From Myxococcales bacterium (GTDB taxonomy: Bacteria; Myxococcota_A; UBA9160; UBA4427): a DNA stretch of 64,000 nt. The notes beneath the pieces are model-generated. The model was given only the letters and a program-made list of their open reading frames with translations. It was not told the origin of the DNA and made no database searches. The DNA lies in assembly GCA_012959805.1 (NCBI GenBank), contig DUCN01000042.1, forward strand, positions 227,443 through 291,442, in the 5' to 3' direction. A program made the translations under genes and the position numbers. Below, in pieces: positions 1-64,000 of the stretch (position 1 is its first letter; the number at the start of each line of letters is the position of its first letter).

Positions 1-39
1 ACTGACTTCCTTGGAGCCGGGAACCCTTCGGGTTCCGTC

Positions 40-72
40 GAGTTCCCCCAACTCAAAGAGTTGGGGGAACTC
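40..72. terminator. Perfect 15-bp stem-loop downstream of rubrerythrin
   Basis: GAGTTCCCCCAACTC, then AAA, then its exact reverse complement. The hairpin lies about 50 bases beyond the rubrerythrin stop codon on the minus strand. A second hairpin (GGAACCC-TTC-GGGTTCC, about 21-37) lies just beyond it. Neither is followed by a T tract, so this may be a processing or REP-like structure rather than a classical intrinsic terminator. Confidence 0.5.
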
Positions 73-122
73 GCGCGCATCGCTCAGTACGAGTTGCGAG
101 TTGGAACGGTGGGGTGGGCGGG

Positions 123-548
<426 letters not shown>

Positions 549-570
549 CTTGATTCCCTCCTTCTCTTGG

Positions 571-600
571 TTATTCGTGGTTGTTCATGGTTGTTCATGG
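571..600. repeat. Three tandem 10-base units upstream of rubrerythrin
   Basis: The plus strand reads TTATTCGTGG, TTGTTCATGG, TTGTTCATGG, fitting TTRTTCRTGG in immediate tandem. The array sits in the 59-base gap between the PerR-like gene and rubrerythrin, just upstream of the rubrerythrin ribosome binding site. It may be a regulator site or simply a slipped repeat. Confidence 0.6.
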
Positions 601-607
601 TCACTAT

Positions 608-1066
608 TCATGATTCAGGATCTGCACACTCCAGGCAGATTCCGGAAATGGAAATCGAGACGCGAGCCGGCTGATGGCCGTAGTCGCGAACAAGTTTCTG
701 TTTCAGTCCACGCGGCTCTGGAATCTCGATATCGAGAATCCGGCCACATCGTTCGCACGCGAAATGATGATGCCTGGACAGATTTCCATCGTAACGAGTC
801 GCCCCGGAAGAAACCTTCACCTCTTCGAGATCACCGTCCTCGACCAGAACTTCGAGATTTCGATAGACCGTACCCAGCGAAAGACCGGCTAGAACAGGCT
901 CGAGACCCTGATAAATTTCATTCGCCGTCGGATGCGTATCCGTCGCCCGCACCCAATCCAGGATCTGGTCGCGCTGGCGCGAACGATTTCGGCGCGGCAG
1001 CGCCGAATCTTCAGGGGGGGTTGGGTTCACGCTCCGAGCATAGAGTGCCGGGTCACCGACCCGCAA
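608..1066 (-). CDS. perR: Fur-family regulator, PerR-like peroxide sensor
   Basis: An N-terminal winged helix (HPTANEIY, LGTVYRNLEVL) is followed by a metal-binding dimerisation domain with a HHHF run and two Cys pairs (CERC, CLEC) of the structural zinc site. The residue after the GRIL segment is Asp, as in PerR, where Fur usually has Glu; this favours peroxide sensing over iron sensing. Rubrerythrin immediately downstream agrees with that. The start is uncertain: the ORF opens with TTG at 1066 without a clear Shine-Dalgarno, and an in-frame GTG at 1030 would give a 140-residue protein of typical family length. An AT-rich imperfect palindrome sits directly upstream, suggesting autoregulation. 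Confidence 0.85.
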   Translation of the reverse strand: MRVGDPALYARSVNPTPPEDSALPRRNRSRQRDQILDWVRATDTHPTANEIYQGLEPVLAGLSLGTVYRNLEVLVEDGDLEEVKVSSGATRYDGNLSRHHHFACERCGRILDIEIPEPRGLKQKLVRDYGHQPARVSISISGICLECADPES

Positions 1067-1093
1067 GATAAAATAGGAAGAATTCCTGATTTT
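1049..1093. promoter_or_regulatory. Candidate PerR/Fur operator region with two inverted repeats
   Basis: At 1070-1093 lies AAAATAGGAA-GAA-TTCCTGATTTT, an AT-rich inverted repeat that is perfect except for one missing base in the left arm. At 1049-1063 a GC-rich hairpin (CGGGTC-ACC-GACCCG) overlaps the possible TTG start of perR. The location between perR and the divergent autotransporter is where an autoregulatory operator would be expected. The sequence is not a close match to the Bacillus PerR box, so the assignment is inference. Confidence 0.4.
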
Positions 1094-1258
1094 GAAGACC
1101 GCGGCGGAGCAGGAAAAGAATCGCTCGAACCGAGCGAGCTGAGGGATCGGAATGACTCGGGTGCTAAGTTGCGTCTACCGCACCGCAGGTCTTCCGAGCA
1201 CACCCATTCGGTCATGCGAATTCGGCCCATTCCCAATGATGCGAGAGAGAAAGAGAAG

Positions 1259-4200
1259 ATGATCTCGACCGACAGAGTGCCTAGCCAAGCCTTCTGGGCC
1301 CTCGCATTCGCTCTGACTTGCTTCGTTCTTTTTTTGGCCCGACCGGTGGCCGCAGAAGACTTCACGGTCAACACGACCGCGGATAGCGGTGCTGGCAGCC
1401 TTCGTCAGGGAATTACCGATTCGAATGACGCACCGGACATGGACAATACAATCAACTTCGAGGGTTTCGAGGCTGGAAGCGAATCAACATTCCTGCTCGG
1501 CGCACCAGTGCTCGAGGTCGACGGAACCCTGGTCCTCAATGGAACGGGTTCGGGAGGCCTCGATATCCGAGGTGACGGAACGAACTTATTGAGCGTCGAT
1601 CGAGGCGGTCAACTTCAACTAAACGACATCTCGTTCTCGGCTGGCGAGCTCTCGCTGGGTAGCTCCTCTAGCCTAACGTTCGATGTCACGGGCGACACCA
1701 TCACGATCAGCGACACCATCACCGAAACTGGGACCAATGCCGCAGCGGTTATAAAATCGGGCGCTGGGACACTCATCCTAACCGGAGAGAATACTTTCAC
1801 CGGCGTCACCCAGATCAATCAAGGCACACTCGAAGTCACAACCTCTGCGATCAGCATGGACGTGGGAACACGACGCGACACCATCCTGCGCTTCTCCGAA
1901 ACTCCGGACCAGGAATACGGCGGTAGGATCTCCGGGGCAGGAGCTGTCGAAAAGAGCGGAGCAGGTACCTTGACGTTGACCGGCACCAACAACTACGAGG
2001 GCGGCACGACGATCAATGACGGCAAGCTGATGGGGACCCCAGATTCGATTCAAGGCAACATCGCAATCAACTCAGGGGCCGCCCTCGAAATTACCGACAT
2101 TTCTGACCGAACGTTTGTCGGCTCGATCACTGGCGCGGGAATGTTTGTAAAATCGGGCACCGGCATCCTGACTTTGGACCCGACCTCCGACCCCAACTCC
2201 TGGTCCCAAGGACAAGTAACGGACGGCACGCTCCAGGGAGATGCCGCCGCGATCTCCGGAAACGTGAATATATTTCCTACGGCAACGCTGGCCATCAACC
2301 AAACCGGAACGGCGAACCTTAGCGGAAACCTCCGTGGTGCAGGTAAATTTGAAAAACTCGGCGACGGCACCCTCACGCTGACCGGAAACAACTCCGGCCT
2401 AACAAATACTTCGGCCGATGCGATCATGGTGAGGGAAGGAAGTTTGATCGGAAACACATCGAGTCTTCCAACGAACTTCCAGCTTCAAATGGGGACTTCG
2501 CTGATGTTCAACCAGTCGGTCGCCGGAACCTACGACAACACGATCAGCGGCAACGGGAACTTCATCAAAACAGGTTCCGGCACGCTTACATTGAGCGGTG
2601 TTCAGACCTACACCGGCTCGACGACGATCAGCGCCGGGCGTCTCAACGTCGACGGGCTCGAAACACTCAACACCACAGTCGCGAGCGGGGCAACGCTTGG
2701 AGGAACCGGCAGCATCAACGGTGATGTCCTGAATTCCGGACGAATCGCCCCGGGCACCTCGATCGGAACGCTCCAGGTCGACAGCATCTCTTTTTTACCG
2801 GGCTCGGTTCTCGAGATCGAGATCGATCCCAGTGGCGCGACGGATCTACTCGACGTCGAAGGGCAGGCAGATCTCGCCGACGCTGCTTTAGACCTCAGAA
2901 TCGGAATCGGAACCTATACGAATGCATCCTTTACGATTGTGGAAGCGCAAGCGGGCACGGAAGTCGACATCCCTTCGGTTGCACTCGACTTCCCACTTCT
3001 CGACATCGTTCTGGAGCAGTCGGAGTCGCGCAATGCTCTCGTCCTCACTGTCGACTCGACCGGAGAGGACATCGGCGATGTCGCGACGACGCCGAATCAG
3101 CGCGCTGTCGGAAATGCACTCGATGAGGAAACACCGGCAGACGGGACCGATCTGAAATTGGTGATCGATGCTTTTTCCACTCTCCAAAGGCCTGAGTTCG
3201 AGGCTGCCCTTGATTCTCTTTCGGGCGAGACCCTCACCCAGTTCGCGACCGCACGATTCGAACTCGCGGACCGCTTTGATTTTTCCCTGCATTCCCGACT
3301 GCGAAACGCAAGCGACGCGCTGGATGTCTCACGACGCCGCCGAGGCCGACGGCGAAAAACATCCATGGGACTTCCTGGGCTCAGTGCCGCCAGCACCCGT
3401 CCGGTCACTCCACAGATCGACTTTTGGTCCGAGCCCTTCGCAGTCTTTGGAGGCATCACTGGTCATCAAGGTGAGAGTGATGTCGACTACACCGTCTTTG
3501 GTGGCGCCCTCGGTGTCGAGACCCACCCCTTCCCCTCCAAGACGAACGAACTTCGCAACATTCGCCTAGGTGCGGCTTTCGCTTATGGCCGAAGCAAATT
3601 GAAATTCGACGACCGGACTGGAAGCGGCACCGCAGATTCTTATATGGGCGCCCTGTATGGTGGATGGTCCAATGATCGATTCCGAGCGGCTCTTTCGGGT
3701 CGCCTTGCCTACTCGGATATGGACAGCAAACGAAGGATTGTCGTTGGCACGTTGGATCGAAAGGCCAAGGCCGATTTCAACGGACTCGATCTAGGAACTC
3801 GCGTCGAAGTCGGCGGAAAATGGATTTCGAACGAAGTGTTCGTGCTCGAAAGTTACGGAGGTCTCGACTATGCGCATCTGCAGCGCTCGTCGATTCGAGA
3901 ACGGGGCGCGACTTCCATCAATCTGCGCATCGATCGTGAGAAGCTCGAGACGCTCCGGTTCAACTTCGGTACGCGACTCGTCGCTCTCTTCGACCTCGAT
4001 GCGGACACCTGGATACTGCCCGAGATTCGAGCGGAATGGCATCATCAGTTCTTAGATCGCGACCGAGCGATCGACGCGAACTTCGCTGGTGCCACCGCGA
4101 ATCCCGGCTTCAAGATTCGGGGAGCGGATCTTCCACCAAACTCGGCCAGCGTCGGCGTGGGCTGGACCGTTCGGACGCGTTCCGGCTTCGAGGCCGCCAT

Positions 4201-4273
4201 CAACTACGATCTTGGAATCGATACAGATCGCCTCGCCAATGCCATCGGACTTCGCATCGCCACCTATTGGTAG
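1259..4273 (+). CDS. Autotransporter (type Va secretion) with passenger repeats and beta-barrel
   Basis: About 1004 residues from the ATG at 1259, which follows a purine-rich GAGAGAAAGAGAAG. An ATG at 1214 is also in frame. A signal peptide ending near VAAED is followed by a CSLREA-like segment (VNTTADSGAGSLRQ). About five passenger-associated repeats follow, of the GAGTLTLTGTNNYEGGTTI type, up to roughly residue 470. Next is a GGTGSINGDVLNSG stretch typical of the autochaperone region. The last ~285 residues form an autotransporter barrel ending in the aromatic residues YW, as outer-membrane insertion requires. A basic patch (RRRRGRRRK) precedes the barrel. The passenger probably forms a beta-helix at the cell surface; its target is unknown. 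Confidence 0.9.
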   Translation: MISTDRVPSQAFWALAFALTCFVLFLARPVAAEDFTVNTTADSGAGSLRQGITDSNDAPDMDNTINFEGFEAGSESTFLLGAPVLEVDGTLVLNGTGSGGLDIRGDGTNLLSVDRGGQLQLNDISFSAGELSLGSSSSLTFDVTGDTITISDTITETGTNAAAVIKSGAGTLILTGENTFTGVTQINQGTLEVTTSAISMDVGTRRDTILRFSETPDQEYGGRISGAGAVEKSGAGTLTLTGTNNYEGGTTINDGKLMGTPDSIQGNIAINSGAALEITDISDRTFVGSITGAGMFVKSGTGILTLDPTSDPNSWSQGQVTDGTLQGDAAAISGNVNIFPTATLAINQTGTANLSGNLRGAGKFEKLGDGTLTLTGNNSGLTNTSADAIMVREGSLIGNTSSLPTNFQLQMGTSLMFNQSVAGTYDNTISGNGNFIKTGSGTLTLSGVQTYTGSTTISAGRLNVDGLETLNTTVASGATLGGTGSINGDVLNSGRIAPGTSIGTLQVDSISFLPGSVLEIEIDPSGATDLLDVEGQADLADAALDLRIGIGTYTNASFTIVEAQAGTEVDIPSVALDFPLLDIVLEQSESRNALVLTVDSTGEDIGDVATTPNQRAVGNALDEETPADGTDLKLVIDAFSTLQRPEFEAALDSLSGETLTQFATARFELADRFDFSLHSRLRNASDALDVSRRRRGRRRKTSMGLPGLSAASTRPVTPQIDFWSEPFAVFGGITGHQGESDVDYTVFGGALGVETHPFPSKTNELRNIRLGAAFAYGRSKLKFDDRTGSGTADSYMGALYGGWSNDRFRAALSGRLAYSDMDSKRRIVVGTLDRKAKADFNGLDLGTRVEVGGKWISNEVFVLESYGGLDYAHLQRSSIRERGATSINLRIDREKLETLRFNFGTRLVALFDLDADTWILPEIRAEWHHQFLDRDRAIDANFAGATANPGFKIRGADLPPNSASVGVGWTVRTRSGFEAAINYDLGIDTDRLANAIGLRIATYW

Positions 4274-4345
4274 AGTCGATGGATCGGTCGCGCGCACTCA
4301 ACTCCTGGCCAAGACGACGGATGCCGACGACCCCATGAGTCAGCT

Positions 4346-4360
4346 GAAAGCGGCGCTTTC
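4346..4360. terminator. Short hairpin between convergent genes
   Basis: GAAAGC-GGC-GCTTTC in the 203-base gap between the autotransporter and batE, which converge. It is followed by an A run on the plus strand, not a T run, so terminator function is doubtful. Nothing else recognisable was seen in the gap. Confidence 0.25.
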
Positions 4361-4476
4361 CAAAAACGGCGGTCATGCGTTCGAGATCCACTCCTAAACG
4401 CTACGGAGCGTCATGCTGGGCGGACTCGCGAATCTTCGTCATATCCGCTCCCTTCTACGCGATGCCCTCGGGACAA

Positions 4477-5310
4477 TCATTGGGCGATACGCGTCACGCT
4501 CGATCCACGAACCCAGACCTCGCGACCACTGAACAGACGAATCCTTGTCCATTCCTGCCGATGTTCGAGAATTTCAACCTCGGCCCCGGCCGGGAGTGGC
4601 TCCGGAAGCGCCAGGGCTGAGAGTCGGGAATCCGCGGAGCGTGCAAGCGTTTCGCCCGCAGTCACGACAGCGCCACGCCCCGTCTGCGAACCCTGATCGA
4701 ATAACACGGACGCGAGAAGAAGCGCCCATGCAGCAGCCCCCAACACGGCCAAGCCGCGCCACGCACCCTCTCTGCGTCGATTCGAAATGGCCAGACATCC
4801 CGCGGCGAGCAGAAAGAAAGCAGCCGCAAGGTTTGCACGCTGAACGGCCGGAATCTTTCGATAGAAGAAGAGAACCTGTGACCGGTCACTCGAATCCGGC
4901 CGTGAAACCCAGCTCGGAAGCAGCCCGCGAACGTAAGTGAGATTCTGAAGTGCCGTCGTCACCTCAGGATCCAGTAATAGCGCCCTGCGATAGGCCAATA
5001 CGGCTACACCGATCTCTTCAGACTGCAAGGCCGCGTTTCCCAGATTCGTCAGGAGCGCCGCGTTCCAAGCTCCGGACTCGAGCAGCGATGCGAAGCCAGC
5101 TTCCGCCTCCGAAAAATTCGCGATTCGAGAATCACGATTCGAATCCTCGAGCGCGCGCGCATAGAAAGTGAGCGCCCGCTCCAAGCGCAGCTCTTGATCG
5201 GTCGCGTCCTGCAGCTCCGCGTGAACTGGGAAAGCCAGCGTCATCGCCGCACCGAGTACTGAGATCAAAACCAACACTTCGAATGCGGCGCGCTTTGCCA
5301 ATGTCGTCAT
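4477..5310 (-). CDS. batE: BatE-like TPR/SH3 membrane protein
   Basis: 277 residues. An N-terminal signal/anchor (to about residue 31) precedes a TPR-type helical region (ALLTNLGNAALQ, AVLAYRRALLLDP). Two hydrophobic segments around residues 155-205 follow, and a C-terminal SH3-like beta region (EWTRIRLFSGREVWV) closes the protein. This domain order is that of BatE, the last protein of the Bacteroides-type aerotolerance operon. The gene is the final member of the MoxR/Bat cluster and overlaps batD by 4 nt. Bat proteins are thought to form an envelope complex that helps cells tolerate stress; the biochemical role is unproven. Confidence 0.85.
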   Translation of the reverse strand: MTTLAKRAAFEVLVLISVLGAAMTLAFPVHAELQDATDQELRLERALTFYARALEDSNRDSRIANFSEAEAGFASLLESGAWNAALLTNLGNAALQSEEIGVAVLAYRRALLLDPEVTTALQNLTYVRGLLPSWVSRPDSSDRSQVLFFYRKIPAVQRANLAAAFFLLAAGCLAISNRRREGAWRGLAVLGAAAWALLLASVLFDQGSQTGRGAVVTAGETLARSADSRLSALALPEPLPAGAEVEILEHRQEWTRIRLFSGREVWVRGSSVTRIAQ

Positions 5311-7277
5311 GATCCGGACCCACCCGATTGCCCTGGGCCTGACTTCGATCGTTCGGCAACCAGATTCACCGCTCGTTCACGCAAGGAGTCCGGCACCTGT
5401 CCCGATACTTGCTCGCGTGCCGTGGAGGCCCCAGCTCCCGCTGCGAATCGGAGCGTGTCACATTCCGCGATCAGCGCATCCAGGTCCTGACTCGCCTCTT
5501 CCGGAAGTTCAGCGACCAATTCCCGCAGCACTCGACCCAACGCCGCCGCACCCGCCTCCTTTGGGAGGCCGAACGCGGTCAACAACTCTCGCTCGACCCG
5601 CTTGAAGACCCTTGCGCGATGCAGGAGCGCAGGATTGATCGCCCGTCGCCGAGCATCAAAGACTGCGAATAGAAGCACCGCGAGTCCCGTTCCATAAAGC
5701 CCAATCGCGAGCGGCCGATTTCCGCCCACTACGCGATCATCTCGCAGCAGTCGTGCCGGGTCGCGTTCAACCGCCAAATTCGCTGCCGACATAGCAAGAG
5801 ACGACCTTCGAATGGTCGCGCCTCCCGAAATTTCGTCCGGCAAGGTACCGCTAATCACAGTCGAGTCGGTCGGAAGCATCGCGCCTGGCCGAGGGTCGGT
5901 CGGACTGCCCGGCAACGAAGCCGATCGCTGTTCTGGCCTTCGGGCCACCGCATCGGCGCCAATGACCTCGGCCGCGCCGACCGAAAGGGCGATCGGCCGA
6001 GAGGTCGTCGTCTGAAAACTTCGCGTTTCGGCATCGAACCACGAATACGCCAGTGCCGGAATTTCTCGAACCCCCGCATCCAGCACACGAAGCACAACGT
6101 CGAAATGTTTCCCGTCGTCATCGACAATTCCGGCAGGCGAATCCTCTGGAATTCGAAAATGTTCCGAGTCCAATAGACCTGCCGCATCGAGCGGCGGCAA
6201 GCTCGCACTCGACAGGTCGCCGTCACCGCGCAGCAAAAACGAAAGTGCGATCGGCTCGCCCAACTGAACGACGCTGCGATCCGCGGTGACTTCCAGACTG
6301 AATCCCACACCCACCGCCCCCGCAAAACTCTCCGGTCGACCTTGTTTGGGAACCTCACCGACTTCGATCCGAATCGGATCACCAGCCGCCATCAACTTCT
6401 CCGTCGAAGTCGCACGCCGCTGATTAAAGACATCGCGCCGAAAGCCTACGCCTCGACTAATAAAGACCGTCGCGGGGGCCGCCTCGATCGCCTCCGCCGA
6501 AACAGCAATCATCGTGCGCTCGGCCCGGATCGTCAGCATCGGTCGCCCTCGAATGACGCTCTCTCGAGAACTTGCCGAGAGCATGAGGACGCCGGATTCG
6601 GTCTGAATCTCAAGTTGGGTATCCGGATTCGCGGACGGCTCGTCGATAAAGCGCAGCGTCGACAAATCGAAGAGCGGCACATGGATCTGGTAGGACACGA
6701 GATCGCGCTGGGTCTCACGAGCGATTTGAAACTCGATGACGATTGGAACTTTTTGCCCAACAAAAATCGGCCCAGTGGGAATCTGAAGATCGATGCCTAC
6801 GCGATTCGTCGTCGGAACGCCGCTGATCTCCAGTTCGAAACTTCTCGTGCTTTCCGAAACGCCCGCCTGGCTCACCAGGAACTCGGGAATTCGAGCCCGC
6901 CCCTTTCGCGTCCCCGTAAACTCGTAGCGATACACAAAGGTCACTTCATGCACGCGAGTTATCTTGCCATTAATGATCGAGATCGAAGTCGACGTGCTCG
7001 GCGAAATGCCCGACAAGCGAAGAACGCCACCCCCGTACACCCCGGTCGAGATCTCAGGCGCGGGCTCCTCCTGAAAGTTCGTTGCCACGACCTGAATCTC
7101 GAAGGCTTCACCGACATAATAGGGACCATGCGCGACCTGAACCCGAGCGGCGGGTGCTTCTGCAGCCGGCGCCGCCGTCACCCCTCCGAGAAAGACTAGG
7201 CCCAGCGCGAGAAGAACACAGAGTTTCGCCCCTGCACGCATCAACGCATTCTTTCGCGGCTGCACTATTCGTCTCAC
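5307..7277 (-). CDS. batD: BatD family protein (oxygen tolerance)
   Basis: About 656 residues. The GTG at 7277 overlaps the stop of the upstream gene as GTGA; the ORF track begins one codon earlier at TTG, and an ATG at 7241 is also possible. A signal peptide (ending ..TAAPAAEAPAA) leads into several immunoglobulin-like beta domains with the BatD pattern (YYVGEAFEIQV, IFVGQKVPIVIEF, SVVQLGEPIALSF). A single membrane helix near residue 540 (LAIGLYGTGLAVLLF) precedes a helical cytoplasmic tail. This topology places most of the protein in the periplasm. It lies between the BatB/C fusion and BatE, the conserved order of the operon. Confidence 0.9.
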   Translation of the reverse strand: MRRIVQPRKNALMRAGAKLCVLLALGLVFLGGVTAAPAAEAPAARVQVAHGPYYVGEAFEIQVVATNFQEEPAPEISTGVYGGGVLRLSGISPSTSTSISIINGKITRVHEVTFVYRYEFTGTRKGRARIPEFLVSQAGVSESTRSFELEISGVPTTNRVGIDLQIPTGPIFVGQKVPIVIEFQIARETQRDLVSYQIHVPLFDLSTLRFIDEPSANPDTQLEIQTESGVLMLSASSRESVIRGRPMLTIRAERTMIAVSAEAIEAAPATVFISRGVGFRRDVFNQRRATSTEKLMAAGDPIRIEVGEVPKQGRPESFAGAVGVGFSLEVTADRSVVQLGEPIALSFLLRGDGDLSSASLPPLDAAGLLDSEHFRIPEDSPAGIVDDDGKHFDVVLRVLDAGVREIPALAYSWFDAETRSFQTTTSRPIALSVGAAEVIGADAVARRPEQRSASLPGSPTDPRPGAMLPTDSTVISGTLPDEISGGATIRRSSLAMSAANLAVERDPARLLRDDRVVGGNRPLAIGLYGTGLAVLLFAVFDARRRAINPALLHRARVFKRVERELLTAFGLPKEAGAAALGRVLRELVAELPEEASQDLDALIAECDTLRFAAGAGASTAREQVSGQVPDSLRERAVNLVAERSKSGPGQSGGSGS

Positions 7278-10200
7278 CAATCTTTTTCCACCGGCTGGGC
7301 TCGGCGCTGCTGCTTGCGACGATCCAGATCTCGGCGACGCTCGGCCTCACGATCCCGCACACCTTGGAGCAGCTGCGACGGGTCGTCCATCCTTTCCTCG
7401 TCGGAAGTTTCGGAGTCTTGCTCGCCCTCTCCCGAATTCGGATCCTCTTGTGGATCCGAGTCATCGCCCTCGCCACTCTCGTCATTCTCGGACTCATCGG
7501 ACTCGTCAGGGGGAGACTCTTCTGGCGGAGGCGATAGCAGCGCGAGCGCCTCCTTCAGGTCCAGGGTCGCCAGCGTTTGTTGCGGCAGCGCTGGTTCGAT
7601 CGGAAGACCATCGTCTTGAAGCGTCTCGCCCGCCGCGCTCATGGCAAGCCCTGCCGAGGCAACGTACTCCGCCGCCTTTTGGATTCTCAAAGCATCCGCC
7701 TGCGCGTCGGGCCCCGCTTCTTCTGAAGGCGCGGCCGCCATTTCCTCCGCTTGCCCGCGTAGCGCATCCGCGATCTGGTCCGCGCGCGATCTGAGTTCAC
7801 CCTGTTGGTCGACTAACACAGAGGCTCGCATACGCGTATCGGGCCCGCGAAGGAATCCATCGACCGTCTCCTTGACCGGCGATTCGGGAGCGCTTGCCTC
7901 CTGGTTCGGCGAGATCTCGACCGGATCCGCTTCGAGATCCTTCGTCGACTCCGCAACCGAAAGAGCGGCCGCATCCTGGGTCTGGTCCTGAAGTTCGACC
8001 TGATCGGCCGCGAGCTTGCGGACATGTTCGGCAATCGTGAAGAAGAGACTGCGAAGTGCATCGAGCTGTTTGGCAGCGCGCGCAGCCGACTCCTGCACCC
8101 CCGGCCAATCTGCACGATCCGCTTCGTCCACTCGCCGGATCGCGTCGGTCGCTTCCATCATGGCACCCGAGGCAAGCGCGAGACGCTGACGCGCGAGATC
8201 GAATCGCTGCACCTCGAGCTCGGCGGGGTCCGGTTCATCCCCTTCAGCCCCGGCTTGCGGCACTGCACTTCCGGCACTCGCATTCGCCTCGATCTCGGCC
8301 AGACGACTCCGTTCTTCGCGATCGAGAAGGCCCTCGAGTCGAAGCGCACGCGCCTGATTCTTCTCTTGAATTGCCTCGATGGTCTTCCTTGCCTGCCCCA
8401 AATCGACACCGTGGCCGCCGTCCGCACGATCCTCCGCCGACACCACCGCCTCGGCGCTAACCGCAATCTGGCTTTCATCGGCGAAGGTCACATTCAAGAC
8501 CTGTCGCAGATCGAAGAAGCTTTCCCGCGCAGCCGCCAACGCCGTGCCCGCTGCGACCTCTCCTTCGAGGGCCGCCGGAAAGCGCTTCTGCCCTATATCC
8601 GAACTCACGCGGCCCATCGCCCGCGCCGCTTCTCCGACCAGAGGGGCGGCCTCTATCAGAGCAAGCCTCTGCGCCATCTCCCCTTCGTCAACATCTTCGC
8701 CTGGCATCGCAGAGTCCGATGATGTGCCGAATGGGCCCTCGGCCATGGACTGCTCGGCTGCCTTCGATGCCGCATCAAAGCGAGCGGCTAACTCGTCAAT
8801 GCGCGCCTGAATCTGAAGACTCTCGTCTTCCGCTGCTTCGGGTGTCACGTGCGCGGGAAGTGCCCCGGCTTCGGAAAGGCCCTCACCAGACAGGTCAAGC
8901 GTTGTTCTGGCAAGCCCGCCGACTTCGGCGAGAAGAATGTCGATCTGCTCGACGGGATCTCGCAACTGATCCCGCGCGCGCTTCAAGAATCCCAGCGCCG
9001 CCGACCCACGCCGATAGGCGCGCTCTGCTCGACGCTGCCGAAGTTGCCTGCGGGTCTGCCCCATTCGATCGATGGACTGATCCAGATAGTCGAGAACCCC
9101 TTCGAGCTGCCCCCCACGCAGAACGTCCTCGGGCGTCTTCTGCTCTTCGGCCACGGCGAGAATACGCTGATACTCTCGCTCCACACGCTCAGCCAGGGTC
9201 GTTGCTTCGGAGAGCAGGATTCGCTGACTACTGGCCGACTGCCTAAATGCAGGGCGCAGAGTTTCCGCCGCATCGAGTTCGCCCAGGCGACCGACCTGTG
9301 CGAGAAGCGCCGCCGAGTCCAAGATGCGCTCTCGCTGTTCAAGAATCATCGCGTCGATCTCGGATTCGAGGTCACCCTCGGTTTTCTGGGCGATCTCGTC
9401 CGCCAGGATCAGCGCCCGACGCAATGTCACATCGAGATTGTGGCGTGGGTCCGTTTCGTCCGGTCTGGCTGCCGCCGCCTTGCGAAACCAATCCGCCGCC
9501 TCATAGAGCGAATCGAGGGCCTCAGCGGAGTGACCATCCCCCTCGGCCAACAGCGTGTCCGCACGCGCGACCGCAGCCATACCGAGATTGTAGGTCGCCG
9601 CATAACGAAGCTCGGCGTCGTCCGTCGCGTCCCGGCGCGCATCCCGAAGCAGCGCAGTCGCCGCAATCGGATCACCGCGACCCAGTTGTTCATTGGCCCG
9701 ATTGAATCTTTGCCTGGGATCGTCCGTGGATTCCTTCGCTTGGGAGCCGGCCTCATCGTCTGCGACGAGCGGCGTCTCCAAAAATGCCTCCTCGCCGATC
9801 GGCGCAGATGTCTGTTGCTGCGTCTGGGCGTGTGCCCAAGGCGCAGGCATTGCGAATGCGAAGATCATCAACATCGAAGTCGCAAGCTGTGCCTTCCGGG
9901 ATCGGCCACGAGACGCGACCGATGAAATCGACACCGCGCCGATCAAGCTGACGAGGGCTAATAATACGAAGAACTGATAGGCCTCATCCCGAATCGTTCG
10001 TCCACGTTCATCGAGCTGGCCACGCGTCAGATCGGCGATATGCGCTTCATAGATCGAGGCCAAATCGAGAACCCCTGTACCAGCGGGCACGTAAGCTCCA
10101 TCCGTCGCCAATGCGATCTCGCGCAGCAGATCGCCATCCAACCGACTCACGACTGGACGCCCTTCCCCATCGCGCAGCAGGGTCCTTGCTCCCGTCTTCG

Positions 10201-10924
10201 CATCGCGAAGATAGATCTGGCTTCCGGATTCGTCGCCAAAGCCGATCGCAATAATCTTGATGCCTGCTTCCGCCGCGGCTCTCGCCTCATCCATGACGAA
10301 TGAATCGTGATCCTCGCCATCCGTAATCAGAATCAGCGCCCGCTGTGCCGGACCTGGTTCGCCCATACCCGCAACGGCACGCCTGATCGGCTCAGCCAAT
10401 CGCGTGCCACCCCGCGTCACGCTATGCGGTCCGGCGCTGTCGAGGGCCAATCGAAGGAAGCTTTTGTCCGGTGTCATCGGCGAAAGAACGTTTGCCCGAC
10501 CCGCAAACACGATCAGACCCACATAGTCATTATCGAGATAGGCGAGCAAATCGGAAATCTCTGCCTTGGCTCGCTCGAGCCGCGTGGGCTTCGCATCGTC
10601 CGCCAACATCGAGCGCGAGACGTCGAGTGCAATCATGATCTCGGCACCTACCCTGGGACTCGCGACATAACGCACCCCCCACTGAGGCTGCATCAAGGCA
10701 GTAATCATCGCGGCGCCGGCCACAGCAAGAAGTGCGATCCGCCCCCAACGTCGCCACCCCGGCGAACCCATGACGAGTCGGTTCTGCAAGGCCGAACCAA
10801 CGAATCGACCCAGCGCGTCACCGCTGCGCCGCTCGTACCAGATCACGCACGCAACAGCGGCGGCCCAGATCCAGAACAAGCCTGCGAATTCAGGTTGCGC
10901 AAAAATGAGCGGAGCCTCGTTCAT
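7274..10924 (-). CDS. batB: BatB-BatC fusion: von Willebrand A / TPR / long coiled-coil protein
   Basis: 1216 residues, about four times a usual BatB. Two N-terminal membrane helices (about 15-30 and 61-79) precede a vWA domain with an intact MIDAS (DVSRS at 101-105, later TDGED at 201). A membrane helix follows near 318-335. Residues 343-367 (SRKAQLATSML..AHAQ) look like a signal peptide now buried inside the chain. The rest is TPR-like (ELRYAATYNLGMA), then several hundred residues of alpha-helical, Glu/Ala/Arg-rich sequence. An acidic Ser/Asp/Glu stretch leads to a BatC-like end (DREAERRRDLDRRKQQ..VEKDW). It overlaps batA and batD by 4 nt each. The BatC assignment rests on the TPR and the C-terminal motif. 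Confidence 0.87.
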   Translation of the reverse strand: MNEAPLIFAQPEFAGLFWIWAAAVACVIWYERRSGDALGRFVGSALQNRLVMGSPGWRRWGRIALLAVAGAAMITALMQPQWGVRYVASPRVGAEIMIALDVSRSMLADDAKPTRLERAKAEISDLLAYLDNDYVGLIVFAGRANVLSPMTPDKSFLRLALDSAGPHSVTRGGTRLAEPIRRAVAGMGEPGPAQRALILITDGEDHDSFVMDEARAAAEAGIKIIAIGFGDESGSQIYLRDAKTGARTLLRDGEGRPVVSRLDGDLLREIALATDGAYVPAGTGVLDLASIYEAHIADLTRGQLDERGRTIRDEAYQFFVLLALVSLIGAVSISSVASRGRSRKAQLATSMLMIFAFAMPAPWAHAQTQQQTSAPIGEEAFLETPLVADDEAGSQAKESTDDPRQRFNRANEQLGRGDPIAATALLRDARRDATDDAELRYAATYNLGMAAVARADTLLAEGDGHSAEALDSLYEAADWFRKAAAARPDETDPRHNLDVTLRRALILADEIAQKTEGDLESEIDAMILEQRERILDSAALLAQVGRLGELDAAETLRPAFRQSASSQRILLSEATTLAERVEREYQRILAVAEEQKTPEDVLRGGQLEGVLDYLDQSIDRMGQTRRQLRQRRAERAYRRGSAALGFLKRARDQLRDPVEQIDILLAEVGGLARTTLDLSGEGLSEAGALPAHVTPEAAEDESLQIQARIDELAARFDAASKAAEQSMAEGPFGTSSDSAMPGEDVDEGEMAQRLALIEAAPLVGEAARAMGRVSSDIGQKRFPAALEGEVAAGTALAAARESFFDLRQVLNVTFADESQIAVSAEAVVSAEDRADGGHGVDLGQARKTIEAIQEKNQARALRLEGLLDREERSRLAEIEANASAGSAVPQAGAEGDEPDPAELEVQRFDLARQRLALASGAMMEATDAIRRVDEADRADWPGVQESAARAAKQLDALRSLFFTIAEHVRKLAADQVELQDQTQDAAALSVAESTKDLEADPVEISPNQEASAPESPVKETVDGFLRGPDTRMRASVLVDQQGELRSRADQIADALRGQAEEMAAAPSEEAGPDAQADALRIQKAAEYVASAGLAMSAAGETLQDDGLPIEPALPQQTLATLDLKEALALLSPPPEESPPDESDESENDESGEGDDSDPQEDPNSGEGEQDSETSDEERMDDPSQLLQGVRDREAERRRDLDRRKQQRRAQPVEKDW

Positions 10925-11958
10925 GACGGGAGCCTCCGAAGCCAGGTACTCGACAATAGAGCGGCGAGCGCCACGGACAGGAGAGCAACAGATACAAAGG
11001 GAGCGAAATGCGCCTCGTACTCGAGATATCGAACTTCGCTGACCTCGCTGCGTTCGAGTCGGCCGATTTCCTCGATCACTTCACGCAGCCCGTCCTCATC
11101 GGTGGCATGGAAGTAGCGACCGCCACTTCGCTGAGCGATGCGCTGAAGCGTCGTTTCGTCGATCTCCACGGGGACGCGCCGAAGAGAGGTACGACCATCG
11201 GCACGCTGTACCGGAAACGGCGCATAGCCCGTGTATCCGGCACCGATCGTATACACCTTGATTCCGTACTGCGCGGCCAGGTCCGCCGCCTGAAGCGGTT
11301 CGATTTCGCCGGCGTTACTCACGCCATCGGTCAACAAGATCACGATCTTGGAGGTCGCCTCCTGACGTCGGAGTCGCTCCACTGCGAGAGAAAGGCCTTC
11401 GCCCACCGCCGTACCATCTTCTCGCTGATCCGTCGGCGTCTCGAGCTGATCGAGAATCGCCAGAAGGCTTCCATGGTCCAGCGTGAGGGGGCAGAGTCCG
11501 TCCGCATATCGCGCAAAACTCACGAGGCCAATCAGATCATCTGGTCGGCCGCCCCCCATTCCGCCCTCCCCCGTCACGAAGTCATGAAAGATTCTCTTGA
11601 CGACATCGAGCCGACTCGTACTGGTATCACCGCGAACAAAATCGCGCGCCTGCATGGAGCCCGATCGATCGACGACCATTGCAATGGCGATACCTTCTCT
11701 TTTGACCTCGCTCACGGCATTCCCTGTCCGAGGTCCCGCCAGAGCGAGAGAAAGCGCCAGGGTGGCCACCGCAAGGAGTGCCGCGGGCAGCCAGGCCAGC
11801 CGAATTCGAATCGACGTCTTTCGGACGGTCACGAGCTGAAGGCTCGAATAGCGGATCACCGACGGAAGCCGGCGGGCTTGAACGAAAACCAGTGGTGCGA
11901 AAAGTCCGAATAACATCAGAAGCGGATCGCTGAATTCGAAATTGCGCAACTCAAACAC
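10921..11958 (-). CDS. batA: BatA: von Willebrand factor A domain membrane protein
   Basis: 345 residues with two N-terminal membrane helices, a vWA domain and a C-terminal membrane helix (APFVSVALLSVALAALL). The MIDAS is intact (DRSGSM, D97 to S101; LLTDGVSNAG later), so it should bind a divalent metal and a protein partner in the periplasm. It overlaps both the upstream BatD-like gene (8 nt) and the downstream batB/C fusion (ATGA). In the operon it is expected to interact with the second vWA protein and the MoxR ATPase. Confidence 0.92.
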   Translation of the reverse strand: MFELRNFEFSDPLLMLFGLFAPLVFVQARRLPSVIRYSSLQLVTVRKTSIRIRLAWLPAALLAVATLALSLALAGPRTGNAVSEVKREGIAIAMVVDRSGSMQARDFVRGDTSTSRLDVVKRIFHDFVTGEGGMGGGRPDDLIGLVSFARYADGLCPLTLDHGSLLAILDQLETPTDQREDGTAVGEGLSLAVERLRRQEATSKIVILLTDGVSNAGEIEPLQAADLAAQYGIKVYTIGAGYTGYAPFPVQRADGRTSLRRVPVEIDETTLQRIAQRSGGRYFHATDEDGLREVIEEIGRLERSEVSEVRYLEYEAHFAPFVSVALLSVALAALLSSTWLRRLPS

Positions 11959-12982
11959 GAGCGGGCTCCGAATCTACGTCCGAGACGCGAACGAAGTCCC
12001 TCGTCTCAGTGAGAAATTGCTCCGCGGCAGCGATCGACGTGCCAACGACTTCGGCGTCCGGTTTGTGGCCGGCGAATTTTACGAGATCTGCCTCTTCGAG
12101 AAAATTCTGCAAAAGATTCTGATGGGAGCGCGCCAGGTCTGGGGAGCGGCCCATCTCGGTGAGAAATTCCTGAGTCGTCAACTCTGGGGAGCGCAGGCCG
12201 AAGCGGTCCTCTAGATAGGTACGAACGATCAGCGAGAGTTTGACGTAGAAGGCGTCCATGGTTTCGGCTGTCGGCCGACCGCCGCCCAGTAGGCTGTCAA
12301 GTTCCGCTCGAGCCACTTCGAATGCACTTTGACGACGGCGGCGCTCGAGCGCAGCATTGAGAAAGCGCCAGGCGAAGGGACCAAGGGCAAGCGCAACGAC
12401 AACAAGGACGGCTAATGCAATCCAGATGGATCGTTCCGAAGTCGTCGTGCGTCTCCCAAGGTCCGGATGACGAGGGCGCAGTTCCAGTGGCGCATCTTTG
12501 GCGAGAATCGGCGCAACTTCGAGTGCGATGCGATCGGTCATGATTTCGTAGGCGTCCAAACCTTCGGGCGCCTGTTTTTGACCCAGACGGCGATCCACGA
12601 ATTCGACACGCAGGGGCGGGATCGACTGGATGCCCGAGTGCACGGGTTGGAGTCGGTAGACCTGCCGAGCAAGCGTCTCTCCCGCCGGTGTACGGTCTTC
12701 GCTGGGTGCGAAGTCGACGATTTCGAACCGACCCAGTGCCTCTCCAAACTCCGGCATCAAAATTTCGACCCCTGCAGCCGCCAGCACGCTGAGTTCGAGT
12801 TTGATGATGTCACCAATTACGGGCTCTCCCGGCGACACGGCAACTTTAAGCTGGACCGGACCGAGCGTGGTCTCTTGTCGGATCGTTTCCACCGCGGCAA
12901 CCGCCCCCGCAAGCAACACCCCAACAGTCACCCCTAAGAGAAGCGTCACCGCCCGCTGGATTCGATGCATTTTTCGCATCAT
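11951..12982 (-). CDS. BatD-like / DUF4381-type membrane protein of the Bat operon
   Basis: 343 residues. A signal peptide (residues 1-31) is followed by a beta-rich periplasmic domain of the BatD type (VAVSPGEPVIGDIIKLELSV). A membrane helix lies near 190-212, and a helical cytoplasmic tail follows (FYVKLSLIVRTYLEDRFGLRSPELTTQEFL), as seen in DUF4381-like proteins between DUF58 and BatA genes. It overlaps the DUF58 gene by ATGA and batA by 8 nt. The operon thus carries two proteins with BatD-like ectodomains. The exact family name is inferred from context and the tail motif. Confidence 0.75.
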   Translation of the reverse strand: MMRKMHRIQRAVTLLLGVTVGVLLAGAVAAVETIRQETTLGPVQLKVAVSPGEPVIGDIIKLELSVLAAAGVEILMPEFGEALGRFEIVDFAPSEDRTPAGETLARQVYRLQPVHSGIQSIPPLRVEFVDRRLGQKQAPEGLDAYEIMTDRIALEVAPILAKDAPLELRPRHPDLGRRTTTSERSIWIALAVLVVVALALGPFAWRFLNAALERRRRQSAFEVARAELDSLLGGGRPTAETMDAFYVKLSLIVRTYLEDRFGLRSPELTTQEFLTEMGRSPDLARSHQNLLQNFLEEADLVKFAGHKPDAEVVGTSIAAAEQFLTETRDFVRVSDVDSEPARV

Positions 12983-13944
12983 CGGCCGCGCCTCTCGCGC
13001 ATCTTGAAGAATCGAACCAGGGGATCCACGACATCACCGGCCGCATCCACATGAATAAAATCGATCCCCACCGCGGCAAATCGTTTCGCGAGATCCCGCA
13101 CACGGACCATTGCGCGCTCCCGCGTCTCGTTTCGGAACGCACGAGATCCCGTATCCACCAACCGAGCTTCACCCGACTCCGCATCACGCAAAGCAACGAG
13201 TCCGACATCCGGAATCTCGAGCTCGTTCGGATCCGTCACGAGTACTGCGATCACATCATGCTTACGATTTGCAACGACCATCGCCTTCTCGAATCCCTCG
13301 TCCAGGAAGTCGCTGACGACGAAGCAGATCGTTCGTCGTTTGGTGACCTGCATGAAGAACTCGATGGCGCGGCGGATGTCCGTCGCCTCTCTTGGCGCAC
13401 GCGGTTCGCGGCCGCGCAAGAATTTCGTCGAAAGACTCGAGAGCCAACCCTTTCCGGGCGATGCATTCGCGAGTTCGTCGACATTGCCATGTGCCAAAAC
13501 TTCACGCACAACGCGAAGCGCATGTTTCTGGCCCTTCCGAGGCGGAATGAACTGCTCGAGTTCGCTATGGAAAAGCGCCAGCCCCACCTTGTCATCATTG
13601 CGAGTAGCGGAAAACGCGAGCAACGCACAGAGTTCAGCCGTCGCCTCTCGCTTGCTCCGCCTCCCCGACCCGAAATCTTGCGACGCGGAAACGTCCGCCA
13701 TCAGCATCAAAGTCAGCTGGCGTTCCTCTACGTAACGCTTGACGTAGGGCTCGCCCATTCGCGCCGTGACATTCCAGTCGATCGATCGCACGTCGTCGCC
13801 GGGCACATAGGGACGAACTTCATCGAATTCGATTCCACGTCCCTTGAAGACGGAAACGTATTCACCAGCCAATACGTCCGCCACCTGGCGACCGGTGCGA
13901 ACCTGTATTTCGCGAACGCGGCGAATGATTTCACTAGAGAGCAT
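12979..13944 (-). CDS. DUF58 domain protein (MoxR-associated)
   Basis: 321 residues, no membrane helix. The DUF58 core is clear: GRGIEFDEVRPYVPGDDVRSIDW followed by a vWA-like fold beginning MLMADVSASQDFGS. DUF58 proteins nearly always accompany MoxR AAA ATPases and may deliver substrates or serve as cytoplasmic adaptors; no catalytic activity is established. It sits between moxR (61-base gap upstream) and the BatD-like gene (4-nt overlap downstream). No good Shine-Dalgarno precedes the ATG. Confidence 0.92.
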   Translation of the reverse strand: MLSSEIIRRVREIQVRTGRQVADVLAGEYVSVFKGRGIEFDEVRPYVPGDDVRSIDWNVTARMGEPYVKRYVEERQLTLMLMADVSASQDFGSGRRSKREATAELCALLAFSATRNDDKVGLALFHSELEQFIPPRKGQKHALRVVREVLAHGNVDELANASPGKGWLSSLSTKFLRGREPRAPREATDIRRAIEFFMQVTKRRTICFVVSDFLDEGFEKAMVVANRKHDVIAVLVTDPNELEIPDVGLVALRDAESGEARLVDTGSRAFRNETRERAMVRVRDLAKRFAAVGIDFIHVDAAGDVVDPLVRFFKMRERRGR

Positions 13945-14005
13945 TGAGGGCGATCCAGTCGGTGGTTAGGCGGGGCGAGTCAACACAACTCGGCACTACT
14001 CCACA

Positions 14006-14989
14006 CTAGGGAACGAGAACACCGGCGAGAATTCGCTCGATGATGTCTTCGCTGGTCTTACCCTGGGCTTCCGCTTCATAGGTGACGACGACTCGATGTC
14101 GCATGACATCGAGGGCGAGATTCTTCACGTCGTGAGGCGTCGCATAATTGCGACCTTGGAGAAAGGCGTGGGCTTTGGCGGCCTTGGTCAAGAAGAGCGA
14201 GGCCCGCGGCGACGCGCCCATCTCGATCATTCCCTCGAGGTCCGAGAATCCCGCAGCCTTGGCATCGCGCGTCGCATGCACAAGATCTACGACATAGGCC
14301 TTGACCTTTTCGTCGACAAAGACCTCATTGACGATCTTTCGAGCGGCCAGGATCTGATCGGGCGTGGCGACTGGGCTCACCTTGATTTCGGAATTCCCCG
14401 CCGCCATTCGGTCCACGATCTTTCGTTCTTCATCCTTCGTCGGATAACCGACGACGACCTTCAACATAAAACGATCAATCTGCGCTTCGGGGAGTGGATA
14501 GGTTCCCTCCTGCTCGATCGGATTCTGCGTGGCCAACACCAGAAAGGGTTCCTCGAAGGGAAACGTCGTTCCCCCAATCGTGACCTGTCGCTCCTGCATC
14601 GCCTCGAGCAGAGCAGCCTGTACTTTTGCAGGCGCGCGATTGATCTCATCCGCGAGAACAAGGTTCGAAAAGATGGGGCCCTGCTTGACGCTGTAGGTGC
14701 CCTCTTTTGGATTGAAGATCTCGGTCCCGATAACGTCCGCGGGCAGCATGTCGGGCGTGAATTGAATACGCGAAAATTTTGTATCGATGGCCGTCGCAAG
14801 AGTCTGCACTGTCAATGTCTTGGCCAGTCCGGGAACGCCTTCGAGCAGGACGTGCCCGCCCGCCAGCACGCCGATCAGTAGTCGCGAGATCATCTCCTCT
14901 TGCCCGACGACGACCTTGCCGACTTCATTCATCAGATCGCGAAAGACCTGCGCATGTTCTTCAAGTTGCGCTGGTGCGCCCTCATTCAT
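14006..14989 (-). CDS. moxR: MoxR family AAA+ ATPase
   Basis: 327 residues from the ATG at 14989, chosen because ATAGGAGATCAAAG lies just upstream; the track start at 15025 has no such site. Walker A is GVPGLAKT (51-58), Walker B LVLADEINRA, with sensor 1 ATQNP and the usual C-terminal lid (MGASPRASLFLTKAAKAHA). MoxR ATPases act as chaperones that mature vWA-domain partners. This is the first gene of a seven-gene cluster containing two vWA proteins, so it most likely acts on BatA/BatB. Confidence 0.95.
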   Translation of the reverse strand: MNEGAPAQLEEHAQVFRDLMNEVGKVVVGQEEMISRLLIGVLAGGHVLLEGVPGLAKTLTVQTLATAIDTKFSRIQFTPDMLPADVIGTEIFNPKEGTYSVKQGPIFSNLVLADEINRAPAKVQAALLEAMQERQVTIGGTTFPFEEPFLVLATQNPIEQEGTYPLPEAQIDRFMLKVVVGYPTKDEERKIVDRMAAGNSEIKVSPVATPDQILAARKIVNEVFVDEKVKAYVVDLVHATRDAKAAGFSDLEGMIEMGASPRASLFLTKAAKAHAFLQGRNYATPHDVKNLALDVMRHRVVVTYEAEAQGKTSEDIIERILAGVLVP

Positions 14990-15072
14990 CTTTGATCTCC
15001 TATTTTCGAAAGAATTCGTCACCACGAATCTCGAATCGGTGGCTCATCATATTCAGTTGGGATTTCGCCTTC

Positions 15073-16023
15073 TCAGCGAAGCCGATCAAACAGCTCAAAA
15101 AACTCTTCAAAGGCCTTCATCTGGTTGCCGACCGCCGAAGAGGGCACGAGAATCGGAGTCCGAAGACCCGCGTCGTACCACGCCGCAAGTCCATCAAGCA
15201 CTCGTTCCGCGGGTCCATAAAGCGTGCAGTCCGAGAGCCATTCGTCCGTCATGAGTTCGGGAAGTCGATCACGATCGCCGACCTCGATGGCCTTCTCGAT
15301 GGCTTCCATCTCCTCGACATAGCCCGCTTCCTTCCAATAATTTCGATAGTTCGGAAGACCCAAATACATCTTCAGCGTCTTTCGGTTCACGGCTGCGGCG
15401 GCTTCGAGATCGTCGCAAATGCATGTCGGAATCATATTCCCAATGAAGAAGTCGTCTCCGGTTCGCTGCTGCTCGGAAAGAACCGAGATCGAAGTCGAGA
15501 AATGACGCCGTGACGCATTCGCAAATACGACCCCTTCAGCGAGTTCGCTCGCCAATGCCACCATCTTCGTTCGCAAGCCGGCAACCACGATCGGTGGTAA
15601 ATCGCCAATCCGCGGAACTTCTCGCAGATTCGTAATGAATTCCCGCATGTCGGAAAGCGGCTTCCCCGCCTGGATTCCAGCACGACGATGCACCGGCCCA
15701 TGACTCACTCCGACACCGAAGCGAAAGCGTCCGTTCGATAGTTCATGAATCATCGCCGCCGTCTGCGCGTAATCCGAGACATGTCGCATGTAGAGATTCA
15801 CGATCGACGTCCCGAAATGAATCGTCTCGGTCACATGAGCAAGCGACTGGGACAAACCCATCGCGTCCCCAAAACTCGCGCAGTAGATCCCGGCAAATCC
15901 GCGCGACTCAATCTCGCGACCCAATTCGAGGGTCGCCTGGCGTCGCTTGGGCACGGCGGCCAATGCGACCGCGGGCAGCGGGATTGCTGTCGATGAAGAG
16001 GTCGATTCTTTTTCGGAGGTCAT
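15073..16023 (-). CDS. LLM class (luciferase-like) flavin/F420-dependent oxidoreductase
   Basis: 316 residues of the bacterial luciferase-like TIM-barrel fold. Recognisable are an N-terminal strand (PLPAVALAAVPK), GIYCASFGDAMGLSQ, a conserved GRFRFGVGVSHGPVHRRAG turn, and PPIVVAGLRTKMVALASELAEGVVFANAS. This class uses FMN or F420; the sequence does not say which, and the substrate is unknown. It lies 83 bases upstream of the moxR start on the same strand, and functional linkage is uncertain. Homologues are frequent in F420-using and lipid-degrading bacteria. Confidence 0.85.
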   Translation of the reverse strand: MTSEKESTSSSTAIPLPAVALAAVPKRRQATLELGREIESRGFAGIYCASFGDAMGLSQSLAHVTETIHFGTSIVNLYMRHVSDYAQTAAMIHELSNGRFRFGVGVSHGPVHRRAGIQAGKPLSDMREFITNLREVPRIGDLPPIVVAGLRTKMVALASELAEGVVFANASRRHFSTSISVLSEQQRTGDDFFIGNMIPTCICDDLEAAAAVNRKTLKMYLGLPNYRNYWKEAGYVEEMEAIEKAIEVGDRDRLPELMTDEWLSDCTLYGPAERVLDGLAAWYDAGLRTPILVPSSAVGNQMKAFEEFFELFDRLR

Positions 16024-16078
16024 CGTGTTCGTTCCTTGGTTGAATTTCGTTCGTGGCTTGTATGCCGTTCGCTTCGTT

Positions 16079-17539
16079 CTAGATGGTCATGCGTGGCGCG
16101 TTCAGATCGATCGGGTGCGGAAGAAGGTCATCCCCATCCACCGACTGATCTTGCGGAGCACTTCCCGGCGGTGGTGGTCGATCGTCTTCGGCGCGTTCCC
16201 CTGTAAACCGTCTGCGCTGCTCGATGAAATAAGGCTCGCTCGGTACGAGACGAATGGCTTCTTCGATCGTGAGCAGCGCACCCACGCGATCACCTCGCTG
16301 AAACAAGGCTTCCGCCAGTGTATCGAGAATGTCGGGATGCATCCTCTGCGTACTGGCGACCGCTCGATCCGCCAGGGCAACCGCATATTCGAGAGCCGCG
16401 GATGACGCCCCGCCCCCGGTCGCGATGAACCAAGCCGCTGCATTTTCATGAGGGTAGAGATCCAGCCGAGTCGGCGAGTTCAAGAGTCGTGACGCATGAC
16501 GTTCGAGGGCATTCATGTCATGACGCATGAGGGGCAGTGAACCGAGGATGCCGAGAATTAAGAAAACGGCCGTCACGTAGGCGGCCAGCCGCTGAGGCGG
16601 GGTCGGTATGAGGCTTTCGAGAGTCGGGCGACCAAGATTCCAAGCGGCAAAATATCCAGCCAGGAAACCTCCTAAATGCGCGCCGCCCGCAACGTAGTCC
16701 GAGAGGAGTCGATCGATCACCACGAATTGAAGGATCAGCACAGCCACGAAGAGTCGGCGTGGCAATCGCCAGAACGCGGGAAGCGATTCCGGGTAGTTGA
16801 ACTCGAGGGCGAGAATCGCACCCGCCAAAGCCGAGACCAGACCGGAGGAGCCCAGCACGGTCTGTTGATCCCCAAACTGAATTCCCGCGATCGTCCCAAT
16901 CGCACCGGCGCCCAGGATCGCCGCCGTTCGCCACGACCCCAGCGGCCGTTCGACGAGATGACCAAGAACGACGAGCCCACCCACATTGACTGCGAGATGA
17001 AAGGGTAGACGCGGCAGGCCGTGCAGAAAGTGCGCGGTCACCCCGCGCCAGAACTCGCCCCGAGTAAACAGGTCCGGAACAAAAGCGCCGACCTGCTCGA
17101 TCATGGGATCGCGAAGCTGAAACCAAGTTCCGAAAACACAGAGCACGACGGTGGTCCAGGTGACCCAACTGACAGTCTTGCGATTCCCGAGCCGATCGAG
17201 CCGGTCCATTTCATCCAGCCAATGACGACCGTCAGGACGCTCGGCCAATCGCGAGAGCAAGAGTCGGCGGGCGTCGGAGGGACCCTCTTCGGGATCCCTG
17301 AATCGACCGTTTCGAATCGTAAGCAATTTCGAATTCAATCCAATCAACAACATCTGATCGGCCACGTAAACATGCGTCATCGACTCGTATGCATGCAGAG
17401 GAGATCGTGTCCGCCCCCTGGATTCGAGAACCCGGAAGCCGTCCGACTCGAACAAGATGGCGCCACCGCCCACCAGATCGATCCGGCGATTCGCAGGTGC
17501 CTCTTCCCAAGAACTCAAATCATCATCGGACGACATCAT
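16079..17539 (-). CDS. Rhomboid intramembrane serine protease with N-terminal PH-like and C-terminal helical domains
   Basis: 486 residues from the ATG at 17539 (ATGATG; the track start at 17620 lies in a hairpin region). The first ~110 residues are soluble and beta-rich (DLVGGGAILFESDGFRV..), resembling a PH/GRAM-like domain. A rhomboid core follows with the active-site serine in LGSSGLVSALAG and the histidine in GGAHLGGFLAGY; HFLHG and the WR motif before it are also present. The C-terminal part is TPR-like (ILDTLAEALFQRGDRVGALLTIEEAIRL) with a proline-rich tail. It should cleave transmembrane substrates. It contrasts with the apparently inactive rhomboid-fold protein at 38.5-41.2 kb. Confidence 0.9.
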   Translation of the reverse strand: MMSSDDDLSSWEEAPANRRIDLVGGGAILFESDGFRVLESRGRTRSPLHAYESMTHVYVADQMLLIGLNSKLLTIRNGRFRDPEEGPSDARRLLLSRLAERPDGRHWLDEMDRLDRLGNRKTVSWVTWTTVVLCVFGTWFQLRDPMIEQVGAFVPDLFTRGEFWRGVTAHFLHGLPRLPFHLAVNVGGLVVLGHLVERPLGSWRTAAILGAGAIGTIAGIQFGDQQTVLGSSGLVSALAGAILALEFNYPESLPAFWRLPRRLFVAVLILQFVVIDRLLSDYVAGGAHLGGFLAGYFAAWNLGRPTLESLIPTPPQRLAAYVTAVFLILGILGSLPLMRHDMNALERHASRLLNSPTRLDLYPHENAAAWFIATGGGASSAALEYAVALADRAVASTQRMHPDILDTLAEALFQRGDRVGALLTIEEAIRLVPSEPYFIEQRRRFTGERAEDDRPPPPGSAPQDQSVDGDDLLPHPIDLNAPRMTI

Positions 17540-17574
17540 TGCATGGTAGCGCTCAGAAGAATGGCTAAACGACG

Positions 17575-17608
17575 ATGCGGAACCGACCCGATTGGATTGG
17601 TTCCGCAT
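17575..17608. terminator. 10-bp perfect stem-loop upstream of the rhomboid gene
   Basis: ATGCGGAACC, a 14-base loop, then GGTTCCGCAT. It lies between the end of actF and the rhomboid start, both on the minus strand, so it could end act transcription or regulate the rhomboid gene. No T tract follows. Confidence 0.4.
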
Positions 17609-17704
17609 TGCCTGAAGCAATCATCAGGGTCAGCATTGAGCTCGAAGACCCGCCTTGAGCCCGCGAGTAGTAGGCCTGAGCGATCTTGCCCAGACGTCCC
17701 CGAT

Positions 17705-19024
17705 TCAGTCTTTGATCGAAACGGCGACCGTCGGAAACACGCGCGAGTAGTAGAGCACCACGAGCATGAAGATTCCGAAGAAACCAAGACCGATGCCGAC
17801 CTGAATCATGCCGAACCAGGAGAGCATGTCGCCCTTGATGACCGAAGGCCAGATGAGCACGTTTCGTTCGAGCCACAATCCAAAGAGCAGAGTCGCCGCG
17901 ACCGGACCCGCAATCCATGGAGTCTTCTTGGGTCGCTGACCAAGCAGAACGAAGAACGGGATCAGCCAGTTACAAGCCCAGACGGCCATAGAAACCCAGC
18001 CGTAGCCGGTCTGCAAGCGCGCCCATTCGAAGTCCCAGTTCGACCAGCTCTTGGCGAAAGCCGCTGCTGAGTAGCCCTTGTCGATCATGAACTGGTCACC
18101 GAGGCGATCGCGAAGGAAATAGGTCTCCTCCGGAAGGTTGCCGTAGTAGATGACCAGATATTGCGACCAGAAGAGGTACATCCAGAAGATCGAGAAGGCG
18201 AACATCAGCTTGCCGATATCGTGCATGCGGCGCTCGGTGATCTCACCCTGCATGCCGTCGATATTTCGACTGAACACACCCGAGAGTGCACATGCGGCGA
18301 CCGCGGAGAGAATGCCGCCCCAGCAAACGAAGTTTCCGAAGAGATTCGAAAACCAAGCCTGCTCCATGGACATCACCTGATCGAAACTGAAGAAGGCAAA
18401 GCCAAATCCGTAGGTCAGTCCGATGATCGGTCCGAGGAATGCGGTTCGCTTCTTGGAAGCAACCCGCTCTTCTTCGTCGCCCTTCCAGCCGGCGGTCCAG
18501 TTCTCGGCCATTCGCTTGGCGAAGCCCGTTCCGTTCTCGGCCAGATTCCGAAGTGTCGGCCGTGCCGAAGCCTTCAGAAACATCACAGCAAGGAGCGACA
18601 TGATGCCGAGGAGTCCGATGTCCATGGCGTAGAAGCGCGTTGTGTTGAGCCAAGCTTCCTTGCCGTGCATCGCACCGTTCTTCTGCCAATCGAAGATGTG
18701 CTCGCCACCGAAGATCCCGATGATGCCCAGGATGAGGGCGACGGGAATGAATGCCGCAAAGGACTCTGCAAAGCGGCGGTAGGGGCCAGGCCAGAATGCC
18801 CCAACGATCGAGTAGATCGCTGTGAGCGTCAGCCCACCGCACGCCAACATCGTGAAGAAGATGAAGTTCGAGTGGTAGGCGAGCCAAGCGGTCTGCGGAT
18901 CCGAGATGAGGCCGCCAACGAAGGAGACAATACCGAGGACGGCAAAGGCGATGCAGATATTAAAGAAGGGCTGAGGCAGTACGCCGGGATTCGCGTGCTC
19001 GGGGGCCACGGCTGCGTTACTCAC
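17705..19024 (-). CDS. actF: Alternative complex III subunit ActF (NrfD-like quinol-binding membrane protein)
   Basis: 439 residues with about ten membrane helices of the NrfD/PsrC type. It is a paralogue of ActC, placed last in the act operon as is standard. In ACIII the ActC/ActF pair forms the membrane core that oxidises quinol. Features include GGEHIFDWQK, FGFAFFSFDQVMSMEQAWFS and FWSQYLVIYYGNLPEET. The GTG start overlaps the actE stop by one base (TAGTG) behind GGGAGGTCAA, indicating translational coupling. Confidence 0.93.
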   Translation of the reverse strand: MSNAAVAPEHANPGVLPQPFFNICIAFAVLGIVSFVGGLISDPQTAWLAYHSNFIFFTMLACGGLTLTAIYSIVGAFWPGPYRRFAESFAAFIPVALILGIIGIFGGEHIFDWQKNGAMHGKEAWLNTTRFYAMDIGLLGIMSLLAVMFLKASARPTLRNLAENGTGFAKRMAENWTAGWKGDEEERVASKKRTAFLGPIIGLTYGFGFAFFSFDQVMSMEQAWFSNLFGNFVCWGGILSAVAACALSGVFSRNIDGMQGEITERRMHDIGKLMFAFSIFWMYLFWSQYLVIYYGNLPEETYFLRDRLGDQFMIDKGYSAAAFAKSWSNWDFEWARLQTGYGWVSMAVWACNWLIPFFVLLGQRPKKTPWIAGPVAATLLFGLWLERNVLIWPSVIKGDMLSWFGMIQVGIGLGFFGIFMLVVLYYSRVFPTVAVSIKD

Positions 19025-19620
19025 TATTGACCTCCCTGACCGGCGAGGTCACGTAAGTAGTTCACGATATCCCAACGACCGTCGGGCGAGATGCGTTTGT
19101 AGTTGGGCATTCGTCCTCGTCCAATTGAAATCGTCGTGTAGATATGCCCATCCGATAGATTGGCGGCAAGATTGAATCCAAGAGGTGAGCCCGGTCCAAT
19201 CGGCAGCACACCTGCGATGGGTCCGTTGGGCGCGGCAATCGGTCCATCCCCGGCACCCGTCGGTCCGTGGCAGGCCACACAGTTCACATTGAAGAGCGTC
19301 TCGCCGTTCTTGAGCGAAACCAGTGTCGCCTTCTGAGGATTCACCAAAGCTTCTTGCTCGGCGGTCGTCAATATCGACGGGATGGCCACGTCTCCCCACC
19401 CGACGGGAACAGTACCTTCTGGCGGAGAAAACAGAGCGACGCGATCCTGGTAGTCATTGACCTCGAAAGCCTGAACGGCTTTCTGCCATTTCATCTGCGG
19501 CCACCATTCGACCGATGCCTGTTCCCAACAACCGGTTCCGCCAAAGACGAAAAGCAGAAGCGCCGTCGAGAGGATTTGCTTGGAGCGAAGGGCTGAGGAA
19601 TTTTCAGTGAGAGGCAGCAA
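19024..19620 (-). CDS. actE: Alternative complex III subunit ActE (monohaem cytochrome c lipoprotein)
   Basis: 198 residues. A signal peptide with a lipobox (FGGTGC) suggests a lipid-anchored periplasmic protein. One haem c site, CVACH, sits about residue 115 in a class I cytochrome c fold, with a probable axial Met in GRGRMPNYK. In ACIII, ActE passes electrons from the haem chain of ActA to downstream acceptors. Its start overlaps actD by 17 nt and its stop touches the actF start. Confidence 0.93.
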   Translation of the reverse strand: MLPLTENSSALRSKQILSTALLLFVFGGTGCWEQASVEWWPQMKWQKAVQAFEVNDYQDRVALFSPPEGTVPVGWGDVAIPSILTTAEQEALVNPQKATLVSLKNGETLFNVNCVACHGPTGAGDGPIAAPNGPIAGVLPIGPGSPLGFNLAANLSDGHIYTTISIGRGRMPNYKRISPDGRWDIVNYLRDLAGQGGQ

Positions 19621-20110
19621 GAGTCACCTCCTTGGCGTTGTTGCCCCGCATGAGAGATTCCACTTCGGCCACATCTCGGTCTTCGCAGCGAACGACGACC
19701 CCAAACTCCTCTGCGGAAAAACGTGGGCTGTAGTGATCGTCCAGAGGCCGCGGATAAAGGCCGCCGAGAATCAGACATCCAATGACGGTCAGGATGCCAC
19801 CGAACAGGATCGTGAGTTCAAAGCCGATGATCCACATGGGCGGAATGGCGGCGATATTCTTGCCCGCGATCTTGATGGGCCAATCCATCGACATCCAGAT
19901 CTGAATACCGAAACCAGTGACGACGCCCACCAGACCACCAATCAGGGTAAAGACGCGAACGGCCGAAGGCTTCGGGTCTTCCGCCTCTTCGATCTCTTCG
20001 AAGGGTGCTGGCGAATAGGTCGTCAGGTCTTCGAAACCGCGATTCTTGAGCTTCCGTACGACCGTCGAGACGTCCGAAGGCATGTCGTACACGCTGACTA
20101 ACGTTGCCAT
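19604..20110 (-). CDS. actD: Alternative complex III subunit ActD (DUF3341)
   Basis: 168 residues with a soluble N-terminal ferredoxin-like part (VSVYDMPSDVSTVVRKLKNRGFEDLTTYSPAP), two membrane helices around 55-115, and a C-terminal soluble domain (YSPRFSAEEFGVVVRCEDRDVAEVESLM). This is the DUF3341 architecture of ActD. In ACIII it binds at the membrane beside ActC/ActF and has no cofactor. It begins at the base after the actC stop codon and overlaps actE. Confidence 0.93.
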   Translation of the reverse strand: MATLVSVYDMPSDVSTVVRKLKNRGFEDLTTYSPAPFEEIEEAEDPKPSAVRVFTLIGGLVGVVTGFGIQIWMSMDWPIKIAGKNIAAIPPMWIIGFELTILFGGILTVIGCLILGGLYPRPLDDHYSPRFSAEEFGVVVRCEDRDVAEVESLMRGNNAKEVTLAASH

Positions 20111-21484
20111 CTAGTGTGCACCTCCGTGCGCATGATCTCGCGCATGGATCTCGAGTTCCTTCACCTCTGAAATAGCGATGATCGGGAACATCTTCAGGAA
20201 GAGCAGGAAGAACATGCTGAACCAGCAGAAGCTTCCCGTCAGGACCATAAGTTCGACGGTGCTCGGGATATACAGGCCCCATGCTGCGGGGACGAACTCA
20301 CGAGACAGCGACGTAATGATGATGACGTACCGCTCGAACCACATGCCGAGGTTGATGAAGAACGCCAGCACGAAGAGGAATGGAATATTCGTGCGAAGTT
20401 TCTTGATCCAGAGGAGCTGGGGCATGACGACATTGAAGGTGATCATGCACCAGGTCGAGAACCAGTAGGGACCGAAGGCGCGCTGCCAGAATGAGGTCTG
20501 TTCCGGTTCGACACCCGAATACCAGGCGATGAAGTACTCGGCGCCGTAAGCATACCCGCAGATCAGCGAGGTGAATAGAATGAACCTCGACATGTTCTCG
20601 AAGTGGTAGTCGGTGATGTAACGCTCGAGTCGAAAGATCTTGCGAACCGGAATCATCACGACCAGCACCATCGCGAAGCCACCGAAGATGGCGCCCGCGA
20701 CGAAGTAGGGAGCGAAGATCGTCGCATGCCATCCGGGGACGATGGACATTGCGAAGTCCCAGGAAACGATCGAGTGAACCGAGAGCACCAGAGGCGTTGC
20801 GATGCCCGAGAGATGCAGAACCGTTCGGCTATGCGCCTTCCACTGCTTCCCGGTTCCCTGCCAACCCGCAGAGAGAACGACGTAGACCGCCCTTTTCCAA
20901 CCGACGGCGCGATCGCGAGCGATGGCAATGTCGGGGATCAATCCGATGATGAAAAAGAGGACGGAAATCGTCAGATAGGTATTGATGGCGAACACGTCCC
21001 AGAGGAGCGGGCTCTTGAAGTTGACCCAGAGATATCTTTGGTTCGGATAGGGAAGCAGGAAGTAGAATTTCCACAATCGACCGATATGAATCAGGGGGAA
21101 CAGCGCAGCGGTCAACACGGCGAAGACCGTCATCGCCTCGGCGCCACGGTTGATGGCGTTGCGCCACTTCGCTCGGAAGAGGAAGAGAATCGCCGAGATT
21201 AGAGTCCCGGCATGGCCGATGCCGATCCAGAAAACGAAGGTAATGATATAGACGCCCCAGAAGACGGGGGCCTGATAGCCAGCAACACCAAAGCCATGAT
21301 AAGTCTGGTAGACGAGAGCCGACAGGGCCATCACGACGCCGGAGACCGCAAAGAGGAAAGCTACCAGCCAAGGCCAGTGGAAACCCTTCGTGACTGCCAT
21401 GATGTCGACGTTGGTCTGCGAATCTCTTGGCCGACTTGCGACAACCATTGAGTCAGCGACTGCGGACGCGGGAGGCGGTGCCAT
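20111..21484 (-). CDS. actC: Alternative complex III subunit ActC (NrfD-like)
   Basis: 457 residues with about ten membrane helices of the NrfD/PolD family. Motifs include FWIGIGHAGTLISAILFLFRAKWR, SVHSIVSWDFAMSIVPGWHATIFAPYFV and the FERYVIIITSLSREF segment near the C-terminus. ActC forms the quinol-oxidising site together with the iron-sulphur protein ActB. Its start abuts the actB stop. The sequence is full length with no breaks. Confidence 0.95.
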   Translation of the reverse strand: MAPPPASAVADSMVVASRPRDSQTNVDIMAVTKGFHWPWLVAFLFAVSGVVMALSALVYQTYHGFGVAGYQAPVFWGVYIITFVFWIGIGHAGTLISAILFLFRAKWRNAINRGAEAMTVFAVLTAALFPLIHIGRLWKFYFLLPYPNQRYLWVNFKSPLLWDVFAINTYLTISVLFFIIGLIPDIAIARDRAVGWKRAVYVVLSAGWQGTGKQWKAHSRTVLHLSGIATPLVLSVHSIVSWDFAMSIVPGWHATIFAPYFVAGAIFGGFAMVLVVMIPVRKIFRLERYITDYHFENMSRFILFTSLICGYAYGAEYFIAWYSGVEPEQTSFWQRAFGPYWFSTWCMITFNVVMPQLLWIKKLRTNIPFLFVLAFFINLGMWFERYVIIITSLSREFVPAAWGLYIPSTVELMVLTGSFCWFSMFFLLFLKMFPIIAISEVKELEIHARDHAHGGAH

Positions 21485-24400
21485 TTAGTGGACTCCCTCG
21501 TTCTTCTCGCGTCGGACTTGTGCGAGATAAGTTATGGCAGATCGTGTGTTGAGTTCCTGGAGCGCGTGATAGGCGCGTCCGTCTCCCTCTTTGGCCTGCT
21601 TTGCAGCCATACTCGACTCTTCCTTGACGTTTCCAAATGTAATCGCGTGCGACGGACAAGCCTGCTGGCAGGCTGTCACGACCTCGCCATCCGCAATCTC
21701 TCGACCTTCGTCCTTCGCCGGCTGGCGTGCGGATTCGATCCGCTGGACACAGAACGAGCATTTCTCCATCACGCCCTGACCACGAACCGTGACGTCCGGG
21801 TTCAGCATCAGACCGAGCAGGCCAGGCCAGTTAAGCCGCCCATAGTCGAAGTAGTTGAAGCGTCGCAGCTTGTACGGACAGTTATTGCCGCAATAGCGCG
21901 TACCCACACAACGGTTATAGATCATTCCGTTGAGGCCTTCGGGCGAGTGGTAGGTTGCGATCACCGGGCAGACCGCTTCGCAGGGCGCCGCACCACAATG
22001 CTGACAAAGCATGGGTAGATGGCGGATCTCGGCGTGGCCGAGAATTTCGCCGTCGGGCGTCGGGCGTCGTTCAGAGCCGTCCCGAACATCATCGTCGCCT
22101 TCTCCAACGTACCGTTCGATGCGCAACCAGGTCATTTCGCGATGGCGAATCGCCTGGGTCTCTCCAACGATGGGAACGTTGTTCTCGACATAACAGGCGG
22201 CGATACAGGCGCTACAGCCCGTGCACTTGTCGTTGTCGATCGTCATTCCCCAGCGATAGGGCTGTTCCGGATGCGAGTCGTTGGCCGCATCGAATTCAAA
22301 GGGAGGGCCATCAAAATGATGTCCGCCCGCGGCCGCTTCCGCGTGATCACCGCCGGCCATTTCGCCGCCGTCGCCATGGCCTGATTCGGAGGCCATCGCG
22401 GCCGCAGCGAAGTGAGCAGCGCCGCCACCCGTCGCCAGATCGAAGATCGAAACTTCCTGGGCGAGACCGCGCTTTCGCTGATTGTCCGTCCACTGTGACA
22501 ACGCCAGGCGCCGGAAGCGTCCCGTCTTCGTCACCAAGGCTTTGGTGGACAGGTACGCTTGCCCGCCTGCCTCATCGTACGCGGCCGGCAAAATTGTTGC
22601 GAGATTCGCGCCTCGCATCATTCCGGGCTGCCCTTTTTCCGCGACGCCGGCGGCATAGTCCCCGGACATCGACGCGTAGTAGCCGACCGTATGACCCTGT
22701 CCGAGCGGAATGGCGATCACGTCGTCGCGAATACCACCACGTGGGAAGACCGAAACTTCAATGGAGCCAGAATCGGTTTCGACCTGAAGCACGTCGCCAA
22801 AGACGACGTCGAGTTCTTTGGCCGTGTTGAACGAAACTTCGGCCCAGGTATTCCAGGACAACTTCGTGACCGGGTCCGGAATTTCCTGCAACCACGGTAG
22901 TGCCGCGCCGCGCCCATCTCCCAGAAAGGAGTGGGGAAAGGCGACGAGTGTCAGACCACTGGAACCCTGCAAGCGAGGAGCCGCGGGCCGCAAGTTCCCG
23001 GCACCCGACCCAGTTCCCAGAAGAGCCGTCACGTCGCGCAGTGGCGTTGCTTCAAAAACGCCGCCGCGAGCCAATGCCTGACGCCAGTTCGTGTCCGACC
23101 AATTCGATTCGACGACGCTCTTCCAGCTGCCGGCGGGAAGAGCAGAGGCCACATTCCCACCGATCGTACGAGCCACTGCGAGCAGCGTATCCCCGAGCGC
23201 CTGGGTGTCATACAGCGGACGAATTGTCGGCTGAACCAGAGATCGAACGCCCGGCCGCGGACTCGCGTCGCCCCAGCTCTCGAGCGACGTGTGGTCGGGC
23301 AAGAGCAGACTGGCCGCTTCGGTCGTTTCGTCCGCGAGCGATGCGAAGGACACGACGAGATCGACGTTGGCTAGCGCCTCGTTGAAGCCAGCAGACTCGG
23401 GCAGCGAGTAGACCGGGTTCAGATCATGAATCAGCAGACATTCGACCCGGCCATTCTTCATTTCGCTGATGAGCGCGAGGACGTCCTTCAGGCTCGAGGT
23501 TGGCGCGGCGTCGACGGCGGGATAGGTGAGCTGGTGACCGACTGCGCCGACCACGGCGTTGAGTAGAAGCACCGCAGCAGTGGCACCGGCACCGGCGGTG
23601 GTCGCCGCAGCGAGTCCCGGCGGAAGTGCGACAGCATGATCCGCGCCAGCAATCTTCTCGACGAGGCCATCGAAAGTGGATCGTTCGAGTCCAGCCGCCG
23701 TGATCGCGGCCGGGATGTTGGCGCTTGATATCGCAGCGTCCGAAACGCTCGAATTATTTCGCGCAGCCACGGCCTTGGCCAACGCCAGGGCAAGTAGCCC
23801 TTCACTTCCAGCCGCCGCGGGCACCCATTGATCGGCGTTCGAACCCGTCAGATTCTGGCGAGGCCCGATGACGATGAGACGTGCTCCACCGTTCGAATGC
23901 GCACTCAGGTCCCGACTCTTCGAGAACTGTCCGGAATGTTCGATGGGCGAGGAGCCCGTGTCCAAGAAATCAGATCCAAAATCGATGACGAGATCGGCAT
24001 CCGAGAGATTGAAAATGGGAGGGGCTGAAACCCCGAAAACCGATTCACTGGCCTGAATCAGGGCCTGCTGTCCAAAAGTCTCGTAGCGGAGGCGTCCGGC
24101 CAATCCAGCCGCGGCGACGAAGCCGTCAATCAAGCCGTCGAGCGATGGCCCGACAGGACCGCCGAGGATCCATGTCTTGGCAGCTGCACTCCCGAGCTCG
24201 GCGGCCAGTTTGTTCTTGGCGTCGTCCCAGGTCGTCATTTGAAGCGAACCGTCACTATTTCGCGTGGCCGGTCCCTCGATGCGATCGGGATGATAGGTGC
24301 GACCGATTCCAGCCTGACCACGCGCACAGAGACGCCCCTGATTGATCGGATGATCGGGATTCCCTTCCAGCTTAATCGGCCGTCCCTCTCGGGTCTTCAC

Positions 24401-24592
24401 GTGGAGACCGCAAGCCGCGGAACATTCTTGGCATGTCGAAGCGTATTCAACCGAGATTCCCGGAGTGATCTCCTCCGGCTCAATCACATAGGGAATCAGC
24501 TTATCCACGGGGTCACTGCACCCGGCGACGGCGGCCGCGCCCGTAGACAGGCCGACAATTTTCAGGAAGTCACGACGATCAAGCTCGGACAT
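21485..24592 (-). CDS. actB: Alternative complex III subunit ActB (molybdopterin-oxidoreductase-like and Fe-S)
   Basis: 1035 residues. A Tat signal (RRDFLK, then AAAVAGC) targets the folded protein to the periplasm. The large N-terminal part resembles molybdopterin oxidoreductases (TCQECSAACGLHVKTREGRPIKLEGN), although ACIII ActB is known to lack molybdenum. A His/Gly-rich linker (GHGDGGEMAGGDHAEAAAGGHH) leads to the ferredoxin-like part. There four Cys clusters are visible: CTGCSACIAAC, CQHCGAAPCEAVCP, CVGTRYCGNNCP and CSFC..CQQACP, enough for several cubane clusters. It is the fused B1-B2 form usual in ACIII. Confidence 0.96.
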   Translation of the reverse strand: MSELDRRDFLKIVGLSTGAAAVAGCSDPVDKLIPYVIEPEEITPGISVEYASTCQECSAACGLHVKTREGRPIKLEGNPDHPINQGRLCARGQAGIGRTYHPDRIEGPATRNSDGSLQMTTWDDAKNKLAAELGSAAAKTWILGGPVGPSLDGLIDGFVAAAGLAGRLRYETFGQQALIQASESVFGVSAPPIFNLSDADLVIDFGSDFLDTGSSPIEHSGQFSKSRDLSAHSNGGARLIVIGPRQNLTGSNADQWVPAAAGSEGLLALALAKAVAARNNSSVSDAAISSANIPAAITAAGLERSTFDGLVEKIAGADHAVALPPGLAAATTAGAGATAAVLLLNAVVGAVGHQLTYPAVDAAPTSSLKDVLALISEMKNGRVECLLIHDLNPVYSLPESAGFNEALANVDLVVSFASLADETTEAASLLLPDHTSLESWGDASPRPGVRSLVQPTIRPLYDTQALGDTLLAVARTIGGNVASALPAGSWKSVVESNWSDTNWRQALARGGVFEATPLRDVTALLGTGSGAGNLRPAAPRLQGSSGLTLVAFPHSFLGDGRGAALPWLQEIPDPVTKLSWNTWAEVSFNTAKELDVVFGDVLQVETDSGSIEVSVFPRGGIRDDVIAIPLGQGHTVGYYASMSGDYAAGVAEKGQPGMMRGANLATILPAAYDEAGGQAYLSTKALVTKTGRFRRLALSQWTDNQRKRGLAQEVSIFDLATGGGAAHFAAAAMASESGHGDGGEMAGGDHAEAAAGGHHFDGPPFEFDAANDSHPEQPYRWGMTIDNDKCTGCSACIAACYVENNVPIVGETQAIRHREMTWLRIERYVGEGDDDVRDGSERRPTPDGEILGHAEIRHLPMLCQHCGAAPCEAVCPVIATYHSPEGLNGMIYNRCVGTRYCGNNCPYKLRRFNYFDYGRLNWPGLLGLMLNPDVTVRGQGVMEKCSFCVQRIESARQPAKDEGREIADGEVVTACQQACPSHAITFGNVKEESSMAAKQAKEGDGRAYHALQELNTRSAITYLAQVRREKNEGVH

Positions 24593-24685
24593 GCAATTTC
24601 CCTAATTCCAAGTGGTCGGCCTCGCAGCTCGACCGGTTTCGCAACCCTTAGGACTCCGCCAGGAAGCCGAATCCAGATAGGCGAT

Positions 24686-25471
24686 TTAGTAGTGACACGT
24701 CAGGCAGTCTTGCGATGCCTGTTGATTATTTTGTCGATGACAGTCGATGCACCAGCCCATCTCGAGCTTCGCAACCGGAACGAGATATCCAATATGGGAG
24801 TCCGGCACGAGATAAAGTTTGTCGATCTCTTCGACCGGCCCGTGACACGTCTGACAAGCGAGCCCAGCCTTGATGTGTCGGTTGTGCTTGAACTGGACGT
24901 ATTCGGGAAGTCGATGAATCTGAACCCATTCGATCGGCTTCTTGTTTTCCCAATGATCCTTGAGAATTCGGATGCCTTCGATCTGGTCGTACTCGAGGGG
25001 GAACTGTGAATGGCAGCCCATGCAGACTTCGACGGAGGGAACGCCCGCGGACGGAGACTCGTCTGTTCCGGCATGGCAGTAAAGACATTCGATCTCGAAT
25101 TCGCCCGCATGATGCTTATGACTGAAGGGGATCGGCTGGATCGGGCCCGGCGCTTCGGGATCCCAAGCCGCAACCGCCGAGGAACATGCACTCGCTGACG
25201 GCCACTTTTTGTCGAATTCGGCAGGAATCTCGATCTCGAGATCGGGATCCTCTTCCTGCTGCGCACGCAATGAATGGGCTTCGCACACGCTGGTCGCGAT
25301 CAGAACATCGCCACCTGCTGCTTGGGCCTGGCCGCCACTCGCATCCGGCCAACCCGACCATAAAAGAAGGGCCACAACGGCAAGAACCGTGAGGGCGGCC
25401 GCAAATAACGATCGCTGCTTGCGGGCGGGACCGGACGGGAGGTTCGAATGCTCGTTCGCTTGCTCGGGCAT
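24686..25471 (-). CDS. actA: Alternative complex III subunit ActA (pentahaem cytochrome c)
   Basis: 261 residues with one N-terminal membrane anchor (about 25-42) and five CxxCH haem motifs in the order CLYCH, CMGCH, CQTCH, CIDCH and CLTCH, the last at the extreme C-terminus. This matches the pentahaem ActA, which carries electrons from the Fe-S clusters of ActB. It is the first gene of the act operon, 93 bases upstream of actB. No clear Shine-Dalgarno precedes the ATG. The operon promoter should lie in the 553-base gap upstream. Confidence 0.95.
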   Translation of the reverse strand: MPEQANEHSNLPSGPARKQRSLFAAALTVLAVVALLLWSGWPDASGGQAQAAGGDVLIATSVCEAHSLRAQQEEDPDLEIEIPAEFDKKWPSASACSSAVAAWDPEAPGPIQPIPFSHKHHAGEFEIECLYCHAGTDESPSAGVPSVEVCMGCHSQFPLEYDQIEGIRILKDHWENKKPIEWVQIHRLPEYVQFKHNRHIKAGLACQTCHGPVEEIDKLYLVPDSHIGYLVPVAKLEMGWCIDCHRQNNQQASQDCLTCHY

Positions 25472-26024
25472 AGAAAAAATACGGCCTCATTGGCGCACGA
25501 CATTCGGCTTTCAGCCAAGCATAGACCTAAAATTACGGTCCATTTGGCCTACTACGCGCGAAGCCTACTGTGCACACGGTCCATGAACTCTTTGGCCGAA
25601 GGTTCGAAACGCTTTGAAATTCGGCTAAAAAGATCGGTTCTACTGAATCATGCTGCTTGGCTGTTCGGTCTGCGGTACTGCGCGGCCGCGAACGTAAATG
25701 CGGTCTGCGCATTTGGTTACAACGACGCCAAATCGACGTCAAGCGGTCGACGCCGGAGTATCGTCGCGACATGTATCGCGAGCGCGCAGCGAATGGTTGC
25801 AGGATGACTCGGGATTCTTCACTCGGGTGATTCTCTGATCAACTGCGGACCACCCAAGCCGGGTTGTTGTCGGGTGCGCGAATGCGAACTCGTCGCGTCG
25901 TCACTCACGTCATCGATCGAGCGCGGATGGCTCGGTCCCGGTCGCAAAGGCGGGCGCTACGCCAAATTGATATGCTGCGTCCTCCGTTCGACACCCACGG
26001 TCGAGCCGATAGGGAGATCCAACC
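25472..26024. other. Intergenic region between divergent act operon and acyl-CoA dehydrogenase
   Basis: The largest non-coding stretch in the window; it should hold both divergent promoters. A perfect 7-bp stem-loop AAATGCG-GTCTG-CGCATTT lies at 25696-25714. A GGGAGAT Shine-Dalgarno precedes the dehydrogenase ATG. The sequence near the act end is more AT-rich (CCTAAAATTACGG). No tRNA or conserved ORF was recognised. Confidence 0.6.
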
Positions 26025-27110
26025 ATGATCGACTTCGAACCGAGTGAAGAACAAGCCCTGATCGTCGAGACGGTTCACGCCTTCGCCGAAAACGAAATCC
26101 GCCCGCTCTGCCGCGTCGCCGACGAAGCCGGTGCCCCACCCAAAAATGTAGTCGAAGCCGCCCACGAACTCGGACTCGTCGCGAATTCGCTGCCTGAAGC
26201 ACATGGGGGCGGCGGCGAACGTTCGGCGATGACCGGCGTGCTGATCGCCGAAGAATTGGCCTGGGGAGATTTGGCAATCGCCCTTGCGATCCTCTCGCCC
26301 GGGCTTCTTGGATTTCCGGTGGCCGATTTTGGAAGTGAATCCCTCCAGAAGGAAATTCTGCCGGGGCTGGTGGGCGACGCCTTCGTGCCCGGATCGCTCG
26401 CCATCGTCGAGCCGCGCTTCGATTTTGATGTCTTCCATCCCCAGACCACGGCGAAACGCGATGGCGACGAATATCTGCTCGATGGTGTGAAATGCCAGGT
26501 GCCGTGGCTCGAAGGGGGCCGACATGTCGCTGTCATCGCCCGCGAGGAGGCGGGTCTCGCCGCGTTTGTCCTGGCCCGAGACCATGCCGGTCTCCAGGCG
26601 GAGCCAGAACTGAAAATGGGGATATGTGGCCTTCCCACCTCGGAAGTCACATTTTCGTCGGTGCGCGTTCCCGCCGAAGCCCGTCTGTCGGCGAGCGACG
26701 ATGAAATTCGCCAGATGATCAATCGGGGCCGGATCGCCTTGGCCGCAGCCGGGGTCGGAACCGCCCGCGCCTCCTTCGAGGTCGCCCGAGACTACGCCAA
26801 GGAGCGAGAAACATTCGGCCAGCCGATCGCGACTCGACAAGCGATTGCCTTCAAACTCGCCGACATGGCCATCGAAATCGATGGGGCCCGTCTCCTGGTC
26901 TGGGAGGCCGCCGCCGCCCTGGATCGGGGCGAGGACGTCAGCCGACTCGCCCGATTGGCCTACGACCAGACCATGCGCATCGCGCTCACGGTGACCGACG
27001 GCGCGGTTCAGGTCTACGGCGGCCATGGCTACATCCGCGAATATCTACCGGAACTCCACCTGCGAAATATCGCGGGCTTCGCGAGTTTCGAAACCCTCGC
27101 CCTCGTCTGA
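26025..27110 (+). CDS. Acyl-CoA dehydrogenase
   Basis: 361 residues with the three-domain acyl-CoA dehydrogenase fold. Visible are the N-terminal helical domain (MIDFEPSEEQALIVETVHAFAENEIRP) and FAD-domain residues (GRIALAAAGVGTARASFEVARDYAKERETFGQPI). The C-terminal helices contain VQVYGGHGYIREYLPELHLRNIAGFASFETLAL. The middle beta-domain is shorter than usual, and the last segment has FASFE where many homologues have YEGT. Substrate and catalytic base are therefore unsure. It precedes another dehydrogenase by 70 bases in the same direction, probably one operon for fatty-acid or related CoA-ester oxidation. Confidence 0.92.
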   Translation: MIDFEPSEEQALIVETVHAFAENEIRPLCRVADEAGAPPKNVVEAAHELGLVANSLPEAHGGGGERSAMTGVLIAEELAWGDLAIALAILSPGLLGFPVADFGSESLQKEILPGLVGDAFVPGSLAIVEPRFDFDVFHPQTTAKRDGDEYLLDGVKCQVPWLEGGRHVAVIAREEAGLAAFVLARDHAGLQAEPELKMGICGLPTSEVTFSSVRVPAEARLSASDDEIRQMINRGRIALAAAGVGTARASFEVARDYAKERETFGQPIATRQAIAFKLADMAIEIDGARLLVWEAAAALDRGEDVSRLARLAYDQTMRIALTVTDGAVQVYGGHGYIREYLPELHLRNIAGFASFETLALV

Positions 27111-27180
27111 TCCGCTGGGTGTAAGAATTTCGAGAATTGAATTTTGAGAACAGCGACCGCAACTCCAGGAGGCGCCTAAC

Positions 27181-28422
27181 ATGCCAATCGATTTCGAACT
27201 CTCCGAAGGCAGCAAGCTCGCACAAGCTCACTACCGCCAGGTCGCCGTCGACCAGATGAGACCCATCTCACGAAAATACGACCTCGCCGAACATCACCTC
27301 CCAACCGAATGGGTCGACTATTGGTGGGACGAAGGCCGATTTTCGTTTCATGACAAGGCTGAGAACAAGACCGCCCCAAACGATGGTTTCGTGACGGTTT
27401 GCCTTCAAGCGGAAGAGCTCTGCTGGGGAGATGCCGGGCTCTATCTTCGAATGCCAACTCCGGCGTTAGGCGGCTCTGCAGTCAGCTCGGCGGGAACCAA
27501 TGAACAGCGCGAGCAATTCATGTCCGCGTTCCGCGAGAAGGGCGGACATCCGATCTGGGGCGCCATGGCGATTACCGAACCCCAAGCCGGCTCCGACGCC
27601 GCTGCGATCGAAACCACCGCAGATTTCGATGCCGACACGGAAGAATGGATTCTGAACGGAACCAAGATCTTCTGTACGGCGGGCGAAGGCGCTTCCACTG
27701 CCGACGGAGGCTTCATCGTCGTCTGGGCAACCATCGACAAGAGCGCGGGTCGCGGTGGAATCAAGTCCTTCGTCGTCATGGCCAACACGCCCGGCATGGA
27801 ACTCATCGGTTGCGAAAAAAAACTCGGCATTCGCGCTTCGGACACAGCCACCCTCCGCTTTGACAACTGCCGCGTCCCGAAGGAAAACCTCCTCGGCAGT
27901 GCAGAAGTTCGGAAGAAGGGTCCCACCAAGACCGGTGACAAGGGCTTCAAAGGAGCCATGGCGACATTCGATGCGAGTCGCCCGATCGTTGCCGCCATGG
28001 CGACGGGTGTCGGTGGCGCCGCGCTTGACTTCCTGAAGGAAGAACTCGAAAATCAGGGAATACAAATTCGCTACGACACACCGCCCAGAGAGCTGACCGC
28101 AATCGAGCGCGACGTGATCGAAATGGAAGCCGAGTTGCAAGCGGCCCGGCTGCTGACTTGGCGCGCTGCCTGGATGATGAACACGGGCAAGCGAAATAAT
28201 CTCGAAGCCTCCATGGCCAAGGCCAAAGCCGGCCTCGCCGTCACTAAGATCACCCAGAAGACGGTGCAGATTCTTGGCCCGGTCGGTTATTCCAAGAAAT
28301 TGCTCGTCGAGAAGTGGATGAGGGATGCAAAGATCAACGATATCTATGAGGGAACCCAACAGATCAATCAATTGATCGTGGCACGCCGAATTCTCGACTA
28401 CCCCTCTGCCATGCTGCGCTAG
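27181..28422 (+). CDS. Acyl-CoA dehydrogenase
   Basis: 413 residues, typical full length. Features are WGAMAITEPQAGSDAAAIETTA (FAD/substrate loop) and the beta-domain WILNGTKIFCTAGEGA. The C-terminal catalytic region includes NDIYEGTQQINQLIVARRIL, with Glu in YEGT in the position of the catalytic base of this family. AGGAGG 8 bases before the ATG is a strong ribosome site. About 40 residues between the middle and C-terminal domains (KKGPTKTGDKGFKGAMATFDASRP) have the spacing usual for the family. It is co-directional with the preceding dehydrogenase, with which it could act sequentially on branched or unusual acyl-CoAs. Confidence 0.95.
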   Translation: MPIDFELSEGSKLAQAHYRQVAVDQMRPISRKYDLAEHHLPTEWVDYWWDEGRFSFHDKAENKTAPNDGFVTVCLQAEELCWGDAGLYLRMPTPALGGSAVSSAGTNEQREQFMSAFREKGGHPIWGAMAITEPQAGSDAAAIETTADFDADTEEWILNGTKIFCTAGEGASTADGGFIVVWATIDKSAGRGGIKSFVVMANTPGMELIGCEKKLGIRASDTATLRFDNCRVPKENLLGSAEVRKKGPTKTGDKGFKGAMATFDASRPIVAAMATGVGGAALDFLKEELENQGIQIRYDTPPRELTAIERDVIEMEAELQAARLLTWRAAWMMNTGKRNNLEASMAKAKAGLAVTKITQKTVQILGPVGYSKKLLVEKWMRDAKINDIYEGTQQINQLIVARRILDYPSAMLR

Positions 28423-28432
28423 GTTATCCGCC

Positions 28433-28684
28433 ATGCCCATCGACAACGAATTGCTAGAAATCCTGGTTTGTCCTGAATCGAGACAGACCGTCGCCCTTGC
28501 TTCTGCGGAAATTCTCGAGGGCCTGAATTCAGAAATCGCCGCGTCCAGGCTTCGCAATCGTGGCGGGGACGTTGTCGAGAAGCAAATCGAGGAAGGGCTG
28601 CTCCGGGAAGACCGGAAGGTCCTCTACATCGTCGATGACAGCATCCCGATCATGCTGATCGATCAGTCCATCGAGCTGAGCTAG
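28433..28684 (+). CDS. Trm112/UPF0434 family small protein
   Basis: 83 residues. The N-terminus LLEILVCPESRQTV and C-terminus VLYIVDDSIPIMLIDQSIEL fit Trm112-like zinc-ribbon proteins (YcaR type). Only one cysteine remains of the usual CxxC, which is common in bacterial members. Trm112 proteins stabilise methyltransferases in eukaryotes and archaea; the bacterial role is unclear. It starts 10 bases after the dehydrogenase and converges with the PAC2 gene. Confidence 0.8.
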   Translation: MPIDNELLEILVCPESRQTVALASAEILEGLNSEIAASRLRNRGGDVVEKQIEEGLLREDRKVLYIVDDSIPIMLIDQSIELS

Positions 28685-28700
28685 GAGCCTGGCCCCAGCG

Positions 28701-29477
28701 CTACTGGGCAAACTCGCGGCGCTTGAGTTCCTTGACGTATTCCGTCAATTCATCGTCCTCAGCGACCACCTTCGAAATTCCTTCTTCAAAGCGGAGCGCG
28801 TCTTCCTTCATTTTCTGTAGATTGAAGGGGGTTTCCAGGTACTGGGAAACCTTGCGAAGAAGCGCGAGCGCACCACGCGGATTCGGCGCGGCGCTGATGT
28901 AATGCGGCAGTCCCGCCCAGAACGAAAGGACTTCGACGCCCTCATCCTGAAGTGCATTGGACAACACGCCAACGATCCCGGTCGGCCCCCCATAACTCGT
29001 CGGTTCGACCTCGAAGCGTTCGAGCAGAGCGGGATCACTCGAAAAGCCATTAACGACCACTGGCTGGGAGTAAATGACATCCGCGAGATAGGCGCCTAAC
29101 AGAAGGCAGCGTCGCACGCCCATATCCACCGCCAATTCGACAACTGCCTCGCAATAGCTTCGCCAGCGCATATGAGGCTCGACCCCCATTCCCGTGATCA
29201 GCTCCAGCCCTTCTTCGCTGACGCTATAGCGAAATTCGTTGACCGGCCAGACGATGGCACTCGACTTGCCTGCCCGATACTGGACTTCGGGTCGAAGCAC
29301 GGTGAAGTCGTAGTAGTCGTCGGGATCAATATCGGCGAGCGGAACACCGCGTAGTGTTTCATTGATAAAGCTGAGCGCCGACGACGCCGATTCACAGGCG
29401 TCGTTCCATCCTTCGAAAGCCAAGATCAGGGTGGGCTCACCAAGAATCGGCTGAACATGTATTCGGAGAGAACTCAT
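28701..29477 (-). CDS. PAC2 family protein (proteasome assembly chaperone-like)
   Basis: About 258 residues from the ATG at 29477; the track start at 29507 is an in-frame GTG. The PAC2 fold is recognised from LILAFEGWNDACESASSALSFI near the start, VRRCLLLGAYLADVIYSQPVVVNGFSS in the middle, and YGGPTGIVGVLSNALQDEGVEVLSFWAGLPHYI. This superfamily resembles ATP-grasp-linked and proteasome-assembly chaperones, but its function in bacteria without proteasomes is unknown. It stands alone between convergent and co-directional neighbours. Confidence 0.85.
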   Translation of the reverse strand: MSSLRIHVQPILGEPTLILAFEGWNDACESASSALSFINETLRGVPLADIDPDDYYDFTVLRPEVQYRAGKSSAIVWPVNEFRYSVSEEGLELITGMGVEPHMRWRSYCEAVVELAVDMGVRRCLLLGAYLADVIYSQPVVVNGFSSDPALLERFEVEPTSYGGPTGIVGVLSNALQDEGVEVLSFWAGLPHYISAAPNPRGALALLRKVSQYLETPFNLQKMKEDALRFEEGISKVVAEDDELTEYVKELKRREFAQ

Positions 29478-29544
29478 AACAAGGAGAGGGTGACACGATC
29501 GGGCCACGTTTCACAAGTCAAAAATTCGTTGATGTATAAACAGC

Positions 29545-30309
29545 CTATCGCTCGAAGCGGTATCCCTGCCCGCGCACTGAAACTATGTGTTCCGGTCGAC
29601 TGGGATCGCGTTCAAGGTAGCGACGAAGCCGCACGATGAAGCTATCGATGACACGCGTTTTCGTGTCGGAGCGGAGTCCCCATACCTCTTGAAGGAGCTC
29701 CCCCCTTGTCACCGTTTCTCCTTCTCGATCCACCAATGCGCGCAATAAACCGACCTCTCTGGTCGTCAAGTTGACGGTCTCATCCGGAGTCTCGATCACA
29801 AATCGATCGAAATGAATCACGCACTGACCGACTTCGACGTCGGGCAGCGGTTCATTCGCGGCTTCGACCCCGTCCCATCGCCGCCTTCGGAGAAGAACTT
29901 TCACTCTGGCCAGAAGTTCATTCAGGCGAAAAGGCTTGGTCAGGTAGTCGTCAGCGCCTTCCTCGAGGCCGCGAACAATATCGAGGCCGTCATCCTTTGC
30001 GGTGAGCATGAGAATCGGAACGAGGTTTCCAGAGGCCCGAGTGCGGCGTGCCACCTCGAATCCACTCATCTCGGGCAACATCAAGTCGAGAATGACGAGA
30101 TCAAAGGGTCGATCCATGGACCGCGTCAGCTTTTCGACCGCCACCCGCCCGTCTCCGGCGAGCTCGACCTGATAATCCTCTTGCTCAAGATTGAACTGAA
30201 TTCCGTCGGCGATGTGGACGTCGTCTTCGACGACGAGAATCCGAAGAGGCTGGGCATGAAGATCGGCCAAGCGAATGGGTTCAGATTGGACATCTTTAAT
30301 TTCGGTCAT
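29545..30309 (-). CDS. OmpR/PhoB-family response regulator
   Basis: 254 residues. The receiver domain begins ILVVEDDVHIADGIQFNLE, with the phospho-acceptor Asp in LVILDLMLP and Thr/Lys at MLTAKD and DYLTKPF. The C-terminal winged helix (NLTTREVGLLRALVDREGETVTRGELLQEVWG) ends in SVRGQGYRFER. It overlaps the upstream histidine kinase as ATGA, so kinase and regulator are translated together with the kinase first. The N-terminal 20 residues before the receiver are extra. The stimulus is unknown. Confidence 0.95.
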   Translation of the reverse strand: MTEIKDVQSEPIRLADLHAQPLRILVVEDDVHIADGIQFNLEQEDYQVELAGDGRVAVEKLTRSMDRPFDLVILDLMLPEMSGFEVARRTRASGNLVPILMLTAKDDGLDIVRGLEEGADDYLTKPFRLNELLARVKVLLRRRRWDGVEAANEPLPDVEVGQCVIHFDRFVIETPDETVNLTTREVGLLRALVDREGETVTRGELLQEVWGLRSDTKTRVIDSFIVRLRRYLERDPSRPEHIVSVRGQGYRFER

Positions 30310-31223
30310 GCCGGCCTCAAGGTCACGACAAATCGACTTCCGCGACCGGCCCCTTCGGAAAGAGCGACGATTCGGCCACCGTGCTTTCGCAACAATGTCC
30401 GGACGACGAACAAACCCAACCCGAGCCCCGAGACCTGTCTCTGAACGTCTCGACCCGCGCGATAGAAGCGCCTGAAAATCCGGCGCAGTTCGTGTTTAGG
30501 GATTCCGATCCCGTCGTCCGAAATCTCGACGCGTACGCGCCCATCGGAGACCTCTTCGATTCCAACACGAATCCTCACGGGATCATTTGAATATTTAACC
30601 GCGTTTTCGAAGAGATTTCGAAATACCAGACCGAGTTCATTCGCATTCCCTCGAACGTCGAGTGGATGCGTCTTGGCAACTTCAATCGCGTCCTCGGACA
30701 GCTGATGTCGCTCCCGGAGTTCCTCGACATTGCCAGTCAAAAGGCCGAGCAGTTCGACATGGTCCTTCGACGACTTCGAATGAAGTGTCTCCTCCGCCCG
30801 TGCCGCCGACAGGACCGATCCCACCGTTCGCTCGAGCCGATCGAGATCCTCGCTCATTCGGTCGATGAACTCGCCACGCTTCACGGGTTCCAGCTGATGC
30901 CGGGCCAGGGTTTCAAGGCCCAGTCGGAAGGAGGACAGCGGTGTCTTCAGCTCGTGGGTCACTGCATCCAGAAACGCACGCTGTGATTGGTTGAGACGCA
31001 TTTCGAGGACGAGCTTCACGCAGAGCCAGACGACACCCACAAAGACGAAGAGAAAGAAGAGGCTACCCAACACGAAGAGCACCGCGTCAAATCGCGACAA
31101 TCCAGCACCGGCCTGAGAGTCATCTCGCCAGACAAGGATCTGCCAGCCGATCGCGAGCGCGAGCACCAGAACCATCGAAATGATCCCAATGGCGAGCGGG
31201 CCTCCAATCGAACGACGCGGCAT
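30306..31223 (-). CDS. Sensor histidine kinase
   Basis: 305 residues. Two membrane helices (about 10-28 and 46-72) flank a short periplasmic loop of about 18 residues, so it is more likely to sense the membrane or a partner than a soluble ligand. The H-box is VTHELKTPLSSFRLGLETL. N, G1 and G2 boxes are visible (NLFENAVKYS, ISDDGIGIP, GLGLGLFVVRTLLRKHGG). No HAMP domain is evident between the second helix and the H-box. It pairs with the overlapping response regulator. Confidence 0.95.
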   Translation of the reverse strand: MPRRSIGGPLAIGIISMVLVLALAIGWQILVWRDDSQAGAGLSRFDAVLFVLGSLFFLFVFVGVVWLCVKLVLEMRLNQSQRAFLDAVTHELKTPLSSFRLGLETLARHQLEPVKRGEFIDRMSEDLDRLERTVGSVLSAARAEETLHSKSSKDHVELLGLLTGNVEELRERHQLSEDAIEVAKTHPLDVRGNANELGLVFRNLFENAVKYSNDPVRIRVGIEEVSDGRVRVEISDDGIGIPKHELRRIFRRFYRAGRDVQRQVSGLGLGLFVVRTLLRKHGGRIVALSEGAGRGSRFVVTLRPA

Positions 31224-31430
31224 AGGTCTCCTGGCTGGCGAACTTCAGCTTGCCTTCGCAAAGAGCGTACTCTTGGAGCGACATGACGTCACGCCATGCG
31301 CCCTCGAAATCCACCCTGGCAGCGACGCGGCAAAACCGCTTTGCTCCTTGATCGGTCGGTCGTTGCCGTATCGGTGTCGACGCCGGACAACCCGATACGG
31401 CCCTGAAATCGAGATTGAAAGGAATCCGCC

Positions 31431-32204
31431 TTGAGCGATGCCCAACCCATTACAGGTTGCAGTCCCGGAGACATCGCGGAGCGTGTCTTCCTCTGCGGAG
31501 ATCCCGCTCGAATCGATCGCATCACCGAGGGTTGGGATTCGAAACGCGAGGTCTGTGCCGCACGGGAATATCTCATCGTCACCGGCGAGAAGAATGGCGT
31601 CGCCCTTTCTGCGGCATCCCACGGTATCGGCGCGCCCAGTACGGCCGTCCTGATCGAAGAGCTGATCAAGCTCGGCGCGAAGACCATGATCCGCATCGGG
31701 AATTCCGGCGGTCTCGACCCCAAACTCGAACTCGGCGACCTGGCCATTACGACAGGAAGCGTCCGCGATGACGGGACGAGCAAGGCCTACGTCATCCCCG
31801 AGTATCCGGCCGTCGCCCATTGGGAGATCGTCGGCGCCCTCGTCGGCGCGGCCGCCAACCGGAAGGTTCGCGCCAAAACCGGAGTGACCTGGTCGCTGGA
31901 TGCATTCTATGTGCGAAACGCGGTGGCGGGACCCAACGACACGATGCAGAGCATGTCCGTCGACGGCTATTGGCCAAGCCACCTCGAAGCGCGAATTCGC
32001 GACATGCAGCAAGCCCGCATTCTCAACTGCGAAATGGAAACCGGAATCCTACTGACCCTCGCCAGTCTATTCGGCATCCGCGCCGGCGCCATCTGCGTCG
32101 TCTCCGACCGTACCCCTTGGCCAGGCCCCAACGAGTTGGACATCAACCGCAACATGACGGCCTGCATCGACGTCGCCACCGAAGCCATGCTCTCGTTGAC
32201 CTGA
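31431..32204 (+). CDS. udp: Uridine phosphorylase-type nucleoside phosphorylase
   Basis: 257 residues of the PNP/UDP phosphorylase family. Phosphate-binding GDPARIDRI and MIRIGNSGGL, plus EMETGILLTLASLFGIRAGAICVVSD, follow the uridine phosphorylase pattern more closely than purine phosphorylases. It would split uridine or deoxyuridine with phosphate in nucleoside salvage. The start is TTG, 5 bases behind AAAGGAAT. A 207-base gap separates it from the divergent histidine kinase. A GNAT gene follows closely. The precise nucleoside preference is not certain. Confidence 0.85.
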   Translation: MSDAQPITGCSPGDIAERVFLCGDPARIDRITEGWDSKREVCAAREYLIVTGEKNGVALSAASHGIGAPSTAVLIEELIKLGAKTMIRIGNSGGLDPKLELGDLAITTGSVRDDGTSKAYVIPEYPAVAHWEIVGALVGAAANRKVRAKTGVTWSLDAFYVRNAVAGPNDTMQSMSVDGYWPSHLEARIRDMQQARILNCEMETGILLTLASLFGIRAGAICVVSDRTPWPGPNELDINRNMTACIDVATEAMLSLT

Positions 32205-32236
32205 CACGGTCCATCGATCGATCGAAGGCATTTCCC

Positions 32237-32785
32237 ATGGAAGAACTCGTTCGCGAAACGTTCCTCGAAATGGCGCATGCACCCAAGGCGGCGGCGCCTT
32301 CGAGCGAACGCCGACTCACCCTAGAGCAAGCGGCGATCCCCTGCCCCGAGGTCGTCCATTTCTTCTATCGAGCCATCGGTGCCGATTGGGGTTGGTACGA
32401 CCGGATCGACTGGACCGAGGATCGCTGGCACGAACACGCACACCGCTCGGATCTCACAATCTGGATCGCCACATACAAGGGCTGTCCCGCCGGCTACGTC
32501 GAGTTCATCCATCACCGGGCCAACGAAATTGAAATCCGATCCCTCGGCCTGCTCCCAACCTTCCTGGGCCAGGGCCTAGGCCGGGAACTCCTCGCCAGCA
32601 CGATCGAGATCGCCTGGAGCCAAGCCCCATCCCGCCTCTGGCTCAGCACCTGCAGCCTCGATCACCCGCGCGCTCTTCCCAACTACTACGCCGCTGGCTT
32701 CAAAACCTTCGACACCAAACAAGCCCTCGTCAACCTCCCCGACCGATCCCTTAGCCTCTGGCCAAAAACAAGCAGCGACGAATAA
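32237..32785 (+). CDS. GNAT family N-acetyltransferase
   Basis: 182 residues from the ATG at 32237; the longer track ORF upstream is a shadow of the phosphorylase gene. The acetyl-CoA loop is LLPTFLGQGLGRELLASTIEIAW, with EIEIRSLG before it and LPNYYAAGFKTFDT near the end. An N-terminal region (FYRAIGADWGWYDRIDW) is shared with a GNAT subgroup often annotated only as acetyltransferase. The acceptor is unknown. It lies 32 bases behind the phosphorylase and converges with the FG-GAP lipoprotein. Confidence 0.85.
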   Translation: MEELVRETFLEMAHAPKAAAPSSERRLTLEQAAIPCPEVVHFFYRAIGADWGWYDRIDWTEDRWHEHAHRSDLTIWIATYKGCPAGYVEFIHHRANEIEIRSLGLLPTFLGQGLGRELLASTIEIAWSQAPSRLWLSTCSLDHPRALPNYYAAGFKTFDTKQALVNLPDRSLSLWPKTSSDE

Positions 32786-32858
32786 CAAGCAGCCTACAGC
32801 TCTGCGTCACGGCGTGATCGCGCCGCATCACGCCGGACTCGGCCCATCCGCCCATCCG

Positions 32859-34232
32859 CTACTCCGCCACAAGCCCAATCGGAATCGGCATGATATTCCA
32901 GGTCAGAATACTCCGATTATCCCCCCGCTTGTAAATCTCTTCCTTCACCATGCGTCTCCCATCCCAGACATAACGACGCAGCGCTTTATCATTATCACTC
33001 GCCACATAAAGCTCCTGAATCCCATCCCCATCGAGATCCGTCGCAATCACGGCATGTTCAAAACTGCTCGAGCGTCGATCAATCGCCTTCTTGCGCCAGG
33101 GCTTCGTCGGATCTTCCCTGGGCCGCAGCCACCAAACACCCTTCTTGAAGAGTGCGACGACAATTTCCTGCTGGCCGTCACCATCGAGATCGCTCGGCGT
33201 GAGAAATCGCCCGAGACGATCATCGAGTTCCGCAATCACAACACCCTGATCCGGCGGAGTATCAGCCTCGTAACGCCAAATCTCGGTACGATGAAGCAGC
33301 CCGCGACCCTCTGGATTCTTCTGGCCCTCGACGATGACATAGAGCTCATCGCTTCCATTCGCATCGAGGTCCGCCACCAGGATTTCCTTGGCATGGCGGT
33401 CCCCAAGGTCCGCCACCACCACGCGCCCTTCTCCCTTCGCCGGCGTGTAGCGGACCACGCGACCAGATTGACTTGCTCCATCCAGCCGGTTCGGCTCGGA
33501 GGGCGTCGCGTAGATCTCGATCGTGCCATCTCCGTCGAGGTCGCCTAATTCGATCTCATGGACGAAGGTGTCCTTCTCCGCATCCAGTTCTTCGACGACA
33601 TAGCCGCCGTCCTTGGGTCGAACGATCGCCACGACCCCCTGATCATGGGTGGCAACGGCGATCACATTCGAACCGTCGCCATCGATGTCTCCCACCTCGA
33701 TGTCACGAATCCGGGAGAATCGGCCACCAAAATCTTTCTCCCAAAGCGTTTGGCTCTGGAACGTTCCGTCTTCTTTCGTCCAGAGCTTGAGCATCGCCTT
33801 CGACCCGCCACCCGTCAGCAGACCCATCTCGCCATTCGGCATTTCATAGGCCAGGGCCTTGTGGAAGACGTTGCTGTCCGAGTCGGTCATCGTCGTCGTC
33901 ACCCATTCGCCACCGCGTCGAACGATGAATTCGAGCTCTGCAGGAAGCGGAACAGGCATGCCCTCGTCGCCGGGCTGCCTTTCGGCAAACGCGGATAAAC
34001 CGAGAACCAGGGCCATGGACATGTCGTCGGGCGTCGATGGCTTGACCGCAGGCCTCGCGCTCGCGGCAGCCGGCTTCGGTGCCTCCGCCTTTTTCGTAGG
34101 CGCCGTGTCATCACTGCAACCCACGGACATCATCAGCGTCAAACCCAAAAGGACCGCCACGCCAGCGGCGCGCCTGCGTTGCCGGCCGCCGCGGCGATCG
34201 GTCACTTCAATGGAGCGCAGGGGTGATTTCAT
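32859..34232 (-). CDS. VCBS/FG-GAP repeat lipoprotein
   Basis: 457 residues. An Arg-rich n-region and hydrophobic core end in a lipobox (MSVGC), so it is anchored to a membrane by lipid. The body holds about five DxDxDG-type calcium-binding repeats (VGDIDGDGSN, LGDLDGDGTI, VADLDANGSD, PSDLDGDGQQ, ATDLDGDGIQ), giving a beta-propeller of integrin-alpha type. Such proteins bind other proteins or glycans; no enzyme motif was seen. It is divergent from hisS across 229 bases. Confidence 0.88.
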   Translation of the reverse strand: MKSPLRSIEVTDRRGGRQRRRAAGVAVLLGLTLMMSVGCSDDTAPTKKAEAPKPAAASARPAVKPSTPDDMSMALVLGLSAFAERQPGDEGMPVPLPAELEFIVRRGGEWVTTTMTDSDSNVFHKALAYEMPNGEMGLLTGGGSKAMLKLWTKEDGTFQSQTLWEKDFGGRFSRIRDIEVGDIDGDGSNVIAVATHDQGVVAIVRPKDGGYVVEELDAEKDTFVHEIELGDLDGDGTIEIYATPSEPNRLDGASQSGRVVRYTPAKGEGRVVVADLGDRHAKEILVADLDANGSDELYVIVEGQKNPEGRGLLHRTEIWRYEADTPPDQGVVIAELDDRLGRFLTPSDLDGDGQQEIVVALFKKGVWWLRPREDPTKPWRKKAIDRRSSSFEHAVIATDLDGDGIQELYVASDNDKALRRYVWDGRRMVKEEIYKRGDNRSILTWNIMPIPIGLVAE

Positions 34233-34461
34233 GAATTTTTCTCCTTGGATCGGCAGGCGTATCGATACGTGCTCAGAACGCTTTGTAGCAATCCGGACGA
34301 TGGCTGCGCAGAGGTTCTCGATTCACGACCTGACAAAGCTCCAGAGAGGCGTCGTTTTTCGCTGCCTGGATCGGCCGGGCGTGGTATTCCCTCCGTCTCT
34401 CACTCAGGTCGCATCGCTGACCCAGGTCGCGAATTCTTCAGAGCCAGGAAGGGACTCATCC

Positions 34462-35805
34462 GTGAGCAAAGGCCCAAAAAAGAAGAAAGCTGACACCGAC
34501 CTTCAAGCCCCGAGGGGCACTCGCGACTTCTACCCGGATGACATGAGAAGGCGTTCCTGGCTTTTCGACATTTTCCGTCGCACGGCGATGCAATTCGGCT
34601 TCGAAGAAGTTGACGCGCCGATGGTCGAGCATGCCGAGCTCTTCATTCGCAAGGCCGGCGAGGAGATCGTCGACCAGCTCTACCACTTCGAAATACACGA
34701 CCGCCACCTGGCGCTTCGCCCGGAAATGACGCCGTCGATCGCGCGCATGATCATCGCCCATCAGGGTGGCATGCGGTTCCCGATCCGCTGGTTCACGCTG
34801 ACCCAGAATTGGCGCTACGAGCGCATGACCCGAGGCCGACGTCGCGAGCACTATCAATGGAATATGGATATCTGGGGAGAACCCGGCGTCGAAGCCGAAG
34901 CCGAACTGTTGTCCGCCATGATGACAGCCCTCGATGCCCTCGGCCTGGCTCGAGGGAAAGTGCATATCCGGCTCAACAGCCGACGACTTCTCGAAGAGTC
35001 CCTGCGCGACGGCGTCCTGGCCGATCGGCCACAGGCCTTCGAGCCCTTGTGTGTCGTGATCGACAAAATCGACAAGATCGGAGCCCAGGCTGTAACCGAC
35101 TTGTTATGCGAGACGACGAGTGAGAAGGGCGAGGCGATCGGACTCTCCCCAGGCGAGGCAGAACACGTGCTCGAAATGCTGGGTGCGCGATCGCTCGATG
35201 ATGCGCAGAAGTTCGCGGCTTCGGAATCCGCTGCGCTGAATGAACTCCGACAGCTCTACGATCTACTCGACGCCTACGGAATCGCAGATCAGATTCCCTT
35301 CGATGCCTCGGTCGTGCGTGGACTCGCGTACTACACCGGCGTCGTCTTCGAAGCTTTCGACACGGCTGGAACGCTTCGAGCGATCGCCGGCGGGGGGCGC
35401 TACGACCGACTCGCTGAAACACTGGGTGGAAAACCGGTTTCGGCGGTGGGTTTCGGCTTCGGAGACGCGGTCATCGGAGAGCTGCTCGAGGATGAAGGTC
35501 TCTGGCCGGCACTCACGCGACCCCTCGACGATGTTGTCTACGCCTTCGGACCCGATGAAAAATCGGCGGCCATTCGCGTCGCGAACCGCCTGCGCTCCGA
35601 GGGCCGCAAGGTCGAACTCTGCCTGGGAGTGGCGAAGCTGAAACGAATCCTCGGAGATGCCGACAAAGCCGGTGCACAGAACGTTTACATCATCGGCGAG
35701 GACGAGCGCGCCCGCGGCGTCGTAAAAGTGAAGGACCTGGCGACGCAGCAAGAACACGAAGAAAATCTAGACGCGGTCCGAGCGGCGGAAACCCGCCAAC
35801 CATGA
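34462..35805 (+). CDS. hisS: Histidine-tRNA ligase
   Basis: 447 residues from GTG at 34462, behind AGGAAGGG. The ORF extension to 33859 is antisense to the lipoprotein and is not used. Class II motifs are clear: PRGTRDFYPDDM, motif 2 NWRYERMTRGRRREHYQWNMD, the histidyl signature GLAYYTGVVFE, and the motif 3 region GGGRYDRL..GFGFGDAV. The C-terminal anticodon domain is present (VYAFGPDEKSAAIRVANRLR). It overlaps speA by 4 nt. Confidence 0.97.
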   Translation: MSKGPKKKKADTDLQAPRGTRDFYPDDMRRRSWLFDIFRRTAMQFGFEEVDAPMVEHAELFIRKAGEEIVDQLYHFEIHDRHLALRPEMTPSIARMIIAHQGGMRFPIRWFTLTQNWRYERMTRGRRREHYQWNMDIWGEPGVEAEAELLSAMMTALDALGLARGKVHIRLNSRRLLEESLRDGVLADRPQAFEPLCVVIDKIDKIGAQAVTDLLCETTSEKGEAIGLSPGEAEHVLEMLGARSLDDAQKFAASESAALNELRQLYDLLDAYGIADQIPFDASVVRGLAYYTGVVFEAFDTAGTLRAIAGGGRYDRLAETLGGKPVSAVGFGFGDAVIGELLEDEGLWPALTRPLDDVVYAFGPDEKSAAIRVANRLRSEGRKVELCLGVAKLKRILGDADKAGAQNVYIIGEDERARGVVKVKDLATQQEHEENLDAVRAAETRQP

Positions 35806-37712
35806 GCGAGTGGACACCGCGACAGAGCTCCGACCTATATCGCGTACCCAATTGGGGCGCAGGCTTTTTTTCGATTTCCGAAGAGGGGAGCATGCTCGTC
35901 CATCCGCGCTTGTCGGACGGGCCCAGCATCGATCTGCCCAAGCTTGCGAACGAGCTCGATCGGCGCGGACTACGACGCCCGATCTTGATTCGCTTCTCGG
36001 ACATCCTGGCCTCGAGCATAGAGGGGTTGGCTGGCTCCTTTGAGACCGCCATCGAGGAACACGAATACCAGGGTCGTTGGCGCGGCGTCTATCCGATCAA
36101 GGTCAACCAGCAGGCAAAAGTCGTTCAAGAGATCATCGAATTCGGCGCGCCCTTCGGTGTCGGGCTGGAAGCAGGAAGCAAGCCCGAACTCCTGATTGCC
36201 CTCGCGCTGCTCGACACGCCCGATGCGCTGCTCATCTGCAACGGTTATAAGGATCACGCCTATGTCGAAACCGCGCTGCTCGCACAGCGCCTTGGCCGCA
36301 ATCCAGTCATCGTGATCGATCGCTACAACGAAATCGACCTCGTCATCAAGTCTGCGGCCGTGTTGGGCATACGTCCCCATATCGGACTTCGCGCTCGCCT
36401 ATCGACGGTCGGCGCTGGCCGCTGGGTCGAATCTTCCGGGCACGTTTCAAAATTCGGACTCTCCTCCGACGAGCTCGTGCGCGTCATCGATCGCTTGCGC
36501 AGCGAAGACATGCTCGACTGCCTCGAGCTACTTCATTTTCACATCGGTTCACAGATCACGACGATTCGCGCCCATAAGGACGCACTTCGCGAGGCCATGC
36601 GAGTTTATGTCGGCCTTCATCGCCTCGGCGCGCATTCATTGCATCTACTCGACGTCGGCGGCGGGCTCGGCGTGGACTACGTCGGAGCGGGGACCGACAA
36701 CCCTTCGTCGATGAACTATTCCGAGCAGGAGTATGCGAACGATGTGATCTTCGCCGCGGAACAAATTTGTTCCGAAGCTGACATCCCCGCTCCCGACATC
36801 ATTACCGAATCAGGCCGCGCCATGACCGCCTACCACTCGATGCTGGTCTTCGATGTGATCGGCGTCGACCGGGATCAATCACATCCCGAGGCAGAGGGCA
36901 GCGAGGAATCCGACCACCCGGTGCTCCACGCGCTCCAAGAAGCCGTCGAGGCCATCTCGCCCGACAATCTTTCGGAGAGCTATCACGACCTGATGCACCG
37001 CCGCGACGAAGCCTCTTCTCTTTTTTCGCTCGGCTACCTCGATCTTCGTGGACGTGCGAAATCAGAACGCCTCTTTCGCGCCGGCTGTGTTCTCATCGGA
37101 GAGATACTCGAACAACTCGGCGAGACACCCGACACGTTCAATGACCTGCAAAGAATCCTGACCGACACCTATTTCGGAAATTTCTCGGTCTTCCAATCGG
37201 CCCCCGATGCCTGGGCGGTGAAGCAGGTCTTTCCCGTGATGCCGATTCATCGCCTGGACGAAGAACCGACGCGAAGCGCTCTCGTCGTCGACCTGACCTG
37301 CGACTCCGATGGCCGACTGGATCGATTCATCGGGGACGGTGAAGAAAAGAACTCGATTCAACTTCATTCGTGGAATGGTTCGCCCTATCTATTGGCGATT
37401 TTCCTGATCGGCGCCTATCAGGAAATCCTGGGTGACCTGCACAATCTCTTCGGGGACACCGATGCGGTCCATGTTCGACTGGACGACCAGGGTGATGGCA
37501 ACTACCAAATCGAGCACATCGTCGAAGGCGACGACGTAACCGAGGTCTTGTCGTATGTCCAATACGACCGGCGAGACCTGACCGAGCGCGTTCGAAGACT
37601 CATCGAGAAGGCGCTGCGCGAAGGCCGAATCAGCCTCGAAGACTCTGCGCTCCTCAAGCGCCGATACGACGAGGGGCTGGCCGACTACACCTATTTACAA
37701 GGCGAGAGCTAA
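35802..37712 (+). CDS. speA: Biosynthetic arginine decarboxylase
   Basis: 636 residues, normal SpeA length. PLP is bound by the Lys in GVYPIKVNQQ. Other barrel motifs are LLHFHIGSQI and LLDVGGGLGVDYVG. The C-terminal beta domain carries SLGYLDL and VDLTCDSDGRLDRFI, and a C-terminal helical bundle follows. It makes agmatine, the first step to putrescine and spermidine. The ATG overlaps the hisS stop (ATGA). No agmatinase gene is in the window, so the next step must be encoded elsewhere. Confidence 0.96.
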   Translation: MSEWTPRQSSDLYRVPNWGAGFFSISEEGSMLVHPRLSDGPSIDLPKLANELDRRGLRRPILIRFSDILASSIEGLAGSFETAIEEHEYQGRWRGVYPIKVNQQAKVVQEIIEFGAPFGVGLEAGSKPELLIALALLDTPDALLICNGYKDHAYVETALLAQRLGRNPVIVIDRYNEIDLVIKSAAVLGIRPHIGLRARLSTVGAGRWVESSGHVSKFGLSSDELVRVIDRLRSEDMLDCLELLHFHIGSQITTIRAHKDALREAMRVYVGLHRLGAHSLHLLDVGGGLGVDYVGAGTDNPSSMNYSEQEYANDVIFAAEQICSEADIPAPDIITESGRAMTAYHSMLVFDVIGVDRDQSHPEAEGSEESDHPVLHALQEAVEAISPDNLSESYHDLMHRRDEASSLFSLGYLDLRGRAKSERLFRAGCVLIGEILEQLGETPDTFNDLQRILTDTYFGNFSVFQSAPDAWAVKQVFPVMPIHRLDEEPTRSALVVDLTCDSDGRLDRFIGDGEEKNSIQLHSWNGSPYLLAIFLIGAYQEILGDLHNLFGDTDAVHVRLDDQGDGNYQIEHIVEGDDVTEVLSYVQYDRRDLTERVRRLIEKALREGRISLEDSALLKRRYDEGLADYTYLQGES

Positions 37713-37715
37713 ACC

Positions 37716-38534
37716 TTGCCAACCAAAGCAAAGAGAGCGGCGAATTCATGCCGCGTCTATTCCTGGAACGTGAATGGCATCCGCGCTGCGACGAAAAAGG
37801 GCCTCGCGGATTGGATCCGAAGGTCCAATGCCGAAATCATCGGACTACAGGAAGTTCGGGCCGGGCTCGACGTGATTCCCGCTGAAGTACTCGCACTCGA
37901 TGACTACCAACATCATTACGTCGCTGCCGAACGAAAAGGTTATTCGGGAGTTGGCCTCCTATCACGCCGGAAGCCGGATCGTCTCGACATTTCTCTCGAG
38001 GAGGAGCGCTTCGATTCCGAAGGTCGTCTTCAGATCGCCCGATTTGGCCGCCTCATCATTGCGAACGGCTATTTCCCCAATGGCTCGGGCAAGGACCGCA
38101 GCAACGATCGCGTCGAATACAAACTCGACTGGTATCGGGCGCTCTTTGATCGACTCCAGAAATGGCGCCGAGCCGGCTACCGAGTCTTAGTCATGGGTGA
38201 CTACAACACCGCCCACAAGGAAATCGACCTCGCCCGTCCGAAAGACAATCGGAAGACTTCCGGCTTCCTGATCAAAGAATGCGAAGAACTCGATCGGTGG
38301 GCCGAGGCCGGCTGGATCGATACATTTCGTGAATTCGAGAGCGGACCCGGACACTATTCATGGTGGAGCCAGCGCTTCGGTGTCCGAGCCAAGAATGTCG
38401 GTTGGCGTCTCGATTACGTCTTCGCATCACCCTCGGCCATGCCCTTCGTACGAAATGCCTTTATCGAACCAGACGTGATGGGCTCGGATCATTGTCCCGT
38501 CGGCGTGGACCTCGACCCAGCCATCTTCGACTAG
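37716..38534 (+). CDS. xth: Exodeoxyribonuclease III (AP endonuclease)
   Basis: 272 residues of the EEP nuclease family. Motifs are YSWNVNGIRA, the catalytic Glu in IGLQEVRAG, MGDYNTAHKEIDLARP, RLDYVFAS and the C-terminal GSDHCPVGVDL. It repairs abasic sites and 3' blocks. It starts with TTG 3 bases after the speA stop, so it is the third gene of hisS-speA-xth. Its TAG stop overlaps the stop of the convergent rhomboid-fold gene at CTAG. Confidence 0.95.
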   Translation: MPTKAKRAANSCRVYSWNVNGIRAATKKGLADWIRRSNAEIIGLQEVRAGLDVIPAEVLALDDYQHHYVAAERKGYSGVGLLSRRKPDRLDISLEEERFDSEGRLQIARFGRLIIANGYFPNGSGKDRSNDRVEYKLDWYRALFDRLQKWRRAGYRVLVMGDYNTAHKEIDLARPKDNRKTSGFLIKECEELDRWAEAGWIDTFREFESGPGHYSWWSQRFGVRAKNVGWRLDYVFASPSAMPFVRNAFIEPDVMGSDHCPVGVDLDPAIFD

Positions 38535-41191
38535 CTCTCGTCTTCTTGGGCGGCGTCCAGAACTTCGTGTTCATACGCCTCGACCGATGCGAAGTGCTGA
38601 AAAATCCCGTTCAAAATCTCGCGCGAGGGCAGACAATTCGCGTTTGAACCGGCCTGTAATCGATTCACCCAGGCCGTGAGTGCGGCGAGTGGATTCGGCG
38701 CGTCCGGTACGAACTGACGAGGATCGAATCGATCACTGCGGAAGCGAATCGACTTCATGGCCTCGGCGTTCTCTGCGACGGCCGAGGATCCCGACAAGAT
38801 GCAATCGACGACAAGAACCGACTTCGGCCCAAGCCCATCGATCGCGGCCATCGACAGCGTCTGAATCCGGGCGAATGGAAGCTTTGTTTTTCCTTTTGGC
38901 GACGCATCGATCTCGACATAGTCCGCGCCCATCGAAATCGGAACGGCCTCAAGTGCCTTGAGTGGCCGAAGCGCGACCTCGCCAAGTGATCGGGTCGAAT
39001 GACTCGACAGTGGCGTCACCTCGGAGGCCGGCGCATCGAAGAACATGGTCGGCTGGGCGAAGAACCCAGTCGCCGAATCCGCGACCGGCAACTCGATTGA
39101 TGCCACGGTCTCATTCGGAACGAGTGGACTGGTCAGCTCATCCGTTGCATCGACTCCGACATCAATCATCGGCGTGAGATCCGAGTCCCTCTCGTCCTCC
39201 TGCCCTGCGAAGAAATCGGAACCCGAGGCGCTCGGTCTAAAGTCGAACCCGCTTTCGCTGGCTTCGAGAGCACTCCCGTCCGGAAACTCCTCACCCAAGT
39301 CTCCCCCGAAGAGATCGACCGATTGGCCTAACACGGATGCACTTGCCAACACGGTGGTGTTTCTCAACAAGGAAGCGTCGGACAGCGAGTCGGAGTCGTT
39401 CCGATGCGACAGGACATCAGCGGTTTCTGTACTTGCTCGCCCAGAAGCGTCGCCGAAGCCATCCGCTGTGCTCGAAATCGGAGCGAGAACCCCGGACTCG
39501 GCATCTCCTTCTGCAGCCGCCGGTGCACCCGGAGCCGAGTCCGTTGACGACAAGCTCTCCAGGGAAAGAGCGCCCGCGTCAAGCGACTGTGCGGCAAGCT
39601 GAGATTCATTCGAATCCATCTGCGAAAAGTCTTCAACCGCCTCGATCGGAAAAACCGTTGCCTCGACTGCATGATGCTCAGCAGAGACCCGCCGATCGAG
39701 TTGGGACCGACTTTTGAATTCGGGTTCCGGGGGCGCCTGCTCCGCTTGATCTGCTGAATCGTCTGAAGTGGCCAGGATCGGCTCGAGCTCCGCACGTAAC
39801 TTGGCATCGAGACTCGAATCACCGATCGCAATCGCGGCCGCCCGACGGGCAAGCGACTCATCCAGATCCCGGGCAATCCGGACGATTCGAGCTGCGTGAA
39901 CGGCCGAGACACCCACATCGATGGCCGACCGAAAGGTAAAGATCGCCTCCTTTGGATGCCCAGCATCCAGAAGTGCCTCGCCTAACTTCACCGCGGCCGT
40001 CGAGTCGATCCGTACATCACATCCCTTGGCCGCAAGGGGGAACCAGTAGTCGATGGCACGAGCAATTTCGCCCTTGCGAAGCGCCTGATGAAGACTCGGA
40101 ACGATGGCTTCCGCAGCCGCCTCGGGCTGGTCGACTTCGACAGCGATCGAGAAGAAGGCCTCGGCAATTTCAGAGCTGCTCGAATCGTCACGCCACGCGG
40201 CCTGAATTAAATCGAAGGCCTGATACGGGTCGCCATCCGATAGCAACCGCGCAGCGCGCGAAACGATCGGGTTGGGCCGCTGGTTCACCCGGCGAGCGGC
40301 AATCCTGGAATCCAAATGGGTGAGCCGTAATCCGCCGGCGAACACAGCCCCGATCCCGACAGACGCACAAAACGTTGCCCAGGAAACGCTGCCCAGAGAA
40401 TCGATCCAGAAACCGCGGACAACGAACGCTTCCAATCCCAGCCATAAAGGCAGAAGAATCCACCCGGGGATCGTAAAGTGCCCCCCGAGTCCGCGAATGA
40501 AGTACGCTCCGAGCAGCGCACCCGCCAGTCCGGCAGCGCCGCTCCAAGGAACACCGCTTGAAGCATCCAGAATTCGGTAGCCCTCCGCTGAAAGCGGGAT
40601 GGCGGCCGCCACGAAGGTCGCAAAGATCAGTGAGCCCCAGGTTATTTCGAGAGCGACGCCGGCCAATAACAAGACTGCAATGGTCAGGGCGACACCGATC
40701 TCGTTGGGCTGGACGAACGCATGGATGAAATAATTCGGGGTCGGCGTTCGCGAGTCGAGCACGCCGTATTGCCAAGCCGGATCACTCGTCTGCCTGAGTT
40801 TGTAGGCGGCGGCAATAGATTCATCCAGCCGAGCCTGGGAGCGGGCCAGCATTGCGGCCGGCAAGTCCATTCGGGTGGCAGAGTTGGCCTCCGCCTCCGC
40901 AGTGAGGGCGCGCATTTCAACCAGCCATTCGCGTTCCAGAATCAGGCTGCCGGCGGTGTCCACGCTGAGCTCAGGATTGAGAACCAGGAACGAGCGAGCC
41001 TCCTCACGCACAGCTTCATACAGCCCACTCGATTGTCCTCTCTCATGCGCGAGCAAGAACGGCACGCCGGCAATTGCGGTTGCCAACAGCAGACTCACGA
41101 TCGGCAATTTATTAGGCCAACCCAATTCGATCCTCTCCCCTTTGACGCCAATGCAGGGACCGGTGCAAATGCGCAAAACCGTGGCCTTCAA
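38531..41191 (-). CDS. Rhomboid-fold membrane protein, apparently catalytically inactive, with long C-terminal extension
   Basis: 886 residues. Membrane helices at about 30-48 and 155-290 form a rhomboid-like core (HAF..LEITWG, GALLGAYFIRG). Where rhomboids have GASGA..GLLGAYF, this protein has GAAGLAGALLGAYF, putting Ala220 at the catalytic serine. An alternative alignment could use Ser217. In the last helix the active-site AHxGG is replaced by CASVGIGAVFAGG, with no histidine. A helical-repeat region follows (about 300-470), then about 250 low-complexity Ser/Asp/Glu-rich residues. The C-terminal domain (about 745-885) is globular and possibly PH-like. A pseudoprotease role such as binding membrane clients is inferred. 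Confidence 0.7.
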   Translation of the reverse strand: MKATVLRICTGPCIGVKGERIELGWPNKLPIVSLLLATAIAGVPFLLAHERGQSSGLYEAVREEARSFLVLNPELSVDTAGSLILEREWLVEMRALTAEAEANSATRMDLPAAMLARSQARLDESIAAAYKLRQTSDPAWQYGVLDSRTPTPNYFIHAFVQPNEIGVALTIAVLLLAGVALEITWGSLIFATFVAAAIPLSAEGYRILDASSGVPWSGAAGLAGALLGAYFIRGLGGHFTIPGWILLPLWLGLEAFVVRGFWIDSLGSVSWATFCASVGIGAVFAGGLRLTHLDSRIAARRVNQRPNPIVSRAARLLSDGDPYQAFDLIQAAWRDDSSSSEIAEAFFSIAVEVDQPEAAAEAIVPSLHQALRKGEIARAIDYWFPLAAKGCDVRIDSTAAVKLGEALLDAGHPKEAIFTFRSAIDVGVSAVHAARIVRIARDLDESLARRAAAIAIGDSSLDAKLRAELEPILATSDDSADQAEQAPPEPEFKSRSQLDRRVSAEHHAVEATVFPIEAVEDFSQMDSNESQLAAQSLDAGALSLESLSSTDSAPGAPAAAEGDAESGVLAPISSTADGFGDASGRASTETADVLSHRNDSDSLSDASLLRNTTVLASASVLGQSVDLFGGDLGEEFPDGSALEASESGFDFRPSASGSDFFAGQEDERDSDLTPMIDVGVDATDELTSPLVPNETVASIELPVADSATGFFAQPTMFFDAPASEVTPLSSHSTRSLGEVALRPLKALEAVPISMGADYVEIDASPKGKTKLPFARIQTLSMAAIDGLGPKSVLVVDCILSGSSAVAENAEAMKSIRFRSDRFDPRQFVPDAPNPLAALTAWVNRLQAGSNANCLPSREILNGIFQHFASVEAYEHEVLDAAQEDES

Positions 41192-41202
41192 CCGGAAGAC
41201 AC

Positions 41203-41248
41203 ACGTTCTCCGTCTAAACGGACGGAGAACGTCCCCGCCTTAGCGGGA
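41203..41248. promoter_or_regulatory. Tandem hairpins between divergent genes
   Basis: ACGTTCTCCGT, an 8-base loop, then ACGGAGAACGT (41203-41232): an 11-bp perfect palindrome in the 63-base gap between the rhomboid-fold gene and the PHP lipoprotein. A second hairpin CCCGC-CTTA-GCGGG follows at about 41235-41248. Position suggests an operator or shared 5' leader element. No T tract follows. Confidence 0.45.
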
Positions 41249-41254
41249 ATTGAT

Positions 41255-43576
41255 GTGGGCCATCACACACCGAGAGAAGTGCCCACCCCCACAGGGAGTC
41301 GAGCTCGCAACACGTTTCACAGAACATTCGGCTGGGTCGTGCTGACACTCTGTGCGTGGATTTTCGCAGGATGCAACGGGCAGGAGGATGAGTCTGCGAT
41401 CTCCTCCGATTCAATGGTCCAGACAACAGCCGACATGAATCCAAACTCTGCTCGGAACGAAGGGCGCGACGACGCCCTTTCCGAGCAAGCATCATCATTC
41501 ACGTTTCCAGACGACTGGGACAGACAGCATCCGATTCTCTCGCCTAACGCGAAAGTCGAAGCGTATCTTGGAAGCCTGGCCGAGAAAGAGATCGTCTTTC
41601 ACCCCGCAGATGGCGGCGGACGCGCCTGGCTCGTCGCGCAAACATCGATCGATACGCAGTGGCAAGCATCGGATTGGCGGCGGGCTGATGGTCCATCCCA
41701 TCGCGAAGACCCTTCACCACCCGTACCCGTCTCCACCGCACAGAAGATTGAGTTAGTCTTCGAAGTTGGGCCTCTGGGAATTCGCGAAGGCGGAATCCTA
41801 TACGTCATGCCCGAGCCCTTCTGGTCTTGGAGCGAAGCCCAGGCCGAGACCCCCTATCTAGTCGGATATACGACCGCGACCGCACGTCTCGCCGACGTCG
41901 AGCTCGTGCCCATGGTCGGTGGCGGGATCTTTCGAGTCGAAGGCCGTGCGCTCGAACCCGGGGAACAAATCGACATCGTCCTCGGGGCTGGATCCATGGG
42001 CACGATCGTCGACGAATTCGCTGGACGAGAGGCCGAAATTTTGGTGGCCGTGGATGCCGACGGCGACGGCACACGGCGTTGGATAGAGAAATCCGCCCGT
42101 CTCCATATTGGCGCGCGCGCCGGGACACGAATCATCGCCCTGGGCCCAGCCGACGTCGCTCCCGGGTCATCCATCGAACTCAACATCGCAATCGTCGACG
42201 AGCGGGGAAACCGAGCCCTGTGGCCGGACCATATTCGGGAACCCAATGCGAACGATGATCGTGTGGACCTTCGCGGCGATCGCCGTGTCGCGAGTGAATT
42301 CGAGATCGACGTGATTCAGGGTCCTTCTCTCGAGATGCTAGGTCTAAATCCTCGGGTCGAGCTGGACGGCCCGGCCGCAGACGCCCATCGAATTCGATTC
42401 ACCGCACCCAACACGCCCGACACGATCCGATTGGTGATTCGTGGACGAGGCGCGCTCGCGGATTTCGAATCCGTGGTCAATCCAATCGTCGTGCGGAATT
42501 CAAAGACTCGACTGATCTGGGCCGACCTTCATGGTCATACCGGACTCTCCGACGGGACCGGCACGCCGGAAGATTATTTCAGGTACGCGCGCGAGATCGC
42601 TCGCCTAGATGCCATCGCACTCACCGACCATGACCATTGGGGCGTCCGTCCGATCGACGAATTCCACGAAATCGCCGATCGAATCCTCACAACCTCCGAG
42701 CGTTTTCATGATCCCGGGCGCTTCGTCACCATCCCCGGATACGAATGGACCAGCTGGCTACACGGCCATCGGCACGTTCTCTACTTCGACGAAGATGTTG
42801 CGCAGACCCCCATCTATTCCTCCATCGACCCCGCAACGGATCGGCCGGACGAACTCTGGGATGCCTTGCGCGGCCGGAACGCGCTCACCTTCGCTCATCA
42901 TTCCGCCGGCGAACCCGTCGCGACGAACTGGTTCTTTCCACCAGATCCACTGCTCGAACCGCTGACTGAAATCTCCTCTATTCATGGCATGAGCGAAGCC
43001 GACGACGTGCCGATTCCCGTCGCCGGCGCGATCCCCGGCAATTTCGTTCGAGACGTTCTGCTGCGAGGCGCACGGCTTGGCTTCATCGGCAGCGGCGACT
43101 CACATGACGGCCATCCGGGTCTCGCCAAACTCGCCGCCGGTGACCAAGGCGGACTTGCCGGCATATTCACGACAAGTCTCGATCGCAAGGGACTCCTGGG
43201 CGCCATGCGCGCAAGACACACCTTCGCAACGAATGGAATCCGACCCTGGCTCTCGGTTTCGATCGATGCGACAGCAATGGGGGGAGGGCTAGCGGTTTCG
43301 TCCACGGCACCGGCGAATCATCGACTGCATATCCGCTACGAGGCCACAGCGCCCATCCTTCGCATCGATCTCATTCGCAGCGGTCGAGTGGCACTGATCG
43401 ATGGGGACGGGGCCCTCTCGCTCGACTTCGAACGAATCATTCCGCCGCTCGTCCCGGGCGATTTTCATTATGTCCGAATCATTCAGGAAGGAGGAGGAGT
43501 CGCGTGGTCGAGTCCGATTTTCGCGGACCGGGCCGAGCTAGAGATCGCACCGAACGCTGGATCTCCCGACAACTAA
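41255..43576 (+). CDS. PHP/DUF3604 domain lipoprotein
   Basis: About 773 residues from GTG at 41255; an alternative GTG is at 41279, and there is no ATG. A signal peptide with a lipobox (WIFAGC) predicts membrane lipidation. Residues to about 400 are beta-rich. The metal-binding PHP core begins IWADLHGHTGLSDGTGTPEDY and continues with ALTDHDHW, FVTIPGYEWTSW, ALTFAHHSAG and FIGSGDSHDG. These His/Asp clusters should bind two or three metal ions, giving a phosphoesterase or related hydrolase outside the cytoplasm. DUF3604 substrates are unknown. It is divergent from the rhomboid-fold gene. Confidence 0.85.
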   Translation: MGHHTPREVPTPTGSRARNTFHRTFGWVVLTLCAWIFAGCNGQEDESAISSDSMVQTTADMNPNSARNEGRDDALSEQASSFTFPDDWDRQHPILSPNAKVEAYLGSLAEKEIVFHPADGGGRAWLVAQTSIDTQWQASDWRRADGPSHREDPSPPVPVSTAQKIELVFEVGPLGIREGGILYVMPEPFWSWSEAQAETPYLVGYTTATARLADVELVPMVGGGIFRVEGRALEPGEQIDIVLGAGSMGTIVDEFAGREAEILVAVDADGDGTRRWIEKSARLHIGARAGTRIIALGPADVAPGSSIELNIAIVDERGNRALWPDHIREPNANDDRVDLRGDRRVASEFEIDVIQGPSLEMLGLNPRVELDGPAADAHRIRFTAPNTPDTIRLVIRGRGALADFESVVNPIVVRNSKTRLIWADLHGHTGLSDGTGTPEDYFRYAREIARLDAIALTDHDHWGVRPIDEFHEIADRILTTSERFHDPGRFVTIPGYEWTSWLHGHRHVLYFDEDVAQTPIYSSIDPATDRPDELWDALRGRNALTFAHHSAGEPVATNWFFPPDPLLEPLTEISSIHGMSEADDVPIPVAGAIPGNFVRDVLLRGARLGFIGSGDSHDGHPGLAKLAAGDQGGLAGIFTTSLDRKGLLGAMRARHTFATNGIRPWLSVSIDATAMGGGLAVSSTAPANHRLHIRYEATAPILRIDLIRSGRVALIDGDGALSLDFERIIPPLVPGDFHYVRIIQEGGGVAWSSPIFADRAELEIAPNAGSPDN

Positions 43577-43606
43577 CATTGAATTGAAGAACTTGCAGCG
43601 CGGCCT

Positions 43607-43903
43607 CTAGAGTCGGAACCGATCAATGTTTTCTTCGAGTCGCTGCGCATGTGCGGCGAGATCCGAAACGGTTTCGTTTGCCTGGACGGCCTGCTCGTCA
43701 TTGAAGAGCAATGAAGCTTTGGAGTTGCCACCAATCACGCGAGCAACTCCGATCAGATTTTCGTTCGTCATGTCCTGGAACTGAAGAAACGCCGTGCCTG
43801 AGAGCGCGCCGGCGGTCAGGAGCAGGACTAGCCCGGCCGTGGCCAAGAACTCGCATACGATCCGCTGCTGAATTGAATTGCGACCGACGTCGAATTCGCT
43901 CAT
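43607..43903 (-). CDS. Small membrane protein: CHASE8-like sensor fragment joined to a chemoreceptor-like tail
   Basis: 98 residues. One membrane helix (about 17-41) is followed by ARVIGGNSKASLLFNDEQAV, the hallmark of the periplasmic CHASE8 domain in YfiN-type diguanylate cyclases and related receptors. The next segment (ANETVSDLAAHAQRLEENIDRFRL) resembles the extreme C-terminus of methyl-accepting chemotaxis proteins. HAMP and signalling or GGDEF domains are absent, and the ORF ends cleanly 30 bases from the convergent gene. It may be an internal deletion product or a genuine mini-receptor. It lies 8 bases behind a YfiR-like gene. Confidence 0.65.
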   Translation of the reverse strand: MSEFDVGRNSIQQRIVCEFLATAGLVLLLTAGALSGTAFLQFQDMTNENLIGVARVIGGNSKASLLFNDEQAVQANETVSDLAAHAQRLEENIDRFRL

Positions 43904-43911
43904 ACCACGAC

Positions 43912-44448
43912 CTACCTCACGACCTTCGCCAGCCGAAGAAGGCGCGAACTGACTTTGAGCCCAGCCGCTTTCGCTGCATCCGCGTTGATCTCGAAACGGA
44001 TGCGGCTCTCTGAACCAATGAAGTTGGAGATCCCGCCCGCCGTTGCGAATTCCTCGCGGTCGGAAACGCTGAAGACGCTTTGTCCGCGAAGAGACGCAAC
44101 AGCATCATCGTGCGCGGTATCGAGATCGTGGCCGCTGAAGAGAATGTGGCAACCGCTCGTGAGTTCCAGTTTGGCGATCGAACGGACGGCGGCGGAGCGA
44201 TTGCCGACACGCTTTTCGGACACTACGCGAGTCACCACATCCGAAAAATCGCCCGATCCAAGAAGACAGATCTCGACGGGCGAATCAGATCGATCGAAGG
44301 CATTCTTGGGCCATTCCACATAGCACGCAAAATTGAAAAGGAAGGCGGCCATGATCGGGTCTTCGGACTGTGCTTTGGCTTTTGGCGCAAACAGAAGCGA
44401 AGTTGCAAAAAGGGCAATAAACGCCGCCAGCAATGCACCCATTGGCAC
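43912..44448 (-). CDS. YfiR family periplasmic protein (DUF4154)
   Basis: 178 residues with a signal peptide (to about AKAQS) and the YfiR pattern: AAFLFNFACYVEWP, VEICLLGSGDF, GCHILFSGHD, GQSVFSVSDREEFATAGGISNFI, IRFEINADAAKAAGLKVSSRLLRLAKVV. In Pseudomonas, YfiR is a periplasmic inhibitor of the diguanylate cyclase YfiN, which it binds through the CHASE8 domain. Here the next gene encodes only a CHASE8-like fragment. One cysteine pair (CHILF and an upstream Cys) could be redox-active, as described for YfiR. Confidence 0.88.
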   Translation of the reverse strand: MPMGALLAAFIALFATSLLFAPKAKAQSEDPIMAAFLFNFACYVEWPKNAFDRSDSPVEICLLGSGDFSDVVTRVVSEKRVGNRSAAVRSIAKLELTSGCHILFSGHDLDTAHDDAVASLRGQSVFSVSDREEFATAGGISNFIGSESRIRFEINADAAKAAGLKVSSRLLRLAKVVR

Positions 44449-44643
44449 TGCTCGTCACCGGCATCGAACGCTTCTAATCTCACTCGCTCGAAACACGCTT
44501 CGAACTCCAGATAGGAAGCCGGGTGCTTCCACAGTGAATTGCATCGCCAACTCGTCGGCGAAAAACGATCCCTCCATGAGAAACGACACTCATGCGAGGC
44601 GAATTACCCACATTCCGGGTTCAGCACCTCCATTCAAAGCCAG

Positions 44644-45690
44644 ATGAGCCCCCGAATTTCTATATTGCTGCCGGTCTGGAACGCTGAACGGACACTCCCC
44701 GCCTGCCTACAGAGTTGTCTGCGCCAACGAGAAGTGGATTGGGAATGCATCCTCCTCGACGACGGCTCAACCGACCGCTCTCTCGAAATTGCTCGCGGCT
44801 TTGCGAATCACGACTCCCGGATTCACGTCGAAGCTTGCCGCCATACCGGACTCATACCGACGCTCAACGCAGCAATTCCACTCTGCACAGCGCCGATCAT
44901 CGCTCGAATGGACGCCGACGACTGGATGCATCGAGATCGACTGCAACTACAAGCCCGCGCACTGGAAGAGAACCCCTCACTCGAAGCCGTTGGCTCTTTC
45001 GTTCGAATCTTCCCGCGACGCGAGATGCGAGACGGGCGTCGAGACTACGAAACATGGCTCAGTGAACAGAAGGACGCGGCCACAATCTGGCGCGAGCGAT
45101 TCATCGAATGCCCGATTCCACACCCGACCCTCGCCATTCGGAAACCAATTCTCGAAGAACTCGGATACAGAGATCGCCTTTGGCCCGAAGACTATGACCT
45201 GCTTCTGCGACTGCTGCGGAGAGGTCCGTGTGTTGGGAATGTCAATCGCCGGCTACTCGGTTGGCGCGACGGACCGAAGCGTCTGTCCCGAAACGACTCG
45301 CGCTACGAACAGGCTCGCTTCACGGCCTGCCGTGCCTGGCATCTACATCGAGACTATCTTGCGGGCAAACCAGACTACATTCTCTGGGGACATGGCAAGA
45401 CGGGACGCGCGTTACGCCGCGAGCTAACGACCCTCGGACATCACGCGACGTTCATCGTGGACGTCCATCCACGCCGCATCGGAGAGCGCATCGGCGGCGC
45501 TCTTGTGATCGCGCCGGAAGATCTCGCCAGGCTGCCCGGCCATGCCAAGGGAACCCCCTCACCGTCAGCCCCGGGTCCGATCGACCCCGTGATCGTGTCC
45601 GTCGCCGGCCGAGGCCCGCGCAACCAAATCCGTGCGGCGCTCAGCGCGATTGGGCTTCGCGAGGGAGTGGGGTTTATTTGCGCCGCCTAA
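44644..45690 (+). CDS. Family 2 glycosyltransferase with C-terminal Rossmann-like domain
   Basis: 348 residues from the ATG at 44644. The GT-A core begins ISILLPVWNAERTLPACLQSCL, with a DDGS nucleotide-binding site, the metal-binding DAD in ARMDADDWM, and a later GYRDRLWPEDYDLLLRLL. The last ~100 residues start ILWGHGKTGRALRRELTTLGH and continue VDVHPRRIGERIGG..VIVSVAGRGPRNQIRAAL. These look like a dinucleotide-binding fold similar to the N-terminal part of PglD-type acyltransferases. No other polysaccharide genes are nearby; the 195 bases before it carry nothing recognisable. Confidence 0.88.
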   Translation: MSPRISILLPVWNAERTLPACLQSCLRQREVDWECILLDDGSTDRSLEIARGFANHDSRIHVEACRHTGLIPTLNAAIPLCTAPIIARMDADDWMHRDRLQLQARALEENPSLEAVGSFVRIFPRREMRDGRRDYETWLSEQKDAATIWRERFIECPIPHPTLAIRKPILEELGYRDRLWPEDYDLLLRLLRRGPCVGNVNRRLLGWRDGPKRLSRNDSRYEQARFTACRAWHLHRDYLAGKPDYILWGHGKTGRALRRELTTLGHHATFIVDVHPRRIGERIGGALVIAPEDLARLPGHAKGTPSPSAPGPIDPVIVSVAGRGPRNQIRAALSAIGLREGVGFICAA

Positions 45691-45742
45691 CGCCGCACGA
45701 TTGGGTAGCAATGATGCGGGACGATACATTTGGAATTCGCGC

Positions 45743-47131
45743 TCAAAACTCGGCCGAACCCGGAGCACGCGGAAAGGGCGAAACATCTCGGATATTGGCC
45801 ATCCCGGTCATGAATTGGACGATTCGCTCAAATCCGAGTCCGAAGCCCGCATGCGGCACGCTTCCGTAACGGCGCAGATCCAGATACCACCAATAATCGT
45901 CGGGATCCAGGCCCTGAGCTCGAATCGCCCCTTCAAGGACATCGAGTCTGTGCTCCCGCTGCGATCCCCCGATGATCTCCCCAACACCGCCTAACAAGAC
46001 ATCCATCGCTGCGACAGTTTCCTCATCATCATTGCGGTACATATAGAAAGCCTTGATCGAGGCTGGCCAGTCCGTGACCACAATGGGACGCCCGACGTGC
46101 TTCTCCGTCAGCCAGCGTTCATGCTCGCTTTGCAAGTCGAGACCCTGACCCACCGGAAACTCGAACTTCTCCCCACAGCCTTCGAGAATCCGCATCGCCT
46201 CTCGATACGGAATCCGCTCGAAGGGCTCATCGATCACCGTCTTCATCCGCGTGATCGCCTGGCTCTCGATGCGTTTCTCGAAGAACGCCATATCGTCCTC
46301 GCATCGGTCCAGGACATCGGCAAAGACGGATTTCAAGAAGCGTTCCGCCAAATCGGCCAGAGCTTCGAGATCATAAAACGCGGCTTCGGGCTCGACCATC
46401 CAGAACTCGGCGAGATGTCGCGCCGTGTTCGAGTTCTCCGCGCGAAAAGTTGGACCGAAGGTATAGACGCGTGACAGCGCGAGCGCGCCGATTTCGGCTT
46501 CGAGCTGCCCCGACACCGTCAAAAAAGTCGGTCGACCGAAGAAGTCCTCGCTTGCGTCGATCGATCCGTCTTCCTTGCGCTCATCGACGCCCGGAGGAAG
46601 AGTCGTCACACGAAACATCTCACCCGCCCCCTCGGCGTCCGAGGCAGTCACGATGGGCGTTTGCAGATAGAAGAACTCCTCGTTTTGAAAGAAGTTGTGG
46701 ATCGCCATCGAAGCGGCATTTCGAATCCGAAGAATGGCGCCGATCGTATTCGTTCGCGGCCGAAGGTGTGCGATGGTGCGAAGAAATTCGAAGCTATGCC
46801 TCTTCTTTTGCAGCGGATAGCCCTCCGCCACGTCGCCCACGAGTTCGACCTTCGTGGCGTGCAGCTCATAGCGCTGTCCTTTTCCCGGCGACTCGACGAC
46901 CACGCCCTCGGCGCGAACCGCACAACCGGTCGAGAGTTGACGAACCACGGAGTCAAATCCCTCGGTTTCCGGATTCGCTACGACCTGTAATCCATCCATG
47001 CAAGAGCCATCGTTGACATCGAGAAACGACACCTCCTTGGCATGGCGCACCGTCCGAAGCCAGCCTTGCACCACGCCGGCATCGCCGGCCGTTGGGCGGC
47101 CGAGCATGCCTCGGATCGATTCGAATCCCAT
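45743..47131 (-). CDS. asnS: Asparagine-tRNA ligase
   Basis: 462 residues. An N-terminal OB fold ([25 protein letters not shown]) is followed by the class IIb catalytic domain. Motif 2 lies in [27 protein letters not shown], motif 3 in [38 protein letters not shown] and the AEFWMVEPE pattern fit AsnRS rather than AspRS. Full length and intact, transcribed away from rbgA. Confidence 0.95.
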
Positions 47132-47307
47132 TCTCTTTCCCTCTCCACTCCAGCGGTCTTTCGAATTGGCACGCGGTCATCCAAAGGACCGAGGCCCAGA
47201 GCGTGCGAGCACATGGCCGCCTCGGCGACTGCGCGCCTCGGAGGTTACCCTCTCGGGCCGCTGCCCCGCTATTGTTCGGCCACTCTTTACAACCTGTGAA
47301 CTCAATC

Positions 47308-48249
47308 ATGCCCAGCTCCACAAGCAATTCGACGAAGATCAACTGGTTTCCCGGACACATGAATCGCGCGCGCCGAGAAATCGGCGAAGCCATCGCGAAG
47401 GCACATGTCGTGATCGAATTAGTCGACGGCCGCCTGCCCTTCTCCAGCCGAAATCCGCTCTTACACGAACTCGCCACGGACAAGCCCATTCTCACCGTTC
47501 TCGCCAAGTCCGATCTTGCGGACCCGGTCGCAACAGCGGACTGGCAAGACGCCTGGCCGGGCGAGCGGCCGCTGGCTCTCGCCATGAGCGACCACAAGAG
47601 CGTACGAGCAATCCCGAAACGATGTCGCGAACTCGCGCCGGGTCGAGGCGGCCCGGGACGCACCCTTCGAACCCTGGTGGTGGGTATTCCCAATGTCGGC
47701 AAGTCCACGCTGATCAATACGCTGATTGGACGACGCATCGCGAAGGTGGGTGATCGCCCAGCCATTACGCGACGCGCCGCAAGGTTCGAACTCGATTCTG
47801 ATCTTTCTATTTTCGATTCGCCCGGAGTACTCTGGCCGAAGCTCGACGACCAGGAAGGCGCACACCGCTTGGCTGCGAGCGGAGCCATCGGCGCCGCCGC
47901 ATTCGAACTCGTCGACGTCGCTGGATGGGCTGTGTGTTTTGTCGCCGCGCGTTACCGAGAAGAGCTGACCCTTCGCTTCAATCTCCATGAAGAAATCGAC
48001 GACATCCTCGGGTCGACCTCCGACGATCCCGGCGATGCTTCACGGGCCGTCGCACTGCTCGAAGCAGTCGGCCGCAAACGTGGCGCCCTGCGCTCTGGCG
48101 GGTATGTCGACCTCGACCGCGCCGCAGACCTCTTTCTACGCGACTTGCGGGCCGGAAAAGTCGGTCCGATCAGTTTCGAGAGACCCGAGGACTTTCCCGG
48201 CGACCATCTCGGGAACTCCCCGGAAACGATCGTCGATCCCGTCGACTAA
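47308..48249 (+). CDS. rbgA: Ribosome biogenesis GTPase RbgA/YlqF
   Basis: 313 residues of the circularly permuted GTPase class. INWFPGHMNRARREI opens the protein, followed by the G4 region (LAKSDLAD), G1 (GIPNVGKSTLINTL) and G3 (DSPGVLWPK). The usual G4 NKxD reads AKSD here, so guanine recognition may be weakened. RbgA helps late assembly of the large ribosomal subunit. The stop (TAA) overlaps the rsgA stop on the other strand as CTAA. Confidence 0.9.
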   Translation: MPSSTSNSTKINWFPGHMNRARREIGEAIAKAHVVIELVDGRLPFSSRNPLLHELATDKPILTVLAKSDLADPVATADWQDAWPGERPLALAMSDHKSVRAIPKRCRELAPGRGGPGRTLRTLVVGIPNVGKSTLINTLIGRRIAKVGDRPAITRRAARFELDSDLSIFDSPGVLWPKLDDQEGAHRLAASGAIGAAAFELVDVAGWAVCFVAARYREELTLRFNLHEEIDDILGSTSDDPGDASRAVALLEAVGRKRGALRSGGYVDLDRAADLFLRDLRAGKVGPISFERPEDFPGDHLGNSPETIVDPVD

Positions 48250-49247
48250 CGAGATCGCTTCGGGGACTCATCCAGAGCCGCAAGTTCATCCAAGAGCTGA
48301 ACGTAGGATTGGTGCCTTCGCTCGTCGACGATGCCCTCCTCAATCGCCGCAAGAACACCGCATTCCGGCTCACTGCGATGCAGGCAATCGCGAAATCGGC
48401 AGCCGGCCTCGAGCGCCGTCTCGAAACCCGGAAAGAATTGGGCAGCCTCGTGTGCGTCGAGATCCACTGCAATGAAGTCCTTGAAGCCGGCCGTGTCCAC
48501 GAGCAGCCCTCCATCTGGCAGGTCGTGCACAGTTGCCGTCGTCGTCGTATGACGACCCTTCTGACTTCCGCGGTTGAGTGCGGAGACGCGTAGGTCCAAA
48601 TCGGGAACGAGAGCATTCAAGAGAGAACTCTTACCTACGCCTGAAGGACCAACGAGTGCACCGAGTTTTCCGGCGGCGATCGATCGTGAAAGCTCCGCCA
48701 CGCCTTGACCCGATATCGCCGATGCCAGACAAATCTCGCACGAAGCCCCGTAGATTTCAGTCAATTTCTCGGCGAGTGGCGATGCGCCCGGCAGATCCGT
48801 CTTGTTCAAGATGAGCATCGGTCGAATTCCCGCTGCACGCGCAATCACGAATCCGCGATCGATGTATCCGGGCGGCTCGCGGGGCTCGGGCGCAATCACG
48901 ATTCCCAGAACGTCGAGATTCGTCGCGATGGTTCGCTCGCGCCCACGCGCGTCGAGTCGACGAAGCACGCCCTCCGCCGGCATCACAACCAGACGATCTC
49001 GTGCAACGACCACACAATCTCCAGCCACGGCGCGCTGCTCCGGCAAGAGCCAGATTTGGCGTTCGGCCCCGGAATCGAAACGAACCAGGACCGCGACACC
49101 ATGATGGGCAACGACCCGCCCCGGCTCGCCGTGCGCAATTTCATCGTCTGTGAGCACCGGGGGTGGACTGCGCTTTCCCTTCACGTTCTCCTTGGCACTG
49201 TTCGGGCGACGCTGCTTCCGATTCGATGGTTTTCGCTTTGCGGCCAT
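48246..49247 (-). CDS. rsgA: Small-subunit ribosome biogenesis GTPase RsgA
   Basis: 333 residues. A basic, disordered N-terminus (MAAKRKPSNRKQRRPNS) precedes an OB domain (GRVVAHHGVAVLVRF). The permuted GTPase has G4 LNKTDLPG, G1 GPSGVGKSSLLNAL and G3 DTAGFKDF. The C-terminal zinc motif is CRFRDCLHRSEPECGV. It releases from the 30S subunit at a late assembly step. It is placed 3 bases downstream of recD, so probably cotranscribed with the recCBD genes. Confidence 0.95.
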   Translation of the reverse strand: MAAKRKPSNRKQRRPNSAKENVKGKRSPPPVLTDDEIAHGEPGRVVAHHGVAVLVRFDSGAERQIWLLPEQRAVAGDCVVVARDRLVVMPAEGVLRRLDARGRERTIATNLDVLGIVIAPEPREPPGYIDRGFVIARAAGIRPMLILNKTDLPGASPLAEKLTEIYGASCEICLASAISGQGVAELSRSIAAGKLGALVGPSGVGKSSLLNALVPDLDLRVSALNRGSQKGRHTTTTATVHDLPDGGLLVDTAGFKDFIAVDLDAHEAAQFFPGFETALEAGCRFRDCLHRSEPECGVLAAIEEGIVDERRHQSYVQLLDELAALDESPKRSR

Positions 49248-49250
49248 GAT

Positions 49251-51197
49251 TCAATCCGCCCAAACCCGGTCGCTAAGACCTGAGTCCCGCGAAACCCGCC
49301 GTCCGATCGCATCACGCAGAACACTTTCACTTGCATGGATTCGGATCTTCGATCGCGCACGAGTCACACCCGTATACACCAGCTCCCGCGTCATGACCCT
49401 CGACAGCACATCGCCTAACACTAGATCGACCACATCGAATTCAGAACCCTGGCTCTTGTGCACGCTCATCGCGATCGCACTTTCGTGCGCGGGCAAGCGA
49501 CCGGGAGAAAGAACACGAACCCCCCCCGCGCCATCGGGAAAGATCGCGCGCAATCCCATCGTCGTCTCTTCGATCAAACCCACATCCCCATTCCACAGAT
49601 TCTGATCCGGCGCATTTTGGGTCACCAAAAGCATTCGGCCGCTCCACCAATCCGATCGACGAATGGTATGACGCTGCGCGGCCGCTGCTTCGTCGAGTAC
49701 TGCACAAAGCGCCTCGGCACCAAGGGGGCCCCGGCGATGCGCACAGAGCACTCGGTAGAGACCCAACCGTTCGAGCTTATCGCTCTCCGTGTCTGCCCCT
49801 CCGATTTCCTGATGAATCGTTCGACTCGCGCGAACGAGTCGCGCACGGGTCTCAGAAATCGACTCGATCGGGCAGAGCTCGACCGCCGGCTGGAGCGGAT
49901 CTTCCAGAATGCCGATCACGGCCTCTTCGTCCCCCACTCGAATGGCTTCGGCGAGCCGGCCGATTCCGCCAGCATCGTCATAGCGATGACTTCTTTGCAA
50001 CCGCACGATCGAGTCGCGAAGTCCAGGCGACGCAACCGCCGAACTGCCCGGTCTCGTTTGGGGAGAATAGGCTTCAGAGGGTCCGGGGGCGGACAAGCCA
50101 GCTCCCAATTCAGCTTTCTCGGCCGGCGCCTCGCAGAGCTCGGACAAGACGGCGCCCGAATCCACCGAAGCCAGCTGCGAGGGGTCGCCCAGAAGAACGA
50201 CCCGTCCCACCGATCGACAAGCACTGAACAGACGCGTCATCCATTCGAGATCAACCATCGATGCTTCGTCAATCACGACGACATCCGCTTCGAAGGTCCA
50301 GTCCGAAGCTCGACCCAATGTGCGGCGCCTAGAGTGTTGGAAGAGTGCGCGATGCACCGTCTCGGCGGTGATCTCCATGGCCGCGAGAATCTCATCCGAG
50401 AGATCCAAGGCGTTTCGCTGAAGCGAAAAGGCAGCACCCATCGCCGCTGCGGCCTTGCCGGTTGGTGCGAGCAATCGGACTCGTGGCGCGCGATCGCCTT
50501 TGGCGAGGGCCTGCTCGACTAGCAACGCAACAAATCGTGCGACCAAGGTAGTCTTGCCCGTGCCAGGCCCCCCCGTCACAATGGACAGGGGCCGAGCCAG
50601 CGCCGTCTCCAGCGCGATTCGCGGCGCAGGATCGTCCTCGTTCAGCTCCGGCAATAGGCGTCGAATCCCAAGCCCAGCCAATTCCGAATCCACCTCGAGA
50701 TCCGCGGCCTCGGTTCGAGCCCGAATGAGTTCCGCCAACCTGATTTCGCTTCGGTAGGAGCGACGCAAGTAGAGTCGACCCTGTTCGTCCATTACGAGCG
50801 GCCGAGGTTTCGCCGCTTCAGCCTCGCGTTCCGAATCGGTATCGAGTGCGGCTTCCAGTTCGACCAGCGAGCTGGTGCGTAACTCGCTGATCCACTCCTC
50901 CACCGTCTGCGCGGTTGCCAACGCCGAATAGGTGACCGCGCCCGTTGGCGTTTCGGCGTTCAATCCGACGCGTGAGAGCCGCTGTAAATCCGCACAGACA
51001 TGACCTGCGGATTCTTGACGACTCGCGATCGCCAGAGCCCAGCAACAACTCGCGCTGTGCTCCCCGTAGAGCCGGGACAACCGACTCGCGAATTGCTGAT
51101 CGAGGGCGGACAAGACGCCGGTCAAGCGACCGGTATCGAGCAAACTCACTCCCGTCATCGGCGACCAGTCCCGCATTTCTTCGCCCGATTCGCTCAT
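49251..51197 (-). CDS. recD: Exodeoxyribonuclease V alpha subunit RecD
   Basis: 648 residues. Superfamily 1B helicase with Walker A VTGGPGTGKTTLVARFV, Walker B VVIDEASMVDLEWM, a LGDPSQLASVDSGAVL motif III, and the C-terminal MSVHKSQGSEFD and YTGVTRARSKIRI motifs. RecD is the 5'-3' motor of RecBCD. About 50 residues after motif III (ELGAGLSAPGPSEAYSPQTRPG) are not usual in the family. The gene overlaps recB by 4 nt. Confidence 0.95.
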   Translation of the reverse strand: MSESGEEMRDWSPMTGVSLLDTGRLTGVLSALDQQFASRLSRLYGEHSASCCWALAIASRQESAGHVCADLQRLSRVGLNAETPTGAVTYSALATAQTVEEWISELRTSSLVELEAALDTDSEREAEAAKPRPLVMDEQGRLYLRRSYRSEIRLAELIRARTEAADLEVDSELAGLGIRRLLPELNEDDPAPRIALETALARPLSIVTGGPGTGKTTLVARFVALLVEQALAKGDRAPRVRLLAPTGKAAAAMGAAFSLQRNALDLSDEILAAMEITAETVHRALFQHSRRRTLGRASDWTFEADVVVIDEASMVDLEWMTRLFSACRSVGRVVLLGDPSQLASVDSGAVLSELCEAPAEKAELGAGLSAPGPSEAYSPQTRPGSSAVASPGLRDSIVRLQRSHRYDDAGGIGRLAEAIRVGDEEAVIGILEDPLQPAVELCPIESISETRARLVRASRTIHQEIGGADTESDKLERLGLYRVLCAHRRGPLGAEALCAVLDEAAAAQRHTIRRSDWWSGRMLLVTQNAPDQNLWNGDVGLIEETTMGLRAIFPDGAGGVRVLSPGRLPAHESAIAMSVHKSQGSEFDVVDLVLGDVLSRVMTRELVYTGVTRARSKIRIHASESVLRDAIGRRVSRDSGLSDRVWAD

Positions 51198-54100
51198 GAG
51201 TTCCCCTTCGTTCCGAACCCCAGGAGCGCCGAGGCACCGCGAATAATCTCTGCAGAAGGCCGATCGAAAAAGACACCACAGTCCGGTTCGTGGGCTTCGG
51301 CCAGGCCGCGCAAGAAGAGATAGTAGACGCCTCCAAAATGCTCCACGTAGTCGTAAGCGGGAAGCCTCTGACGGAGATGCCGATCGAGCGCGATCGAATA
51401 GATGAGATATTGAAGAACATAGTCATGATCGATCATCGGTTGGATCAGACGCGCCGGTGCATAATCTTCCTGGAGCGAGCCGAGATGATTCGACTTGTAG
51501 TCGATCAGGTAGTAGCGCTCACCGTCGTGGAATACGGAATCGATGAAGCCTCGCAGATATCCCCGAAGCTCTCGCCAACCCATCTCCGACAGTCGACTCG
51601 CATAACGAAACAGTGTCGACTCTTCGTCTGCGCCTGTACCGGTCAAAAGACTTGAAAGTGATGACGGCGAAAAGCCTTCCGCGGCTTCGCTACCCGGCGC
51701 TACGAGCGTAAATTCGATCTCGGCCCTCTGCTGTCTGGAAAGTAGATCCGCCAGACAGAACGAATCCACCTCGGGGCGAAGTGGCGTGCGTGCAACGGAG
51801 ACGGCCACATGAACCACTTGATCCACTAGCGATGCTTTCTCGCTTAGGCTCGATCCGAATCGACTTCCGTGGATCGCCTGGGTGGCCAGACTTCGAATTT
51901 TTTCCGTCCCGCCCGGGTCATCTGCTCGGCATGTTGAGAAATCGACATGCTCAAGAACATCATGAAGCAGAGTCCCCGCTTCCGCACCCCGCGGAAACTC
52001 ATCCATCGAGGCCGCCAGATTCGAAAGGCCCGGAATCTCCCGGAGTACGTCGTCCGCAGAGCCATCCTGGTGATCCCGCCCAGTCACCCCGGGTCCCCCG
52101 AGCGGCTCTGGCATTCGAGTGGACGGGTGCGCCTGATTCGATTGGTCAACATGTTGTGCATTGCGCACGAGCGCTGAGAAGCTCGTCGTCACGAAGGGGC
52201 GCTCGAGCCTTCGTCGCAAGGCTTGAAATTCCAGCGGTGAGGATTCGAGCTGATTCGAACGCCAGCGTTCGCGCACCGAATAGCGAGCCGACTCGATCGA
52301 GATTGCGCCTGGAACAAGCTGCTCAGCCTCTTCCGCCACTGCCTGCCAGGCGTCCACCCATTGCGTATCCGACCACCCACGGCGTGCCTTCGCCGACTTC
52401 ACGCGATCCTCACCCTCGCTCTCCGTCCTGCGCGCATCCAGCAATTGGGCGATCGGCGCTTTTGCGTAAGCCTTTCCGATCGCGCCCCACAAAATGACAC
52501 ATTGCTGTTTCGCCCGAGTCAAGCCGACATAGAGCAAGCGAAGTTGCTCGGAGGAAGCTTCCTCGCGACCCACTTCGACATGTTCGGCATAGTCGGGACT
52601 CCCCAGATCGAGACTTCTCCTCCCCGTCTTCACATCATGGAACCGAATCGGCGGCCTCGACGTCGCTGCATCCTTCGCAGACTCAGCGGAGGGTCCCCGC
52701 GCTGAGGCTTCTTCCCAAAGGCTCGGCAAGTAGACGATCTCGTACTCGAGGCCCTTGCTGCGATGAAGCGTCACAAGCGACACCGCCTGATCATCTCGCT
52801 CGAGTCGCAAGAGCGATGCGTCCGCACCCGCCTCACTTCGAGTGTCCGAGGCCGCGATCATTCGCTCGAGCCAGGCAACCAACCCGATCCGTGAGACGCC
52901 CTGATCATGCTCACGACGCTGCAACAGCTCAGCCAGTTGAAGCCAGTTCGTGAGGCGGCGCTCGCCATCCTGATAGCCGAGCAGTCGCTCGGTGACCGAC
53001 TCGGCTCGGCGCCAGGATTCAAAGGCAAGGCCAAAGCCCGACTGCGACCAGACCCGCGCATACTCACCGAAGCGCTCGGCAACGGCGGAGAGTTCAAGCG
53101 AATCATCCTCGAGATTTCGAATCGCCGTTGCGTCGAGTCCATGCGCGGCGGTCGAAAGCGCCCCGCGAAGTAGCCGGGGATCACTCGACCGCATCCAGGC
53201 GCGCAATACGCTGAGCAATTCCCAGGCCTCTCGCGAATCAAAGACATCCGAATCGCCCCGATCGACGCAGGGAATGCCGAGCGCCTCCAGCGCGCGGCGC
53301 GCACCCGCCAGTTCCACTTTTCGCCGACACAAAATCGCAATGTCCGAGGGCTCGATCGGGCGCCCGTCGATCGTGCCTCCGGAATCGAGCAGGTCAGCCA
53401 CATCACTCGCCAGTACTCGCATCAATGTCGTGCGACCAAAACGCTGCTGGAATCCATTTTCAACGGACTCCTCTACGACGCCGGCCGACCTGGCCTCTTC
53501 TCGATGGGCCATCACAACTCGAAGACCTGCCGTCGACCGATTCGGCACTTCGAAGGTTTCTGTCAGACCGGGCCTCGACGCCACAGCATTGAATTCGATC
53601 GCCGCGAGTCCGAACGGCTGCTTCGGTTGGCTGAACAGAGTGTTGATCCCGGCGATCAGTCCAGCACTCGATCGCCAATTGATACCGAGCCCGTGCAAAC
53701 CGGCCTCGGCGTCATCGCGCGCAGCGAGATAAGTGAAGACATCCGCCCCACGAAACGAGTAGATCGCTTGCTTCGGATCGCCGATCAAAAACAAACCACC
53801 TTCTCGGTCCTCCCCTGCCTCGTGCCAGACACGTCGAAAGATCTCGTACTGAACCGGGTCCGTATCCTGAAATTCATCGATCAGCGCAAATTGGTATCGA
53901 CTCCGCAGAATTTGCGTGAGCCGGTCGCCTTCTTCGGGACGGAGGGCCGAACGCAGTTCGCATAACAGGTCATCGAAAAAGAGTATATGGTGCTCGTCAC
54001 GGCGCTTGCGCGCCTCGGCGCGGGCCTCCCGGACGAAATACAGACGCAAGAGAAGGGCCCGATTCCGACGCGCCCCGTCGAGTGCATCGAGAGATTCTTT

Positions 54101-55096
54101 CAGCTCGGCGCACTGGCCAAAGAAGGGATCCTCGATCGGCTTGCCGCCCTTGTTGAGCCCTGAAACGAGGCCATCGGGTACGACATTCTTCCACCACGCG
54201 GGCAGCTCCACCGCGTTCATGCATTTCCCATCTCCTGACGCCGCGATGGCCTCTACCCAGCCATCCATGAGCGGGAACCACTTCGTTCCGATCGTAACGA
54301 CTTTATACTTGTTCCCGCTCAGATCGTTATCGCCTAAGAGAAGTGTCGAAACGGCCTCTCGTCGCACCCGCCAGGAATCCGCCCAGCGACTCCAGGCCTG
54401 CTCCGCCGCCCTTCGCAAACCATCGAGATCGCCGGATGCGTCCACGGACTCGATGGCCGGCAAGATCGGCATCTCCTCATCCGCCCCCAACACCTCGAGG
54501 ATGGAGCGCCGAAGTTCCTCTGGCTCGAATTGCCAACGACTTCCGCCACCGAAACGAAGCCATTCGACGAAGCTCGGATCCTCCCCGGCAAGCAGCCGAG
54601 ACCAGAGGTCATGGGCGACTCGACGGTCGAGGGTCTGGGACTCTTCGACCAACTCGGCATCGAATGCCATGCCACTTTCAAAGGCGTGTTCCGCAAGCGT
54701 GCGTTGGCAGAATCCATGAATCGTGAAGATCGCCGCTTCATCGAATTCCTGGAGCGCGCGTCGAAGCGGATCCGACCGACCGCCTTCCGCTCCGATCTCG
54801 CGGGATTGTCTTGCCAGGCGCGTGAGTTCCGGGTCCGCCGCCGGCTCGCTCACTGCGCCTTCCTCTGCCTCTGCGATCGCTATGGCTTCGCGAATTCGAG
54901 TTCTGATTCGATCCCGAAGCTCCGCTGTCGCGGCATGCGTATAAGTCACGACCAGGATGTCCGACGGCAGGAGATCGTGCTCGACGAGTAGACGCAGATA
55001 GATTGTCGTCAGCGTATAGGTCTTGCCTGTACCCGCACTCGCCTCGATGAGTCGCGTGCCTCCGAGCTCGAGTGCCCAGGGATCGAGTGTCTTCAT
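51194..55096 (-). CDS. recB: Exodeoxyribonuclease V beta subunit RecB
   Basis: 1300 residues. UvrD-like helicase with Walker A EASAGTGKTYTLTTIYLRLL near residue 18, Walker B ALIDEFQDTDPVQ, and VTLHRSKGLEYEIVYLPSL. The C-terminal nuclease is intact: GTLLHDVLEH, GFIDSVFHDGERYYLIDYKSNHL with the catalytic Asp/Asp-Tyr-Lys set, and YVLQYLIYSIAL. It supplies the 3'-5' motor and the single nuclease centre of RecBCD. It overlaps both recC and recD by 4 nt. Confidence 0.96.
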   Translation of the reverse strand: MKTLDPWALELGGTRLIEASAGTGKTYTLTTIYLRLLVEHDLLPSDILVVTYTHAATAELRDRIRTRIREAIAIAEAEEGAVSEPAADPELTRLARQSREIGAEGGRSDPLRRALQEFDEAAIFTIHGFCQRTLAEHAFESGMAFDAELVEESQTLDRRVAHDLWSRLLAGEDPSFVEWLRFGGGSRWQFEPEELRRSILEVLGADEEMPILPAIESVDASGDLDGLRRAAEQAWSRWADSWRVRREAVSTLLLGDNDLSGNKYKVVTIGTKWFPLMDGWVEAIAASGDGKCMNAVELPAWWKNVVPDGLVSGLNKGGKPIEDPFFGQCAELKESLDALDGARRNRALLLRLYFVREARAEARKRRDEHHILFFDDLLCELRSALRPEEGDRLTQILRSRYQFALIDEFQDTDPVQYEIFRRVWHEAGEDREGGLFLIGDPKQAIYSFRGADVFTYLAARDDAEAGLHGLGINWRSSAGLIAGINTLFSQPKQPFGLAAIEFNAVASRPGLTETFEVPNRSTAGLRVVMAHREEARSAGVVEESVENGFQQRFGRTTLMRVLASDVADLLDSGGTIDGRPIEPSDIAILCRRKVELAGARRALEALGIPCVDRGDSDVFDSREAWELLSVLRAWMRSSDPRLLRGALSTAAHGLDATAIRNLEDDSLELSAVAERFGEYARVWSQSGFGLAFESWRRAESVTERLLGYQDGERRLTNWLQLAELLQRREHDQGVSRIGLVAWLERMIAASDTRSEAGADASLLRLERDDQAVSLVTLHRSKGLEYEIVYLPSLWEEASARGPSAESAKDAATSRPPIRFHDVKTGRRSLDLGSPDYAEHVEVGREEASSEQLRLLYVGLTRAKQQCVILWGAIGKAYAKAPIAQLLDARRTESEGEDRVKSAKARRGWSDTQWVDAWQAVAEEAEQLVPGAISIESARYSVRERWRSNQLESSPLEFQALRRRLERPFVTTSFSALVRNAQHVDQSNQAHPSTRMPEPLGGPGVTGRDHQDGSADDVLREIPGLSNLAASMDEFPRGAEAGTLLHDVLEHVDFSTCRADDPGGTEKIRSLATQAIHGSRFGSSLSEKASLVDQVVHVAVSVARTPLRPEVDSFCLADLLSRQQRAEIEFTLVAPGSEAAEGFSPSSLSSLLTGTGADEESTLFRYASRLSEMGWRELRGYLRGFIDSVFHDGERYYLIDYKSNHLGSLQEDYAPARLIQPMIDHDYVLQYLIYSIALDRHLRQRLPAYDYVEHFGGVYYLFLRGLAEAHEPDCGVFFDRPSAEIIRGASALLGFGTKGNS

Positions 55097-58000
55097 CGCG
55101 AGTACACCTCGCGGGCCAGGAGCATCGGCCGAAAGAACTCTTCGGCGACCACATCAAAGGCGTAAGCCCCCGGTCGCGAGCCTTGCGAATCAAGCGGAGA
55201 CCACCCTTCCCAGATTCGCGCAAATTCCAGTTCTTCCTGTGACTCGGGCGTCACGCGGTTCCAGCCGTCGCCCCCCTCGAAGGTTTGATGAGCTCCTCGC
55301 ATCCCCTGCTGCACTTTTTCTGCGATCGCCTTCTCGGCATATTCCCACGACGTCCGCGGGAAGAAGGGCAAGGGTGCCAAGGCAACACTCGATGCCCATT
55401 CGAAGATTCGCGTCAGATGGACGCGCGCATCGGGGACCCGCGCATACACGACGACCCGTTCATTCGAAGTCCTTGAATCCCCCCGCCCCACATAGATGCT
55501 ATTCGGCTCAGGAAGCGGCGAGCCCGATCCCGCCCCACCCTCTTCCACCAAGACACAAAGCACGAGGTGTCGGATCCAAAGATCGAGTTCCGAGCGCCGC
55601 CCGATTCGCGTAAAGCCGGCCGCGACACGTCCGCTGGTCCGGAGCTGATCCAAACGGCCAGCAAGTTGGCCGACGATGCGGCCGCCAGTGTCGACCGCGC
55701 CTTCGCTTCCGTCCGCCGAACCTGCATCCCCGTAGAGGTCCAACTCGAATTCATGATCCGGCAGAGCTTCCCCGGCGCATCGCTCGGCCGCGATCTCAGC
55801 GATCACTTCGACTTCGGAGCGCATCGAATGCAGAGAGAGACGACCCGCGACGTCCACGGGAACCGATGCCTCGGCCAATAAACGCCTTGCCACCTCATTG
55901 GGCAAAGCGCCCTCTCGAAGCATGTCGAGCATCGCGTTTCCAAGATCGAATTGCGCCAATCCGCCCAGCAGTATTGGATCCAGATCTTCCACGGAAGCCT
56001 CGGGCCGGGGAAGCCGTAGCCCCAGTTCTTCTCGTGCAAATGTTCTCGTCGATCGAAGAATGCGAACCACCATCGCATCGAGTGAAAGTGCGGGGACGAG
56101 CCCCTCTTCCGGGGCAACGGGCGTTCCGGATTCAGCAAGAAAGCGACGTGGAGGACCGCCGTCCCCATCTCGGACCGTGCGTCGCACCTGCGCACCGCGG
56201 AAGGCCTCCGCGTCCCGCGCTAGTAGCCGCGGATCCTTTGAAGCCTCGAAGTATCGAGGACTCGAGCCCTGTAACGGATGTCTCACGACGAGCCAATCGC
56301 GCAGGGGAGACGACCCGGCTTTCGCATCTTCGCTTTCATCGATCGAATCGAGTTCGAATACACCTTCGATCATGTCGAGCAGATCCGAAATCACGACCGA
56401 GGGCGGCAGATCGCGCCCATCTCTCACATCGCGTCCGGGTACGGTCAGAATCAGTTGATCTCGCGCAGACAAGAGTGCTTCGAGGAAGAGGTAGCGGTCA
56501 TCGTTACGCGTCGTCCGGTCGCCCGGCAGAGGATGATCAGCCATCAAGTCGAAGCCAACGGCGGAGCGGCCTCTGGGAAATGCATCGTCGCTCATCCCGA
56601 GAATCACGACGACGCGAAACGGAATGGCCCGGAGCGGAACGAGTTCGCAGAACGTGACGCCACCAGACAAGAAGGGCTGTGCCGCAGGCGCCGACTCGAT
56701 GGCGGCGCCTAAGCGTTCGCGAACGGCCTCGAAAGGAATCGCCAAGTCGAAGGCCGCCGATTCCGAGGAATCCACCAGATCTGTCAACACTTCCCCAATC
56801 AGGGCGTGCTCATGGGCATTCGCATCCGTTCGTTCGAACAAACGATCCAGGAGCTTGCGAAGCTCCGAACACCATGTCCGAAGATCCTTTGGCGTTGATG
56901 TCATCCGAAATGCATTCCGCAGGATCTGGTCGATATCGCCCAGCGCGCCTAACAGATCGGGAGACCCTAGTCCGTCGAGGACGACGGCGGACACTTCGGC
57001 GAAAACGTCTTCGCTGGACCCAACCGCATGGGCGAGTGCCAAGCGATCGATTGCGCCGCTGAGTGTATGGGCGCGTTCACGAGAGAGCCCCATTCGCTCC
57101 CGATGATCCTCGTCCAACCCGAATCGAAAGCCCGCCCTCTCGGCCCATTCGGCCAGAATTTCGAGCCCGCCCGAATCGAGACCAAAACGTGCGGCGACTG
57201 ACTCGTTCGCGAGCCAATCGAAAATCTCGCTGCGTGTCGCACGGCCACCGAGCAGGCCAAGTAGATCGTGGAAGGCCAAAGCGACCTTCGAGCGCCGGAA
57301 AGCACCCCGATCCGCGATTCGATATGGAATCGCCTGAGCGTCCTCCGATGAGGCCCCGAAGACGGCCACAATATCCGGGGCGATCTCGTCGACTTTGGGT
57401 GCCATGACGAGAACGTCTTCGGGCATCAAAGATTCATCGCGTTCAAAGGCTTCTCTAAGACAACCGAGGATGACCTCGAGTTCGCGCCGTGGCCCATGAC
57501 AGACATGAACGCGAATGGAGTCATCGGCCCGAGAAACGCGCTGCTTCATCGCGCGAGTCGGAGAATCAGCCGACTGACTCTGATCCACGTCGGGCCATAC
57601 GTCGTCGAGGCGAAGTAGTCGCGCCTGAATGCCTTCCAGTATCGTGGGGGATTCGGACGCCTCGCCCGGCACTTCAAAAAGATCGACGCCACCGTCATGA
57701 GCCTCGGAAAATTCTTCGAGGTTGCGCTGGAATTCGCCGCCGAGTCGTCCGAGGCCCGCGAGCAGGGTCGCCGAATGCGATGGCCCATCGAGATCGAAAA
57801 CCCTCTCATCACTGGATCCAGATTCATCTTTGACTTCGCGCCAGAGATCGGCCCAGTATTCGCTCGAGGGACTCAAGACCGAGAGATGCACGTCACAGAC
57901 CGTCGCAAACTGATCAATCACCGACAGGTAGAGGGGCGGGAGGGTCGAAACCGCAAAGATCTCCACCGCAGCTCCGAACTCAACGCGCAGTTGTTCTTCG

Positions 58001-58599
58001 ACGAGCGCCGCGTCTTTCGAGACCAGTGCCTGCCCAAAGGCCAATGCCCGATCCGCGACATGGCCCGACCCGATCTCGGAATGGATCTCACGAAATAAAC
58101 GGGCCTGCCAGCGCTCATCCGCGGAGATCGGAAGCGTCGATTCTTGAAGCCACCGAAAAACCAGATCGGGACGGAACGTGATGTACTGATCGAAGAGATT
58201 GGCGACTCGATGCGCCAATTGCACCATTCGCCAATCGCCGTCCGTCGCCTGCAGATGCTTGGCGAGTGGTCGAAAATCCGATTCGTCCCGCTTCGAATCG
58301 ATGAGCTTGGCAATTCGCCAGGTCAGCTTTCCAGATTCCCAGTTCGCGTTTGCCTTCGCATGCGCGGGGTCTGGAATTGAGCGGAATACGCGATCAAGAA
58401 AGCCGCGCGGAAACGGAAAGAGCGTATTCGCCAGCACCCCGTATTCACGCGCGATGGATTGAGCGATCCAGCGCTCCATCCCCGGACCCTGAACGACGAC
58501 TGTACGAGGCGAAAGGGGATCACCGCCCGGTGTCATCAATCGACTCGCGAGACCCTCCATGAGCCTCTCCATCCGATTGCTGCGTTCGACGACTAGCAA
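55093..58599 (-). CDS. recC: Exodeoxyribonuclease V gamma subunit RecC
   Basis: About 1168 residues from a TTG at 58599, chosen because homology begins at LLVVERSNRMERLMEGLASRL and the upstream ORF part overlaps the NTF2-like gene. Motifs include VVVQGPGMERWI, VFAVFGAS-like spacing later, VVILGMSDDAFPR and NDDRYLFLEALLSARDQL. RecC has a degenerate helicase and nuclease fold that splits the strands and scans for Chi. The recC, recB, recD order with 4-nt overlaps indicates one operon. The start codon is the weakest point. Confidence 0.93.
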   Translation of the reverse strand: MLVVERSNRMERLMEGLASRLMTPGGDPLSPRTVVVQGPGMERWIAQSIAREYGVLANTLFPFPRGFLDRVFRSIPDPAHAKANANWESGKLTWRIAKLIDSKRDESDFRPLAKHLQATDGDWRMVQLAHRVANLFDQYITFRPDLVFRWLQESTLPISADERWQARLFREIHSEIGSGHVADRALAFGQALVSKDAALVEEQLRVEFGAAVEIFAVSTLPPLYLSVIDQFATVCDVHLSVLSPSSEYWADLWREVKDESGSSDERVFDLDGPSHSATLLAGLGRLGGEFQRNLEEFSEAHDGGVDLFEVPGEASESPTILEGIQARLLRLDDVWPDVDQSQSADSPTRAMKQRVSRADDSIRVHVCHGPRRELEVILGCLREAFERDESLMPEDVLVMAPKVDEIAPDIVAVFGASSEDAQAIPYRIADRGAFRRSKVALAFHDLLGLLGGRATRSEIFDWLANESVAARFGLDSGGLEILAEWAERAGFRFGLDEDHRERMGLSRERAHTLSGAIDRLALAHAVGSSEDVFAEVSAVVLDGLGSPDLLGALGDIDQILRNAFRMTSTPKDLRTWCSELRKLLDRLFERTDANAHEHALIGEVLTDLVDSSESAAFDLAIPFEAVRERLGAAIESAPAAQPFLSGGVTFCELVPLRAIPFRVVVILGMSDDAFPRGRSAVGFDLMADHPLPGDRTTRNDDRYLFLEALLSARDQLILTVPGRDVRDGRDLPPSVVISDLLDMIEGVFELDSIDESEDAKAGSSPLRDWLVVRHPLQGSSPRYFEASKDPRLLARDAEAFRGAQVRRTVRDGDGGPPRRFLAESGTPVAPEEGLVPALSLDAMVVRILRSTRTFAREELGLRLPRPEASVEDLDPILLGGLAQFDLGNAMLDMLREGALPNEVARRLLAEASVPVDVAGRLSLHSMRSEVEVIAEIAAERCAGEALPDHEFELDLYGDAGSADGSEGAVDTGGRIVGQLAGRLDQLRTSGRVAAGFTRIGRRSELDLWIRHLVLCVLVEEGGAGSGSPLPEPNSIYVGRGDSRTSNERVVVYARVPDARVHLTRIFEWASSVALAPLPFFPRTSWEYAEKAIAEKVQQGMRGAHQTFEGGDGWNRVTPESQEELEFARIWEGWSPLDSQGSRPGAYAFDVVAEEFFRPMLLAREVYSR

Positions 58600-58607
58600 T
58601 CGTGGAC

Positions 58608-59033
58608 CTAGAACGCCGACTGCAGGTTGGCGTCGAAATCCCAATACGAACGAAGCAAAGTAATCTTGTCCGCTTCGTTGACCTCGTAGACGTTGACCAC
58701 TTCGGTCCACGCCGTCTTCCCGTCCGGACGACGGACTGTAATGGTCCCAACATTCACACAAGCATGGCCCGACATCAGGGTCTGACGAATTTCAAATCGC
58801 AGACTGTCCGGCCTGATGAAGATCGAGCCGAACTCGGCGATCGCCTGCTTTCCGATGCGGCCGGCTCCTGTCGGATCCATGGGCGATGGCCCATACGGGT
58901 CTTGCAGTCGTGCGTCCTCGGCAAAGAGCTCGAGCCAGGCTTCGACGTCTCCCGCCATCGCGAGTCGCATCGACTTGATTCCGGCTTCTCGCGCCGGCGT
59001 AGAAGGAGCATTGATGACAACGTCAATCGACAT
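58608..59033 (-). CDS. NTF2-like / SnoaL-type small protein
   Basis: 141 residues of the cystatin-like alpha+beta barrel fold: REAGIKSMRLAMAGDVEAWLELFAEDARLQDPYGPSPMDP near the start and TVRRPDGKTAWTEVVNVYEVNEADKITLLRSYWD at the end. Family members include steroid isomerases and polyketide cyclases; the catalytic set is too variable to assign a reaction. It ends 8 bases before the recC start and may be cotranscribed, although no functional link with DNA repair is known. Confidence 0.8.
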   Translation of the reverse strand: MSIDVVINAPSTPAREAGIKSMRLAMAGDVEAWLELFAEDARLQDPYGPSPMDPTGAGRIGKQAIAEFGSIFIRPDSLRFEIRQTLMSGHACVNVGTITVRRPDGKTAWTEVVNVYEVNEADKITLLRSYWDFDANLQSAF

Positions 59034-59042
59034 GAAAAAACC

Positions 59043-60194
59043 TCAATCGGCCCGCGAAACGCGTTCGATCTGATCGCCTATGAAGAAGCCGACGAAAATT
59101 TCGCCTGCGTCGTCCCGTGAGATCTCCAGCGCAACACTTGCAGCGCCACGGCCCTCGAAAAGTCTCGACGCCGTGAGTGCGTCCGGATCAATCACGTACA
59201 CGGAGTAGCCAATATCACAGCCTGCATTCTGAATGGAAGCACAGCTCATCGACGCGGAGACGCCACCGTGCTGTCCGGCCACCAATAGCCGACCGTCCCG
59301 CATCCAGGTCAGGTTATCGGGATTCTGTTCGAGACTGACTTCATCTCGCTGAGGTGGACCGTCTCCGACCAGCCGAAGCCGATACACCGACTCACCGCCC
59401 CATTCCGCCACAAATAGACTCGTACCGTCTGCCGACGCCTCGACACCGTTTGGCGCACTGCCCTCACTGTTCTCGATTTCCTGGAGGCGCTCCCCCGGCG
59501 CCCACGCGAGGACCGATCCCGTTTTCGCGCCGAAGCCGATCTTGAGGAGTGTCCAGATCGCCTTCATCGACACACGGTCAAGAAGCGGCATGAAATTCGT
59601 GACGACAAAGGCGCCACCCGGCAGCCAAGCCACATCGTTCGCGCTGCGATTCGGAATCATCGGCACACATCCCCGCCAGACCAGCGCCGGCCCATCCATG
59701 TCGACGATCTCGAAGAGTTCGATCGCTTCCCGACTGCCATGATTGACGACCGCGACCGATGCACGTCCCGTCTCCCCTACTCCGACATCGATTCCATGCG
59801 GCTGGAACTTCATCGGATCCGGCTCCCCCGGGCAACTCGGGTCTCCCCAGCTCACCGGATCCCCGGACGCCGGCTGCGACGCCATTTCCGGGGCGTCCGG
59901 AGCGGATCGATCGGTCGGAAAGAGCGACCGTCGCTTCAGATCAGAGAGCCGGATTGCGGTCAATCGACCGCTCGGTGTCACGCTCTCTCCCGACTGGTCC
60001 GCTTGCTCGTTAGGCGCCATCTCACTGACGACGATCCATTCAGGATCTGGCAAGAACCCCATGTCCTCGGGATTCGTCAGCCCACAGATTGCCGCATGGT
60101 TCGATTCCGAGTCACAAGGGGCGAGCGAACCCGCCGCACCAAGACAACCGGTCACAAAAACCGAGACGAGCAGAACGATGAGCCTACGAAGCAC
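59043..60194 (-). CDS. Paraoxonase/SMP-30-like beta-propeller lipoprotein
   Basis: 383 residues from GTG at 60194, strongly favoured by GGAAGGAG 7 bases before it; the track ORF runs further upstream into the aminotransferase gene. The signal peptide ends in a lipobox (FVTGC). PHGIDVGV, SVAVVNHGSREAIELFEI, NDVAWLPGGAFVVTNF and PNGVEASADGTSLFVAEWGGESVYRL follow the order seen in paraoxonase/arylesterase six-blade propellers. These often hydrolyse lactones, but calcium ligands cannot be verified by eye. It lies 9 bases upstream of the NTF2-like gene. Confidence 0.75.
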   Translation of the reverse strand: MLRRLIVLLVSVFVTGCLGAAGSLAPCDSESNHAAICGLTNPEDMGFLPDPEWIVVSEMAPNEQADQSGESVTPSGRLTAIRLSDLKRRSLFPTDRSAPDAPEMASQPASGDPVSWGDPSCPGEPDPMKFQPHGIDVGVGETGRASVAVVNHGSREAIELFEIVDMDGPALVWRGCVPMIPNRSANDVAWLPGGAFVVTNFMPLLDRVSMKAIWTLLKIGFGAKTGSVLAWAPGERLQEIENSEGSAPNGVEASADGTSLFVAEWGGESVYRLRLVGDGPPQRDEVSLEQNPDNLTWMRDGRLLVAGQHGGVSASMSCASIQNAGCDIGYSVYVIDPDALTASRLFEGRGAASVALEISRDDAGEIFVGFFIGDQIERVSRAD

Positions 60195-60234
60195 TGGGCA
60201 ACTCCTTCCAAGCGAGAGAACGGCAACCACCGAC

Positions 60235-61389
60235 CTAAGATCGGCCCAGGACCTTGGCCAATCGACGTGCCGCCTCGAGGACATCGTCGGGCGGGGCGGC
60301 GGTATAACTCAGCCGAATCCAATCACCATACACCTCGCCACAAGACCCGCCCGGCGCGACCAGCACACCCTGCGAAAAACAGTCCTCGAGCAGGCCGTGA
60401 AGGCCGCGATCGTCGAGTCGATCCTTGACGTCCAAAAATAGAAAGGTTCCACCATCGGGAGCGGGAAGACCCAGCAGTTCCGCGATCTGTGCCCCGGTCT
60501 TTCGATATTCCTCTCGCGCGGATTCGATCCAGGCAGCACCGCCTTCAATCGCGGCAAGCGCCGTTCGCTGGCCAATCACCGGCGCGTGATAGTAGATATG
60601 CGTTCCGATCTTCCGCGCTTCCGAGATGATCGACTCCGGTCCCGCGAGATATCCGACGCGCTGGCCGGCCATCGCATAACTCTTCGAAACGGAGTAGACC
60701 GAGACGGTTCGCTCGGATGCGAAGCGCGCCATCGAAACGTGTTCACCTTCGTAGACATAGTCTTCGTAGACTTCGTCCGCGAAGACCCAAAGATCATGGC
60801 GACGTGCGAGGTCGGCGAGGGCCTCGAGCCATTCGCCGGGAATCACTCGCCCGGTCGGATTCGATGGCGTCGACACATAGAGCACGCGACTTCGACTCGT
60901 GATCTTCGACTCAACCGCCGCCACAGCCTCTTCCATCGTCGACACACGATCGTAGAAGGGAACTTCGACGGGCGTGGCCCGAAAGCTCTGGGAGATGCCT
61001 CGAATCAGGGGCCAGAACGGGGCTAGGATCAACATCTCATCGCCGGGCGAAAGCGTCGCACCCGCCAAGGTCGCCAACCCCCCGGTTGCCCCCGCCGTCA
61101 CCAGAATCTCCTCGGGCGAATGTTCGAGGTCGTTTCGCTTGCGCAGCTTTTCTCGGACGCGCTCTACGAGTTCCGGCAGCCCACGCGTGTTTCCGTAAGC
61201 ATGCAGGCGCGGGTGATCCGCCGAAGCGATGTCTTCCGATCGCGCGCCCACGAAAGGGTCGCGCCAGGTATCGCCGACGTGCAGCGGATAGATCGGTCCA
61301 TCGCTGCCCGAGATTTGATCTGCAAAAGGCGAATACACCGCGCCGGGCATCATTTGCGTCTCGGGCGCAAGGCGAGGGCCACTACCCAT
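60235..61389 (-). CDS. Pyridoxal-phosphate aminotransferase, class I/II
   Basis: 384 residues of fold type I. PLP Lys lies in SVSKSYAMAGQRVGY; other markers are the TAGATGGLATLAG phosphate loop, YVSTPSNPTGRVIPG, FADEVYEDYVYEG, and the carboxylate-binding Arg in GDWIRLSY. It resembles aspartate/aromatic aminotransferases, but the substrate cannot be decided. Its stop is 41 bases before the lipoprotein start, so the two may be cotranscribed. Confidence 0.92.
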   Translation of the reverse strand: MGSGPRLAPETQMMPGAVYSPFADQISGSDGPIYPLHVGDTWRDPFVGARSEDIASADHPRLHAYGNTRGLPELVERVREKLRKRNDLEHSPEEILVTAGATGGLATLAGATLSPGDEMLILAPFWPLIRGISQSFRATPVEVPFYDRVSTMEEAVAAVESKITSRSRVLYVSTPSNPTGRVIPGEWLEALADLARRHDLWVFADEVYEDYVYEGEHVSMARFASERTVSVYSVSKSYAMAGQRVGYLAGPESIISEARKIGTHIYYHAPVIGQRTALAAIEGGAAWIESAREEYRKTGAQIAELLGLPAPDGGTFLFLDVKDRLDDRGLHGLLEDCFSQGVLVAPGGSCGEVYGDWIRLSYTAAPPDDVLEAARRLAKVLGRS

Positions 61390-61407
61390 TCGAGGGATCA
61401 GTCATCA

Positions 61408-61473
61408 GAGCCTTCAGCCATTCTTAGAGCCTTCAGCCAATTGGGAGCCTTCAGCCAATTGGAGCCTTCAGCC
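61408..61473. repeat. Four-copy array of GAGCCTTCAGCC, period 17-19
   Basis: The 12-base word GAGCCTTCAGCC occurs at 61408, 61427, 61445 and 61462, separated by 5-7 bases, some reading AATTGG. The array fills the 85-base gap between the epimerase stop and the aminotransferase start. The same word in reverse complement forms a second array at 62583-62648. Confidence 0.9.
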
Positions 61474-61474
61474 A

Positions 61475-62335
61475 TTATCGAACGCTCCGCAAGCGCATCA
61501 GCTCGCCATACCCCTCGCGAAAGGTCGGATAGCGAAAGGCATAGCCGCTCTCGCGAAGCAGCCTATTACTGCAGCGCTTGCTGCCCACGGTGCGGTGATC
61601 CTGACTCGTCGCCTCGGCGGTTCGCAGCCAGGGCTCATCGACTCCGAGCTCTTTGGTCAACCAGCGAAACAGCTGCGCCTCTTCCGCGGGCTCATTATCC
61701 ACTCCCAAATAGAGGGGAGCCGGGGACGGATGAAACAGGAGATGCCGCAATACCCCAGCGGCATCGTCGCGATGGATACGGTTCGTGAAATGCTCTGCGT
61801 CTCGGAGCTCGAGCTGCCCGTCGCGAGCACGCCCGACCAGGCTCTCTCGACCCGGGCCATAGATTCCGCCGAACCGGATCACGACGGTCGAGATTCCGCT
61901 CGCCGCCGCAAGGCCCTCTGCCGCGAGGAGTGTCTCGCCCCGAAATTGTGTCGGATGCGTCGGCGAATCTTCATCGATGTGTTCACCGCGCCGCTGGCCA
62001 TAGACGGACGTACTCGAAACCATCACGAGACGCTTGGGACGCTGTCCCTCGTTGGCCAGCCACTCGAGAAACCCCGCCAGGCCATCGACATAGGCTCGGC
62101 GGTAGGCGTGCTCCGAACCCTCGTCCGCGGACACAGAGTAGACGGCGCATTCCACTCGTTTCGGAGCCGGTCCGAGGGTTTTGGGCTCCGCGAGATCCCC
62201 CTCTATGCCCCGAATCTTGGAATCTAGCCCAGACACGTCCCGACGAATTCCGAAGACCTCATGACCGTCTTCCTTGAGCATTTGCGCGAGTTCGCTTCCC
62301 ACATATCCGCATCCTGCAATCACCACTTGTGCCAT
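61475..62335 (-). CDS. NAD(P)-dependent epimerase/dehydratase (SDR)
   Basis: 286 residues from the ATG at 62335. A GxGxxG nucleotide site starts the protein (VVIAGCGYVGSELAQML). The catalytic region reads VMVSSTSVYGQRRGEHIDED, where YxxxK is replaced by YGQRR, as in the YeeZ-like atypical SDR group. FGGIYGPGR and NRIHRDDAAGVL also match that group. The reaction is unknown. Its start is close to the divergent amidotransferase, with 35 bases between the two ATG codons. Confidence 0.85.
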   Translation of the reverse strand: MAQVVIAGCGYVGSELAQMLKEDGHEVFGIRRDVSGLDSKIRGIEGDLAEPKTLGPAPKRVECAVYSVSADEGSEHAYRRAYVDGLAGFLEWLANEGQRPKRLVMVSSTSVYGQRRGEHIDEDSPTHPTQFRGETLLAAEGLAAASGISTVVIRFGGIYGPGRESLVGRARDGQLELRDAEHFTNRIHRDDAAGVLRHLLFHPSPAPLYLGVDNEPAEEAQLFRWLTKELGVDEPWLRTAEATSQDHRTVGSKRCSNRLLRESGYAFRYPTFREGYGELMRLRSVR

Positions 62336-62370
62336 TCCATCAGGATGCCGCAGATGGCTATGCTCGCGCC

Positions 62371-63189
62371 ATGTATCGCCCCCAAATCGGCATTTCACTC
62401 TGTCTGGACGATCGTGGCCGATGGCGTGAGGGACGCAGCTACCATTACATCGATCGGAGCTACGCCGACGCCATCACGGTCGCTGGCGCCGGAGCCCATC
62501 AGCTTCCGATCCAATCGGAAGTCGAGCAGCTCGTCGATTCGCTCGACGGGCTCCTTCTCCCCGGCGGCGACGACTTTTCATCGGCTGAAGGCTCCGCATC
62601 GGCTGAAGGCTCCGCATCGGCGGAAAGCTCTGCATCCGCGGAAGGCTCCTCTCTCGATGCGAAGCTTGATCTCGTGAGCCGTGAGCAGCTCGACTTCGAC
62701 CGAGCGCTATTTGCGGCGGCGGACCGTCGTGGAATTCCAATTCTGGGTATCTGCTATGGAATGCAGCTCATGGCGCTCGCTCGAGGCGGTGAACTCGACA
62801 TCCACCTGCCCAGCGAGCGCCCGGAAGCTCTATGCCACAAGCTCTCGGCGGACGCGCGTCACGCAATTTTCATCGAAAGGACGAGTCTGTTGGCCAGGAT
62901 CTTCGAGTCCCAGACTGGCGACGTAAACAGCCTGCATCATCAGGCCGTTCGCGCCGTCGGCCCAATGCATCGCGTGGTCGCTACGAGCGCGGACGGGATC
63001 ATCGAAGCCATCGAACACGTGAGCGCGTGTGAAGCCGATGCCGAAGGCGATGTTTCTTGGGAAATCGGCGTCCAGTGGCATCCGGAAAAAATGTCGGGCC
63101 CTGCGAGCGAGCGACTCTTCGAGGCCTTCGTTGACGCCTGCCGCACACGCCATGAGAATCGTGCGAATTGCGAGACCGGAAGAAGCTGA
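62371..63189 (+). CDS. Class I glutamine-amidotransferase-like hydrolase (gamma-glutamyl-GABA hydrolase family, C26)
   Basis: 272 residues from the ATG at 62371. The nucleophile Cys is in ILGICYGMQLMAL, the catalytic His/Glu pair in QWHPEKM, and the oxyanion loop in GLLLPGGDDF. Immediately after GGDDF there is a Ser/Ala/Glu/Gly repeat (SAEGSA, about four units) encoded by an 18-base tandem array; homologues have a short loop here. PuuD-type members cleave gamma-glutamyl-GABA in putrescine breakdown, but the substrate is not certain. The following acyltransferase overlaps its stop. Confidence 0.88.
   Translation: MYRPQIGISLCLDDRGRWREGRSYHYIDRSYADAITVAGAGAHQLPIQSEVEQLVDSLDGLLLPGGDDFSSAEGSASAEGSASAESSASAEGSSLDAKLDLVSREQLDFDRALFAAADRRGIPILGICYGMQLMALARGGELDIHLPSERPEALCHKLSADARHAIFIERTSLLARIFESQTGDVNSLHHQAVRAVGPMHRVVATSADGIIEAIEHVSACEADAEGDVSWEIGVQWHPEKMSGPASERLFEAFVDACRTRHENRANCETGRS
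62583..62648 (+). repeat. In-frame 18-base tandem array inside the amidotransferase gene
   Basis: Units begin at 62583, 62601, 62619 and 62637. The first two carry GGCTGAAGGCTC exactly; the others are variants (GGCGGAAAGCTC, CGCGGAAGGCTC). The period is 18 bases, so reading frame is kept and each unit encodes SAEGSA or a variant. GGCTGAAGGCTC is the reverse complement of the intergenic word at 61408-61473. Confidence 0.92.
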
Positions 63190-63929
63190 TGATGAAAATG
63201 TTGGGCTCGCTTCTCTTCTGGGGCTTCATGCTCGTTTCTTCTGTTCTCCTCTTCCCCTTTGCGGTTCTGATCTGGGCCGTCACCGTTCGCTTCGACAAAC
63301 GCCGCTTCCTGCTACACCGCTTCACGTCACTCTGGGCGAGCCTCTATACATGGCTGAATCCGGTTTGGCGGGTCCGCGTCGTCGGCCGCGAGAATCTCTA
63401 TGAAGGGGGGCCGACCGTACTGGTCGCCAACCATCGATCACTCGTCGATATCCTCGTCCTGTTCCGATTGCAGAGTCATTTCCGCTGGGTGTCGAAGCAC
63501 GAAAATTTCCGCATCCCCTTCGTGGGCTGGAACATGACGCTCTGCGACTACATCCCGATCGAGCGCGGGAAAGCCGGCAGTATCCAGATGATGATGCGCC
63601 ACTGTGACCGCGCGCTCGCGGATGGGAATTCGATCTTGATGTTTCCGGAGGGCACGCGTTCCTCCACCGGTCGACTTCGATCCTTCAAGCCTGGGGCCTT
63701 CCACATCGCCGAGCGCAACAAGGTTCCGATTCAGCCAATCATCGTCCGGGGAACCGCAGAAGCGCTGCCCAAACGCGGATTCATTCTCCAGGGCCGCAAC
63801 GATATTTCGATCGAGATCCTGCCCGTGATACCTGCAGCAGAAGTCGCCGCCTGCGCTGCAGAGGAGATGCTGGAACGCGTCCGGGCAGTCGTGTCGGACG
63901 CACTCAAGAACGAGCAACCCTCGATGTAG
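63189..63929 (+). CDS. 1-acyl-sn-glycerol-3-phosphate acyltransferase (PlsC family)
   Basis: 246 residues from ATG at 63189, which overlaps the upstream stop (TGATG) behind GGAAGAAGC; the track start is a TTG further back. Two N-terminal hydrophobic segments precede the acyltransferase motifs: NHRSLVD (H-x4-D), a phosphate-binding MFPEGTRSSTG, and VPIQPIIVRGT. It would acylate lysophosphatidic acid at the inner membrane during phospholipid synthesis. An acyl-CoA/AMP ligase gene converges from the right. Confidence 0.93.
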   Translation: MMKMLGSLLFWGFMLVSSVLLFPFAVLIWAVTVRFDKRRFLLHRFTSLWASLYTWLNPVWRVRVVGRENLYEGGPTVLVANHRSLVDILVLFRLQSHFRWVSKHENFRIPFVGWNMTLCDYIPIERGKAGSIQMMMRHCDRALADGNSILMFPEGTRSSTGRLRSFKPGAFHIAERNKVPIQPIIVRGTAEALPKRGFILQGRNDISIEILPVIPAAEVAACAAEEMLERVRAVVSDALKNEQPSM

Positions 63930-63941
63930 AGTTCTTCCAAC

Positions 63942-64000
63942 CTACGCGTCACGACGGAGCAAGCGCCGAATCAGCTTGCCCGATGTCGTCCGTGGCAAAT
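63942..64000 (-). CDS. C-terminus of an acyl-CoA synthetase / AMP-dependent ligase (partial)
   Basis: Too short for the ORF track. Reading the minus strand from the window edge gives LPRTTSGKLIRRLLRRDA and then TAG. PR(T/S)xSGK is motif A10 of the ANL superfamily, and its Lys is the catalytic residue for adenylation. It is the last 18 codons of a ligase gene lying outside the window. Which acid it activates cannot be told. Confidence 0.8.
   Translation of the reverse strand, partial: LPRTTSGKLIRRLLRRDA

Follow-up and report, generated by a model that had tools for sequence, protein, structure and literature searches.

We have analysed a YfiR-linked locus in a window, the whole stretch of 64,000 nucleotides corresponding to C42:227443-291442 of its own genome (G000), a 4.46-Mb draft in 136 contigs that is 90% complete. 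The genes and features at the locus are the following.

40721..43576, plus strand: DUF3604 (PHP-like) protein, convergent neighbour, used as a synteny anchor
43607..43903, minus strand: 98-aa ORF, very probably what is left of a CHASE8-HAMP-MCP receptor, namely residues 1-72 and the final ~26
43610..43687, minus strand: receptor C-terminal tail, residues 73-98 of the ORF, VQANETVSDLAAHAQRLEENIDRFRL, identified by its match to receptor ends in relatives
43676..43693, minus strand: junction of the deletion, at the QAVQAN codons (residues 71-76), the two sides having only short stretches in common in relatives
43703..43717, minus strand: ASLLF, residues 63-67, aligned by eye with the YfiR-binding motif AAVVF of YfiN
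43778..43864, minus strand: the single remaining membrane helix, a hydropathy segment at residues 14-42
43912..44448, minus strand: YfiR/DUF4154 periplasmic protein of 178 aa, identified by PF13689 and by PDB YfiR matches
44539..45690, plus strand: family 2 glycosyltransferase, divergent neighbour, used as a synteny anchor
45743..47131, minus strand: class II (D/K/N) aminoacyl-tRNA synthetase, Asn-type by inference, used as a synteny anchor and tree marker

The YfiR ORF lies 8 bases upstream of the 98-aa ORF and both are encoded on the minus strand. A YfiR-like product had been proposed here in the initial annotation and is confirmed by a match to PF13689 (DUF4154) with E=4.7e-38 and 130.9 bits against a cut-off of 24.9, covering positions 3-143 of the 143 in the profile, and by matches to solved YfiR structures, e.g. 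4yn7 and 4zhu, at E ~1e-9. The 98-aa ORF does join a membrane helix and a CHASE8 fragment to a chemoreceptor tail, as had been noticed, the CHASE8 match being partial (profile positions 2-43 of 102) and, at 22.4 bits, below the Pfam cut-off of 27, such that a complete CHASE8 domain scoring over the curated cut-off is lacking. The reported absence of HAMP and signalling domains also held, as a Pfam search detected neither HAMP nor MCPsignal in the ORF while both are present in intact orthologues; the HAMP, MCPsignal and two membrane helices of a CHASE8-HAMP-MCP receptor are thus not found together in this protein. No solved structure matching the CHASE8 part by sequence was found. Beside the DUF3604 gene, the true start of which is probably downstream of its first start codon, an 886-aa minus-strand ORF (38531-41191) is conserved in most of the genus and gave no Pfam match at E<=0.001.

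Intact receptors in related genomes

When the 98-aa protein was searched against 60 related genomes, several genomes of the same genus gave two distinct hits for each receptor: a single long ORF matched residues 1 to ~84 in its first part and residues ~70-98 in its last. Amino acid identity was 56-66% for the N-terminal part and 59-66% for the C-terminal part. Intact CHASE8-HAMP-MCP receptors of ~680 aa are encoded downstream of YfiR in G007 (Deltaproteobacteria HyVt-433), ARS1434, G003 and G004, and the G008 receptor is intact as far as its contig end. In the 680-aa G007 receptor, CHASE8 (43-145, complete, 68.9 bits), HAMP (181-232) and MCPsignal (380-561) all score over cut-off. ARS1434, which was added by an alignment-based scan of contigs with YfiR that returned 15 loci, encodes an intact 680-aa receptor 76% identical to that of G007 in the same gene order; a pattern scan of contigs gave no relatives when the 98-aa protein was the query. 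The ARS1434 contig (NZBC01000031.1, L122) is filed under Planctomycetota, and given the shared gene order and a synthetase identity of 84% the organism label of this record looks wrong.

The window and the relatives share the order GTPase, Asn-type tRNA synthetase, glycosyltransferase, YfiR, receptor and DUF3604 protein, and both ends of the 98-aa ORF match a single gene of sister species at this position. Since both ends match one syntenic receptor, the ORF corresponds to receptor residues 1-72 plus the last ~26, with ~582 codons lost in frame. At the level of sequence comparison, these matches establish the 98-aa ORF as the product of an internal deletion in a YfiR-linked receptor gene. The missing receptor segment was not found elsewhere in the G000 assembly, which contains one CHASE8 (the fragment), one YfiR and two other MCPs. 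The initial annotation had left the choice between a deletion and a working mini-protein, and had named full-length receptors in close relatives as the observation that would count against its reading; such receptors exist.

The deletion junction

The junction, predicted near 43681, lies at residues ~72-74, approximately 43680-43690 of the window. In G007 the two sides corresponding to the junction share GAGCAGGC, three codons away from the point of joining in the window, and less sequence is common to both sides in ARS1434; in the relatives, only about 8 bases are common to both sides near the junction. A transposon or phage insertion was rejected as the cause, the site being without inserted sequence.

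That the true genome carries the full receptor and an assembler, or a mixture of strains, dropped 1.75 kb is in keeping with the 136-contig draft state of the assembly. However, the site is well inside a 312-kb contig, no N occurs in the window, the ~8 shared bases in relatives are too short for the usual k-mer collapse and the missing segment does not reappear in the rest of the assembly. In addition, the same gene has decayed in four other assemblies, making real loss likely. An assembly artefact is accordingly considered most improbable.

What the remnant lost and kept

Hydropathy analysis detects one membrane segment in the 98-aa protein as opposed to two in the G007 and ARS1434 receptors, the second at 150-182. 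An AlphaFold2 model of the G007 N-terminus, of moderate confidence (mean pLDDT 74), consists of a long helix (3-57), a poorly predicted loop, a helix (70-82), a beta-sheet (86-148) and the second membrane helix (150-179). As judged from this model, the cut at ~72 takes away nearly everything beyond the loop, including the predicted beta-sheet E86-E148 and the second helix. In YfiN, the site of YfiR binding has been mapped to AAVVF, close to where the periplasmic domain begins (Malone et al. 2012, PMC3375315), and the remnant retains ASLLF at what was judged by eye to be the same position.

The 98-aa ORF is in frame and has no further lesion, and YfiR is intact. In a codon test, omega was 0.06 on the G000 branch and 0.09 in the background, on a branch that is long, saturated for synonymous change and may mostly predate the deletion. 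The codons that are left show apparent constraint, which makes a recent deletion on the G000 branch probable. Unique G000 changes at otherwise invariant positions number 3/26 in the N-terminal part of the remnant, 8/52 in YfiR and 11/282 in the synthetase; the corresponding counts in G008, where the receptor is intact as far as the contig goes, are 1/24, 6/50 and 7/278.

Breakage of the same gene in congeners

The receptor gene is also broken in four congeners. In G002 (Myxococcota PW6.metabat2.187), its coding sequence is spread by frame breaks over several frames and an internal block is deleted, while the neighbouring genes align without interruption. In G001, YfiR has no signal peptide, the glycosyltransferase is truncated and the receptor is reduced to short scraps, including one of 34 aa. 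In G006, only the last ~27 aa of the receptor are left, beside the tRNA synthetase gene. In G005, the YfiR signal peptide continues in the same frame into the C-terminal 119 aa of the receptor (G005:C60, L115 6900-7470), a second accidental-looking ORF at this locus. These copies share locus and gene with the window copy and each is broken by deletion and/or frameshift, but their breakpoints differ from its own and the in-frame fusion in G005 joins the YfiR signal peptide to the receptor end.

Trees were constructed from the Asn-type synthetase and from four concatenated neighbour genes. They place G000 with the intact G007 (79% support), G001 with G002 (100%) and G005 inside the intact G003/G004 group (100%), with G006 apart. 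With broken copies on four or more lineages, an ancestral receptor would have had to decay independently at least four times. No comparable short partner was found among the 60 relatives; the genus has only differently broken copies, and none of the short forms is shared by two or more species. G015 has an open frame of 189 aa that matches CHASE8 weakly.

Gene decay as the most probable explanation

The 98-aa ORF is very probably a decay remnant of a YfiR-linked CHASE8-HAMP-MCP receptor, and the gene is most likely in the process of being lost rather than a new regulator. This explanation is carried by orthology established through synteny, by the exact pieces retained, by a lost segment that does not turn up in the rest of the assembly and by the damage to this gene in four congeners. 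The ancestral operon would have encoded YfiR and a ~680-aa receptor, from which a deletion between short, weakly similar stretches probably removed ~1,746 bp, leaving codon ~72 followed in frame by the final ~26 codons. The product, if made, would be a single-pass membrane peptide that should be unable to signal, because the beta-sheet, the second membrane helix, HAMP and the CheA/CheW-binding hairpin are gone. Assuming standard topology, the receptor tail, normally cytoplasmic, would end up in the periplasm. YfiR would be left partnerless and is probably also being lost.

The intact frame free of further lesions, the lack of relaxed constraint, the intact YfiR and the retention of ASLLF are points against decay. 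The frame, YfiR, the by-eye match of ASLLF to YfiN AAVVF (PMC3375315) and the lack of excess amino acid change would equally fit a deletion product that works as a micro-protein, a single-pass membrane peptide binding YfiR through ASLLF and titrating or anchoring it. Titration would nevertheless have no obvious purpose, as the 90% complete genome encodes no full-length CHASE8 protein for YfiR. Furthermore, the CHASE8 fold ends at position 43 of the 102 in the profile and is without its predicted beta-sheet, none of the relatives in the 60 genomes has a short partner like it and the same gene decays in four congeners. A working micro-protein is therefore very unlikely, and the related evolutionary proposal, that the in-frame deletion yielded a stable single-pass peptide with a YfiR-binding-like stretch which was co-opted to hold or titrate YfiR, a micro-protein born of receptor decay, is highly unlikely. 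Thus, of the two possibilities originally offered, the deletion stands, given the full-length syntenic orthologues, and a working mini-protein is not supported, since a comparable short partner is lacking in the relatives and four congeners are broken differently. What appeared to be a designed mini-receptor is explained, after comparison with sister species, by ordinary gene loss, and repeated loss of a YfiR-linked chemoreceptor is documented in one Myxococcota-type genus.

Relation to known YfiR modules and to chemosensory cluster A

Replacement of GGDEF by MCP domains in YfiR-linked proteins was already reported in 2012 (Malone et al., PMC3375315). The sister copies with intact receptors agree with the YfiR-YfiN core module with MCP output described there, in which a YfiR gene is followed by one for a membrane protein with a PAS-like CHASE8 domain. 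In the window copy, most of CHASE8 is missing and the second membrane helix, HAMP and MCP are all gone; it is a broken representative of this known YfiR-MCP kind. The YfiR homologue is held in common with YfiBNR of Pseudomonas aeruginosa, but the partner there is a diguanylate cyclase and that in the window was a chemoreceptor; no yfiB-type gene is present among the named neighbours of the window locus. CHASE8 proteins in the relatives have MCP, kinase-like or GGDEF outputs, as classified by motif.

The genus has two chemosensory clusters, A and B, cluster A consisting of CheA, two CheW and an MCP. Cluster A is present in G000 (G000:C127:109964-115762, L134) and in 4/4 receptor-bearing genomes tested (G003, G004, G007 and G008), and was not found in G001, G002, G005 (76% complete) or G006, in which only cluster B was detected. 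CHASE8 scores over cut-off in 21/39 genomes with a cluster A-type CheA and in 2/22 without (61 genomes; Fisher p=0.0007), in a post hoc comparison that ignores kinship, is uncorrected for genome completeness and assigns CheA to cluster A-type by our reading of identity and score. One of the two CHASE8 genomes without a cluster A-type CheA is the broken G002. This suggests that the YfiR-linked receptor signalled to cluster A and is prone to disappear along with it; in G000 the receptor is lost and cluster A is still there. The co-occurrence with the cluster A CheA and CheW provides a testable guess at the pathway fed by the uncharacterised YfiR-MCP module. The cluster A MCP of G000 (L134 7171-9762) ends in ESERFRV, which resembles the DRFRL terminus of the YfiR-linked receptor; the two may have a C-terminal signature in common.
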